From the NCBI GenBank assembly GCA_013003155.1, contig JABDKF010000197.1, positions 1-52,780 on the forward strand: a stretch of DNA of 52,780 nt. The letters run 5' to 3'. The notes under the pieces were generated by a model, which was given only the letters and a program-made list of their open reading frames with translations, was not told the DNA's origin and did not search any database. The DNA comes from Woeseia sp. (GTDB lineage Bacteria > Pseudomonadota > Gammaproteobacteria > Steroidobacterales > Woeseiaceae). A program made the position numbers and the translations under genes. Below, in pieces: positions 1-52,780 of this stretch (position 1 is its first letter; every line of letters begins with the position of its first letter).

Positions 1-538
1 CGTGCGCGGCGCGGCGCTGGCTTTCCACCGCGTACGCGTCGGCCGCGTCCCGCGTGAAACCGTACTTGCTGGCAATGAGGTCCGCGCTGATGCCCTGCGG
101 CACGAAGTAGGTCTTGTTGGCGATTGAAGGATCCGCATGCATGGCGCCCGAGTCCGAGCCCATCGGAATGCGCGACATGCATTCGACGCCACCACCGATC
201 GTCATGTCCGACTGACCGGCCATGATCTGCGCAGCGGCGGTGTTCACCGCTTCGAGCCCCGATGCGCAAAAACGGTTGAGCTGCTTGCCCGGCACTTTTT
301 CAGCGTAGTCCGCGTTTAACACCGCGGTGCGCGCGATACAGGCGCCCTGCTCACCGACGGGTGAGACGCAGCCCAGCACGACATCGTCGAGTGAGGCAGT
401 ATCGAGGTCATTGCGGTCCCGCAGCCCAATAAGCACCTGCGACATCAAGTCGACCGGGGTTACCTCGTGCAACGAGCCGTTGGTGCGTCCGCGCCCGCGT
501 GGACTCCGGACATGATCGTAAATAAAGGCGTCAGCCAT
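1..538 (-). CDS. Acetyl-CoA acetyltransferase (thiolase family), N-terminal part; truncated by the window edge
   Basis: Reverse strand from ATG at 538 reads MADAFIYDHVRSPRGRGRTNGSLHEV...LNRFCASGLEAVNTAAAQIMAGQ...GGGVECMSRIPMG, a typical thiolase N-terminus with the catalytic Cys in FCASGLEAV. Confidence 0.9.
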   Translation of the reverse strand, partial: MADAFIYDHVRSPRGRGRTNGSLHEVTPVDLMSQVLIGLRDRNDLDTASLDDVVLGCVSPVGEQGACIARTAVLNADYAEKVPGKQLNRFCASGLEAVNTAAAQIMAGQSDMTIGGGVECMSRIPMGSDSGAMHADPSIANKTYFVPQGISADLIASKYGFTRDAADAYAVESQRRAAH

Positions 539-572
539 GTGTCAATTCCTGTTTCGGTGATTAAGGGTTGTG

Positions 573-1208
573 TTACGTCGACAATGAACGCGTGAGCTGC
601 TTCTTCATGCTCGCGCTTGCCTTGTCGAAATCGATTGCCTCGGGGTTAATCACCCAGAGGTAAGTAATGCCGGTGGTATAGGCAACGTATTGGGTCGCAA
701 CGCTATCGGCGTCCGCATCCTCGCGAATACTGCCGTCGTTAATGCCGGCACGCACCCAGTTTGCGACGTCTGTCATTTGCCGCTGGTGTATACCGCGTGA
801 GGTCTCGCGGTACTCAGATGTCGGACTCGCGGCACCGCAATAAAGAATGTGCAGGACACGCGCTTCGCGCGGCGAGTCGCTCAGAAAACGGAAGAAGGCA
901 TTGAGCGCCGCGAGCATTGCGTCGATGCCGGTCTTGTCGCCGACACCGGCCTGCAGGTAAGTAATCCAGCGGCGGCCGATCGATTTGCAGACCTCATCAA
1001 ACAGCGCGGCTTTTGAGCCGAATCGATAGGTTGCCAGGCCGCGGCTGTAGCCCGCTTTCTCACCGATCGCCGCGAGGGTCGTTTTTTCGGTACCGTGCTC
1101 GAGCAGCAGGTCCACGGCCGCATCCAGCATCGCACGGTCCGATCGCGCGCTGCGTTCTGCCTGCGTGAGGGAGGCGGAGTCAGTCCGCGTGTGGACCCGG
1201 CTCACCAC
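573..1208 (-). CDS. TetR/AcrR family transcriptional regulator
   Basis: N-terminal HTH: AMLDAAVDLLLEHGTEKTTLAAIGEKAGYSRGLATYRFGSKAALFDEV. Confidence 0.9.
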   Translation of the reverse strand: MVSRVHTRTDSASLTQAERSARSDRAMLDAAVDLLLEHGTEKTTLAAIGEKAGYSRGLATYRFGSKAALFDEVCKSIGRRWITYLQAGVGDKTGIDAMLAALNAFFRFLSDSPREARVLHILYCGAASPTSEYRETSRGIHQRQMTDVANWVRAGINDGSIREDADADSVATQYVAYTTGITYLWVINPEAIDFDKASASMKKQLTRSLST

Positions 1209-1263
1209 GTTGCGTAGCCTTTTTTAGTTAATACTTTCAATGGCTTATAATTAGATCATCATT

Positions 1264-1284
1264 ACTTGCTGTCAACAAGCAAGT
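1264..1284. promoter_or_regulatory. Candidate TetR-type operator: ACTTGCT-gtcaaca-AGCAAGT inverted repeat
   Basis: Perfect 7-bp arms in the divergent intergenic region about 55 bp upstream of the TetR start. Confidence 0.55.
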
Positions 1285-1410
1285 GAGTATACGCATGTCG
1301 GCGAAACTCGACAAGGCCGTGGGAGGACCCGGCGACGTTATACAAAAAAAACAAGTTCCTAAGGCAGCAGAAAGGGTCTATCGTCTTTGCAGTCACCCAG
1401 GGAGGCGGCC

Positions 1411-1974
1411 ATGAACATTTTTAAGATGAAACGATTTTCACTAACCAGCCTGACTCTGCTACTTGGCTTTGCAACTGCAAGTAGCGCAATTGCGGCCGAT
1501 GAGACTGCCGCGAGCAAAATTGCTCGCGCGATGTCCGCGGCACCCGCGAGCATCTCGGCGGAGGCGACAATAATAGACGTGGACGGAACAGTACTGCGGG
1601 AAGGGAGTAACGGCTGGACCTGCCTGCCCGGCGTGCCGCTAATCCCGGGCGACATGCACCCGATGTGCAACGACGAAACGTGGACACGCTGGTTGAATGC
1701 CGCAGCTGCCGGCGAGCCGTTTTCGACGGACGTCGTTGGCTATTCCTATATGTTGCAAGGCGATGCACTGGTGCATAACCACGATCCCGGTGCGACGCAA
1801 CCGGACGATAGCGGGCACTGGGTTCAGGAAGGCCCGCACCTGATGCTGTTGATGCCGAGCAGCGCGTCGTTGAGCGGCATGAACAACGATCCTAACGTTG
1901 CCGGCCCCTACGTGATGTGGGGCGAGACGCCGATGCGGCACGTTATGGTTCCGGTGGGCGCACGCGACAAGTAA
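1411..1974 (+). CDS. Exported protein of unknown function
   Basis: ATG at 1411 (MNIFKMKRFSLTSLTLLLGFATASSAIAADE) with signal peptide; no family recognised. Confidence 0.7.
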   Translation: MNIFKMKRFSLTSLTLLLGFATASSAIAADETAASKIARAMSAAPASISAEATIIDVDGTVLREGSNGWTCLPGVPLIPGDMHPMCNDETWTRWLNAAAAGEPFSTDVVGYSYMLQGDALVHNHDPGATQPDDSGHWVQEGPHLMLLMPSSASLSGMNNDPNVAGPYVMWGETPMRHVMVPVGARDK

Positions 1975-2008
1975 ACAAGGTAGCTGCTGCAGGATTTCGC
2001 TGAACGCG

Positions 2009-3793
2009 CTAGTGCGGTTGCCCGGTCTGCACGGCCCACAGGGTCGCGTAAATCCCGGCGTGTCCAAGCAGCTCGTCGTGCTTGCCGCTTTCCACGATGC
2101 GGCCCCGGTCCATCACGTAGATGCGATCGGCATTGACGATCGTGGACAATCGATGCGCGATGACGATGGTTGTGCGCGAATGGGAAATGCGCTGCAGCGA
2201 CCGTTGGATGGCAGCCTCGGTGTCGTTGTCGACGGCAGAGGTTGCCTCATCGAGGATCAGTACCGGCGGATTTTTTAACAGCGCGCGCGCAATCGACAAT
2301 CGCTGCCGCTGGCCGCCCGAGAGTTTTTGGCCGCGCTCACCGACGATCGTGTTAAAGCCCTCCGGTAGTCGGTCGATGAACTCGGTGGCCTCTGCCGCAT
2401 CCGCTGCAGCGCGCACGTGCTCAAGCGTTGCATCCGCGGTGCCGTAAGCGATGTTCTCGAATACCGTGCCCTGGAACAGAAACACATCCTGACTGACGAG
2501 TCCGATTTGCCGCCGCAGGCTGTCAAGACTGACAGCGTCGATAGCCTGGCCGTCGATCAGGATCCTGCCAGCGTCGGGCTGGTAAAAGCGCAAAAGCAGC
2601 TTGATAAGCGTACTCTTGCCGGAGCCGGTTTGGCCAACAAACGCGACCGTGCTGCCAGCTTCAATCGTGAGGTTGATGTCCTGCAGGACGCGTTCGGCGT
2701 TGTCGTAAGCGAAGTTGACGTGCTGCAATTCGATGCGGCCGCGCACACCTGGCAGCTCCTTTGCATGTCTTGTGTCGCGAATTATCACGGGCGTTTCTAT
2801 CAGGTCGAGAATGCGGCGCGAAGAAGCCATCGCGCGTTCGTATAAATCCACTGTTTCGGCAAGGCTTGTTAGCGGCCAGAGCAGGCGCTGCGTCAGGAAC
2901 ACGAGCACGCCATAGGCGCCGACATTCAACGCTCCCTGCAAGGTCATCCAGCCACCCAGCAAGAACGTCGCGACGAAACCGGCGAGAATTGCCATGCGAA
3001 TAATCGGGATGAATGCAGAGGAAATCGCTATCGCCTTGCGGTTGGCCTCGAGGTAGGCACTACTGTCCTGGCGAATCCGATCTGCCTCGAATTCCTCTGT
3101 CGCGAAGCTCTTGATCGTGGTGATTCCTGAAACGTTCGTCGACAGGCGCGCGCCAAGGTTGCCGACGCGTTCGCGCACGTCCGCGTATAGCGGTTGAGCT
3201 CGACGCTGAAAATAGAATGCACCGAAAACGATAATAGGAATCGGCGAAAAAGCGATCATTGCAATGAGCGGTGAGAGGATAAAGAACACCGCGCCAACAG
3301 CAACGACCGTTGTGCCAACCTGAATCAGACTGTTCGCCCCTCCGTCCAGGAAGCGCTCAAGTTGATTTACGTCGTCATTCAGGATGGTAACGAGATTACC
3401 GGTGCTGCGATTCTCGAAATACGCGAGATCCAGTTTCTGCACATGTTCGTACGCGTCCAGTCGCATGGAATGTTGCAGGTCCTGCGCCAGGTTGCGCCAC
3501 AGTACGAGGTACAGGTACTCGAAAAGCGACTCCAGTATCCAAACGACCAACGTCAAGCCGCCTAACAGCCCTAGCTGCCACGCCGGATCTTCGATACCGA
3601 GTTCGGCAACGAACGACGCCTTCTGCCGCACAACGACATCGATCGCGATGCCAATAAGAATCTCCGGCATCACATCGAACAGCTTGTTAAGCACCGAACA
3701 GATGGATGCCAGCACGATGCGGCGGCGAAAGCCGCGGGCGTAACGCAACAGGCGCAGCAGCGCGGCGAACGAAGTCTGGGCGGCGGTCGTCAT
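2009..3793 (-). CDS. ABC transporter, fused permease/ATP-binding (MsbA/multidrug exporter-like)
   Basis: Walker A GQTGSGKST, signature LSGGQRQR, Walker B VLILDEATSAVD, N-terminal TM domain. Confidence 0.93.
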   Translation of the reverse strand: MTTAAQTSFAALLRLLRYARGFRRRIVLASICSVLNKLFDVMPEILIGIAIDVVVRQKASFVAELGIEDPAWQLGLLGGLTLVVWILESLFEYLYLVLWRNLAQDLQHSMRLDAYEHVQKLDLAYFENRSTGNLVTILNDDVNQLERFLDGGANSLIQVGTTVVAVGAVFFILSPLIAMIAFSPIPIIVFGAFYFQRRAQPLYADVRERVGNLGARLSTNVSGITTIKSFATEEFEADRIRQDSSAYLEANRKAIAISSAFIPIIRMAILAGFVATFLLGGWMTLQGALNVGAYGVLVFLTQRLLWPLTSLAETVDLYERAMASSRRILDLIETPVIIRDTRHAKELPGVRGRIELQHVNFAYDNAERVLQDINLTIEAGSTVAFVGQTGSGKSTLIKLLLRFYQPDAGRILIDGQAIDAVSLDSLRRQIGLVSQDVFLFQGTVFENIAYGTADATLEHVRAAADAAEATEFIDRLPEGFNTIVGERGQKLSGGQRQRLSIARALLKNPPVLILDEATSAVDNDTEAAIQRSLQRISHSRTTIVIAHRLSTIVNADRIYVMDRGRIVESGKHDELLGHAGIYATLWAVQTGQPH

Positions 3794-4014
3794 TGCAGGC
3801 TCGAGCGTACTCGGTTATCGGGCGGTATCAAGCGCCGGAAATCAGCAAGCGTCAACGATAGCAGTTACACGGTAGCGAGTGCGACAACGCGCGCGAGCCG
3901 GGCCGCCGCAACCGCCCGTCTTGCGGTTGCATTGAGCCGATACTTGTTACTGACACATTTCAGGAAGATCTTGTCACTGCGTGGCGGCTCGCGTTTCAGC
4001 TCGCTCAAAAAAAA

Positions 4015-4039
4015 GGCCGGAGCACAATGTGCTCCGGCC
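4015..4039 (-). terminator. Rho-independent terminator of the Ig-repeat lipoprotein gene
   Basis: 11-bp perfect stem GGCCGGAGCAC-AAT-GTGCTCCGGCC; A8 at 4007-4014 gives a U-tract on the minus transcript. Confidence 0.92.
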
Positions 4040-4092
4040 GGATTCGCGGCACGGAGACCACGTAGGCAGGAATGCTGTTTTAAAAATAAGGC

Positions 4093-6360
4093 TTATTCGA
4101 TCACTCTGCTAATTGAGCCAGAGTATTCACTCTCGATGCCGTCGTCATTAAACGCGGTGCTCACGAAATACCAGGTGCCGGGTTCCAGATTCTCAACGAC
4201 GTAGGTCGTGATGCCCGGGTTGTTGATAGTGACCGACTCGGTGTAGTTGCCCTCTTCGCGGCCCCAGTAAAGTCCGATTGCGGCCAAATCGGTCAGCGGC
4301 GTGCCGTCGGTATTCTGCGTCGGCAGTGTCCAGTTCAAGGTCACCGATCCCAGCGCTATCGCGTCTACCGAAACCGAGAACGGCGCGAGCGCGTCGCTGG
4401 CCTGGCCGTCGCTAACAGAAATATTGATGTCACTGTAAGCGCCAACGTCACCGGCGTCCGGCGTGCCATACAGGCGCCCTGTGCTGGCGTCAAAGCTGGC
4501 CCATGATGGTTTCCCGGAAACGCTGAACGTCAGTGCGTCGCCATCCTCGTCGGTTGCCGTCGGCCGAAAATCATAGGACGTTCCGGACACGACCGCGAGG
4601 ATTGGCTGGCCGCTAATTACCGGCGCTGAGTTAATGACCGGAGGCGGCGCGACGGCGTTGACCGAAATCGAGAACGCGCCGAGTGAGTCAATTGCCTGGC
4701 CATCGCTCACGGTAATGTTGATGCCGTGGAAATCACCGACGTCCGCTGCACCAGGGGTGCCATACAAGCGTCCCGTTGCATTGTCAAAGCTGGCCCAGGA
4801 AGGCTTGCGCGTTACTACAAAACTCAGCGGGTCGCCGTCGGCATCTGTAACTGCCGGCAGAAAACTGTAGGGGGTGCCCTCCAGGACCGACGACGCCGGT
4901 TGACCGCTGATGACTGGCGCCGAATTACTTACGGGCGGCGGATTTTCTTCACTGACCGAGTTGACCGTGATTGAAAACGGGCCGAGCGTCGCGACACTCT
5001 GACCATCACTGACCGAGATACTGATGCCTGTGTGCACAACCACATCCACGGTCTGCGGGGTTCCATAGAGCCTGCCCGAATTACCGTCAAAGCTGGCCCA
5101 CGATGGCTTACCGGAAATACTGAAGGTCAACACATCCCCGTCGGCATCCGCTGCTGCAGGCAGAAAGCTGTAAGGGCTGCCGGATATGACCGTCAACGCC
5201 GGCTGCCCGCTGATTTGCGGAGCCGCGTTAGACGTTCCCGAGTTCGGAGCCGGCTGCTCCGTGTCGCTGCCGGCAACCTCGTTAACTTGCTCGATCTGCT
5301 CGTCAGTGCCTTGCGATACCGTCACGAGCGTCGAATCAAGCGCTGTGCGCCCATCGGAGGTCAGGTTTGCGCGCACATCGGCGGACGACATGCCGATGGT
5401 TACGTTATCGAGTTCGTCGAGCAGCGTCGTGAGTTCAGCGGCAGGCTGCAATGCTTGCGCAGCCGCAACACCGCGTCGAGCCGCATCAAGCATTTCTGCG
5501 GTTACCGACAACTCACTAAAATCGCGTGAAGGTGCGGCACCGAGAACCTGTTCCGTCGCGCTCTCCAGTCGCCCCAACGCGTCACTGCCCTGAACACGAA
5601 GTTCGTTGCGCATTGTTTCCACGCTTACCTGGGCCTGTGCCAGAGCAAAAACCGCCGCGATGCGGGAATCAGTGAGCTCACCTCCACGTCCGTCAAGTTT
5701 GCCATCTATCAGGTCCGATGCGATTGCCGAAACGACGGTATCACCGGTCGCCACGTAACCTGCACCGAGCAGTGTGTCACGCGTACGGCGAACAATCTCG
5801 CCCAGTGCTTCTGACGCCCGCACAACTTCTGCAATATTTGACCCATCGACCTCCACATCCATGACCGCAGCGCCGGTCATAGTGTCGAGCCCGTTGTTGA
5901 GCGAATCACTGACGACATTCAGAGCTGCACGGACATTGGCATCATTGACGCCGCCGGGCAGTTCTCTTGCGATTGCAACAGCAAAAGTCGTAAATGGGTT
6001 GATATTCGCAACAGACCTGTCGCCCGGGCTCAGAACCGCGCTTTGCATCGCGAAGTCCGGTGCCTCCATCGTGACCAGGTCAATGCCGTTGGTCGCCGAG
6101 ACCAGCAACGGGTAGTGGCCGTCATTGGTCTGGATAGTGACCGCGAAATCAGCGGTAGGCGATCCGACCAGAGTGGCGAGGTCGGCGCCATCCGCACCTA
6201 CGATGCTGATATCCGCCGAAATAATGGGACCGTCACCCACACTGCCGGTGATGTTGTGATCATAGTTGTCGTCCGATGGGAGACAACCCGCAAGCGCCAC
6301 GAGCGACACTGCTGCGAAAAACTTGCGGAAGATCTTGTTTACTAGGTACTGCTTGGACAT
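4093..6360 (-). CDS. Lipoprotein with three tandem putative-Ig (He_PIG/cadherin-like) repeats and a C-terminal fibronectin-III-like domain; likely surface adhesin/matrix protein
   Basis: Lipobox SLVALAGC; repeats of SAPVISGQP...YSFLPA.TDADGDPLSF..KPSWASFD..TGRLYGTP...ISVSDGQ; C-terminal GSVTLNWTLPTQNTDGTPL...YVVENLEPGTWYFVSTAFNDDG. Confidence 0.85.
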   Translation of the reverse strand: MSKQYLVNKIFRKFFAAVSLVALAGCLPSDDNYDHNITGSVGDGPIISADISIVGADGADLATLVGSPTADFAVTIQTNDGHYPLLVSATNGIDLVTMEAPDFAMQSAVLSPGDRSVANINPFTTFAVAIARELPGGVNDANVRAALNVVSDSLNNGLDTMTGAAVMDVEVDGSNIAEVVRASEALGEIVRRTRDTLLGAGYVATGDTVVSAIASDLIDGKLDGRGGELTDSRIAAVFALAQAQVSVETMRNELRVQGSDALGRLESATEQVLGAAPSRDFSELSVTAEMLDAARRGVAAAQALQPAAELTTLLDELDNVTIGMSSADVRANLTSDGRTALDSTLVTVSQGTDEQIEQVNEVAGSDTEQPAPNSGTSNAAPQISGQPALTVISGSPYSFLPAAADADGDVLTFSISGKPSWASFDGNSGRLYGTPQTVDVVVHTGISISVSDGQSVATLGPFSITVNSVSEENPPPVSNSAPVISGQPASSVLEGTPYSFLPAVTDADGDPLSFVVTRKPSWASFDNATGRLYGTPGAADVGDFHGINITVSDGQAIDSLGAFSISVNAVAPPPVINSAPVISGQPILAVVSGTSYDFRPTATDEDGDALTFSVSGKPSWASFDASTGRLYGTPDAGDVGAYSDINISVSDGQASDALAPFSVSVDAIALGSVTLNWTLPTQNTDGTPLTDLAAIGLYWGREEGNYTESVTINNPGITTYVVENLEPGTWYFVSTAFNDDGIESEYSGSISRVIE
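4360..5232 (-). repeat. Three tandem about 95-aa Ig-like repeats coded within the lipoprotein
   Basis: PSWASFD..(S/T)GRLYGTP and SDGQ motifs recur three times; boundaries approximate. Confidence 0.85.
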
Positions 6361-6364
6361 GCGA

Positions 6365-6388
6365 TTGCTCCTGCCAGCTGGCAGGCAA
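6365..6388 (-). promoter_or_regulatory. SD-sequestering hairpin, candidate expression platform of the riboswitch
   Basis: mRNA reads UUGCCUGCCAGCUGGCAGGAGCAAUCGCAUG; the SD AGGAG (6368-6372) lies in the 3' arm, 7 nt before the ATG at 6360. Confidence 0.55.
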
Positions 6389-6503
6389 TCCGATGTCGAT
6401 ATGGAGCGCTTTTCTCGTGATTTCGCACGAGACGCGTAGGCGGGAACCGTCTTTGTTAGACGGGCACGGCACGCTGTTCATTTTGAACAGATTCCGCGAT
6501 TCC

Positions 6504-6589
6504 TACTGGCGGCCCCGCTGTCATAGGTTGTTACCCTTAGACCGGTGGCTTTGCGTCCCAATCTTTCGATCGGTTTGCCTTTTTCAGTA
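6504..6589 (-). ncRNA. Cyclic di-GMP-I riboswitch (GEMM-I)
   Basis: Minus strand: UACUGAAAAAGGCAAACCGAUCGAAAGAUUGGGACGCAAAGCCACCGGUCUAAGGGUAACAACCUAUGACAGCGGGGCCGCCAGUA. Shows P1 (UACUG/CAGUA), P2 with GAAA tetraloop, GGGACGCAAAGCC core, CUAAG..UAUG tetraloop receptor and the AGCGGGG 3' element. Confidence 0.95.
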
Positions 6590-6926
6590 AATTTATTTCT
6601 TGCTAAGTATCCTTAACTCTTAACTTGCGTCGTTCTTGAATCTGGAGGCCATTGTCACACCCGCCGGAAAATAGAGAAAAGAAACACGTCTCAGTTCGTC
6701 AAAGTATTTCTAAAGTTTCCGTATTCGTCATAAAGTCCCGCTTGAATTATGTCGGGTACCCAGCGAGGTCGCCGAACGCAGCGGTAATCGCTGACCGTTT
6801 TTGACCGCGGCAGACCAGAAATTTTTGCTCTCCGGAGAACGAGATAGTGCGTATTTTGTTAACAACCTCCGGCAATTTGCGTCTTTGTGCGGCGAATCTA
6901 CGGCCAAATTGCGCTGCATAAAAAAA

Positions 6927-6952
6927 CGGCACGGAACTTTCGTTCCGTGCCG
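6927..6952 (-). terminator. Rho-independent terminator of the TonB-dependent receptor gene
   Basis: 11-bp stem CGGCACGGAAC-TTTC-GTTCCGTGCCG; A-tract at 6920-6926 gives minus-strand U-tract. Confidence 0.92.
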
Positions 6953-6965
6953 CTCTTTAAGTGTT

Positions 6966-7000
6966 GTTTGCAGCGACGCCGCTGAGCGGTCGCTGCAAAC
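6966..7000 (-). other. Second inverted repeat between the receptor stop codon and its terminator
   Basis: 12-bp perfect arms GTTTGCAGCGAC...GTCGCTGCAAAC, 4 nt from the stop at 7005. Confidence 0.7.
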
Positions 7001-7004
7001 CTAC

Positions 7005-10000
7005 TTAGTAACGCGAACGCAGCGTGAGGTAGTACTGCCTGCCCAGCAACTCGGTCGTGCTGAAATGCCCGGCTGCTTCCTGGATCAGATCCGGCTCGCG
7101 GTCGAACAGGTTATTGATCGACAGCTGCAGTGTCGTGCGGTTATCAGACCCGCCCAGCAGACCGTCCATCGAATAGGCAAACGATACGTTCGTAATGAAG
7201 CGCGCATCGCTCTTGGTGACTTCCTGGCCGTTGACTTCGAACTTGTCGTCGCCATCAGGATCCAGCAATGCGTCATCCTGCCACAACGTGCGCCAGAACA
7301 GGCGCATGTCATCATTCTCCCAGGTGACATCGAACGTTCCTGAATATTCAGGATCAGTATAGCCACCGATCGTCTTCGCTGGGTCCTCGCCGATAACTGA
7401 CTGGCTTCGCTTGCGCGGATTCGACACGCGAGCCCGCAGCGTCAGGTCACCCAGGTCCCGGCTGCCCCAGCTATCCGACGCCAGTCCGACAAGTGAGGCT
7501 AGCTCGAAGTCGTAAAGCACATCGAGGCTGAACTGCGAAAACTTGAACAGCGCAGCATTTTCCTGGCCAGACGAAAAGTCGATGACCTGGCCACCGGCAT
7601 CGCGTTCGAAGGTTGCACAACTTGGATTCGGAAATGCCGCAGCGTCGTAACAGGACACCATCAGCTGCTCAACGCTGAGCGCCTGAATCGCATCTGTCAG
7701 CTCGATATCGATGTAGTCCAGCGTAACCGTCAGGTTTTCGATCCAGCGCGGCTCGATCGTCATGCCGAGCGCGTAAGCCTCGGCCTGCTCGTTTTTCAGG
7801 CCGGGGTTACCGCCGCCGCTACCAATCGCCGTGGCATTGACGATATTCGAGACGAAGGTATCCGGGTCGTAGGACGCTCCCAATTCCGCCTGGCAGTTGG
7901 CGCGGCGATTGGGCCCGTCATCGACAAACCGGTTGTCGCAGGGATCATCGGCAAAATCGAAAATCTGCGCTCGCGGTGCGAACAGCTCGACCAGTGATGG
8001 TGCGCGAACGGACTCGGTGTAATTGCCGCGGAACGTGATGTCACGAACCGGTGCCCAACGGCCACCAGCTGTCCAAACAGTTGCGTCGCCGGCCAGCGAA
8101 TTGCGGATATCGCGTACCGCGGTATTCAACTCCACGAATTCGAAGAACGGGATATTCATGTCGGGCGTGAATACTGGTACAAGCAGTTCGCCGTAGAACT
8201 CATCAGTGCGGTATTCGCCACCGGTGGGATCGAAGGGAGATGAGCGGGTTAAAGGAACCTTACTGCCGAGGCCCGGAACGAATGCGGCCTCTTCGCGACG
8301 GAATTCGTAGCCGATATTGAAGCTCATCCAGTCAGCGGGCAGCTCAAACAGATCGCCGCCGAAGTTGAGGTTGTATATCGTTTGCGTGATGTCCGTCTGG
8401 GTTAGCTGGTCACCAGTCACCCAGTCTCGCGCCTCCAGAGAACGGGCATTCTCGCCGAACAGGTTCAACGGCACGCAGCCTGCGATAAATGGCAGGTCTG
8501 CGTCCGTAACGCCGGCGCCGCTTGCGCCGGTGACATTGCCAGCCGCTGCCTGGTAGACGGATTCACAGATCACATCGCCTGCGCGCGCCGTCGGCGTACC
8601 CGAGACTGCGAGTATCGATGCTTCGCCACCCGGTATCGCGTCGATATCAGCTTGCGTGAGCGTCCGTACTTCCAGGGCGTTCAGGAAGCGGCCATCAATG
8701 ATGCCCCCACCCTTGGTTTCGCCGTCACTCTGGCCGTGAACTGCTGCAACTTCCCAGAAGAAGTTGCGGCCGATAGCGTCGAAGTTGCCCTCGAGGCCCG
8801 CGCTTGCGCGCCACAGGAACTGCTCACGCTTGTCTGATGAATCAATGATGTCGTTATTGAAGCGATGCAGCGTGAAGTCAGTCTGACCGTTTGCTGCCAA
8901 CAGGTCTCGAGCTTGCTGCGACAACAGCGGGTGGTCAGCCGGGAACGTGAGGTCACCGCTCGTGCCGCCAAACGCAAATGTCTGGAAACCACCCTGGTTG
9001 ACCAGCTCGACGGCCGCCGAGTTGGCGAACAGGACGTCTGCAGAAAACATTACATCGTCCATCAGGTCATAGGTAGTGCGCGCCGTAAAGACTTCCCGAT
9101 CGAGCGGCGACTGGATCTGCGCAACGTTATCGAAGAAATCGGGCCCGTCAAAACTTGGCGCATTGGGATCCTGGCCAGCGCAGGCAAAAAATGCCGATCC
9201 AGGACAGGTCTGACCCGGAATGAACGGCACCAGGTTCGAGTTGGAATCGAATTGGTAGAAATTACCGTCAGGCAGGTCGCCCCAGATTGAGCCGGTGCCG
9301 CGAGCGGGAATAAACAAGCCTGTTGGCGAGATTGCACCGCCGCTTGAAAACAACTGCACGCGCTGGTTGTAGTAGATCCTGCGGAACCCATCCGCCTCTT
9401 CCGAGGCGAAGTAAGGATCGTTCGCCGTATAGCGAGGCCGTTGGGTGCGAAGCATGCCCTCCTGGCTAAAGGTTTCGGCAGACATGGTTACGTTGCCGCG
9501 GCCGTTGTCGAAGTTGGCGCCGGCAACCAGGCTAAATTGTGTGCTCTCACTGCCGCCATCGAAGGAATCGCCGACACGGCCCGAGAATTCGATGCCCTCG
9601 TAGCGATCCTTCAGAATCACGTTAATCGTTCCGGCGATAGCGTCCGAACCGTAGATCGGCGCACCGCCGACACCAATGGTCTCGATGCGATCGACCAGCG
9701 CCAGCGGAATGACGTTAAAGTCAACCTGCAGGCCGCCGCTTTCACCGAAGATGGACGGCGTGTTGGAGGATACAAAACGTCGACCATCGACCAGCGTCAA
9801 AGTACGCTGCGCACCGAGTCCGAGAAAGTCGACAAAGTTCTGTCCAACAGAGAACGAGTTCTGAGCGCCGAATGGCGTCGCATCCGGTGTGCCGAACGAC
9901 GGTAGCTCGTTCAGAGCGTCGGCAACGTTGGTGAACGCACCGTCCTCGAGCTCTTCGGTATTGACCGAAATGGCCGGATAGAAGGTATCAATGCCGGCGC

Positions 10001-10178
10001 GCGGAATACGCGAACCGGTCGTGATAATTTCCTCAATCACTTCGTCTTCGGCGTTTTCATCATCACCGGACTGCTGCGCAACAGCAGGTCCCGAAATCAT
10101 GAAAGGCACAGCGAAGAGCAAAATGCTGCTAAATCGCCGCCACGACCACAGTCGTGCATAGGCGCCAGAATTCTTCAT
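7005..10178 (-). CDS. TonB-dependent receptor
   Basis: Signal peptide, EEIITTGSRI plug start, VDRIETIGVGGAPIYGSDAIAGTINVILK, terminal barrel motif QYYLTLRSRY. Confidence 0.93.
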   Translation of the reverse strand: MKNSGAYARLWSWRRFSSILLFAVPFMISGPAVAQQSGDDENAEDEVIEEIITTGSRIPRAGIDTFYPAISVNTEELEDGAFTNVADALNELPSFGTPDATPFGAQNSFSVGQNFVDFLGLGAQRTLTLVDGRRFVSSNTPSIFGESGGLQVDFNVIPLALVDRIETIGVGGAPIYGSDAIAGTINVILKDRYEGIEFSGRVGDSFDGGSESTQFSLVAGANFDNGRGNVTMSAETFSQEGMLRTQRPRYTANDPYFASEEADGFRRIYYNQRVQLFSSGGAISPTGLFIPARGTGSIWGDLPDGNFYQFDSNSNLVPFIPGQTCPGSAFFACAGQDPNAPSFDGPDFFDNVAQIQSPLDREVFTARTTYDLMDDVMFSADVLFANSAAVELVNQGGFQTFAFGGTSGDLTFPADHPLLSQQARDLLAANGQTDFTLHRFNNDIIDSSDKREQFLWRASAGLEGNFDAIGRNFFWEVAAVHGQSDGETKGGGIIDGRFLNALEVRTLTQADIDAIPGGEASILAVSGTPTARAGDVICESVYQAAAGNVTGASGAGVTDADLPFIAGCVPLNLFGENARSLEARDWVTGDQLTQTDITQTIYNLNFGGDLFELPADWMSFNIGYEFRREEAAFVPGLGSKVPLTRSSPFDPTGGEYRTDEFYGELLVPVFTPDMNIPFFEFVELNTAVRDIRNSLAGDATVWTAGGRWAPVRDITFRGNYTESVRAPSLVELFAPRAQIFDFADDPCDNRFVDDGPNRRANCQAELGASYDPDTFVSNIVNATAIGSGGGNPGLKNEQAEAYALGMTIEPRWIENLTVTLDYIDIELTDAIQALSVEQLMVSCYDAAAFPNPSCATFERDAGGQVIDFSSGQENAALFKFSQFSLDVLYDFELASLVGLASDSWGSRDLGDLTLRARVSNPRKRSQSVIGEDPAKTIGGYTDPEYSGTFDVTWENDDMRLFWRTLWQDDALLDPDGDDKFEVNGQEVTKSDARFITNVSFAYSMDGLLGGSDNRTTLQLSINNLFDREPDLIQEAAGHFSTTELLGRQYYLTLRSRY

Positions 10179-10697
10179 GTTTATTTCCCCTTATGCGTTG
10201 TAATCAGGTCAGCCCGTTACTGCTGTAACTGGTGGACCATCGTGCTTGCGAGATCTTGTTTTTGAATCTCTTATGTTTACGCAGCGCCTGCTGTTCAGCA
10301 TTTAAACGCGAGCAGTATCGGGCCAATGAGCATCGCTAACATCAATTCTCATTGCACTTGCATTAATGCTGCCCCAGCAAACGATGTAACGACGCCACAA
10401 TAACCCGCCTACCCTTCTGCGGCAAACGTTCTGAATGTTGGTTTTTAGCAACACGGAAATTATGGTGATTTGTACGGCTGGATTATTGTAAGGCTACTGG
10501 CAGCGCGCACACTACTGCGTAAATTTGACCAAATACCGTTTCTGCCTGCCTTACTTTGATGGATAAAAGGCTCCAGAGCGTTCGGCACTTGCAGAAAAGC
10601 CGCACTTTTTGCCGGAGGCTCAACGGATCCCCGCCTGCATTGCGCAACTTGCTGTTCGCAGTCTCCTGGTACCAACCTGATACCGATCGGCTGGCAA

Positions 10698-11819
10698 TCA
10701 GGCCAGTTCATCGACCAGCGACCTGTCAATACCCCAGGCAACCAGCAAGTTTTTTCGATCGGCGGCACGGACCGGCGGAATAGGTTCGCGGGCCGGTGTT
10801 CTTGAAAAACGCGGTGCCGGCGCAGGTTGCACGATTCCGTCCACTTCAACGAACGTGTCGCGTGCTGCGAGCGTTTTGTCTTTTCTTGCCTCGGCCATCG
10901 ACAGAACGGGTGACACGCAGGCGTCACTGTCTTCAAACAGCGTCGTCCAGTACGCCCTTGATTCACTGGCGAAGCGCGCGGCGAATTGCTCTGCCATCAT
11001 TGGCCAGGTTTCTTTTTCAAATTGCGTTGCCGGATCGAAATGGTCGAGATCGAGCTTCGCAACGAGCTCCGCGAAGAACTGTGGCTCCAGCGCGCACACC
11101 ACAACAGCTTTTTCGTCTGCCGTTTCGTAGCACCGGTAAAATGGCGCGCCGCCGTTGAGTAAATCATCGCCGCGTTCATCACTCCACATGCCGCCGGCCT
11201 GCATGCCGTGCAGCAGCGTCGTTAGCGAGGCGACGCCATCGACCATTGCGGCGTCTACAACCTGCCCTTTTCCGGAGTGCGATGCTTCGAGCAAGGCGGC
11301 CAGCAGGCCCATTGCCAGGTACATTCCGCCGCCGCCAAAATCGCCCAGCAAATTTGCCGGCAACACCGGCAAGCGACCCGGCTCCCCGATACCGTGCAGC
11401 GCGCCGGCGCGAGCGATGTAGTTACCGTCGTGGCCGGCGTTCATGGCGAGCGGGCCCGATTGTCCCCATCCGGTCATGCGCCCGTAAACGAGTTTCGGAT
11501 TGCGTGCCAGGCATTCTTGCGGACCGAGCCCGAGGCGCTCCATGACGCCCGGCCGGAATCCTTCGAACAGCGCGTCCGCATTTTCGCAAAGTGCCAGCAC
11601 AACCTCGACGGACGCTGGCGATTTCAAATCAAGCACGACGGAGGGCCGGCTGCGGTTCAACAGGTTATAGCGCGGCGGTATCAGACTGCCCGCACCGCTA
11701 TCCTGTGGGCGTTCGATTCGAATTAACTCGGCGCCCATATCCGCAAGCAGCATGCCGCAGAATTGGCCGGGCCCGATGCCGGCGATCTCTACAATGCGGA
11801 TGCCGGCTAGCGGGCCCAA
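10698..11819 (-). CDS. CaiB/BaiF CoA-transferase family protein (alpha-methylacyl-CoA racemase-like)
   Basis: MGPLAGIRIVEIAGIGPGQFCGMLLADMGAELIRIERP..., YGRMTGWGQSGP..AGHDGNYIARAGAL. Confidence 0.92.
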   Translation of the reverse strand: MGPLAGIRIVEIAGIGPGQFCGMLLADMGAELIRIERPQDSGAGSLIPPRYNLLNRSRPSVVLDLKSPASVEVVLALCENADALFEGFRPGVMERLGLGPQECLARNPKLVYGRMTGWGQSGPLAMNAGHDGNYIARAGALHGIGEPGRLPVLPANLLGDFGGGGMYLAMGLLAALLEASHSGKGQVVDAAMVDGVASLTTLLHGMQAGGMWSDERGDDLLNGGAPFYRCYETADEKAVVVCALEPQFFAELVAKLDLDHFDPATQFEKETWPMMAEQFAARFASESRAYWTTLFEDSDACVSPVLSMAEARKDKTLAARDTFVEVDGIVQPAPAPRFSRTPAREPIPPVRAADRKNLLVAWGIDRSLVDELA

Positions 11820-11893
11820 TTCAGAACGTTACCGAAATATTTTTAGCGGTGAGGCGTGATACGGACATTCGCAGCAAACCGCTTACGTGGCTG

Positions 11894-12664
11894 TTACAGC
11901 GAGCCGCAGAGATGACCGCCGTCCACAGTGATGTTGCTGCCGGTCATGTAGCTGCCGGCGTCGGAGGCAAGCAACAGCAATGGCCCGCCGATCTCTGGCA
12001 GGTTACCCGCACGCCGCAACGGTATCGCTTTCAACAGCATCTGGCCTTGCTCGGACTCGAGAAAGCCATCATTGATTTCTGTTGGAAAAAAGCCCGGCGC
12101 AATCGAATTAACCCGAATGCCGAAGCGCGCCCATTCCAGCGACATGCTTTTCGTAAGATGCACAACGCCGGCCTTCGCCGCGATGTAAGGGCCGAGTGCC
12201 TTGCTGACGCGGTAGCCGAGGATCGATGCAATATTGATCACGCTGCCGCCCTTGCCGCGCTCCATCATGCGGCGCGCCGCGGCCTGCGCGACCAGAAACA
12301 CGCCTTTAAGATTGGTATCAACCACTGCGTCCCAGTCCGCTTCGGGCAGGTCTGCGAGAAAACCGTTGCGATTGATGCCTGCGTTGTTGACGAGAATGTC
12401 GAGCGGCTTTTTCAGCTTGTCGAATTCTTCGAAAGCCGTTGTGACCGAGGCGCCGTCGGTCACGTCCATCTCGACGACGTGCGCGATGCCGCCGCTATCC
12501 TCGACCAGCTTTTTAGTCTCGGCGAGTTTGTCGCGGCGCCTCGCGGCGAGTACGACTTCGGCGCCGGCGTCGGCGAGCGTCAGCGCAAACTGGCGGCCGA
12601 GACCGGTACCTGCGCCGGTAATGAGGGCTACGCGCCCTTCGAGTCGAAAGCTGTCTGTGTTCAT
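11894..12664 (-). CDS. SDR family oxidoreductase (FabG-like)
   Basis: GAGTGLGRQFA, NNAGINRNG, S..YIAAKAG, ITVDGG. Confidence 0.93.
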   Translation of the reverse strand: MNTDSFRLEGRVALITGAGTGLGRQFALTLADAGAEVVLAARRRDKLAETKKLVEDSGGIAHVVEMDVTDGASVTTAFEEFDKLKKPLDILVNNAGINRNGFLADLPEADWDAVVDTNLKGVFLVAQAAARRMMERGKGGSVINIASILGYRVSKALGPYIAAKAGVVHLTKSMSLEWARFGIRVNSIAPGFFPTEINDGFLESEQGQMLLKAIPLRRAGNLPEIGGPLLLLASDAGSYMTGSNITVDGGHLCGSL

Positions 12665-13116
12665 TCATTAGCCTTATTTTCAGAAGTATTTCGCGCTAAT
12701 TCACGCTGGCGCGGTTTGTAGGTCCCGGTCGCCGTGGCGCAGAGAATATTTTTTTCGGGATTGTACAGCTTGGACTGCGCAAAGAATAAGGTGTTGCTAC
12801 GGCGAATAAGCTCGCCCTCTGCGATTACCTTGGCGCCCTGGTGCGGGGTAATGAATGTGCAGTTCAGGTTGACCGTGACCGACACGAATTCCGCACGTGC
12901 GCCGTAGCTACCGCAGACGGCACCGGCAATATCAAGCAGCGAGGCGATGACGCCGCCGTGCAAATAACCGACCGTGTTGCGATGCTCACCGCGCACGGGC
13001 ATTTCGAGGCGCGCGAACCCGTCGCGCCAGTCAACGAGTCGAAAGCCCAGAAACTGCAGGTAAGTGCCTTCGTATAATGTCGGATTATTGATAAAACTTT
13101 CGGGCCGTTCACTCAT
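12661..13116 (-). CDS. PaaI family thioesterase (hotdog fold)
   Basis: RNTVGYLHGGVIASLLDIAGA motif; 4-nt overlaps with both neighbours. Confidence 0.88.
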   Translation of the reverse strand: MSERPESFINNPTLYEGTYLQFLGFRLVDWRDGFARLEMPVRGEHRNTVGYLHGGVIASLLDIAGAVCGSYGARAEFVSVTVNLNCTFITPHQGAKVIAEGELIRRSNTLFFAQSKLYNPEKNILCATATGTYKPRQRELARNTSENKANE

Positions 13117-13979
13117 CGTGCCATTGCTCCAGCGCGTCTTATAATTGCTAGAAAAATATCCGGGTCCGGGCGTACCCGGTAATTGTCGGTCTGATCAGAA
13201 TAGACGATCGTGGCATTTTGGTTAATAACCACGACGGTCGGCATTACTGTATCGGGTTGCAAGTCGCCCGGCCAGAAGGCCGGCACGCCATTCCTGATAT
13301 CAATATCCAGATGACGTGCCAGTTTGTTGTCCCGGTCCTGCAGGAATCGGAAAGACCCGGAGAAACGTTCAGCCAGTTCACGGCTGCGCGCCGCCGGCTG
13401 GGAACTGATAAATGCCACCTCGATTCCGCCAGCGTCAAAGTCCTCGGCAAGCTCTGCGATTTCCGCGATCTGGGCCATGCAAAGCGGGCACCAATTGCCG
13501 CGAAAAAACACCAGAATCGCCGGCTTACCGTGGAAAACACTGCTGTCGACCAACTCACCGTGCAGATCTGTCAGCGAAAAATCCGGCAACTTTGCACCAA
13601 CATCGAGACGGCTACCGGTGATGCGACCGAAGCGCGCGTACCAGAACACGTATAACGCCAGCAGACCAAGCCCTGCGACTGCAACAACAAACGGCAGCCA
13701 GGTGGCGAGACCTTCCATCAGCCATTCCCAGCCGGCAAGCAGGACGCCGGCGGACGCGAGCAGGACCGCGAGCGGCGCGTTCTCCGAGACGCGCGCACGC
13801 TTTGCGGTTTGCAGGTAGAGCTGTGTCAGCGGCAAAGACAGGTTTGCGGCGAACGCTCCCCACCACGCGAGCTGGTCACCGTTGCCGCGCAACGCCAGCA
13901 CCAGCGACAGGAACGCCAATACGATAGACAGAATGATCGCCGGCACCAGGAACAGCGACTTCCACTTTGCATCTTTCAC
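13113..13979 (-). CDS. Membrane-anchored peroxiredoxin/AhpC-TSA family protein
   Basis: Several N-terminal TM segments, then LPDFSLTDLHGE...VFFRGNWCPLCMAQIAEI. Confidence 0.82.
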   Translation of the reverse strand: MKDAKWKSLFLVPAIILSIVLAFLSLVLALRGNGDQLAWWGAFAANLSLPLTQLYLQTAKRARVSENAPLAVLLASAGVLLAGWEWLMEGLATWLPFVVAVAGLGLLALYVFWYARFGRITGSRLDVGAKLPDFSLTDLHGELVDSSVFHGKPAILVFFRGNWCPLCMAQIAEIAELAEDFDAGGIEVAFISSQPAARSRELAERFSGSFRFLQDRDNKLARHLDIDIRNGVPAFWPGDLQPDTVMPTVVVINQNATIVYSDQTDNYRVRPDPDIFLAIIRRAGAMAR

Positions 13980-14006
13980 GTTGCGACAAACTCCCTGCGC
14001 GTTCCG

Positions 14007-17000
14007 CTACATATTGCGCCGGTATTCGCCGCCCACTGCGTACAGTGCGCCCGAGATCTGGCCCAGTGAGTTTGACTTGACGGTGTCTACAAGTTCCTCG
14101 AAGACGTTGCCGCGGGCACGCGCAACTTTTTGCAGCTCTGCGAGTGCCGCCGGGCTCTCGTCCTTATGGCATTGCTGGAAGTCGCGCACGTGGCGAATCT
14201 GGTCGTCCTTTTCATTACTGGACGAGCGGATCAGCTCCTGACCATGCACCTCGTCCTCCTGGCCTTTTTTCGGCAGGAAGGTATTGACGCCGATCAACGG
14301 GTAGCTGCCGTCATGCTTCTTGCTTTCGTAGTACAGACTCTCGTCCTGGATCTTGCCGCGCTGGTACATCGTGTCCATTGCGCCCAGCACGCCGCCGCGC
14401 TCGGAGATGCTTTCGAACTCCTTGTATACGGCCTCTTCGACGAGGTCTGTCAGTTCGTCGATGATGAACGAGCCCTGCCACGGGTTTTCGCAGTAGTTCA
14501 GGCCGAGCTCTTTCGAGATGATCAGCTGAATGGCAACCGCGCGACGCACCGAATGTTCGGTGGGTGTCGTAATCGCCTCATCAAACGCGTTCGTGTGCAG
14601 GCTGTTGCAGTTGTCGAACAACGCATACAGCGCCTGCAGCGTTGTACGAATGTCATTAAAACTGATTTCCTGTGCATGCAGGCTTCGGCCAGAGGTTTGC
14701 ACATGGTATTTGAGCATCTGCGAGCGAGCGCTTGCGTCGTATCTTTCGCGCATGGCGCGCGCCCAGATGCGACGCGCGACACGGCCAATGACCGAGTACT
14801 CCGGATCCATGCCGTTCGAAAAGAAAAAGCTTAAGTTCGGTGCAAATTCGTCGATATTCATACCGCGGGCGAGGTAATACTCAACGATCGTGAAACCGTT
14901 CGATAGGGTGAACGCCAGCTGGCTGATCGGGTTCGCACCGGCCTCGGCGATGTGGTAGCCGCTGATCGAAACGCTGTAATAATTACGCACCTTGTGATCG
15001 ATAAAGTACTGCTGTACGTCACCCATCATTTTCATCGCGAACTCGGTCGAGAAAATACAGGTGTTCTGCGCCTGGTCTTCTTTCAGAATGTCGGCCTGCA
15101 CGGTGCCGCGTACCAGACCGAGCGTCTGCTCTTTAATTTTCGCGTAGGTATCGGGCGAAACGAGCTTGTCACCCGAGATACCGAGCAAAGCAAGACCGAG
15201 ACCGTCGTTACCCGCCGGCAATTCGCCGACGTACTCCGGACGCGCGCGGTTTTTGAAATAAGCATCGATTTTTTTCTTTGCCGATTCCCACTCGCCGTTT
15301 TCCTTGAGGTGAAGCTCGACCTGCTGATCGATCGCCGTATTCATGAAAAACGCGAGAATCATCGGCGCCGGCCCGTTGATAGTCATCGACACGGATGTTG
15401 TGGGTGCGCACAGGTTAAAACCCGAATAGAGCTTTTTCATGTCGTCGACGGTGGCAATAGATACGCCGGAGTTGCCCACCTTGCCGTAGATGTCGGGGCG
15501 CTCGTGCGGGTCTTCGCCGTACAGGGTTACCGAGTCGAATGCTGTCGACAATCGCGCCGCGTCCTGACCCTGCGAGAGGTAGTGAAAGCGGCGGTTCGTA
15601 CGTTCCGGCGTCCCCTCACCAGCAAACATGCGGGTCGGGTCTTCGCCGAGACGGCGGTAGGGGTAGACACCGCCGGTGTAAGGATAGCCGCCCGGCAGGT
15701 TTTCCTTCATCAGGAACACGAGCAGCTCGCCCCAGTCACGGAATTTTGGCGCCGCGATCTTTGGAATTTTCTGATGACTCAGTGACTCGCGGTAATTTTT
15801 GCCGCGAATATCCTTACCGCGTACTTTGTAGCTGTACTCGTCGGCGCGCACTGCCTGGTAGCGACCGGGCCAGTCGCGCAGCAGCGAGAGCGCCTCGGGC
15901 GTCAATTCCTGCAGCATTTCCTGGTAGCGCTGGCGCAGTGTTAGTAGCGATGTATCGCCGGCACCCGTTAATGCATCGGCGGCGTACGGCGCGAACCGTT
16001 CCGGCAGCTGCTTGTCGTCCAGTGAACGAAGCGCCTGATAAAGGTGCTGCAATTCGCTCGCGGCGCGCGCCTGTGACTCGATGGATGCGTTGATTTTACG
16101 GCCCTGCTCCGCGATCTCGGCCAGATAGCGAATTCGCGCACCGGGAATCACCGCCATCGCGCGCGGCTCTTTCACCTTCGTGTCGATGTCGGGCGTCCAC
16201 GCCGCAGCGTCCAGTGACAGCTTTTCCGTCATGCGCCGGCACATCTCGACAAACATCCAGCTTACGCCGGGATCGCTGAACTGGCTGGCGATCGTCGGGT
16301 AGACCGGAATATCGTCGTCTTTCACCTGGAATTTGACGTGATTGCGTTTCCACTGCTTGCGAATGTCGCGCAGCGCGTCTTCGGCACCGCGCTTGTCGTA
16401 CTTGTTCAGCACGATCACGTCAGCAAAGTCGAGCATGTCGATTTTCTCGAGCTGGCTCGCCGCGCCGTAGTCGCTTGTCATCACGTACATCGAAAAATCG
16501 ACGAGGTCGACGATCTCACTGTCGCTCTGGCCTATACCGGCGGTTTCGACGAGCACGAGGTCATAACCGAGCGACTTCAGGAACAGGATCTGGTCGGCCA
16601 GCATTTCGCTGGTCGCGAGGTGCTGGCGCCGTGTTGCAATTGAGCGCATGTACACGCGCTCGGAGCGCAGGGAGTTCATGCGAATGCGATCGCCGAGTAG
16701 CGCGCCGCCGGTCCGACGTCGTGTCGGGTCCACGGCCAGCACCGCGATGCGCATGTCGGGAAACGACGCGAGAAAGCGGTTCAATATTTCGTCGGTAACG
16801 CTGGACTTGCCGGCGCCGCCAGTTCCGGTAATGCCGACAATCGGCACTTTGCCAGCCTGCATTCGCCAGGACTTGCGCAGCGACTCGAGCTTCGCTGCAT
16901 CATAAATTCCTTCTTCAATAGCCGACATCATCAGCGCGACGTCGGACAACTTGTCGGCTTGCACCTCTTTCGGCGGCGTGGTTTCACGGCGCGCTTTTTT

Positions 17001-17450
17001 CGTGCGCAGGATCAGGTCGTCAATCATGTCGTCAAGGCCCATCGACATGCCGTCGTGCGGGTGGTAAATGCGCTCGACGCCGTACGCCATCAGCTCCTTG
17101 ATCTCTTCCGGTGTGATCGTGCCGCCACCGCCGCCAAACACCTTAATGTGCGGCGCGCCGAGCTCAGCCAGACGATCGATCATGTAGCGGAAGAATTCGT
17201 TGTGCCCGCCCTGGTAGGAACTGATTGCGATGCCATCCGCGTCTTCCTGGATCGCCGCGCGAACGATGTCATCGACGCTGCGGTTGTGACCGAGATGGAT
17301 GACTTCTGCGCCCTTGGCCTGGATCAGGCGGCGCATTATGTTAATTGCAGCGTCGTGACCATCAAACAGTGAGGCAGCGGTAACGAAACGCAAAGGCGGC
17401 GTTTTTTGCTTGCCGGAAACGCCCGGCAGGTCAGTGGCGGCGGTGCTCAT
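14007..17450 (-). CDS. icmF: Fused isobutyryl-CoA mutase (B12-binding domain + MeaB-like GTPase + mutase)
   Basis: B12-binding segment near [32 protein letters not shown]-loop; [31 protein letters not shown] mutase domain; 1147 aa. Confidence 0.93.
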
Positions 17451-17531
17451 CGCATGTATCCTCTGTAACCCGGACCAGCTGTCATCATGATTTTTATTGT
17501 ATATAAATCAGGCAGTTCTGGCGTTGCAATA

Positions 17532-17551
17532 ATTTTAATGGCGATTAAAAT
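17532..17551. promoter_or_regulatory. Candidate operator: ATTTTAAT-GGCG-ATTAAAAT inverted repeat between icmF and tetR
   Basis: Perfect 8-bp arms with near-symmetric TGCA flanks in the divergent promoter. Confidence 0.5.
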
Positions 17552-17626
17552 AATGCAGGCAGGACTGGAAAACAAGGGCTTCGTGGCTGAGCGAGTACTG
17601 CTCGCGCAGTTGTAGCCCCCCGAAGG

Positions 17627-18226
17627 ATGGTAAGCATGGCACAAAGCGCCGATGAGACGCGATTTCAGTTGAAGCATGAACGCATCCTGCGGGCGGCCGC
17701 CCGCTGCTTCAACGAGAAGGGCTACAGCGGCACCTCGTTAAAGGACGTGTCGCGGCACCTCGGCCTGACCGACGCGGCGCTCTACTACTACGTACGAAAC
17801 AAGGAAGAGCTGGTCTTCAAGTGCTACCAGCGCGCAGCGCAACTTGGCGCAGAAGCGATGACACGCGCCGAATCGGAAGGCCGCAATGGCCTGGAGCAGG
17901 CGCAGCTCTACCTGCACTATCACATTGAAATCATGGTGGGTGAGCGCGGCCCGGTTGCAATCATGAGCGAAGTCCCTTCATTGAAACCCGCACACCGCGA
18001 CGAGATTCTCACTCTGTCGCGGCAACACAGCCGTGCGTTTGAGGAAGTGTTGGCGCGCGGCATCGGTGATGGCAGCATCGCGGAGTGTGACGTGCGTATG
18101 ACGGGCAACGCGATCATGGGTGCCATCAACTGGATTCCCAAATGGTTTCACGGCAGCAGCGCGGTTGCCGCCGAGTTGATCATTGCATTTCCCGATATCC
18201 TGACGCGCGGACTGGCAACAAATTAG
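17627..18226 (+). CDS. TetR/AcrR family transcriptional regulator (acyl-CoA catabolism type)
   Basis: ILRAAARCFNEKGYSGTSLKDVSRHLGLTDAALYYYVRNKEELVFKCYQRA; start could be 17636. Confidence 0.92.
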   Translation: MVSMAQSADETRFQLKHERILRAAARCFNEKGYSGTSLKDVSRHLGLTDAALYYYVRNKEELVFKCYQRAAQLGAEAMTRAESEGRNGLEQAQLYLHYHIEIMVGERGPVAIMSEVPSLKPAHRDEILTLSRQHSRAFEEVLARGIGDGSIAECDVRMTGNAIMGAINWIPKWFHGSSAVAAELIIAFPDILTRGLATN

Positions 18227-18242
18227 GGTCGCGAGGCGCAGC

Positions 18243-19034
18243 TCAGTCCTTGAATTCCGGCGCACGTTTCTGGGCATTCGCCATGATCGCTTCGCGCTGG
18301 TTACTGCGACCGAGAACGCCAAGCTGGATCTCCGCTTCGGCGCGTAACGCGTCAGTTTCCGTTGCATCGTAGCCCACGTTAAGCAGTTTTTTAGCAGCGC
18401 GAATCGCATCCGGCGAGCGGCTGGCGATCTCGGCGGCTACCTCCTCTGCGGCGGCGAGCGAATCGTCACAAATTCGCGTCAGAATGCCGATCCGCTGAGC
18501 CTCGTCTGCCTCCACAATCCGCCCCGTGTAAGTGAGCTCGCGCAGGTGGTCGAGTCGCACTGCATGACGCATCGTGGTCGTGAGACTCATGTCGGGAATG
18601 ATGCCCCAGCGAATCTCCATCACCGAGCAACGTGTATCCGGTGCAGCCAGGCGGACGTCCGCGCCCATGGCAATCTGCAAGCCACCGCCAAATACCGCAC
18701 CTTCAAGTGCTGCGATAACCGGCACCGGCAGTTCCCGCCATACGTATGCCGCGTGCTGAAACAGATTTGCAGGACTCTTCGCCAGCGGCTGCATGCGCTT
18801 GACGAGTTCGTCGGGACTGCTATTCGTAAATACAGAGGTATCGATACCGGCACAGAAGTGGTCGCCCTCGCCTGTCAGGACGACCGCGCGTACCGCCTTT
18901 TGTTGCGCCAGATCCTGACCTGCGGTCGACAGTGCCTCGAACATCTCAAGATTGATCGCGTTGCGCTTTTCGGGGCGCGTCAGCGTCACGACCGCAACAT
19001 GGTTTTCAATAGTGACGCGAATGGGTTCAGACAT
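18243..19034 (-). CDS. Enoyl-CoA hydratase/isomerase (crotonase) family protein
   Basis: MSEPIRVTIENHVAVVTLTRPEKRNAIN, GEGDHFCAGIDTS, ALEGAVFGGGLQIAMGADVRLA; start moved in from the ORF start to M41. Confidence 0.92.
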   Translation of the reverse strand: MSEPIRVTIENHVAVVTLTRPEKRNAINLEMFEALSTAGQDLAQQKAVRAVVLTGEGDHFCAGIDTSVFTNSSPDELVKRMQPLAKSPANLFQHAAYVWRELPVPVIAALEGAVFGGGLQIAMGADVRLAAPDTRCSVMEIRWGIIPDMSLTTTMRHAVRLDHLRELTYTGRIVEADEAQRIGILTRICDDSLAAAEEVAAEIASRSPDAIRAAKKLLNVGYDATETDALRAEAEIQLGVLGRSNQREAIMANAQKRAPEFKD

Positions 19035-19060
19035 TTTGGGGCCCTTTGATTGTGCCGACT

Positions 19061-19924
19061 CTAAACGGCCAGCGTGCACTTGCCGTTGTCGATAATAGTT
19101 GCGTTGCGCTGCGGTACGGAGCAACGAAACGAAACGATATTCCGGTCCTGCCACATTTCTGTGACGAGGGTTTCGTTAGGAAAAAGCGCGCCTTTGAAAC
19201 ACAGATCATAGCCCGCAATCAACGTAGCGTCGTATTCGCAAATGGTCTTTAGAATTGCGCGGCAGCTGATGCCGGCAACGCACTGTTCAGGCAACGGTGC
19301 CCGCGGCAAGCCCTGCGACCTGGCGACTGCGTCTTCTACGTAGCGCGCATCGCGATCTCCGCTCAGACGAAATAAATAAGGCAGTGTTGGGCTGCCACTC
19401 AATTCACAGGTGAGATCGGCGTCCCGGGCGGGTAGCGCGTGAGGTGTCGGCCCCGCACCTTCCGGGCCGCGGAGGTTACCTGGTTCCGTAACCAGTGTGC
19501 GGCTGAGCGTAAACAGCACCGTCGAGTCGCGCGTCATGCGAGCTTCCGATTCGACAATGATGCTGAGGCCCGCCTGCTTACCGTGATCCAGCACCTGCGC
19601 GACGCGGCTGTCGCATTGCAATTCGGCAGCGGCCGGCAAGGGACGATACAGGTCCAGTTTTTGTTCCGCGAGGGACACGCGGGTGAGGTCCAGCTCATGT
19701 TTCGCTAAAAACTCACTGTCGACCAACAAGCCGGCCATCGTGGGAATCGTTTTGAGGCCGCGACCATCGTAGATAAAGTCGATCTCTCGCTTGTCGGACG
19801 GGTGCTGGCCAAAGCCAATACCCAGCGCGTAAAGCATGACATCCCTGTCGGCATACTCACGGCCTACGTTATCGATACTGGCTGCAAGCAGTTCGTTGAG
19901 ATTGGTGTTGACGGGTGCGTTCAA
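19061..19924 (-). CDS. MaoC-like/hydratase-2-family double-hotdog protein
   Basis: Peroxisomal hydratase-2-like layout (YALGIGFG..., TIPTMAGLL, FRLSGDRDARY...QGLPRAPLPEQCVAGISCRAI). Confidence 0.8.
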   Translation of the reverse strand: MNAPVNTNLNELLAASIDNVGREYADRDVMLYALGIGFGQHPSDKREIDFIYDGRGLKTIPTMAGLLVDSEFLAKHELDLTRVSLAEQKLDLYRPLPAAAELQCDSRVAQVLDHGKQAGLSIIVESEARMTRDSTVLFTLSRTLVTEPGNLRGPEGAGPTPHALPARDADLTCELSGSPTLPYLFRLSGDRDARYVEDAVARSQGLPRAPLPEQCVAGISCRAILKTICEYDATLIAGYDLCFKGALFPNETLVTEMWQDRNIVSFRCSVPQRNATIIDNGKCTLAV

Positions 19925-20034
19925 GAATAGAATCTACTAAAGCTAATAGTCAGCGATGCCAGCATCGCGGGGTGCTCGCGCAAGCCCTGCCGCAATAATA
20001 GGTTGCCCGCTTGAAGCTGGCGAACAATCCGCCC

Positions 20035-21132
20035 TTAGGATTTTGCATAGCGTTGGCCCAGCTCAGCGAGTGGGCCCACCGCCCGGGTTGCCTTCGCGGC
20101 GTGGTCGCTCGATGCCGTTCCGTCGCGCACGCGGCCGGCAATGCCCTGCAGGATCGCCGCGATTCTGAACAGATTGTAGGCGGCATAAAATTCCCGATGC
20201 GCAATGCTCTCGCTGCGATCACAGCGCTCACAGTAGCGGCGTACATACTCATCTTCTGAAGGTATGCCAAGGGAAACAAGGTCCTTGCCCTGCAGTCCTG
20301 CCGAACCGAATCCAACCTCTGGCATTTGCCAGGCCATCAGGTGGTAGGTGAAATCGCCCAACGGATGACCAATGGTGGACAGTTCCCAGTCGAGCACGGC
20401 TATTATTCGCGGCTCCGTTGGGTGCAGGATCAGATTGTCCATACGGTAGTCGCCGTGCACGATACTGCTGGCATCATCGTCAGGGATATTCTGTGGCAGC
20501 CATTCGATCAGGAAATCCATGGCGGGTACGGCGCCGGTTTCCGACAGGCGATACTGTTTCGTCCAGCGTGATATCTGTCGCTCAAAATAGTTGCCGGGTT
20601 TGCCGAAATCTTCAAGGCCCAGCGCACGGTAATCGATAGTGTGCAGCTCCGCGATCACGCGGTTCATGTCGTCGTAGATCGCCGCGCGTTCCGCAGGTTG
20701 CATCCCGGGCAGGTCAAGTTCCCAGATGATACGTCCCTCGACAAAGGCCATCACGAAAAACGTCGTGCCGACGATGTCGTCGTCTTCACACAAGAGGTAA
20801 GGCTCTGGCACAGGAAATCCGGTGTCATAAAGCGCCTTGATAATGCGGTATTCGCGCTCAACGGCATGTGCCGATTTCAACAACTTGCCCGGCGGCTTGC
20901 GGCGCAATACATAGCGTGCCGACTGCGCCTCCAGAAGGTAGGTCGGGTTCGACTGGCCGCCTTTGAATTGCCTGACCTGCAGCGGTCCCTTGAATCCGTC
21001 CAAATGCTCCGCGAGGTAATCATGCAATCGCTGCTCATCGATCGCATGATCGTCCCGCACCGGGCGGGTGCCGGAGAACTGTTCCTGTCGCGAACTCATC
21101 GTGTTCTTAATCCTGGTCGCGCGGTTCGACAA
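20035..21132 (-). CDS. APH-like phosphotransferase (ACAD10/11 N-terminal kinase/LvaA-like)
   Basis: IVHGDYRMDNLILHPTEPRIIAVLDWELSTIGHPLGDFTYHLMAW; start may be 21099. Confidence 0.88.
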   Translation of the reverse strand: MSNRATRIKNTMSSRQEQFSGTRPVRDDHAIDEQRLHDYLAEHLDGFKGPLQVRQFKGGQSNPTYLLEAQSARYVLRRKPPGKLLKSAHAVEREYRIIKALYDTGFPVPEPYLLCEDDDIVGTTFFVMAFVEGRIIWELDLPGMQPAERAAIYDDMNRVIAELHTIDYRALGLEDFGKPGNYFERQISRWTKQYRLSETGAVPAMDFLIEWLPQNIPDDDASSIVHGDYRMDNLILHPTEPRIIAVLDWELSTIGHPLGDFTYHLMAWQMPEVGFGSAGLQGKDLVSLGIPSEDEYVRRYCERCDRSESIAHREFYAAYNLFRIAAILQGIAGRVRDGTASSDHAAKATRAVGPLAELGQRYAKS

Positions 21133-21949
21133 AAAAATCCGGCATCAATTCTGTTTGTGACGGATCTACCGCGTACGCGGACAGATCGGTGACTCCGACG
21201 GATTCCAGTGTCTCGTCATCGATACAAAAATTTCCGGTGAACTCGCGGCTCGGTTTCGTCAGAATGACGTGCGCCGCGTCCGCCATGATCTCTGGCTTGC
21301 GCGAGCGCTGCACCATCTCATCGCCGCCGAGAATATTTTTCACCGCCGCCGTGGCAATAGCCGTGCGTGGCCACAGTGCGTTTACCGCAATGCCCTGTTC
21401 ACGGAATTCGCCCGCCATGCCGAGCACGCACATGCTCATGCCGTATTTGGCCATCGTGTAGGCAACGTGCGGTGCAAACCACTTCTCGATCATGTTGAGC
21501 GGCGGCGACATATTCAGTATGTGTGGGTTCTCTGCTTGAAGTAGATAGGGAATACAGGTGCGAGACACGAGGTATGTGCCCCGCGTATTGACCTGGTGCA
21601 TCAAGTCAAAGCGCGCCATCGTGGTGCGTTCGGTGCCGCGCAGCGAGATTGCGCTCGCATTGTTAATACAGATATCGATACCGCCGAACTGCTCGACCCC
21701 GGCCGCGATCGCTTCCTGCACCTGCTCCTCCGATCGGATATCGCAGATCACCGGCAATGCCTTACCGCCTGCAGCCTCGATATCCGCTGCCGCCGTGTAG
21801 ATTGTTCCCGGAAGTTTTGGATGGGGCTCGGCGGTTTTTGCCGCAATGATAATATTCGCGCCGTCCCGCGCCGCCCGCATCGCAATCGCGAGGCCGATGC
21901 CGCGACTCGCACCACTGACAAATAAAGTTTTTCCCTGCAAGCCCGCCAT
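21107..21949 (-). CDS. SDR family oxidoreductase (HSDL2-like)
   Basis: GKTLFVSGASRGIGLAIA, CINNASAISL, VAYTMAKYGMSMCVLGMAGE. Confidence 0.9.
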   Translation of the reverse strand: MAGLQGKTLFVSGASRGIGLAIAMRAARDGANIIIAAKTAEPHPKLPGTIYTAAADIEAAGGKALPVICDIRSEEQVQEAIAAGVEQFGGIDICINNASAISLRGTERTTMARFDLMHQVNTRGTYLVSRTCIPYLLQAENPHILNMSPPLNMIEKWFAPHVAYTMAKYGMSMCVLGMAGEFREQGIAVNALWPRTAIATAAVKNILGGDEMVQRSRKPEIMADAAHVILTKPSREFTGNFCIDDETLESVGVTDLSAYAVDPSQTELMPDFFVEPRDQD

Positions 21950-22017
21950 TGCTACCACCCGGCAAATCGAAGTGGCAGGCATGATACCGCATCGGGCCGC
22001 GGCATCGAATGTGATTG

Positions 22018-23628
22018 TTACATGCGAAAAATGCCGTACGGCGCCTCGCCATCGCGCGGGCGATTCATGGATGCGGACACCGCCTGCCCCAGCACACGTC
22101 GCGTGTCGGCAGGATCGATAACGCCGTCATCCCACAGGCGTGCGCTTGCGTAGTAAGGATGTCCCTGTGTCTCGTACTGCTCGCGAATCTCGTCTTCGAA
22201 TTCTTTTTGCTGTTCCTCCGGCCACACCTCGCCACGCGCCTCGAGTCCGTCACGGCGTACGGTCGACAGCACGACGGCCGCCTGCTCACCGCCCATGACG
22301 GAGATGCGCGCATTCGGCCACATCCACATCAGGCGCGGACCGTAGGCGCGCCCACACATCGCATAGTTGCCTGCACCAAACGAGCCGCCAACGATGACAG
22401 TAAATTTCGGCACCGTCGCGGTAGCAACCGCGTTGACCATCTTGGCACCGTCTTTAGCGATACCGCCATGCTCAACTTTTCGGCCTACCATGAAACCCGT
22501 GATGTTTTGCAAAAAGATAAGCGGGATGCCGCGTCGGTTACACAGCTGGATAAAGTGTGCGCCTTTTTGCGCCGACTCGGAGAACAGAATGCCGTTGTTC
22601 GCAATGATGCCAACCGGGTAGCCGTACAGATGCGCAAAACCGCACACCAGGGTAGGACCGTACAGTTCCTTGAACTCCTGGAACTCTGAGCCATCGACGA
22701 GGCGTGCGATAACTTCGCGGATGTCGTAGGGATAGCGAAAATCACGGGAGACGACGCCGTAAAGCTCATCCGCCTCATACGCAGGTTCCTGCGCCTCTTT
22801 CAGCCGGAGCGGTACGTCCTTTTGCCAGTTAAGATTGCTGACAATTTCGCGCACTTTTTCCAGCGCGTCGGCGTCGCTGGCTGCGAGGTAGTCGGTGACC
22901 CCGGAGATCCGGGAATGCACGTCGCCGCCGCCCAGGGTTTCTGCATCGACAACCTCGCCCGTTGCGGCTTTCACGAGCGGCGGGCCGCCCAGGAATATCG
23001 TGCCCTGGTTGCGCACGATGATGGCCTCATCACACATTGCCGGGACGTATGCGCCGCCAGCGGTGCACGAGCCGAGCACGGCGGCGATCTGCGGGATGCC
23101 CTGTGCGGACATGCGTGCCTGGTTATAAAAAATTCGGCCAAAATGATCGCGATCTGGAAAAACTTCGTCCTGCTTCGGCAGAAATGCACCGCCGGAATCG
23201 ACGAGATACACGCAGGGCAGCCCGTTTTGTTCAGCAATTTCCTGGGCACGCAGGTGTTTGCGGACCGTCAATGGGTAATAGGTCCCGCCTTTAACCGTAG
23301 CGTCATTCGCAACGATCATGCACTCGATATCGTGAATCTGGCCGATGCCGGCGATGATGCCAGCGGCCGGAACCTCGTCGTTGTACATGCCGTAAGCGGC
23401 AAGCTGACCGACCTCGAGGAACGGCGCGCCACGATCGACGACGGTGCGGATACGATCTCGCGGCAGCAATTTGCCGCGGGCGAGATGTTTGTCGCGCGCA
23501 CGTGTGCTGCCGCCCTCCGCTATTCGTGCCAGGTCTTCGTGCAGAGACTCGGCCAACGCGCGATTCGTTTCGGCGTTCTGCTTGAAGGTCGCGGAGTCCG
23601 GTTTGATTTTTGTGATTATTTTCGGCAT
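22018..23628 (-). CDS. Acyl-CoA carboxylase carboxyltransferase (methylcrotonyl-CoA carboxylase beta-type)
   Basis: [81 protein letters not shown]. Confidence 0.92.
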
Positions 23629-23647
23629 TTAATCGTTGGCTGCTCGC

Positions 23648-24805
23648 TCAATTTATTGCGTCGTAAAGTTCGCGGCCAATCAGCATGCGGCGGATCTCGC
23701 TGGTACCTGCACCGATTTCGTACAGTTTCGCGTCACGCCACAGGCGTCCTGCCGGGTATTCATTAATATAGCCGTTGCCGCCGAGTGCCTGGATCGTCTC
23801 GCCGGCCATCCACGTCGCCTTCTCGGCGGACATCAGGATACAGGCTGCGGCATCAAAGCGTGTAGTCTGGCCACGATCGCAGGCCTGCGCCACCTGGTAA
23901 ACGTACGCGCGACTGGCGTTCATCGTGGTGTACATATCAGCGATCTTGCCTTGCATCAGCTGGAACGTGCCGATCGGCTCGCCAAACTGCTTGCGGTCAT
24001 GAATGTACGGCATCACGACGTCGAAGCAGGCGCGCATGATGCCCAGCGGTCCCGCCGCCAGCACGACCCGCTCGTAGTCGAGGCCGGACATGAGGATTGC
24101 CGCGCCGCGCCCCGGCTCGCCCAGCATGTTGCTGGCCGGCACCCGGCAATCTTCCAGCACGACTTCGCAGGTATCGCTGCCGCGCATGCCGAGCTTGTCC
24201 AGTTTCTGCGCCGTCGAATAGCCGGGCGTTGAGCGATCGACAAGGAACGCACTGAGTTTCGGTGAGGTGCCGTTGTCGTCGGTGATGCAATAGATAATCA
24301 TCACGTCGGCCTCAGGACCGTTGGTGATCCACATCTTGTTGCCGTTCAGCACGTAGTCATCGCCATCGGCGACCGCCCGCGTGCGCATGCCCATAACGTC
24401 CGAGCCTGCGCCGGGTTCGCTCATCGCGAGCGCGCCGACATACTCGCCGCTGATTAACTTGGGCAGAAAGGCCTGCTTTTGCTCTTCGGTGCCCCAGCGG
24501 CGCAGCTGATTTACGCACAGGTTGGAATGTGCACCGTACGACAGGCCGACAGAACCCGACGCCCGGCTGATTTCTTCCATCGCGACAACGTGCGCAAGAT
24601 AGCCCAGCCCGCTGCCTCCGTAGCTGTCTTCAACCGTTAAGCCAAGCAAACCCAGTTCGCCAAGCTGTGGCCACAAGTCGCGTGGAAACGTGTTGCTGGC
24701 ATCGATCTCTGCCGCGCGTGGCGCGATCGTATCTGTGGCAAACGCGCGCACCGTGTCGCGCAACATGTCGATGTCTTCGCCCAGACCAAAGTCAAAGTCG
24801 AACAT
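23648..24805 (-). CDS. Acyl-CoA dehydrogenase, isovaleryl-CoA dehydrogenase-like
   Basis: [78 protein letters not shown]. Confidence 0.92.
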
Positions 24806-24935
24806 AGCTGTTTTCCCGCAGGTCAATATCGCTGACGGATGTCGCGACAAGGTGCCATAGTCGCCCGCGGCAAGCAGAAGCTGAATACCATTCGCAAGGT
24901 AGCGCACGCTGCGAAGCGACTTTCGCGGGGTGATT

Positions 24936-26258
<1,323 letters not shown>

Positions 26259-26271
26259 CGCGCCGTTTATC

Positions 26272-26652
26272 TCAGCCGGCGCGTTTCGTCACGCAGAAAA
26301 AATTCAACTTGTTGCCGTCAAGGTCCCGGAAGTAACCTGCGTAAAAGGTTTCGCCGCGAGGTCCGGCTTGGCCCTCGTCGGTGCCGCCGAGCTCCAGCGC
26401 AAGCTTGTGCATTTCGTCAACTTTCTCCGGTGAGTCGACAGCCAACGCAATCATGACGCCGTTGCCGACACTGGCTGCCTCGCCATTGTGCGGATGAGTA
26501 ATAGCGAATCCCGGCTTGCGAGGGTCCACGCTCCAGGCAATGAAAGTATCGAAATCCATGAATCGCTTGCCGCCCAGCGGCTTGAATAGCGCGTCGTAAA
26601 ATGCCGCGGCCTTCGCAAGGTCATTCGTACCTACAGTCGTATATCCAATCAT
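26272..26652 (-). CDS. VOC (glyoxalase/bleomycin resistance) family protein
   Basis: MIGYTTVGTNDLAKAAAFYDALFKPLGGKR...FYAGYFRDLDGNKLNFFCV. Confidence 0.88.
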   Translation of the reverse strand: MIGYTTVGTNDLAKAAAFYDALFKPLGGKRFMDFDTFIAWSVDPRKPGFAITHPHNGEAASVGNGVMIALAVDSPEKVDEMHKLALELGGTDEGQAGPRGETFYAGYFRDLDGNKLNFFCVTKRAG

Positions 26653-26757
26653 CGATTTTTCTCGCGTCAGTAGTGAATTTCGCAAACAGAACTTATGCCC
26701 TGCAGTGTAGCGTGTTTGTGAGGCAATGGTTTCACGTCGACCGGTCACTTTCGACCG

Positions 26758-27282
26758 TCACGAAATTTTGATTTGGCGCCAGTGCCGCAACTTCTCATCG
26801 ACCGTCATTGCTGCGTGCGCCGGACTCGTCGACGGCAGTGTAATGCGACGTAGCTGAGTGGCGAGCAGCCCTGCTGAGACGTGACGGTCGAATAGCTGCG
26901 CGGCGACCTTGCCGTTGAAAGCCAGTAACTCAATGCGTGGGTGGTCATTCAGAAAGCCCTGCAAGTCGTTGGCAACTGCAGATGCGGCGTCAATCTTTGC
27001 GTCCAGACTTCCCTGGCGACGCGACGCGTGCAGGACATCCCACAAGCCGATGCCTGCGCCGTTCAGTTTCTCGATTCGTACGTGATATGGCGCCGATCGA
27101 GGAATCGCGAACAGCTCTTCAACAATCAACCAGAACGCGTTTCGTGGATGGGCATAGTACTCACCGGCCGCGATCGAACGGAGGCCCGGCAGGCTGCCAA
27201 GCACCAGCACGCGTGCATCGCGGCTTGCGGCTGCCGCGAAGCCCTCGTTGAGCGGCAGCATGCTGTCAGGAATCCGGGTCAA
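26758..27282 (-). CDS. DNA-deoxyinosine glycosylase (UDG superfamily)
   Basis: RVLVLGSLPGLRSIAAGEYYAHPRNAFWLIVEELF...LPSTSPAHA; start may be 27261. Confidence 0.85.
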   Translation of the reverse strand: MTRIPDSMLPLNEGFAAAASRDARVLVLGSLPGLRSIAAGEYYAHPRNAFWLIVEELFAIPRSAPYHVRIEKLNGAGIGLWDVLHASRRQGSLDAKIDAASAVANDLQGFLNDHPRIELLAFNGKVAAQLFDRHVSAGLLATQLRRITLPSTSPAHAAMTVDEKLRHWRQIKIS

Positions 27283-27772
27283 TGCCGAGGTGTTGCAGCG
27301 TCAGGTCACGCAGTTGGTCCAGGGTGTGCAGGTCGACCTCGCAACGCTGGTTTCGGCAAACGGCCTCGCGTTCCAAAGGCTCGGCAGGACAATCGTAGTA
27401 AACCCGGAACGGGCAGTCGCGTTCATAATTGGCGAATTCCATACGCAGCTCTGTAATGGCGGTTTTGGAGACAGACGTCAGGCACTGGATGGGGTAGCCG
27501 AAATCGAAGATAGTGCAATCGTCGTCGATTTCGCAGTACCGCGAATCGTCAACCAGCGCCTGGATACGCTGCTCCGAGTCTTCACAACGCAGAGCAGCGG
27601 CGCCGGCCCGCAGTGGACTGTCCGCCTGCTGGCGGCCAAATTCCGCAGGTGCGTTCGCAACGGGCGACAACGCCTTGGCGTAGCGGTCACCTTCGAGCAA
27701 CGTGGCGATGTACCAGAGCACCACCGCGAGTGCGATAGAAAGGCCCAACACTGGCATCGACAGCTTGTTCAT
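27266..27772 (-). CDS. Membrane-anchored Cys-rich protein of unknown function
   Basis: N-terminal TM anchor, then 8 Cys and an acidic patch (DDSRYCEIDDDCTIFDFGYP). Confidence 0.65.
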   Translation of the reverse strand: MNKLSMPVLGLSIALAVVLWYIATLLEGDRYAKALSPVANAPAEFGRQQADSPLRAGAAALRCEDSEQRIQALVDDSRYCEIDDDCTIFDFGYPIQCLTSVSKTAITELRMEFANYERDCPFRVYYDCPAEPLEREAVCRNQRCEVDLHTLDQLRDLTLQHLGIDPDS

Positions 27773-27781
27773 GTGGCGCCG

Positions 27782-28054
27782 TCAGGCCTGCCAGATTGTC
27801 CAGCAGCCGACTGCAATGAAGCCCGCTCCGGCAATGTAGCTCAGATAACGCCCTTCAATGACATGACTTAGCGTACTGCCGAAGATCACCGCGATTGCGG
27901 TTGCCACAACCAGCGCCAATGCCGCACCGGCGAATACGAGAAGAACGCTTGTCGACTCGCGCGAGGCGAATAGGACAGTTGCAAGCTGCGTCTTGTCGCC
28001 AAGCTCGGCGAGAAAGACCGTCACAAAGACAATGCCGAAAGTTTTCAAATCCAT
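27782..28054 (-). CDS. TMEM165/GDT1 (UPF0016) family cation transporter, single-repeat form
   Basis: MDLKTFGIVFVTVFLAELGDKTQLATVLFA (ExGDKT motif), 90 aa. Confidence 0.88.
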   Translation of the reverse strand: MDLKTFGIVFVTVFLAELGDKTQLATVLFASRESTSVLLVFAGAALALVVATAIAVIFGSTLSHVIEGRYLSYIAGAGFIAVGCWTIWQA

Positions 28055-28195
28055 AGGGTCGCTTCCATAGGGTCACTGTTTTCCGCGGTGTAAAACGATG
28101 TTTTGTGTCAAATTCGCAGGATTTGTTGCTGTTATCGAATTCTTGTAACTCGTAAGGTCTCGCAACTGCTGTCACAACACTAGGCGAGTTTTGCA

Positions 28196-28411
28196 ATGCG
28201 CTCACTGGCTATGACCGTTTTCCTGCTGGGATGCTCAATCCCGGCGCTGGAAGCTCACGAAAAATCTGCAAAGGCTGAATGCGCCGAAGTCCGGCAACAA
28301 ATCCGCCGTATTTATTCCCGACTGCGTGCAGGGTACACGGCGAAAACCGGTATCCGGCTCGAGGCACGATTGCGCGAGCTAAAGAAAAAACGTGCCCGCG
28401 TGTGCCGCTGA
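28196..28411 (+). CDS. Small exported basic protein of unknown function
   Basis: Signal peptide then HEKSAKAECAEVRQQIRRIYSRLRAGYTAKTGIRLEARLRELKKKRARVCR. Confidence 0.6.
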   Translation: MRSLAMTVFLLGCSIPALEAHEKSAKAECAEVRQQIRRIYSRLRAGYTAKTGIRLEARLRELKKKRARVCR

Positions 28412-28415
28412 CGCT

Positions 28416-29708
28416 CTATGACGGGTAGCGTGACTTAAGCGTCTGCCAGCAGGCCTGGTAGTCTAGGTCTCGCGCCTCGCACTGCATTGCAAATTGAGTC
28501 GGCTCGATCAGGTATCGCGACTCGAACATAAAGGCCAGCGTGTCGTCGAGTTTCTGCGGTGCCAGCTTCGCATTTGTTGCGCCCTCCACGGTTGCCGCGT
28601 CCGGGCCGTGTGCGGTCATACAGTTGTGCAGGCTCGCACCACCCGGCACGAAACCGCCGCCCGCCTTTGCATCGTACGCACCGTGTATCAGGCCCATGTA
28701 TTCCGACATCACGTTCCTGTGGAACCAGGGGGGGCGGAAGGTGTCCTCGGCCACCAGCCAGCGCGGCGGGAACACGACAAAATCGACGTTCGCCGTACCG
28801 GGCGTAGCGGATGCCGAGGTCAGCACGGTAAAAATCGACGGGTCCGGGTGGTCGTAGCTAATTGAGCCCATCGTGTTGAAGCGGCGCAGATCGTACCGAT
28901 ACGGCGTGAGATTGCCGTGCCAGGCAACCACGTCTAATGGCGAGTGTTCAATCTCCGCCGCAAACAGTTGGCCACCCAGCTTGGTAACGATCTGCAAGCT
29001 TCCCGTCCGATCCTCAAAAGCGGCGACCGGCGCTTCGAAGTCACGAGCGTTGGCCAGACCATCGGTACCGATCGGCCCACGCTCTGGCAAGGCGAATCGT
29101 TCGCCGTAGTTTTCACATATGTAGCCGCGCGCCGTCTTGTCGTTGAGCTTGACCGCAAAGCAAACACCACGCGGTATGACCGCGACATGGTCCGGATCGA
29201 TTTGCAGGATGCCAAACTCCGTGTGCAGTGTGAGCCCGCCCTGCTCGGGCACGAGCAGCAGTTCACCGTCCGTGTTACAGAAAAACCGGTCGCGCATCGA
29301 CGCGTTAGCGCGGTAAATGTGTATGCCGATGCCACATTGTTGAGCCGCGTTGCCATTCGTCGCGATCGAGACCAGTCCGTCGACAAAATCAGTCGCAGCG
29401 CCCGGCATTGGCAACGGACCCCAGCGCAGCGGATTCGGGGTGGTCACGACCTCGGCCAGCGGTGCAGTGCGCAACAAGCCGTTGTCGATTGCTGCGTATT
29501 CGCCGTGCACAACCGACGGCCGGATGCGGTATAGCCAGCTGCGCGCGTTGCTCGCCTGTGGCGCAGTAAAAGCGTTGCCGCTCAGCTTTTCCGGGTAAAG
29601 GCCGAACGCAGGTTGTTGCGGGGAATTTCTCCCGATTGGCAGCGCGCCTGCGCGGGCCTCGCTTGCGAAGTGGTTGCCGAAGCCGCTTTGATACTTGATA
29701 TCAGACAT
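28416..29708 (-). CDS. hmgA: Homogentisate 1,2-dioxygenase
   Basis: [13 protein letters not shown]...[36 protein letters not shown]...[15 protein letters not shown]. Confidence 0.96.
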
Positions 29709-29729
29709 GCTTTCGGACTCCGGCCTTTG

Positions 29730-30710
29730 TCACGGACGCACGATTTTCTGGTCAATCGACCCGAAAATGTTATTGCCATCGCTGTCGCGCATCTCGATGC
29801 GCACGCGATCTCCGTAGCTCATGAAAGGCGTAGATGGTGAACCGCTTTCGATCGTTTCGAGCATCCGCTTCTCGGCAATACAACTTGAGCCGCGCGACCG
29901 GTCGTAATTCGACACGGTGCCGGAACCAATGATTGTGCCGGCGCCAAGCTGGCGGGTTTTGCTGACGTGCTCGATTAGCTGCAAGAAATTGAAGGTCATG
30001 TCCACGCCGCACTCGGGCTCGCCGAACAACTTGCCGTTCAACTCGGTCCGCAGCGGTCGATGAATGGTGCCCTCGCGCCAGGCATCGCCAAGCTCGTCCG
30101 GCGTGATCGCAACCGGTGAAAATGCTGAAGAGGGTTTCGACTGGTAGAAGCCAAAACCTTTGGCCAGTTCGCCTGGAATCAGCCCGCGCAAGGAAACATC
30201 ATTGACCAGCATTAACAACTTGATGTGCTGCGCCGCCTCGGCGCTGGTGCATCCCATGGGCACGTCGTCTGTAATAACTGCTGTTTCGGCCTCCATGTCG
30301 ATGCCGAATTCATCGCTCGGTACGGGAATGTCATCGCGTGGCCCGAGAAAGGCATCCGACCCCCCCTGGTACACCAGCGGGTCATGCCAGAAACTTTCCG
30401 GCATCTCGGCACCGCGTGCCTTGCGCACGAGTTCGACATGATTCACATAGGCGCTACCATCAACCCAGTGATACGCGCGCGGCAGTGGCGATGCGACAGT
30501 TTTTTCGTCAAACGTGATTTCGCCTTCGACGGCGCCCTCGTTGAGCTCCTTGTAAACAGAGGCGAGCCGTGGTTCGGCGTCACTCCAGTTGTCGAGCGCA
30601 GCCTGCAGAGTGGTCGCCACCTCTGGCACAGGAATCGCGCGCCGCAAATCGCGACTCACAACGACAAGTGTTCCGTCGCGGCCACCGGTCTTCAGGCTTG
30701 CAAGTTTCAA
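29730..30710 (-). CDS. Fumarylacetoacetate hydrolase family protein
   Basis: MKLASLKTGGRDGTLVVVSRDL...FGIDMEAETAVITDDVPMG...GTIIGSGTVSNYD; directly upstream of hmgA. Confidence 0.93.
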   Translation of the reverse strand: MKLASLKTGGRDGTLVVVSRDLRRAIPVPEVATTLQAALDNWSDAEPRLASVYKELNEGAVEGEITFDEKTVASPLPRAYHWVDGSAYVNHVELVRKARGAEMPESFWHDPLVYQGGSDAFLGPRDDIPVPSDEFGIDMEAETAVITDDVPMGCTSAEAAQHIKLLMLVNDVSLRGLIPGELAKGFGFYQSKPSSAFSPVAITPDELGDAWREGTIHRPLRTELNGKLFGEPECGVDMTFNFLQLIEHVSKTRQLGAGTIIGSGTVSNYDRSRGSSCIAEKRMLETIESGSPSTPFMSYGDRVRIEMRDSDGNNIFGSIDQKIVRP

Positions 30711-31060
30711 CGAGGTTCTCCATGACTTAGGGGTAAGCGCCGGACGTGCGCCGTGCGAAACTCTAGCAGCGCGACCTGACTTTGGCCACCAGTCGTCGTC
30801 GCCTGCATTAGGTAACGCTAGCCTTGCGCCGATCGGCGGCCGCGGCAGCGCTATTGTCGAGCAGAAGCCGCTTCCCGTCCTGACAGCCGCCTGTACTTAA
30901 ACGTTCATACGAACGTCGTTTTTACTTTGCCGTCCGCGGGTCGCCGAAAACGGCTGAGATCGTCGCGAACAGCGACGTTCCACAGAAGCAATTCACTGCA
31001 AATTGCTATACAATTTTACAACACTTTTTTTACAGTGTTTTTTTCACAAGCGAGGCGATA

Positions 31061-32626
31061 GTGGCGAAGCAAACCGGACTGTTTCGAAAGGCCCACTTTC
31101 TGGGTACCAAGATTCGCGGATTGCGCAAAAGAAACAACCTGACCCTGGAAGATCTGTCGGTCCGTTGTGTGCAGCTCGACGCGGAAAATGCACCGTCGGT
31201 GTCGTACCTGTCGATGATCGAGAATGGCAAACGCATGCCCTCCGAGGATTTGATGGGCGTTATAGCCGCGGTTTTTCAGAAAGACCTCGATTGGTTTTTC
31301 GATGAGACGCTGGAAGAAGAACCTATCAGCACGACGCAGCCCTCAGCGGTCGGCGCAATGCCGCTGGAACCCAGTTTTTTGTTCAGTAGCGAATTGCTGC
31401 AGCTGGCGATCCCGGAATTGCTTTCACAAACCGGCACGACAGGCACACAGTTTGCTCACCTGCTGATTCGCGCGCATCAGGAGACCCGGCAGAACCGTTT
31501 TCCCGACCTGGAACGCGCAGCCGAGTCCATTGGCCGGAAGCAGTTCCCGGTGTCGCTCGACGACCTCTGGCGACTCACTAAACGGGCCGGAATAGGAGTG
31601 CGCTGGTTCGAACGCGCGCCGAGCCGCGGCAAGCGCGGCGATGACGCCGTTCCAGGCACCCTGCTCCGCTCTTTTTACGAGACTCCGGGCACGATATGGC
31701 TTAACAGACGCCTGGAAGATTCGCCACAACGCTTGCGCTATGACCTGGCAAATCACCTCGCGCACCGCGTGCTCCATGACGGCGACGGCGCGCGCGCCGC
31801 GCAGGTATCCGGAGACAGAACGCAAGAACGACGACCAGACTCCGAGTCCCCGCATCTCGATGCAAAGGATATCTTGTATGCCTGGCGGGACTTCGAGTGC
31901 AGTTATTTCGCGGCGGCCTTGCTCGCACCGAAGACACCGTTTCGGCAATTCCTTGCGCGCCATCGCTACGCGACCGATATCGGTGATCGAATCGGCCTGT
32001 CACCGGGCCTCATTATGCGTCGCATGACGAGCGTCTCACCGTACCGCCACTGGCATTATTTTGATGCCTACCCGCCCGGTAACCTGCGCGCCGTGTATCG
32101 CGGCAACGGCATTCCACTGCCGTGGGGGAACATGCGCCTGGTATCCGACCCCTGCCAGCACTGGGCCGTTTTCAAGATGCTCAATGCGCGCGGTAGCAAA
32201 CCCTCTGCGCAAATTTCGGTTCTCCGCAACGGCGATGACAAGCGCTTGTATTGTTGCGAATCGGTGCGCTCTAAAGATGCGGCGGGCAATGCGCACGTCA
32301 TGTGCGTCGGCATCGACCTGGCGCCGGCGCTAAACGCGCAAGGTATTGATGCAGCGACTACCACGGATATGATTGAGTCGGCCTGCAACGAACACGGTGG
32401 CGTGGGCCCGATTCCAGCGGAGGCGCGGCAGCATCTCGAAACGGTCGGCAAGATTCTCAACATCGGCTGGCTGAGCAAGGGTGCTGACAAAGATGCCAGC
32501 ATTATTTGCCCACGGAGTACTAACTGCCCCCGTGACAATCACTGCCTGGGATCCGTCAAACCGCGAAATCGGCGAGGACCTGAGCAATTGCGCGAACAGA
32601 TACTGCATGAGGCAGAGACGGCGTGA
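31061..32626 (+). CDS. XRE-family HTH regulator with a long C-terminal sensor region (short-chain acyl regulator-like)
   Basis: GTG start; KIRGLRKRNNLTLEDLSVRC...SYLSMIENGKRMPSEDLMGVIAAVF; C-terminal ICPRSTNCPRDNHC. Confidence 0.8.
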   Translation: MAKQTGLFRKAHFLGTKIRGLRKRNNLTLEDLSVRCVQLDAENAPSVSYLSMIENGKRMPSEDLMGVIAAVFQKDLDWFFDETLEEEPISTTQPSAVGAMPLEPSFLFSSELLQLAIPELLSQTGTTGTQFAHLLIRAHQETRQNRFPDLERAAESIGRKQFPVSLDDLWRLTKRAGIGVRWFERAPSRGKRGDDAVPGTLLRSFYETPGTIWLNRRLEDSPQRLRYDLANHLAHRVLHDGDGARAAQVSGDRTQERRPDSESPHLDAKDILYAWRDFECSYFAAALLAPKTPFRQFLARHRYATDIGDRIGLSPGLIMRRMTSVSPYRHWHYFDAYPPGNLRAVYRGNGIPLPWGNMRLVSDPCQHWAVFKMLNARGSKPSAQISVLRNGDDKRLYCCESVRSKDAAGNAHVMCVGIDLAPALNAQGIDAATTTDMIESACNEHGGVGPIPAEARQHLETVGKILNIGWLSKGADKDASIICPRSTNCPRDNHCLGSVKPRNRRGPEQLREQILHEAETA

Positions 32627-32655
32627 TCACCACTTGTACTATCGAACCTTGAGGA

Positions 32656-33603
32656 TCAGGCAGGAAAGAAGTCGATAGGCTTCGTGGTCGTTATTGCCTC
32701 GACGTCTCGTGCCTCAAAGCGGAACAGACGCACACGCTGCACAAGTTTGCGTTCAAGCTCGTCATCGTCGAGTTCGCTGGAAATTACTTCGCACAAAGTT
32801 ACCTGGCCATCGGGCGCGATTGTCAGGCGCAGTACGAGCTTGCCTTCGAGCGTCGGGTCAGCACGTAGTGCGCGATTGTACAAAGCAAATATCGCGCCTT
32901 TGTTACGGTCGAAGACCAACTCTATTTCCTCGCGGCTGCGCGATGCCTTGCCGCTACTGCCGGTGCGCCGAGTCGCGTTGCCGGCGGCTGCAAGTCCGGC
33001 TACCGGGCTATCGACCTGCGTTGTATTGCGCTCACCCAGTCCGCTGCCACCGGTATTTCGACTGAGTGCAGCAGTGTTGATACCGCGACTGGCGGCGCCG
33101 GCACTCGAGGTAATCATTGAACGTTCGTTGCGTTTTGCTTCGCCCACTGCTGCGGACAGCTCGCGGGTGTCCTGAACCTGGTCAAGCAGGTCGTTGTCGC
33201 GCAGTGCGGCGAGGTCCTCGGCAAACGGCAAGAGCGCTGCCCTGGCTTTTTCGCGAGCCTGAACCTGCAAGTCAATGGGCTCGGGTTCCGGCTCGGGCGC
33301 GGGTTCTGCGTCAGCAACAGCCGTCGGTTCTGGCTCAACCCATGGTTTGATTTCTGGTTCCGGCTCGGGCTCGACACGTGGCGGTGGCGGTGGCGGTTTG
33401 TCCTGCAACAACAACTTTGCGATACGCGGCGGAATCTCGTCGAGTTCGTACGGGTCGGGTTGCGGTGCCGGCAAGAACGGCCAGATCAGACCTACGACCG
33501 CGATGGCCAACAGTACAATGAAAAGCTGCCGCCGGAAGCGATGCTCCTGGCCGCTGCTGTCGCTCCATGCCAGCTCGTACTCTCTGTAGAAAGGAATATC
33601 CAA
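32656..33603 (-). CDS. AgmX/PglI C-terminal domain, TonB-like energy-transducing protein
   Basis: One N-terminal TM, Pro/Glu-rich spacer (PPPPPPRVEPEPEPEIKPWVEPEP), C-terminal GAIFALYNRALRADPTLEGKLVLRLTIAPDGQVTLCEVISSELDDDELERKLVQRVRLFRF. Confidence 0.88.
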   Translation of the reverse strand: MDIPFYREYELAWSDSSGQEHRFRRQLFIVLLAIAVVGLIWPFLPAPQPDPYELDEIPPRIAKLLLQDKPPPPPPRVEPEPEPEIKPWVEPEPTAVADAEPAPEPEPEPIDLQVQAREKARAALLPFAEDLAALRDNDLLDQVQDTRELSAAVGEAKRNERSMITSSAGAASRGINTAALSRNTGGSGLGERNTTQVDSPVAGLAAAGNATRRTGSSGKASRSREEIELVFDRNKGAIFALYNRALRADPTLEGKLVLRLTIAPDGQVTLCEVISSELDDDELERKLVQRVRLFRFEARDVEAITTTKPIDFFPA

Positions 33604-33630
33604 TCCGCTGCTCCTGGTCCCGACGTGCCC

Positions 33631-34158
33631 TCAGCGGGCGGCGGAAAGCTGCTCTAGCTGGTCCGAACTTTTCTGCATCACCGCGAGGGAAATGCGTCCA
33701 TAGTCAGCATCAGTACAGGTGGCCATCACTTTTTTCAGCAAACGATAGGGTATTTCCTTGTCGCCCATGATCGTCACCTCGCGATTGACGATCTCTTCTG
33801 CTGCTTCGCGACGCAATACGCGATCGCTTTGGCGCCGCAACGCCTCTTTGAGTTCAACGATGATGTTGCCGGAGAGTCGCAACGCATCTTCGACTCTTGC
33901 AATGGGTTTGCCCTGCACCAGGATTTGCTCCTCGCCAATCAGCACAATTACGGTTTCACGTGCTTTTTCCTCAGCGATAGATTGCGGCAGCTGTATGTCC
34001 TTTGCGTTCGGCAACACTTCAACTTCGGAAGAATTGACGAGTAGAAAAAACACCAGGATAGTGAATATGTCCATTAGCGACACAAGGTTAAGGGCGCCGC
34101 CTTTTTTCGCGCGTTCATGGCGCTGGTCCATGCGCCTGGCACGGGCTGACATCTTCAT
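33631..34158 (-). CDS. ExbD/TolR-family protein with canonical TM Asp (D30)
   Basis: GGALNLVSLMDIFTILVFFLLVNSSE; GAC codon at 34069-34071. Confidence 0.87.
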   Translation of the reverse strand: MKMSARARRMDQRHERAKKGGALNLVSLMDIFTILVFFLLVNSSEVEVLPNAKDIQLPQSIAEEKARETVIVLIGEEQILVQGKPIARVEDALRLSGNIIVELKEALRRQSDRVLRREAAEEIVNREVTIMGDKEIPYRLLKKVMATCTDADYGRISLAVMQKSSDQLEQLSAAR

Positions 34159-34160
34159 GC

Positions 34161-34673
34161 CTACGCGCCCTCCGCGCTAATCGGCGCATCACCGATAGAA
34201 ATTTCGGGGAACAGATCCGTTCGCACAATTGAGTCGTCGACGATGTTCTCGCCCATGCGAACGCGATCCATCACCTGCACGAGCGTGTCATACGGGATGT
34301 CTGCCTCGAGCAGAATTGAGGCATCCGTTTTTTCCGGGTAGGCATTTTTCAATTCGCCTAGTTTTTCACTCATCGCCGCGAAGTCGTAGCCGTTATCGCC
34401 CATCGGGTAGGTCCCCAACACGCCGATCGTGCGATCGCCAACTTCGATACGGTCACCGCGCACAATGATTTCCAATTGAAAAACCTGTTCTTCTTTATCG
34501 GCAGATTCACTTGAGGAGCCGGGCAGATTCAATTCCAGAATTGCCAGTCGCGAGAACACTGCGGTAATCAAGAGGAATGGTACGAGTATGACCATCAGAT
34601 TCATGAAGGCCGTTATGTTTAGCTCAGCAGTCTCCGTATTGCGGCGGCGACCAATCTGACGGCGACGTGTCAC
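34161..34673 (-). CDS. ExbD/TolR-family protein with Asn at the TM Asp position (N25)
   Basis: ELNITAFMNLMVILVPFLLITAVFSRLAILELNLP; AAT codon at 34599-34601. Confidence 0.82.
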   Translation of the reverse strand: MTRRRQIGRRRNTETAELNITAFMNLMVILVPFLLITAVFSRLAILELNLPGSSSESADKEEQVFQLEIIVRGDRIEVGDRTIGVLGTYPMGDNGYDFAAMSEKLGELKNAYPEKTDASILLEADIPYDTLVQVMDRVRMGENIVDDSIVRTDLFPEISIGDAPISAEGA

Positions 34674-35326
34674 GCAGCGGCTCCCGCCGGACTGTTCTGG
34701 CGCTCGGTAATTGCATTCAGAAACTTGACGCTCGCCATCTCCAGGCTATCGACGATCTGGTTCGTCTTGGTTTGCAACAACGCATGAAAAAGCAGCAACG
34801 GAATCGCAACCATGAGTCCGAAAGCCGTTGTATTCATCGCCACCGAGATGCTTGCCGACAACATGTCCGCCTTATCGGCCGGATTCGCGTTGGATACCGC
34901 GGTAAAGGCATTGATGAGGCCAATAATTGTGCCGAGCAGACCGAGCAGTGTCGCGATATTGGCGAGAGTTGCCAGGTAATGCGTACGCTTCTCAAGGCGC
35001 GGCATTACTTCCATCAGACTCTCTTCCATGGCCTTCTCGACGTCGTCTCGTCGTCTCGCGGACTTCACCCGGTACAAACCGTAGGTCAGGATCGACGCAA
35101 TCGCAGCTTTCGACTTCGTGGTCTCTGCGGCAGCCTGTTGAAAATTACCGGCTTTCAGAAATGGCACGATCTTGCTCCATAGCGCGCGGTTGCTCGCACC
35201 TGAAGCAGTCAGGTATACCCAGCGTTCGACCGCAATAGTCAAGCCCAAGCCGAAAACGATCAGGATCGGGTACATGAACACACCGCCCTGTTGAAAAAAA
35301 CGCACGATGGCGCCCAGATCATCCAT
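34670..35326 (-). CDS. MotA/TolQ/ExbB proton channel family protein
   Basis: GGVFMYPILIVFGLGLTIAVERWVYL...LATLANIATLLGLLGTIIGLINAF...SISVAMNTTAFGLMVAIPLLLFHALLQ. Confidence 0.92.
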   Translation of the reverse strand: MDDLGAIVRFFQQGGVFMYPILIVFGLGLTIAVERWVYLTASGASNRALWSKIVPFLKAGNFQQAAAETTKSKAAIASILTYGLYRVKSARRRDDVEKAMEESLMEVMPRLEKRTHYLATLANIATLLGLLGTIIGLINAFTAVSNANPADKADMLSASISVAMNTTAFGLMVAIPLLLFHALLQTKTNQIVDSLEMASVKFLNAITERQNSPAGAAA

Positions 35327-35366
35327 TTGATGACTCCTCATCTTGTGCAAATGTTAGTTGGTACAT

Positions 35367-35768
35367 TTAGTCCTCCTGCAAATCCTCGTAGTAGCGGATT
35401 TGCCTGACAAACTCGCTGCGATCGATCGGCGCGAGAATTTCATCCAGTAAAGTATTGGCGGGCTTGCCGATCAGGTCGCCGGGCTCAGACTTTTGCCACG
35501 GCACGATATACAGGACCTTCGGTAGCTCCTGGTTGCCGGTAATCTCCGTGCGATCAAGATCGAGTTCATCCATTACTCCGTCGTTCGCTATGACGCGCCG
35601 ACTGCTCCTCGGCAGCGTGTCCTCTGCGCTTTGCGCCGTCGACGTGACGATCTCATCCGCGCTAACGACAACGGCAGGCTCAAGATCGTCGATTGCGCTA
35701 CTGTCCTGTGCCACGGCCGATGTCGCCAGAAACGACAACGCCAATAGTCCAATGAATTTCCTGTGCAT
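35367..35768 (-). CDS. Exported protein of unknown function
   Basis: MHRKFIGLLALSFLATSAVAQDSS signal peptide; lies inside the ExbB/D operon. Confidence 0.65.
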   Translation of the reverse strand: MHRKFIGLLALSFLATSAVAQDSSAIDDLEPAVVVSADEIVTSTAQSAEDTLPRSSRRVIANDGVMDELDLDRTEITGNQELPKVLYIVPWQKSEPGDLIGKPANTLLDEILAPIDRSEFVRQIRYYEDLQED

Positions 35769-35773
35769 GCCGG

Positions 35774-36391
35774 CTACTCCGTCACATTTGCAGTACGTTG
35801 AGAGGCAGCGATACGCCGCTTTAAGTCGACGATCCATTTCTCCACCCGCTGGTCACTGGCACCAAGCCCTTGATATTTTTGGTAATGGTCCAGAGCGGGC
35901 GCGAGCCGTTGCAGGTATAGCTCGTTAAGCACGCCCAGGTTGTAGTGGGCCAGCCGGTATCCGGGTTCGGCAGCAAGCGCTGCAAGGTAGGCAGTTTCAG
36001 CATCGGCAAAACGGCCCTGACGGCGGCGCAACATGCCGAGTTGATTCAGCGCGGCCGCGTGATCAGGTTTCAGTTGCAACGCATGCTCAATGCTTGCCTC
36101 CGCCTTGCTGTCGTCGCCAGCTCGCGACTGCAATATGGCCAAATTGACGTGCGCTCCGGGGTAGTCCGGATAACGCAGTTGAAATTCCGAGAACCTGAGT
36201 TCTGCCTCGACAACGTCGCCGGCAGCCATCGCTGAAACGGCCTGCTCGTACTGTGTCTGAGCCGCTGGCGGCGCAAGCGCAACGGCATCCCCGCCGCCAG
36301 CTTCGTTGCTTGGCAAAACCGTGCAACCCGAGACCAGTACAGGCAGCAACCAAACCAGGCGGGTGAGTCTAATAAAGCGCAGTAACAACAT
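35774..36391 (-). CDS. TPR-repeat lipoprotein
   Basis: Lipobox VLVSGC; TPRs YPGAHVNLAILQSRAGDDSKAEASIEHALQLKPDHAAALNQLGMLRRRQGRFADAETAYLAAL. Confidence 0.85.
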   Translation of the reverse strand: MLLLRFIRLTRLVWLLPVLVSGCTVLPSNEAGGGDAVALAPPAAQTQYEQAVSAMAAGDVVEAELRFSEFQLRYPDYPGAHVNLAILQSRAGDDSKAEASIEHALQLKPDHAAALNQLGMLRRRQGRFADAETAYLAALAAEPGYRLAHYNLGVLNELYLQRLAPALDHYQKYQGLGASDQRVEKWIVDLKRRIAASQRTANVTE

Positions 36392-39182
36392 CTTCGCTGC
36401 GCTCCTGTTTTGCGTAACGGGCCGGCATCAACTCCGCCAAAGCGGCGAAACTACGCTGCACCCATTCGTCATATATCCCATCTGTGGCACGTGCCGCGTT
36501 CACTTTGTAGAAATCGATCGCTTTTTCTTCGAACGGAAAAGCTTGCTCTTCCAGAAGCAGGTCGTACTCCTCCAGCGCCAGCGCGTCGAGGTCAGCCGGA
36601 CGCTCGGACTGCATCAGGTCAAGGGCGAATTGCTCGTATGCTTCGCCTAACCTGAACGTCGCGGCCGTCGTCACTTCTTCAACAGCGTAGTCAATTGCTA
36701 CGCCGTACAGCGATACCAGTTCTTCCATCATGCTTTTCTTGAAGGTGAGGCTGGAAGCCAGCGGCTGGGTTATCCGAGTGGTCGAGAAGCGTTGCCGCAA
36801 TGGCTCCGCAAGGCGCAGACTTGCAAGCGCGGCAAGGTAACGGCTCCGCTCCGTGCGCTCGCTCCCTGCCATTGCGTCAGCGCGCTGTAAATCTTGCAAG
36901 CGCGTACGCACCAGATTGACATCAGCGCGCTGTTCCGCGAGCTCCAGGAGGCGCGCGCGCGCTTCAAAAGACTCCACAAACGGTTCTGGATACTGGGCGA
37001 CCAGAATTTCCAGGACGCGTTCCTCATCGATGGAATTCTTGCCGTCCTTGTACAGGTCGATTGCATGCCACAACGCCTCACGGCGCACCTCATCGTTGGG
37101 CGAAGCCTGCATGGCAATACGCTCAAACTCCGCGGCTGCGTCTGCGGTGCGTCCCGACTGTCGATAGGCCAAGGCCAGGTTTTTCGTAACATCGTCGGCA
37201 TACTCGCCGTTCGGGAAATTGCTTCTTAAATTTAGCAGGACAGCGCTTGCGCGATCCCAGGCCTGCAACTTCATTAACGCTGCTGCAGCGTCGTACTCCG
37301 CAGTAGCACGAATAGTGGCGTCCGGCACCACGGCGGCGACACGTTGAAAATGACCGACCGCTGTCTCAAGTGCACCCCGTTCCCGAGCGGCCTCACCTTG
37401 TTTGTAGATTGCGGAGGCAATGCGGGTGTCGATCTCCTGTGACGCCACACTGTCGTCAGTCGGCGTGTATTCACGCAGGGCATAGTAAGCGTGTTCGGCA
37501 AGATCGAACTGACCGAGGTCGAATTGCGCGTGGGCAATTACCGTCCATGCGGTGCGCAGCATTGCAGCAGCTGCCGGCGGCTGTTTTTTTACCAAAGACT
37601 GAGCAACGACGATCGCCAGATCAAACTGCTGCTGCGCAAACAGGTCTTCTGCGACCACCGTCAGAACCGCGTTGGACTCAGGGTGCTGCGGGAACGCGTC
37701 GGCAAAACGCAGGCCGCTGTCGAGGTAGCGTGCATGCCAGGATGATTTTGCGTCACCGGACAATTCCGCCTCGTGGCGGCGGTAAGCCAGAATCGCCGCA
37801 TAGGCGGCCTCGGCTGAGCGCTCGTGCTCCGGATAATCATAGGCTGAGCGCTCGTATTCATCGGTCGCCGCTGCAAAATCGGCGCTCTCGAACAGGATTT
37901 CGGCAAGCAAAAAGTTGGTAGCCGCGCTGCCCGTCTCATCGGGAAAATATTCGAGGAATTTTCGATACCAGCGCGCAGCCTGCTGATAGTCGGAAAGTTC
38001 AGCGTCACGCTGAGCTTCCGCGTGGAAGTATTGTGCGAGGTCCGTCAGGTTTGCTTTCAGATTGTCAATGACGTTTTCGTTGCCGGCACGCACGTTGTGT
38101 TGCCAAAACGCCTGATCCAGGCCGTAGCGCTCGACAAAATTTTGCTTCGCTTCCAAAACCAGCGACGCAAAGCCACCCTGCTGGTTGGCATCAATGGCTG
38201 CCGCCTGTAGTTGCGGGGCCCGCGGGTGTGTCGGATTCTCGGCAGCGAAAGCTTCGTAAGTTTTCGCTGCATCGACGAATCGCTCTTTCTCGAGGTACAG
38301 GTCGCCCAGTTTGCGATAGACAAGGTAGCTGTAACCGGGGGACGGGCGGCTGGCAAAAAACTGCTGCATGCTCAGCGGACCATCAAGGTAGGAACAGCTG
38401 ATAGACACCACCCGCAAAGTGTCGTCAACGAGCTCTCGATCAGCGCGACCGAGCACAGCGAGCGGGTCGCCACTAGCCAGGAAATCGATTCCGCGCAGCT
38501 TGTGGTCTAGCAAAGCAAAAAACGCGCCGAAACTTGCCTCGTGCCTGGCGAGCTTAAACTGTGCCCATCCCAACTTGTACAAAGACTGCACGTAGAATCG
38601 CGATCCCTCACCGGCCGCAACGACGTGCTGATAGGCGCGCTCCGCATCACCATAGTTTTTCCGCAGAAACAACATCTCGCCGCGTCGAAACTCAATCTCG
38701 GCACGTCGGGATGTCGTGGGGTATCGAGTGACCAACTCGTTCAGTGTTGCAAGCGATTCGTCAGTTTGGCCAGCCACTTCATAGGCGCGCGCAAGCTGGT
38801 ATAGAACCGTGTCGTTGCGCCGATAATCCGGATACGACTCCAGTAACGACTTGAATAGCGCCACGGCACTTGCAAAACTACTTTGGTCGAGGGTGCCGAC
38901 GTTATCCGACAACTGCTGTGCCTCGGTGGCCTCAAGCTCAAGATCAGCCAGGCGGCGCATCGCCTCGGCCCGCAACAGTGGATCCTCGGATACCAGGTCC
39001 AGAAACTCACGGTAATTGTCGCGTGCCCTTTCGTTGCTGGCGGTAATCTCGCGTTCCGCTGGCACCTCAATACTGCGGCCTTCCAGGCTCTTGATCGTCG
39101 GCGGCTTTTTCTTCGCCGAAGTGACAACAGGCACGATGCTGAGCGCGACAACAAGCAACAGTGACACAGCAGCGCGACTCAT
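36369..39182 (-). CDS. Large exported tetratricopeptide-repeat protein (937 aa)
   Basis: Signal peptide; repeated ALFKSLLESYPDYRRNDTVLYQLARAYEVAGQTDESLATLNELVTRYP units. Confidence 0.87.
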   Translation of the reverse strand: MSRAAVSLLLVVALSIVPVVTSAKKKPPTIKSLEGRSIEVPAEREITASNERARDNYREFLDLVSEDPLLRAEAMRRLADLELEATEAQQLSDNVGTLDQSSFASAVALFKSLLESYPDYRRNDTVLYQLARAYEVAGQTDESLATLNELVTRYPTTSRRAEIEFRRGEMLFLRKNYGDAERAYQHVVAAGEGSRFYVQSLYKLGWAQFKLARHEASFGAFFALLDHKLRGIDFLASGDPLAVLGRADRELVDDTLRVVSISCSYLDGPLSMQQFFASRPSPGYSYLVYRKLGDLYLEKERFVDAAKTYEAFAAENPTHPRAPQLQAAAIDANQQGGFASLVLEAKQNFVERYGLDQAFWQHNVRAGNENVIDNLKANLTDLAQYFHAEAQRDAELSDYQQAARWYRKFLEYFPDETGSAATNFLLAEILFESADFAAATDEYERSAYDYPEHERSAEAAYAAILAYRRHEAELSGDAKSSWHARYLDSGLRFADAFPQHPESNAVLTVVAEDLFAQQQFDLAIVVAQSLVKKQPPAAAAMLRTAWTVIAHAQFDLGQFDLAEHAYYALREYTPTDDSVASQEIDTRIASAIYKQGEAARERGALETAVGHFQRVAAVVPDATIRATAEYDAAAALMKLQAWDRASAVLLNLRSNFPNGEYADDVTKNLALAYRQSGRTADAAAEFERIAMQASPNDEVRREALWHAIDLYKDGKNSIDEERVLEILVAQYPEPFVESFEARARLLELAEQRADVNLVRTRLQDLQRADAMAGSERTERSRYLAALASLRLAEPLRQRFSTTRITQPLASSLTFKKSMMEELVSLYGVAIDYAVEEVTTAATFRLGEAYEQFALDLMQSERPADLDALALEEYDLLLEEQAFPFEEKAIDFYKVNAARATDGIYDEWVQRSFAALAELMPARYAKQERSEDVVTALY

Positions 39183-41041
39183 GGCGCAGTTACTGCTGAT
39201 GCCGACCGGTCGTAGATTGCCGCAAGTGCGAAGCGTGCCTGAACCGAATACGATTGGAGTCGCTGTTGTTGTGCGCGCATTTCACCAATCGCGATTGCCT
39301 GCAAATAGGCACGTTGCCGGTCGAGCACGGCCCTGATCCGCAACTGCAGGCCGGCAATGCGGGGCCGTAGTGTCGCGATGCGGTCGTCAAAGGCGCCGAA
39401 TGATCGCGGTTCATTGCGCATGGACTCATCGACACGTCGGCGCGAGCGCTGCGTTTCGACGAGGGCCACGCCACTCAGGCGCACGTTTTTGCGATTGCGC
39501 CAAAGTCGCTCGTTGAAATCCTTATCAAGTTGCCACTGAAGTACGCCCTTAAGGAGGCGGACCTTACGCTGCAAATCAACAGCTTCGGGAAGGTTTGCTT
39601 GCAGTACCGGATTCGACGCAAGCGCAGCGATCTCGTCCCACAAGGCAAACTCGTCGTCCGTCGCGAGCGCCAGCGAATCACGGTCGCGTTCGATATTGTC
39701 CAAGCGAACGTCAAACGCCAGCTTGCGTTCTATTAATTCCTCAAGATTGGCGCGTCCGAGACTGTCCTGCACGCGCGGTAATCGCTCCGCATACGCCTGT
39801 TCTCGCGTATCGAGCATGTTGCGGAACACGCTGAGATTGCTGGTCCAATGTTCAAGATTGCGCGCGAGATAATCAAGATCGCGATAGTTTTTCAAGCCTT
39901 CCTGAAACTCATGCCTGGCAAGCAAGTGATACAGGTAGCGCGAGCCGTCGGCATCCGGCAGCGCTTCAAGTTGCCAGTGCCAGCCCGTTGCCGCCGGCGC
40001 ATTATCGGCAACAAGACTCGCTAATAATTCGCCGGAGCGAAGCGCCGCGATGGTTTGGTCGATGCGCTCGTTCTCTTCTTTGAAGGCTTCGATCGCGGCA
40101 AGATACTGGTCCGCAGCCTGGCTCACTGCATCGACTTTCGCCAGCGCGTATGGCACCGCAAGCATAGCTTCCTGCACCGCCGGATCGAGTAGATTCCGGT
40201 TGCGCAGCTCCATCCAGGGCACGAGCGCGTTATTGAACTGCTCCATTTCAGCATCTGCCCAGCCAACACCCAGCAACGCCTTATTGGAGAATGGGCCGCT
40301 CAGCCTGACACGCTGCAGGAGGGCTTTCGCCTCCTGCGCGCCGCCTTTTTGCAGGTACGCATAGCCGAGGGCAAGGTTCGCTTTGTCGCGCAACGCGGCG
40401 AGCTCTTCGTTATGTGGCTCGATCAGGCCCAGACTATCAAGCATGCGTGCCGCGTCACGGGTGCTGCCGTTACGAATGAGTGCAACGCCCAGGTTGTAGC
40501 GTGCGTAACTCCCCCACTCGGTTTTGTCCTGAAAGCGATCGAGCAGTTCGATTGCCTGGTCAAATTCACCTTGCTCGATAAGCATTTGGGCAAGCAGCAG
40601 TCGACCCTCTGCGGGCATGGACCCGGGCAGATCACCCTCGATACTGCCCAGTGCCTGCCGTGCCTTGTCGAAGTAGCCGCGTTGTTGCCAGACACGCGCA
40701 AGAAAAAAGAAGGTTCGATCGCGCAGCCCGGAGTCTGAAGTACTGTTCAGCAGTCGCTCGAAAATCTCAGCGGCCCGCTGATGATTCCCGTAGGACAGGT
40801 ACAGGCCACCCAGCAAAAGCTCCGCCTCTGCAGCGTGGTGGGGAAGGTGCTGGCTCTCTTGCGCTGCCAACAATCTTACGATCGCAGGAAAATAGTCTTC
40901 TTTGTAAAAATGAAAAAGGACCTCGCCATAGTGGGGGTCCTCGACGATTGTGGCGCTGTTGTCGTCCTTAGCCTTGGCGTTAGCCGCAGCGAACAACAGG
41001 ATAGAAAACAGGGTAACCAGGTAGGCGTGCGGGAAGGTCAA
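39179..41041 (-). CDS. Exported tetratricopeptide-repeat protein (620 aa)
   Basis: Signal peptide; AEAELLLGGLYLSYGNHQRAAEIFERLL and similar; 4-nt overlap with the next gene. Confidence 0.85.
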   Translation of the reverse strand: MTFPHAYLVTLFSILLFAAANAKAKDDNSATIVEDPHYGEVLFHFYKEDYFPAIVRLLAAQESQHLPHHAAEAELLLGGLYLSYGNHQRAAEIFERLLNSTSDSGLRDRTFFFLARVWQQRGYFDKARQALGSIEGDLPGSMPAEGRLLLAQMLIEQGEFDQAIELLDRFQDKTEWGSYARYNLGVALIRNGSTRDAARMLDSLGLIEPHNEELAALRDKANLALGYAYLQKGGAQEAKALLQRVRLSGPFSNKALLGVGWADAEMEQFNNALVPWMELRNRNLLDPAVQEAMLAVPYALAKVDAVSQAADQYLAAIEAFKEENERIDQTIAALRSGELLASLVADNAPAATGWHWQLEALPDADGSRYLYHLLARHEFQEGLKNYRDLDYLARNLEHWTSNLSVFRNMLDTREQAYAERLPRVQDSLGRANLEELIERKLAFDVRLDNIERDRDSLALATDDEFALWDEIAALASNPVLQANLPEAVDLQRKVRLLKGVLQWQLDKDFNERLWRNRKNVRLSGVALVETQRSRRRVDESMRNEPRSFGAFDDRIATLRPRIAGLQLRIRAVLDRQRAYLQAIAIGEMRAQQQRLQSYSVQARFALAAIYDRSASAVTAP

Positions 41042-41044
41042 AAA

Positions 41045-41608
41045 TCACTCCCATTCCCTTACGTCGAATTCAGGCTGTTGTTTTTTGGCGCGGTCCGAAA
41101 TTGCCAGTTCGACATACTTTGCGCCAAGGCCTTTGTTCAATGAAACCGTGGCGCCCCTGCGATACTCACGCTGCTCTGGACCGTAGCCAACAAACACGGC
41201 AATAAGCTCGTGATCACCAGCCTTCAGATTTTCGAGATGCAGACGATGCACGCCTCCGCGCTGCAGTGCTGACGCCTCACGATCGGTGTAGAGGTAGTTT
41301 GCGACGTCTTTGCCGTCGATTTTGAGATTGACGGAATCGAGTTTGAAATATTCGCCGACATCGACCGACAAGAAAAAGGCGACCTGCGTGTTTGCCGGAA
41401 ACAGTAACTCCTCTTCAAGCAGGAACAGATCCCGGTTAAGCTCCAGAACCTCTTCTTTCAGCGCCTGAACGTCGCCGTCGATACTGCGAAACTCATTATT
41501 GTCGACCGTCGACAAGTCGCGATCCTGCGCCACAGCGGACGCACCAGGCATCGCCATGAAAAAAACCATGAACAACACGGCAAGGATTTCATATTTCGTC
41601 ATTCGCAT
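41045..41608 (-). CDS. Exported protein of unknown function (PEGA/beta-sandwich-like C-terminus suspected)
   Basis: Signal peptide, short coiled coil, then LKIDGKDVANYLYTDREASALQRGGVHRLHLENLKAGDHELIAVFVGYG. Confidence 0.65.
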   Translation of the reverse strand: MRMTKYEILAVLFMVFFMAMPGASAVAQDRDLSTVDNNEFRSIDGDVQALKEEVLELNRDLFLLEEELLFPANTQVAFFLSVDVGEYFKLDSVNLKIDGKDVANYLYTDREASALQRGGVHRLHLENLKAGDHELIAVFVGYGPEQREYRRGATVSLNKGLGAKYVELAISDRAKKQQPEFDVREWE

Positions 41609-41635
41609 GTTTCTTTCGCCCTCATCGCAATGACG

Positions 41636-42136
41636 TTACTCGCGCAACAGGCTGCGAATCTCCGTTAAGTATTTTTGCTCGTAGCCAGGCTTGTAGCCGT
41701 GGTGCACGTGGCGAACCGTGCCGGCACGATCCACCAGTATTGTTACCGGCATCGCCTCGACCTGGTAAAGACGGCTGACGTCCTTGGCCTCATCAAACAG
41801 GACGGGGAAACTGACGCCCAGTTCGTCAATCATTTTCAACGCGCGACCGGCATCGTCATCGATATTTACGCCCAGGAGTTTGAAACCGACGCGTTCGTAG
41901 CGTCCATAAAGATCGTCAAGCAATGGCATTTCCTGGCGACACGGCCCGCACCAGGTCGCCCAGAAATTTATCATGACAACATCACCGCGATATTCGCTGA
42001 GTCGCAGATTGCTGCCCGTGTTACTGGCGAGCGCGAAATCCGGCGCTGTTTGGCCTGTGAGTGCGGAAGATGCCAGCGTCGTTAACGCCCACAACGACAG
42101 GAGGGTCCCGCTGCAAAAAATTCGAACACGATGCAT
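41636..42136 (-). CDS. TlpA/ResA-like thiol-disulfide oxidoreductase
   Basis: Signal peptide; NFWATWCGPCRQEMPLLDDLY. Confidence 0.93.
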   Translation of the reverse strand: MHRVRIFCSGTLLSLWALTTLASSALTGQTAPDFALASNTGSNLRLSEYRGDVVMINFWATWCGPCRQEMPLLDDLYGRYERVGFKLLGVNIDDDAGRALKMIDELGVSFPVLFDEAKDVSRLYQVEAMPVTILVDRAGTVRHVHHGYKPGYEQKYLTEIRSLLRE

Positions 42137-42415
42137 GAGTCACAGTCCTTTTGGAGTATGGGTGCCGGTAGCATTCGAGAAAACGCAAGGCAACCGTCGT
42201 CGCGCTCTCCGGGACGGTCGTTGCTGCTTTGCTTAACCCTGCTCTGAAGCAAAATATGTGCTTGAGTATAGTGACAGCACAGGCCCGGTTTTGGCCGTGA
42301 TGATCGTCACATTTGACCGGGACAACAGAGCTGCAAATTGTTGAAACGCATCAAGGACGCAGGTTCCTGATGCCAATGTCGTCGCTGAACAGCGACAAAT
42401 GAGACGACGGGTCGT

Positions 42416-43462
42416 TTACCGCAAATTTTTCTGTGCAGGCGGTCGCAATCCATCCGAATAGAAAAGCGCACCTTCTGCATCGATCACAACCGCTTCGTAA
42501 TCCGGCAACGTGCCAACGAGACGTAAACCGTCATCGACGCCCATGACGAACACAGACGTTGACAAGGCATCTGTCAACACGGCGTCCGGTCCGATGACCG
42601 TGGCGCTGCGAATTTCCGCCGCGGGCTGACCCGTAGTCGGCACCAGAATATGGTGATAGCGCGTGTCGTCCTCAATAAAAAATCGCTCGTAGTCACCGGA
42701 TGTTGAGATGGCCTCATCTTCAAGTGGGATACGTAGCACGACACGACCCGCATTGCGTGGATCACGTACGCCGACAACCCAGGGCTGACCGCGCCGGTCG
42801 CCCAGCAATCGGGAATCACCGCCAGCGGTAACGATCGCGTGGTCGACATTATGCCGGCGCAACTCCTGGACGCCGCGTTCCACCGCGTAGCCCTTCGCAA
42901 TCCCCCCCAGGTTGATGCGCACACCGTGCCGCAGGAATCGAATGTAATGCCCTTGCTGAGTCGCTTCTACGAGCCTGTAATCTATAGCCGGCAATGAATC
43001 TCGCAAACTGGCATCGTCCGGCCTTATCCTGGCGCGGTAGTCGTAGTGCTGACCCACGCTGTCGTAGGTAATGTCGAAGGCACCCAAAGTCAGTACGGAA
43101 ACGTCAAGGGCACGGACTATCAGGTCAAACAATTCCTCACCTGCGTCGACCGGGCGCTCAGCAGCGTGGCGATTAAGCTCGGAAATCCGGCTGTCATCGA
43201 TGTAGGTGCTCATCAAACGCTCGATGCGCGATATCTCTGAAAAAGTCGCTTCGAGTGCCGCATTGCCGGCGGCGTCGTCCGCGTGCCACAGGCGTACCCG
43301 GACCTCAGTTCCCATTAGTGGTCGCGTATCCTCGAGCCACGCCGCATCTGCAGCGGCTCCCGGCATCACGAATGCCAGCAGCACTGCGGCTAGCGCTGGC
43401 GCAGGCCCGGGGTTATGCTTGCGGCGGCAACTTGCTTGGTGGGAGCGCAACAGTGACATCAT
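42416..43462 (-). CDS. apbE: FAD:protein FMN transferase
   Basis: LMGTEVRVRLW...INLGGIAKGYAVERGVQELRRHNVDHAIVTAGGDSRLLG...DALSTSVFVMG. Confidence 0.93.
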   Translation of the reverse strand: MMSLLRSHQASCRRKHNPGPAPALAAVLLAFVMPGAAADAAWLEDTRPLMGTEVRVRLWHADDAAGNAALEATFSEISRIERLMSTYIDDSRISELNRHAAERPVDAGEELFDLIVRALDVSVLTLGAFDITYDSVGQHYDYRARIRPDDASLRDSLPAIDYRLVEATQQGHYIRFLRHGVRINLGGIAKGYAVERGVQELRRHNVDHAIVTAGGDSRLLGDRRGQPWVVGVRDPRNAGRVVLRIPLEDEAISTSGDYERFFIEDDTRYHHILVPTTGQPAAEIRSATVIGPDAVLTDALSTSVFVMGVDDGLRLVGTLPDYEAVVIDAEGALFYSDGLRPPAQKNLR

Positions 43463-44043
43463 TTCTGATTTTCCTTGGCCTTATCGCTGCAGTCGTGTTC
43501 TATGCGATCGCCATTTACAACAAACTCGTTAATCTAAGAAACCGCGTCAAAAATGCGTTCGCGCAAATCGATGTGCAATTGACCCGTCGTCACGACCTGA
43601 TTCCAAATCTCGTCGAGGCGGTGAAAGGCTACATGAAACACGAGCGGGAAACCCTCGAAGCCGTCATAAACGCCCGTAACTCGGCAGTCTCCAGCCTGCA
43701 GGCCGCCAAGGCCGATCCGGCAAACGCAAAAGCTATCAAGGAACTTGGGGCATCGGAAGGCGCCCTGGGCAGCGCGCTTGGACGCCTGTTTGCGCTGGCC
43801 GAGGCCTACCCTGATCTGAAAGCAAACCAGAATATGATGCAGTTCCAGGAAGAACTGGCCAGCACCGAAAACAAGGTTGCCTTCTCTCGCCAGGCATTCA
43901 ACGACAGCGTTCTCGGTTATAACAATGCGGTTGAAAACTTTCCAAACAATATCGTCGCCGGGATGTTCCAGTTCGACCCTGCCAGCTTCCTTGAAATTGA
44001 GTCGGTTGAGAAGCGCACGGTTCCGGAAGTGTCGTTCAGTTAA
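43453..44043 (+). CDS. LemA family protein
   Basis: GTG start with upstream GGGAG; YNKLVNLRNRVKNAFAQIDVQLTRRHDLIPNLVEAVKGYMKHERETLEAVINAR. Confidence 0.95.
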   Translation: MTSFLIFLGLIAAVVFYAIAIYNKLVNLRNRVKNAFAQIDVQLTRRHDLIPNLVEAVKGYMKHERETLEAVINARNSAVSSLQAAKADPANAKAIKELGASEGALGSALGRLFALAEAYPDLKANQNMMQFQEELASTENKVAFSRQAFNDSVLGYNNAVENFPNNIVAGMFQFDPASFLEIESVEKRTVPEVSFS

Positions 44044-44074
44044 GCCGGTCTTGCGGCGGCACGCTGCCTAAGGC

Positions 44075-45979
44075 ATGAATTTTTTCGAGGCACAGGATAG
44101 CGCCCGCCGGGCCACGCGTGGCCTCGTCATCGCCTATTCCGTTGCCACCTTGCTCATCGTTGCAGGCGTTACGGCGATAGTCGGTATGGCGCTTTATGGC
44201 ACGCAGCAAAACCCCGACCCGGCGATTTTGTTGGCAGCCGCGATTGCGACGATCGCCTTGATTGTCAGCGCTACCTTGTACAAGACGGCACGTCTGTCAT
44301 CGGGAGGCGGCACGGTTGCCCGCGATCTTGGCGGCACACAGGTTCCTCCAGACGTGAATGATCCGTTGAGACGTCGGCTGCGCAACGTCGTGGAAGAAAT
44401 GTCTATTGCCTCCGGCATTCCGGTGCCCGAGATCTACGTTCTGGAACAGGAAACGGGGATCAACGCATTTGCCGCCGGTTTTACGACTGGCGACGCGGCT
44501 ATTGCGGTTACTCGCGGAACGTTGGAAATCCTTAATCGCGACGAGTTGCAGGGCGTTATCGCTCATGAATTTAGCCACATCCTGAACGGCGACATGCGAC
44601 TCAACATCCGCATGATGGGCGTATTGTTTGGCATCATGGTTTTGGGCCTGATAGGCCGCTTTATCTTGCGCAGCAGCTATCGCACCGGCCTTAGCAGTAG
44701 CCGCAGCCGTCGCGGCAGTGGTGGTGGCGCGCCGGTTCTGCTTATCGGCGTCGGACTCATCGTGGTCGGCAGCGTTGGCGTTTTCATGTCGCGATTAATC
44801 AAGGCGGCGGTGTCGCGCCAGCGCGAGTACCTGGCCGATGCGTCCGCCGTGCAATTTACCCGCCAGACCGACGGCATTGCCAACGCGTTGAAAAAAATCG
44901 GTGGCTACCAGCGACATTCTTATCTCAAGGCCGCCGATCCGGAAGAAGTCAGCCACATGTTGTTCGCACTTGGCGCTCGCTTCTCGGGACTGTTTGCTAC
45001 GCACCCGCCGTTGATCGACCGCATCAAGGCCCTGCAGCCCGGCTTCCGGGATGACGATTTGCCGACCGTTGACCTGCCGAGAATGTCGCCGTCGGATGGC
45101 GATGCCGCCTTTAGCAACCTCAGCCAGTTCACAGCGGGTGGCGACGCGCTGCAACAAAAACCCATCATCGACACCATCGGCAATCCGACGCTGCAGCACG
45201 TCATGTACGCCGGTGCACTTCGCGGTGGATTGCCGGAAACCTTGTACGAAGCAGCGCACTCACCCCACCTCGCACCTTTGCTTGTTTTCGGTATTTTTAT
45301 CAGCGGTTCCCAGCAACGAAGCGCCAGCGCTTTGGAATTCGTGGCACGACAGCTCGGCGAACAGCGCGCAAAACTTGTTAGTGAACTTCACGATGCGCTC
45401 GCGGCTGGCGGCCCCGAATGGCGCCTGCCATTGCTGGAGATCGCGTTCCCGACGCTCCGTCAAATGCCGCTTCAGCGGATCGAATTCATGCTGGATATTG
45501 GTCAGCGTCTCATTGAACAGGATGGTCAGATCGAACTTCATGAGTTTTGTTTGTACCGTATATTGAAATTGAACCTGGGTAATGCATTGGCGCCGTCCGC
45601 AAGATCGCGGCCTGCGGCTAAGGCGGAGGTCAGGAGCGCCGCGCTGATCCTGCTCGCGGTGATTGCGCTCAATGGCCAGGCCGCGGCCGAAAATCGTGAG
45701 CGAGCGTTTGCCGCGGGCGTCGCCAAGCTCGGCAAATGGGCCAAAGATGCCACGCTGCAGGTACCTGCCGATAGGGTCGCTGCGCTGCGTGACTGCCTCG
45801 ATACCCTCCAACGCGTTTCGCATTCCGGGCGGCAAAAACTGGTGCAGGCAGTTGCAGCCGTGATCAGCGAGGATGGCCGACTCACTGCCGGGGAAGCGGA
45901 ACTGCTTCGCGCGGTTTGCGCCTCCCTGCTCTGTCCTTTGCCGCCGCTGGCCGTGCGCCGCGATGGCCAGCAACCATGA
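44075..45979 (+). CDS. M48 family metallopeptidase with C-terminal TerB-like region
   Basis: VIAHEFSHILNGDMRLNIRMMG (HExxH), EYLADASAVQFTR; C-terminal LVQAVAAVISEDGRLTAGEAELLRAVCASL. Confidence 0.92.
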   Translation: MNFFEAQDSARRATRGLVIAYSVATLLIVAGVTAIVGMALYGTQQNPDPAILLAAAIATIALIVSATLYKTARLSSGGGTVARDLGGTQVPPDVNDPLRRRLRNVVEEMSIASGIPVPEIYVLEQETGINAFAAGFTTGDAAIAVTRGTLEILNRDELQGVIAHEFSHILNGDMRLNIRMMGVLFGIMVLGLIGRFILRSSYRTGLSSSRSRRGSGGGAPVLLIGVGLIVVGSVGVFMSRLIKAAVSRQREYLADASAVQFTRQTDGIANALKKIGGYQRHSYLKAADPEEVSHMLFALGARFSGLFATHPPLIDRIKALQPGFRDDDLPTVDLPRMSPSDGDAAFSNLSQFTAGGDALQQKPIIDTIGNPTLQHVMYAGALRGGLPETLYEAAHSPHLAPLLVFGIFISGSQQRSASALEFVARQLGEQRAKLVSELHDALAAGGPEWRLPLLEIAFPTLRQMPLQRIEFMLDIGQRLIEQDGQIELHEFCLYRILKLNLGNALAPSARSRPAAKAEVRSAALILLAVIALNGQAAAENRERAFAAGVAKLGKWAKDATLQVPADRVAALRDCLDTLQRVSHSGRQKLVQAVAAVISEDGRLTAGEAELLRAVCASLLCPLPPLAVRRDGQQP

Positions 45980-46119
45980 GCACAGGTAAGCTTTGCCGTA
46001 TGATGCGTGCCAAGGGAACTATTCGCAGCGTTTCGGCTCTTTAGTAAGGCAAGTTTGCTAAAGTACTGCCTATTGCCAGATGCACGGCCCGGTGCAACGT
46101 CCCATTACAGGAAATCGCT

Positions 46120-46920
46120 ATGAGCATTCGTTCAAATGTCATTTTGCTAGTTATGTCGTTGGCAGTTGCGCTGCCGGCTAACGCGGCATCGCGCCAGGAG
46201 AAACGTGTCTCCGATGCGACCGACGTGATTAACCAGCTTTTGCAGATCCCGGAACAGTCAGTACCACCATCCCTGCTGTCCCAAGCCTATGGCATTGCCG
46301 TTATTCCCAGCGTTGTCAAAGTTGGCTTCGGACTCGGTGCCAGACGCGGCAAAGGCATTGCAGTAGTCAGGCAGGAAGATGGCAGCTGGAGTAACCCGGC
46401 ATTCGTTACGTTGACCGGCGGCAGCATCGGCTGGCAAATCGGCGCTCAATCCACTGACATCATTCTCGTTTTTAAATCACGACGCGGCGTTGACGGCATC
46501 GAGACAGGAAAATTGACGCTGGGAGCCGATGCCTCTATCGCGGCGGGTCCTGTCGGACGCAGCGCGGAGGCAGCCACCGATATTCAATTCCAGGCAGAGG
46601 TCTACTCGTATTCCCGGAGTCGCGGGCTTTTCGCGGGGATTTCGCTTGAAGGCGCGGGCCTGACGATAGACAAGAAAAGCAACGCGGCGTTTTACGGCGA
46701 AGCAGGCATTACGCCGCACAAGATTTTTGCGAGCCCTGCAAACTTCGCCCCATCAGTCGCAAACAATTTTGTCCAGGTGCTGACCGCGCAAACCCGGCGT
46801 CTACCTAAACAGCCGGGCATGCAGCCTACCGTCAACGCAGAGCGCGTCGATGAACAGAGCGAGTCCAGTGTCCGCACTTTCGGTATAGAAGAAGCGGAAG
46901 CGCCGGAAAGCTGGCAATAG
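46120..46920 (+). CDS. SYLF (YSC84-like) lipid-binding domain protein, exported
   Basis: LSQAYGIAVIPSVVKVGFGLGARRGKGIAVVRQEDGSWSNPAFVTLTGGSIGWQIGAQSTDIILVF. Confidence 0.93.
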   Translation: MSIRSNVILLVMSLAVALPANAASRQEKRVSDATDVINQLLQIPEQSVPPSLLSQAYGIAVIPSVVKVGFGLGARRGKGIAVVRQEDGSWSNPAFVTLTGGSIGWQIGAQSTDIILVFKSRRGVDGIETGKLTLGADASIAAGPVGRSAEAATDIQFQAEVYSYSRSRGLFAGISLEGAGLTIDKKSNAAFYGEAGITPHKIFASPANFAPSVANNFVQVLTAQTRRLPKQPGMQPTVNAERVDEQSESSVRTFGIEEAEAPESWQ

Positions 46921-46946
46921 CCGACCGATACACGATTGGCCGGGAG

Positions 46947-47489
46947 TTATTGCTCCTGCGCCTGTTGGCGACGCCGCAATTCCTCGCGAACGTCGTCCAG
47001 CGAGGCATCCTCCGCAGCGGCGGGCAACTCGGGTTCGTCAGATGCGGCGTCCGGAGTTGCTGCAGGCGAGGTCGGCGTGACTGGCGGCGGGTCTACGCGC
47101 TGCTCACTCGGGGGCAAGGCTTCGAACTGGCTTAGATAATCGGACTCCTGCCGCAGGCGCTCTGCTTCCTCGGCACGACGACGTGCTTCTACCGCTGCCT
47201 CGCGCGAGCGCCGGAGCGCGTCACGCTTACGCTCTGACTCCGCTTCCAGTTCTTTACGATTCGCCTCATTCTCCCGCACAGCCAGACGATCGCTCGCTTC
47301 GCGCGCGTTGACACATTGTTCCGTGTATTTGAGCTCCGCACGATTTGCCGCACAACGCACGACGGTCGCCTCCAGCAAACGCGGATTGTCCATAAGCTCA
47401 GAGACGCTGTGCGGCTGTTCCTGGGTGCAGGAAACAGCGAGGCAGGTGCCGGCGAACAGCAAAAAGTATCGGTGTGGTCGAAAAGCCAT
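46947..47489 (-). CDS. EexN-like lipoprotein with coiled-coil extension
   Basis: Lipobox LAVSC; SVSELMDNPRLLEATVVRCAANRAELKYTEQCVNAREA resembles the EexN core; then a Glu/Arg-rich helix. Confidence 0.65.
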   Translation of the reverse strand: MAFRPHRYFLLFAGTCLAVSCTQEQPHSVSELMDNPRLLEATVVRCAANRAELKYTEQCVNAREASDRLAVRENEANRKELEAESERKRDALRRSREAAVEARRRAEEAERLRQESDYLSQFEALPPSEQRVDPPPVTPTSPAATPDAASDEPELPAAAEDASLDDVREELRRRQQAQEQ

Positions 47490-47925
47490 ATTGTTTGTGT
47501 CTAACATCCTATTGCATAGACCAGACATGCGCAGTGCGAGACGCAATTATAACATCCGATCTGGCCTGGCGAGCGTGCGTGATCCTCACTTACGGCAAAG
47601 CGACGGGGTTGTTTCAGACCTGGGAATTTGCCGCTTTGTGGCTGACGACGCCCGATTTGCTGTCGCTATTCTGCGACCTGTTCACACAGGCTCTGCGATG
47701 CAAAAATATTTCTTAGTGATTCGCCGTCGCGCTACCGCAAGATTTGCATGGGTTTATAAATTGATTCGGCATTTGACCGGGCGAGAAGTTCAATGACATC
47801 CGATGACCTAGTGTTGCGCACGCAATGGATACCTTTTCGTAAAAGCCGCAGCACGACCCTACCGCGGCCATGACTCAGCGGTCTGCTATAGTGCCTCCAT
47901 TCGACGTCACTTGAGGTTCGCGACG

Positions 47926-49806
47926 GTGTCCGATAGCAGCCAGTTTGCCTTGCTACGCCAGCGCCGTTTCGCGCCCTTTTTCGTTACGCAGTTTCTTGGC
48001 GCGTTTAATGACAACGTCTTCCGCAACGGGCTGGTAATTCTGGTCACGTTCCAGACGATTGCTGTCGCCGGCATGGATGTCAGCGAACTCGCGAATGTTG
48101 CCGGTGCACTTTTTATACTGCCGTTTTTTCTTTTCTCGGCTCTCGCCGGTCAACTTGCGGACAAATTTGAAAAATCGCGGCTGATCAGGGCAATCAAACT
48201 GCTGGAAATTTGCCTGATGGCATTTGCCTCGGTTGCGCTATTGACAGGCAGCTATGCCTGGCTGCTTGCGGTGCTGTTCCTGATGGGCTGCCAATCCACG
48301 CTGTTCGGCCCGGTAAAATATGCCTACTTGCCGCAGACTCTTACCATCGAGGAATTGGTAGGCGGTAACGCACTTGTCGAAGCCGGAACCTACACGGCGA
48401 TTATTCTGGGATTGATGGTCGGCGGCATGGCCGTCGCGATTGACCCCGGCAATAGTGTGATCCTGGCATGCTGTCTGCTAGGTATCGCCTCATTAGGCTA
48501 CCTTGCGAGCCGCAACATCCCTACGCTGCGCGCAGTTGATCCGGGCCTCAAATTCAACTGGAATACGTTTTCCGAAACATGGCGCATTGTCAGTTTCGCC
48601 CGCAAAGACCGCAATGTTTTCCTGGCCATTATCGGAATTTCCTGGTTTTGGTTCTTGGGCTCGGCGATTACCTTTCAGGTCCCGGCCTACACGCTGGTAA
48701 TCCTAAACGGCAATGAAACAATCACCACCATCCTGCTGGTCGCTTTTGCGGTTGGTGTAGGCACGGGCTCGCTGTTGTGCGAGCGAATGTCAGGACGGCA
48801 TATTGAACTTGGCCTGGTGCCTTTTGGTTCAATCGGACTTTGCCTTTTTTGCGTTGATCTGTACTTCGCACAACCGGTAAGCAGCGCAACTGCCGTCGAT
48901 ACCGTCTCTGCATTCCTCAGCCGCCCCGGTAGCTGGCGCGTCCTGATTGACATGTCGCTAATCGGTGCTTTCGGTGGCTTCTACATTGTTCCACTGTACG
49001 CAATGCTGCAATCACGCGCGAATCGGCGCCACCTGTCGCGAATTATTGCGGCGAATAACATCGTAAATTCCATATTTATAGTATCGGCCGCTGTTGTTGC
49101 GCTAAGCCTTCTGCGCTTCGGGTTCAGCATTCCGGAATTTTTCCTGATCCTTGCGCTCATGAATGCGGTCGTTGCAATCTATATTTATACACTGCTTCCC
49201 GAATTCCTGATGCGATTCCTCGTGTGGATAATCATCCACACCTTGTATCGGGTTCGGGTTGCCGGCCTCGACCAAATACCGCGACAAGGCCCGGCAATAC
49301 TTGTCTGCAACCACGTCAGTTACGTGGATGCCCTGATTATTGGTGGTTGTGTGCCACGCCCCGTGCGATTCGTCATGTGGTACAAGATCTTCCAAATCCC
49401 GTTACTACGCTTTATTTTCCGCACAGCAAAAGCTATTCCAATCGCATCCGCAAGAGAAAATAGCGAGCTCCTGGAGCAAAGCTTTGAGCAAATTGACGCA
49501 GAATTGGCGGATGGCAATATCGTATGCGTGTTTCCGGAGGGGGCGATAACCCGCGACGGACACGTCCATGCTTTCAAGTCCGGCATTGAGAGAATATTGG
49601 AGCGGCGGCAAGTGCCCGTCATCCCGCTGGCACTCAGCGGCCTGTGGGGAAGCTGGTTTAGCTTGCGTCAGGGTCGCTTGCGCAAGATTCCCGGCAGGCT
49701 TTTGGCGGCGGTAAATCTGCGTATTGGCGAGCCAGTATCTCCCAAGCTCGTTACTGCAAAAAACCTTGAGTTACTGGTACGAACACTGCGCGGCGACAAC
49801 CACTAA
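47926..49806 (+). CDS. LplT-like MFS transporter fused to a PlsC-type 1-acylglycerol-3-phosphate acyltransferase
   Basis: RRFAPFFVTQFLGAFNDNVFRNGLVIL (LplT); CNHVSYVDALII (HX4D) and FPEGAITRDG (PlsC); GTG start with upstream GAGG. Confidence 0.9.
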   Translation: MSDSSQFALLRQRRFAPFFVTQFLGAFNDNVFRNGLVILVTFQTIAVAGMDVSELANVAGALFILPFFLFSALAGQLADKFEKSRLIRAIKLLEICLMAFASVALLTGSYAWLLAVLFLMGCQSTLFGPVKYAYLPQTLTIEELVGGNALVEAGTYTAIILGLMVGGMAVAIDPGNSVILACCLLGIASLGYLASRNIPTLRAVDPGLKFNWNTFSETWRIVSFARKDRNVFLAIIGISWFWFLGSAITFQVPAYTLVILNGNETITTILLVAFAVGVGTGSLLCERMSGRHIELGLVPFGSIGLCLFCVDLYFAQPVSSATAVDTVSAFLSRPGSWRVLIDMSLIGAFGGFYIVPLYAMLQSRANRRHLSRIIAANNIVNSIFIVSAAVVALSLLRFGFSIPEFFLILALMNAVVAIYIYTLLPEFLMRFLVWIIIHTLYRVRVAGLDQIPRQGPAILVCNHVSYVDALIIGGCVPRPVRFVMWYKIFQIPLLRFIFRTAKAIPIASARENSELLEQSFEQIDAELADGNIVCVFPEGAITRDGHVHAFKSGIERILERRQVPVIPLALSGLWGSWFSLRQGRLRKIPGRLLAAVNLRIGEPVSPKLVTAKNLELLVRTLRGDNH

Positions 49807-49821
49807 CAAAAATTCCGCGAA

Positions 49822-52780
49822 TCACTGCGGTGACGGAATTGCAGGGCTGCTACCGATACGCCTTTGCCATTCATCCAGTAACTCATCCCTGGTTCCGAAT
49901 AAAAGGGGTCCTTTGTCGGCGGCGAAACTTAGTTCGTCAACTTCGACAAAACTTTCGGTAGGTGTCAGCAGCAAAAGGTGATTGCCTTGCGGGTCCAGCC
50001 GTTCATCGCCAGCAGCAGCCTGGCGCAAGCGGTCAATCACAATTTGGGAGCGTGCAAGAGCGTTTGGTACCTTCAGGGTGTCAACCCAAACCATGCCCGA
50101 CGTTGAAATGCCGGTTCGATGAATCCATCCCGGCGTGCGAAACAAGACCCGGGTATCAGCGGGCGTCACTTTCATGGCATAAACGGTAGCAGGCAATTGC
50201 AGTTCGAGCGGTGCGATTTGGCCGTGATTCAGCCGCAGCAATTGCGCACGATTTTCCGCATCAACGATCACAACATTGGGGTTGTGCCGGGCAGCGGCTA
50301 TCAGGCGTATCGGACGATTGCCCGAGTAAATATCCTGCAGACCCCAACTTCCGACTCGGTTGCGACTCAATTGTCGCAACACTCCGCGCTCGGTACCCAC
50401 CAGCAACTGGTCATTAGTCAGGAATGTCATGCTTGAGTGCAATTCACCGAGGTCCATGTTGGCCACCGCGGTGCCGGAAGCAATTTCAATCAGCACGAGG
50501 CGTTGACCCGTCAACAGTGCGACATACTTTGCATCAGGAGAAAATTCCATTTGACGGGGCTGGCCGGACACAACGAACGGGCTATGCGGCCGCGGCAGCC
50601 CGCTGGCAACGTCCCAAACTCGCAGTGTGCCGTCAACGCCTGCGCTTGCTACCAGCTCGCCATCCGCACTGAACGCGAGATCGAGGATCGGCCCCTGATG
50701 CCCGATGTAATTCAATTCATCGCGTGCGCCAGCGATCTCTTCTGCTGACGCTGACGCGCTGATGATATGCACATGCCCATCAGCGTCACCGATGGCCAAC
50801 GAGTCGCCGCCTGGTGACAAGGCGACAGCCGAATCGCCGGTGGACCTCCAGACGCGATGTCCTCCCGGCAGCGAGGGCGTCATCGGCGGTGCTGCCAGCT
50901 GCGGAGCGGGCGGCCGGCCCCAGAAGCGCGCGGGCGCGTTGGCAGCTGCGGTTACAAGAATTTCTTCGTCAAGGTTAAAGGCAAGCAAGACATCGTCAGC
51001 TTGGCCGACAGCCGCATCGAGCACCGGACCCAACAACGCGCCATCGGCGCTGCGATAAACGCGGTATCCTCGTGCCGCACTGCCGGCGGCCAACAGATTG
51101 CCGGAAGGGGAAAACTTAAGTTGCCAGCGCTCATTGCCTCGCTCCTGCAATACCGGTTCATTCGGTCTGTCGGTGCGCCACATTGACAGGCCTTGCTCGC
51201 CGTGCAAAACAGCGACCGTCTGGCCGTCCGCAGCCAGATGTATTGCACTCGGTTGCGAATGTTGGTCGAGCTGCACCAGTTGCAGCTTGGTTTGCATGTC
51301 CCAAATTCTTATCGCACGGTCATAGTCAGCGACCGCGACATGCCGACCGCTGACGTCCAGCGCTATCAGTGCCGGCGAGCCACCGACGCGCAGACTCGCC
51401 ACCATGCGCCGCGATTCAAGCGACCATAACTCAAACGAAGTTTCGGGCTCACCGCGTCGCACGATAAACAGATGCTCGCCGTCCCGCGTCAACTCAACGT
51501 CCGCGCCGCCTATCCTGGCGGGCAATGTTGCTTCCCGACGACCGTTGACGGTGCGCCACAGGTGAACATCATCCTGCGCGAGCGTCACGAGATAGCGGGC
51601 ATCTGCGGTAAGCCCCAATACGTCTTCTGCCGCGGGAATTGCCAGGGTGCGCGCGGGACGCGCGCTAACCAGATTCCACATGCGAGCACTATCGCTTTGT
51701 TGCGCGCGCGCTATCGCATGCCGCCCATCGGTGCTAAACCAGATGTTGTTGGACTCACGCTCGACCGGTGCGGGAATCTCGAGCCCCTGGTCAAAACTCT
51801 CGACAAGGCCCTGCGAGTTCAGATTCAAATCCCACGACAGCAGCTCGCCACTGACGCCAGTGGCTTCGTCGCGCAGACTGATTGACCAGGTGCCTGCCAG
51901 CGCTTCGCCGCGCAGTTCGCCGAGCTCGGCCATGCCAAAGGTAATCTCGTTGTTTGCAGAAGAGCGTTCAATTGGAAATTCGAGATCCACGGACCGGCCT
52001 GACGGTGCAATGAGCTTGAGCCGCAGATCGGCAAGCCGCGCATGCTGGACATTGACCTTTAATCCGATGCGCGTGACTGACGCATTGCTATTGACTGCAA
52101 TTCGTCGGACCAGCGGGGTAATCTCCAACGCAGAAATCACCCAAGAGTCGCGCGGGATAAGCTCAAGATTCTGCAACGCCCATTGTGAGACGCGCGCGCC
52201 GCTAATCGCGCTGATCAACATATCACGGGGACTGAACAACAGACGCTCGGCTACCTGCGCGGGCAACGACGCAATAAGATGTGGGTAATCATCGCCCAGC
52301 AATGTGGCAGCAAAGCGTCGCCGCGCAGGCGTTGCGACGACCAGGGACTCGAGCGCGGCAAGCAGTGCCTCGTCGCGCCGCTCGCCACGCGCGGCATTGC
52401 GCGCCTGCCTGTCCCAGAATTCCGCTCTGAGCTCCTCGGAGAATGCTGTCCCCTCTGGCAATCTAGTTGCAAAGTCTGCGATCGTTCCAATCGCCACCCG
52501 ATCTGATGCCAAATCTGCCCGGTTCGCGAGCTGATTTTGATACAGGCGATCGGCGGTGTTGGCATGGCCGGGGAACGAGCGCAGGCTGCGCCAGGCTGCG
52601 TCAACGGACTGTATTTCGATACCCGGCGAGACCAGCACGCGCACGTAAGGTTGGGGCAGTAGCTGTGTGTACCAAAATGGCACCGCGAGGAGAACGGCAA
52701 CCAGCAACACTGCGCCGAGCGGGCCGCGCCAGTGGAAGGGCAGATTGCTGTTTGCCCAGCGAGCCGTGAAAACAGCGTCG
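49822..52780 (-). CDS. WD40-repeat protein with a proprotein-convertase P-domain-like region; 5' end beyond window
   Basis: FSADGELVASAGVDGTLRVWDVASG and similar blades; VNVQHARLADLRLKLIAPSGRSVDLEF...LAGTWSISLRDEATGVSGELLSWDLNLN; frame stays open to 52780 (DAVFTARWANSNLPFHWRGPLGA). Confidence 0.82.
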   Translation of the reverse strand, partial: DAVFTARWANSNLPFHWRGPLGAVLLVAVLLAVPFWYTQLLPQPYVRVLVSPGIEIQSVDAAWRSLRSFPGHANTADRLYQNQLANRADLASDRVAIGTIADFATRLPEGTAFSEELRAEFWDRQARNAARGERRDEALLAALESLVVATPARRRFAATLLGDDYPHLIASLPAQVAERLLFSPRDMLISAISGARVSQWALQNLELIPRDSWVISALEITPLVRRIAVNSNASVTRIGLKVNVQHARLADLRLKLIAPSGRSVDLEFPIERSSANNEITFGMAELGELRGEALAGTWSISLRDEATGVSGELLSWDLNLNSQGLVESFDQGLEIPAPVERESNNIWFSTDGRHAIARAQQSDSARMWNLVSARPARTLAIPAAEDVLGLTADARYLVTLAQDDVHLWRTVNGRREATLPARIGGADVELTRDGEHLFIVRRGEPETSFELWSLESRRMVASLRVGGSPALIALDVSGRHVAVADYDRAIRIWDMQTKLQLVQLDQHSQPSAIHLAADGQTVAVLHGEQGLSMWRTDRPNEPVLQERGNERWQLKFSPSGNLLAAGSAARGYRVYRSADGALLGPVLDAAVGQADDVLLAFNLDEEILVTAAANAPARFWGRPPAPQLAAPPMTPSLPGGHRVWRSTGDSAVALSPGGDSLAIGDADGHVHIISASASAEEIAGARDELNYIGHQGPILDLAFSADGELVASAGVDGTLRVWDVASGLPRPHSPFVVSGQPRQMEFSPDAKYVALLTGQRLVLIEIASGTAVANMDLGELHSSMTFLTNDQLLVGTERGVLRQLSRNRVGSWGLQDIYSGNRPIRLIAAARHNPNVVIVDAENRAQLLRLNHGQIAPLELQLPATVYAMKVTPADTRVLFRTPGWIHRTGISTSGMVWVDTLKVPNALARSQIVIDRLRQAAAGDERLDPQGNHLLLLTPTESFVEVDELSFAADKGPLLFGTRDELLDEWQRRIGSSPAIPSPQ

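Follow-up and report, generated by a model that had tools for sequence, protein, structure and literature searches.

A c-di-GMP-I riboswitch, probably a translational OFF switch, in the leader of a predicted surface lipoprotein gene of Woeseia

We propose that the leader of a Woeseia sp. gene encoding a predicted surface lipoprotein acts as a c-di-GMP-I riboswitch on translation of the lipoprotein, probably as an OFF switch that silences the gene when c-di-GMP is bound. Computation shows the aptamer, its position ahead of the gene, the conserved association of aptamer and lipoprotein, a conserved hairpin over the start site and the complementarity between this hairpin and the aptamer; that the leader binds c-di-GMP, that it switches, and in which direction, is what we infer from these sequences and from folding models.

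The leader element is a c-di-GMP-I (GEMM-I) aptamer, correctly named in the original prediction. When the whole window (the complete stretch of DNA analysed here, 52,780 nucleotides) was scanned with cmscan, c-di-GMP-I was the single Rfam match above threshold: RF01051 aligned to positions 6589-6505 of the minus strand with 85.1 bits (gathering cut-off 35; E 1.9e-15), over its full length (model positions 1-87 of 87) and with two non-standard pairs only. The Rfam scan had been named in advance as a check on the minus-strand leader, and the leader passed it. The closing helix P1, UACUG (6589-6585) with CAGUA (6508-6504), extends the aptamer to 6504, and the core reads GGCAAACC-GAUC-GAAA-GAUU-GGGACGCAAAGCC, followed by CUAAG...CUAUG and AGCGGGG; thus P1, the core, the tetraloop receptor and AGCGGGG, the diagnostic motifs originally claimed, are all in the sequence. 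The ligand-contact positions G20, A47 and C92 of the aptamer Vc2 correspond to G6579, A6552 and C6509. Aptamers of the 3',3'-cGAMP type carry A instead of G at G20. Here the selectivity position is G (G6579), in line with the c-di-GMP rather than the cGAMP type, and A6552 and C6509 are also kept in the sequence and in the alignment. The leader RNA (6589-6505) would be expected to bind c-di-GMP.

The end of the aptamer lies 144 nt before the ATG, which makes it part of a protein gene's 5' leader; the span first pointed out, 6361-6589, comprises the aptamer and the entire leader. Because intrinsic terminators flank it on both sides, one separating the riboswitch from the TonB receptor gene upstream (6951-6916; 10-bp stem, GAAA loop, 7 U, from sequence and fold) and one 3' of the lipoprotein gene (4039-4015), the aptamer leader and the lipoprotein gene form their own transcription unit. 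A consensus promoter scan gave no convincing sigma-70 promoter 5' of the aptamer. A transcription terminator was also sought between the aptamer and the lipoprotein gene and none was found, and for this reason we set transcriptional attenuation aside. The whole leader folds much more stably than shuffled sequence (z -4.1). Three short stable hairpins (6490-6474, 6463-6447 and 6432-6413), read from the sequence and the minimum free energy fold, stand between the aptamer and the switching strand described below.

The first gene 3' of the leader (4093-6360, minus strand) encodes a 755-aa protein with a signal peptide and a lipobox, VALAGC with Cys26, that is kept in the homologues. As originally described, it is an Ig-repeat lipoprotein. 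Its three He_PIG (putative Ig) repeats lie at 4355-5235, with approximate boundaries (PF05345, E 1.7e-25, in three stretches, and alignment), and its C-terminal domain (4099-4353), which is common to the riboswitch-linked lipoproteins, is Fn3-like. This domain falls just below the Pfam cut-off for PF00041 (23.0 vs 25 bits); in a profile built from 20 homologous C-terminal domains, 18 members match PF00041, which supports the assignment. The conserved N-terminal region (aa 37-375; 5236-6252), with its GSVGDGP motif, has no Pfam match. AlphaFold2, run with an alignment of 26 homologues, modelled it with confidence (pLDDT 92) in two parts, first a small beta-sandwich with weak resemblance to transthyretin/CnaB and then an all-helical domain; Foldseek found no PDB match at E<=0.001, and a sequence search of the PDB found no close one. 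NCBIfam offered no useful name for the lipoprotein. Such an Ig/Fn3 architecture would suit a protein that binds at the surface, and the lipobox together with the Ig/Fn3 repeats suggests that the lipoprotein may have a surface-exposed binding role. Elsewhere in the window, a 195-aa ORF (1387-1974, plus strand) begins like a signal peptide and matches nothing in Pfam or NCBIfam.

The link between aptamer and lipoprotein is real and conserved across many genera. The window's genome (3.28 Mb in 351 contigs; a same-genus relative is available as a single contig of 4,059,891 bases) contains three GEMM-I aptamers, and after the second of them comes a 142-aa lipoprotein that shares the Fn3-like domain. 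C-di-GMP signalling is present in this genome, since it has 27 GGDEF and 16 EAL domain matches. GEMM-I aptamers occur in 46 of 60 related genomes, with up to 21 per genome. After 21 of 100 sampled riboswitch loci we found an ORF ending in the window's C-terminal Fn3 domain, and wherever the frame was complete the domain ended 2-6 residues from the stop. When the search started from the domain, a GEMM-I aptamer lay just upstream of 21 of the 30 strong Fn3-domain matches in 16 Woeseiaceae genomes, a proportion that is biased upward, as the profile was built from riboswitch-linked proteins. Relatives were also collected from named genomes by protein similarity to the long lipoproteins, whose aligned parts show 36-50% identity with the window's protein. 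Of the 78 loci obtained, 52 carry GEMM-I on the same strand; several of the 26 loci without it start at a contig edge. The GEMM-I-bearing relatives include cultured Steroidobacteraceae (Steroidobacter, Peristeroidobacter and Povalibacter), whose leaders are without the window's start hairpin. The Thiodiazotropha relatives have no GEMM-I.

Other arrangements were seen in the same survey. The third GEMM-I of the window's genome (L003, 76-1617 minus, G000:C251) precedes a predicted membrane protein with no Pfam match, and in two relatives (L051, L082) its homologues likewise come after GEMM-I. At L137 and L141 (G026:C17, G106:C104), Fn3 lipoprotein genes stand in tandem, each headed by a GEMM-I of its own, and two tandem GEMM-I were found before one Ig-type lipoprotein gene at L143, L149, L156, L171, L172, L176, L178, L180 and L191, mostly in Steroidobacteraceae. 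An M23 peptidase (PF01551) is the GEMM-I target in 25 of the 100 loci (L040, L046, L098 and others) and an FAD-linked oxidase (PF01565/ALO) in 19 (L076, L050, L096 and others); at these loci the target-specific aptamer variants GGCATACC and GGCACACC replace GGCAAACC. Some FAD-oxidase leaders (L084, L070, L096, L108; oriented positions about 315-345) carry another anti-aptamer stretch, of the GTGTCTTTGGCA type, which is complementary to their own TGACAAAGGCACA and lies about 30-45 nt before the start codon. At L052 and L107, GEMM-I stands directly before an ATPase gene with AAA and FHA domains, whose start is apparently near the aptamer.

The expression platform that we propose centres on a hairpin (6397-6356) that sequesters the start site of the lipoprotein gene. 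The Shine-Dalgarno (SD) sequence AGGAG (6372-6368), 7 nt 5' of the ATG at 6360, and the AUG both lie inside it, and the AUG is paired in the fold. Its stems are GACAU/AUGUC, GAUUGC (6390-6385)/GCAAUC (6368-6363) and CUGCC (6384-6380)/GGCAG (6375-6371), with the loop AGCU. The hairpin core is conserved: its pattern, TTGCCYGYY-loop-GGCWGGAGC, contains nothing of the aptamer, and in 107 genomes of the family it had 12 matches, 11 of them just 3' of a GEMM-I aptamer and the twelfth inside an apparent coding sequence (the reversed control had 4 matches). Bulges and misalignment limited what RNAalifold recovered from the alignment of start hairpins to the inner stem, with 5 pairs of which one shows compensatory changes; the basis for the outer stem is single-sequence folds. 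About half of the Fn3-lipoprotein leaders are without the start hairpin, so the hairpin mechanism is not universal in the regulon, and the M23-peptidase leaders and most FAD-oxidase leaders have neither this hairpin nor the same anti-aptamer strand.

The strand that masks the start site in this hairpin has a second, mutually exclusive partner within the aptamer. The switching strand, AUCGGAUUGCCU (6394-6383), can pair either with the SD arm (6375-6363) or with the aptamer strand AGGCAAACCGAU (6580-6569), which comprises J1/2 and the 5' side of P2 and to which it is complementary at 11 of 12 positions. On its 5' side the hairpin holds GGNUUGCC, a near reverse complement of the invariant aptamer sequence GGCAAACC, and the complementarity extends past GGCAAACC into the variable P2 strand. 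Our model suggests that, without c-di-GMP, strand 6394-6383 would pair with the aptamer 5' strand 6580-6569; this would open the aptamer and leave the start region weakly structured, and the lipoprotein would be made. With c-di-GMP bound, strand 6580-6569 would be locked in P2 and the ligand junction, and the released strand 6394-6383 would close the hairpin over the SD and the AUG, stopping translation. That the hairpin is conserved and complementary to the aptamer speaks for translation being shut down by c-di-GMP.

We scored this complementarity across leaders. In the 20 leaders of the window's subfamily, the last 58 nt scored 24.9 against their own aptamer strand, compared with 12.8 +- 0.5 for shuffled leaders and 16.4 for 49 other GEMM-I leaders. 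Swapping aptamers between leaders lowered the score from 24.9 to 23.1 +- 0.5 (permutation p 3.5e-4), a modest effect among 20 leaders that are mutually related and were picked for having the hairpin, with a p-value that is only indicative. The gain with the own aptamer was clearest where P2 differs from the majority, as in the window's leader. Since the SD arm, GGAGCAAxCC, resembles the invariant GGCAAACC, the potential of the leader to pair with GGCAAACC could have arisen as a by-product of the SD arm sequence.

For the window's leader without ligand, the state with aptamer plus hairpin came to -86.3, the anti-aptamer state to -90.1 and the unconstrained minimum to -91.4 kcal/mol. The state energies come from folds with enforced pairs and take no account of ligand, tertiary contacts or the order of folding during transcription. 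Across 19 leaders, the energy of the anti-aptamer state minus that of the aptamer state ranged from -14.1 to +3.4 kcal/mol, and therefore the ligand could plausibly decide the state in many of them. Once the switching strand was occupied, the window's start hairpin weakened from -16.4 to -7.5 kcal/mol and the modelled probability of an unpaired AUG rose from about 0.01 to 0.5-1.0. The modelled SD accessibility of the window's leader did not rise with the strand occupied (0.40 to 0.38 or 0.33); its mean over the 19 leaders went from 0.40 to 0.63, with a rise in 15 of the 19.

The original prediction had inferred that the lipoprotein is a c-di-GMP-responsive surface or biofilm factor, and it is partly supported. 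The aptamer type, the gene order, the c-di-GMP machinery and the conserved pairing agree with it, and the part of the protein in adhesion or biofilm formation is putative. The implied sign, c-di-GMP promoting an adhesion factor, differs from what the leader predicts, as the hairpin and its complementarity to the aptamer favour repression. An ON switch would rescue that sign, with c-di-GMP ultimately exposing the start, via the three leader hairpins or transcript stability, and the lipoprotein acting as an adhesin at high c-di-GMP. Many c-di-GMP-regulated surface proteins are indeed produced at high c-di-GMP, GEMM-I riboswitches of both signs exist (Vc1/Vc2, Bc2; PMC6366702), Woeseiaceae prefer attached life (PMC12175321), and the leader does carry additional stable hairpins (6490-6413). 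However, we found no element that competes with the start hairpin solely in the ligand-bound state, and the one conserved competitor of this hairpin is the aptamer itself, which points to OFF. We therefore regard an ON switch as unlikely, while giving it more weight than the explanations that follow.

A less probable explanation still is that the start hairpin is constitutive or controlled by a protein, for example through a CsrA/RsmA site near the GGA, and that the aptamer works through a different mechanism, perhaps Rho-dependent termination or decay of the RNA. The SD does have a GGA in a bulged hairpin, two matches to the CsrA family occur in the window's genome, and in several leaders the SD stays partly accessible even within the hairpin. 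Against this, the hairpin core sits 3' of GEMM-I in 11 of its 12 matches, the other being in a coding region, and its 5' strand tracks the P2 of its own aptamer, which a CsrA site would not need. Finally, it seems very improbable that the aptamer responds to a different cyclic dinucleotide, or that it has degenerated and lost the ability to switch. Some members of GEMM-I do select cGAMP, and C. difficile has some aptamers that do not function (PMC6366702), but this one carries the selectivity G, matches the model over its full length with just two non-standard pairs, is conserved ahead of diverged lipoproteins and belongs to a genome that encodes many DGC/PDE domains.

Returning to the OFF switch, we tentatively extend it to a c-di-GMP regulon of Woeseiaceae, bacteria abundant on the seafloor; this broader reading may be correct, and we give it clearly less credence than that of the single leader. 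Surface lipoproteins sharing the Fn3 domain would be switched off translationally by GEMM-I, with one leader strand pairing either with J1/2-P2 or, by virtue of aptamer-like sequence there, with the ribosome site. Woeseiaceae are widespread in marine sediments and are mostly attached to grains or particles (PMC12175321). If this regulon reading is true, the Fn3 lipoproteins would belong to the mobile or detaching state, at low c-di-GMP, of bacteria known to live on sand grains. Two genome studies of Woeseiaceae leave c-di-GMP and riboswitches unmentioned, and our search for literature linking Woeseia or Woeseiaceae with c-di-GMP or a riboswitch found none. The conserved riboswitch-lipoprotein module provides concrete candidates for the cell-surface response of Woeseiaceae to c-di-GMP, and the cultured Steroidobacter, Peristeroidobacter and Povalibacter relatives make the aptamer-lipoprotein link practical to study. 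If the platform holds, it would also offer a sequence-level model for translational GEMM-I switching.

Compared with known systems, the element is of a known kind, the regulon is new to the literature searched and the platform model is plausible. The aptamer agrees with the GEMM-I family (RF01051) in its full-length match, its P1-P2-P3 layout, its GAAA tetraloop and receptor and its ligand-contact positions, and differs from it in nothing; no description of the target protein family or of the expression platform was found in the literature searched. A close parallel is Vc2, from the tfoY leader of V. cholerae, which PMC9262584, citing Inuzuka 2018, describes as a translational OFF switch whose masked ribosome-binding site is distant from the aptamer. 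Judged by that description, both leaders would act on translation at a ribosome site far 3' of the aptamer, with repression by c-di-GMP predicted for the window's leader. They differ in that P1 is described as the key switching element of Vc2 (PMC9262584), whereas the predicted partner in the window's leader is the J1/2-P2 5' strand. Vc1, in the gbpA leader of V. cholerae, is likewise a GEMM-I ahead of a gene for a surface-binding protein; in contrast to the repression and the start hairpin predicted here, c-di-GMP raises gbpA expression and that leader has no anti-SD sequence (PMC4744006). As for the product, the lipoprotein shares its domain types with multidomain He_PIG/Fn3 surface lipoproteins (PF05345, PF00041), from which its family is set apart by the N-terminal GSVGDGP/helical domain and by riboswitch control in many genera.
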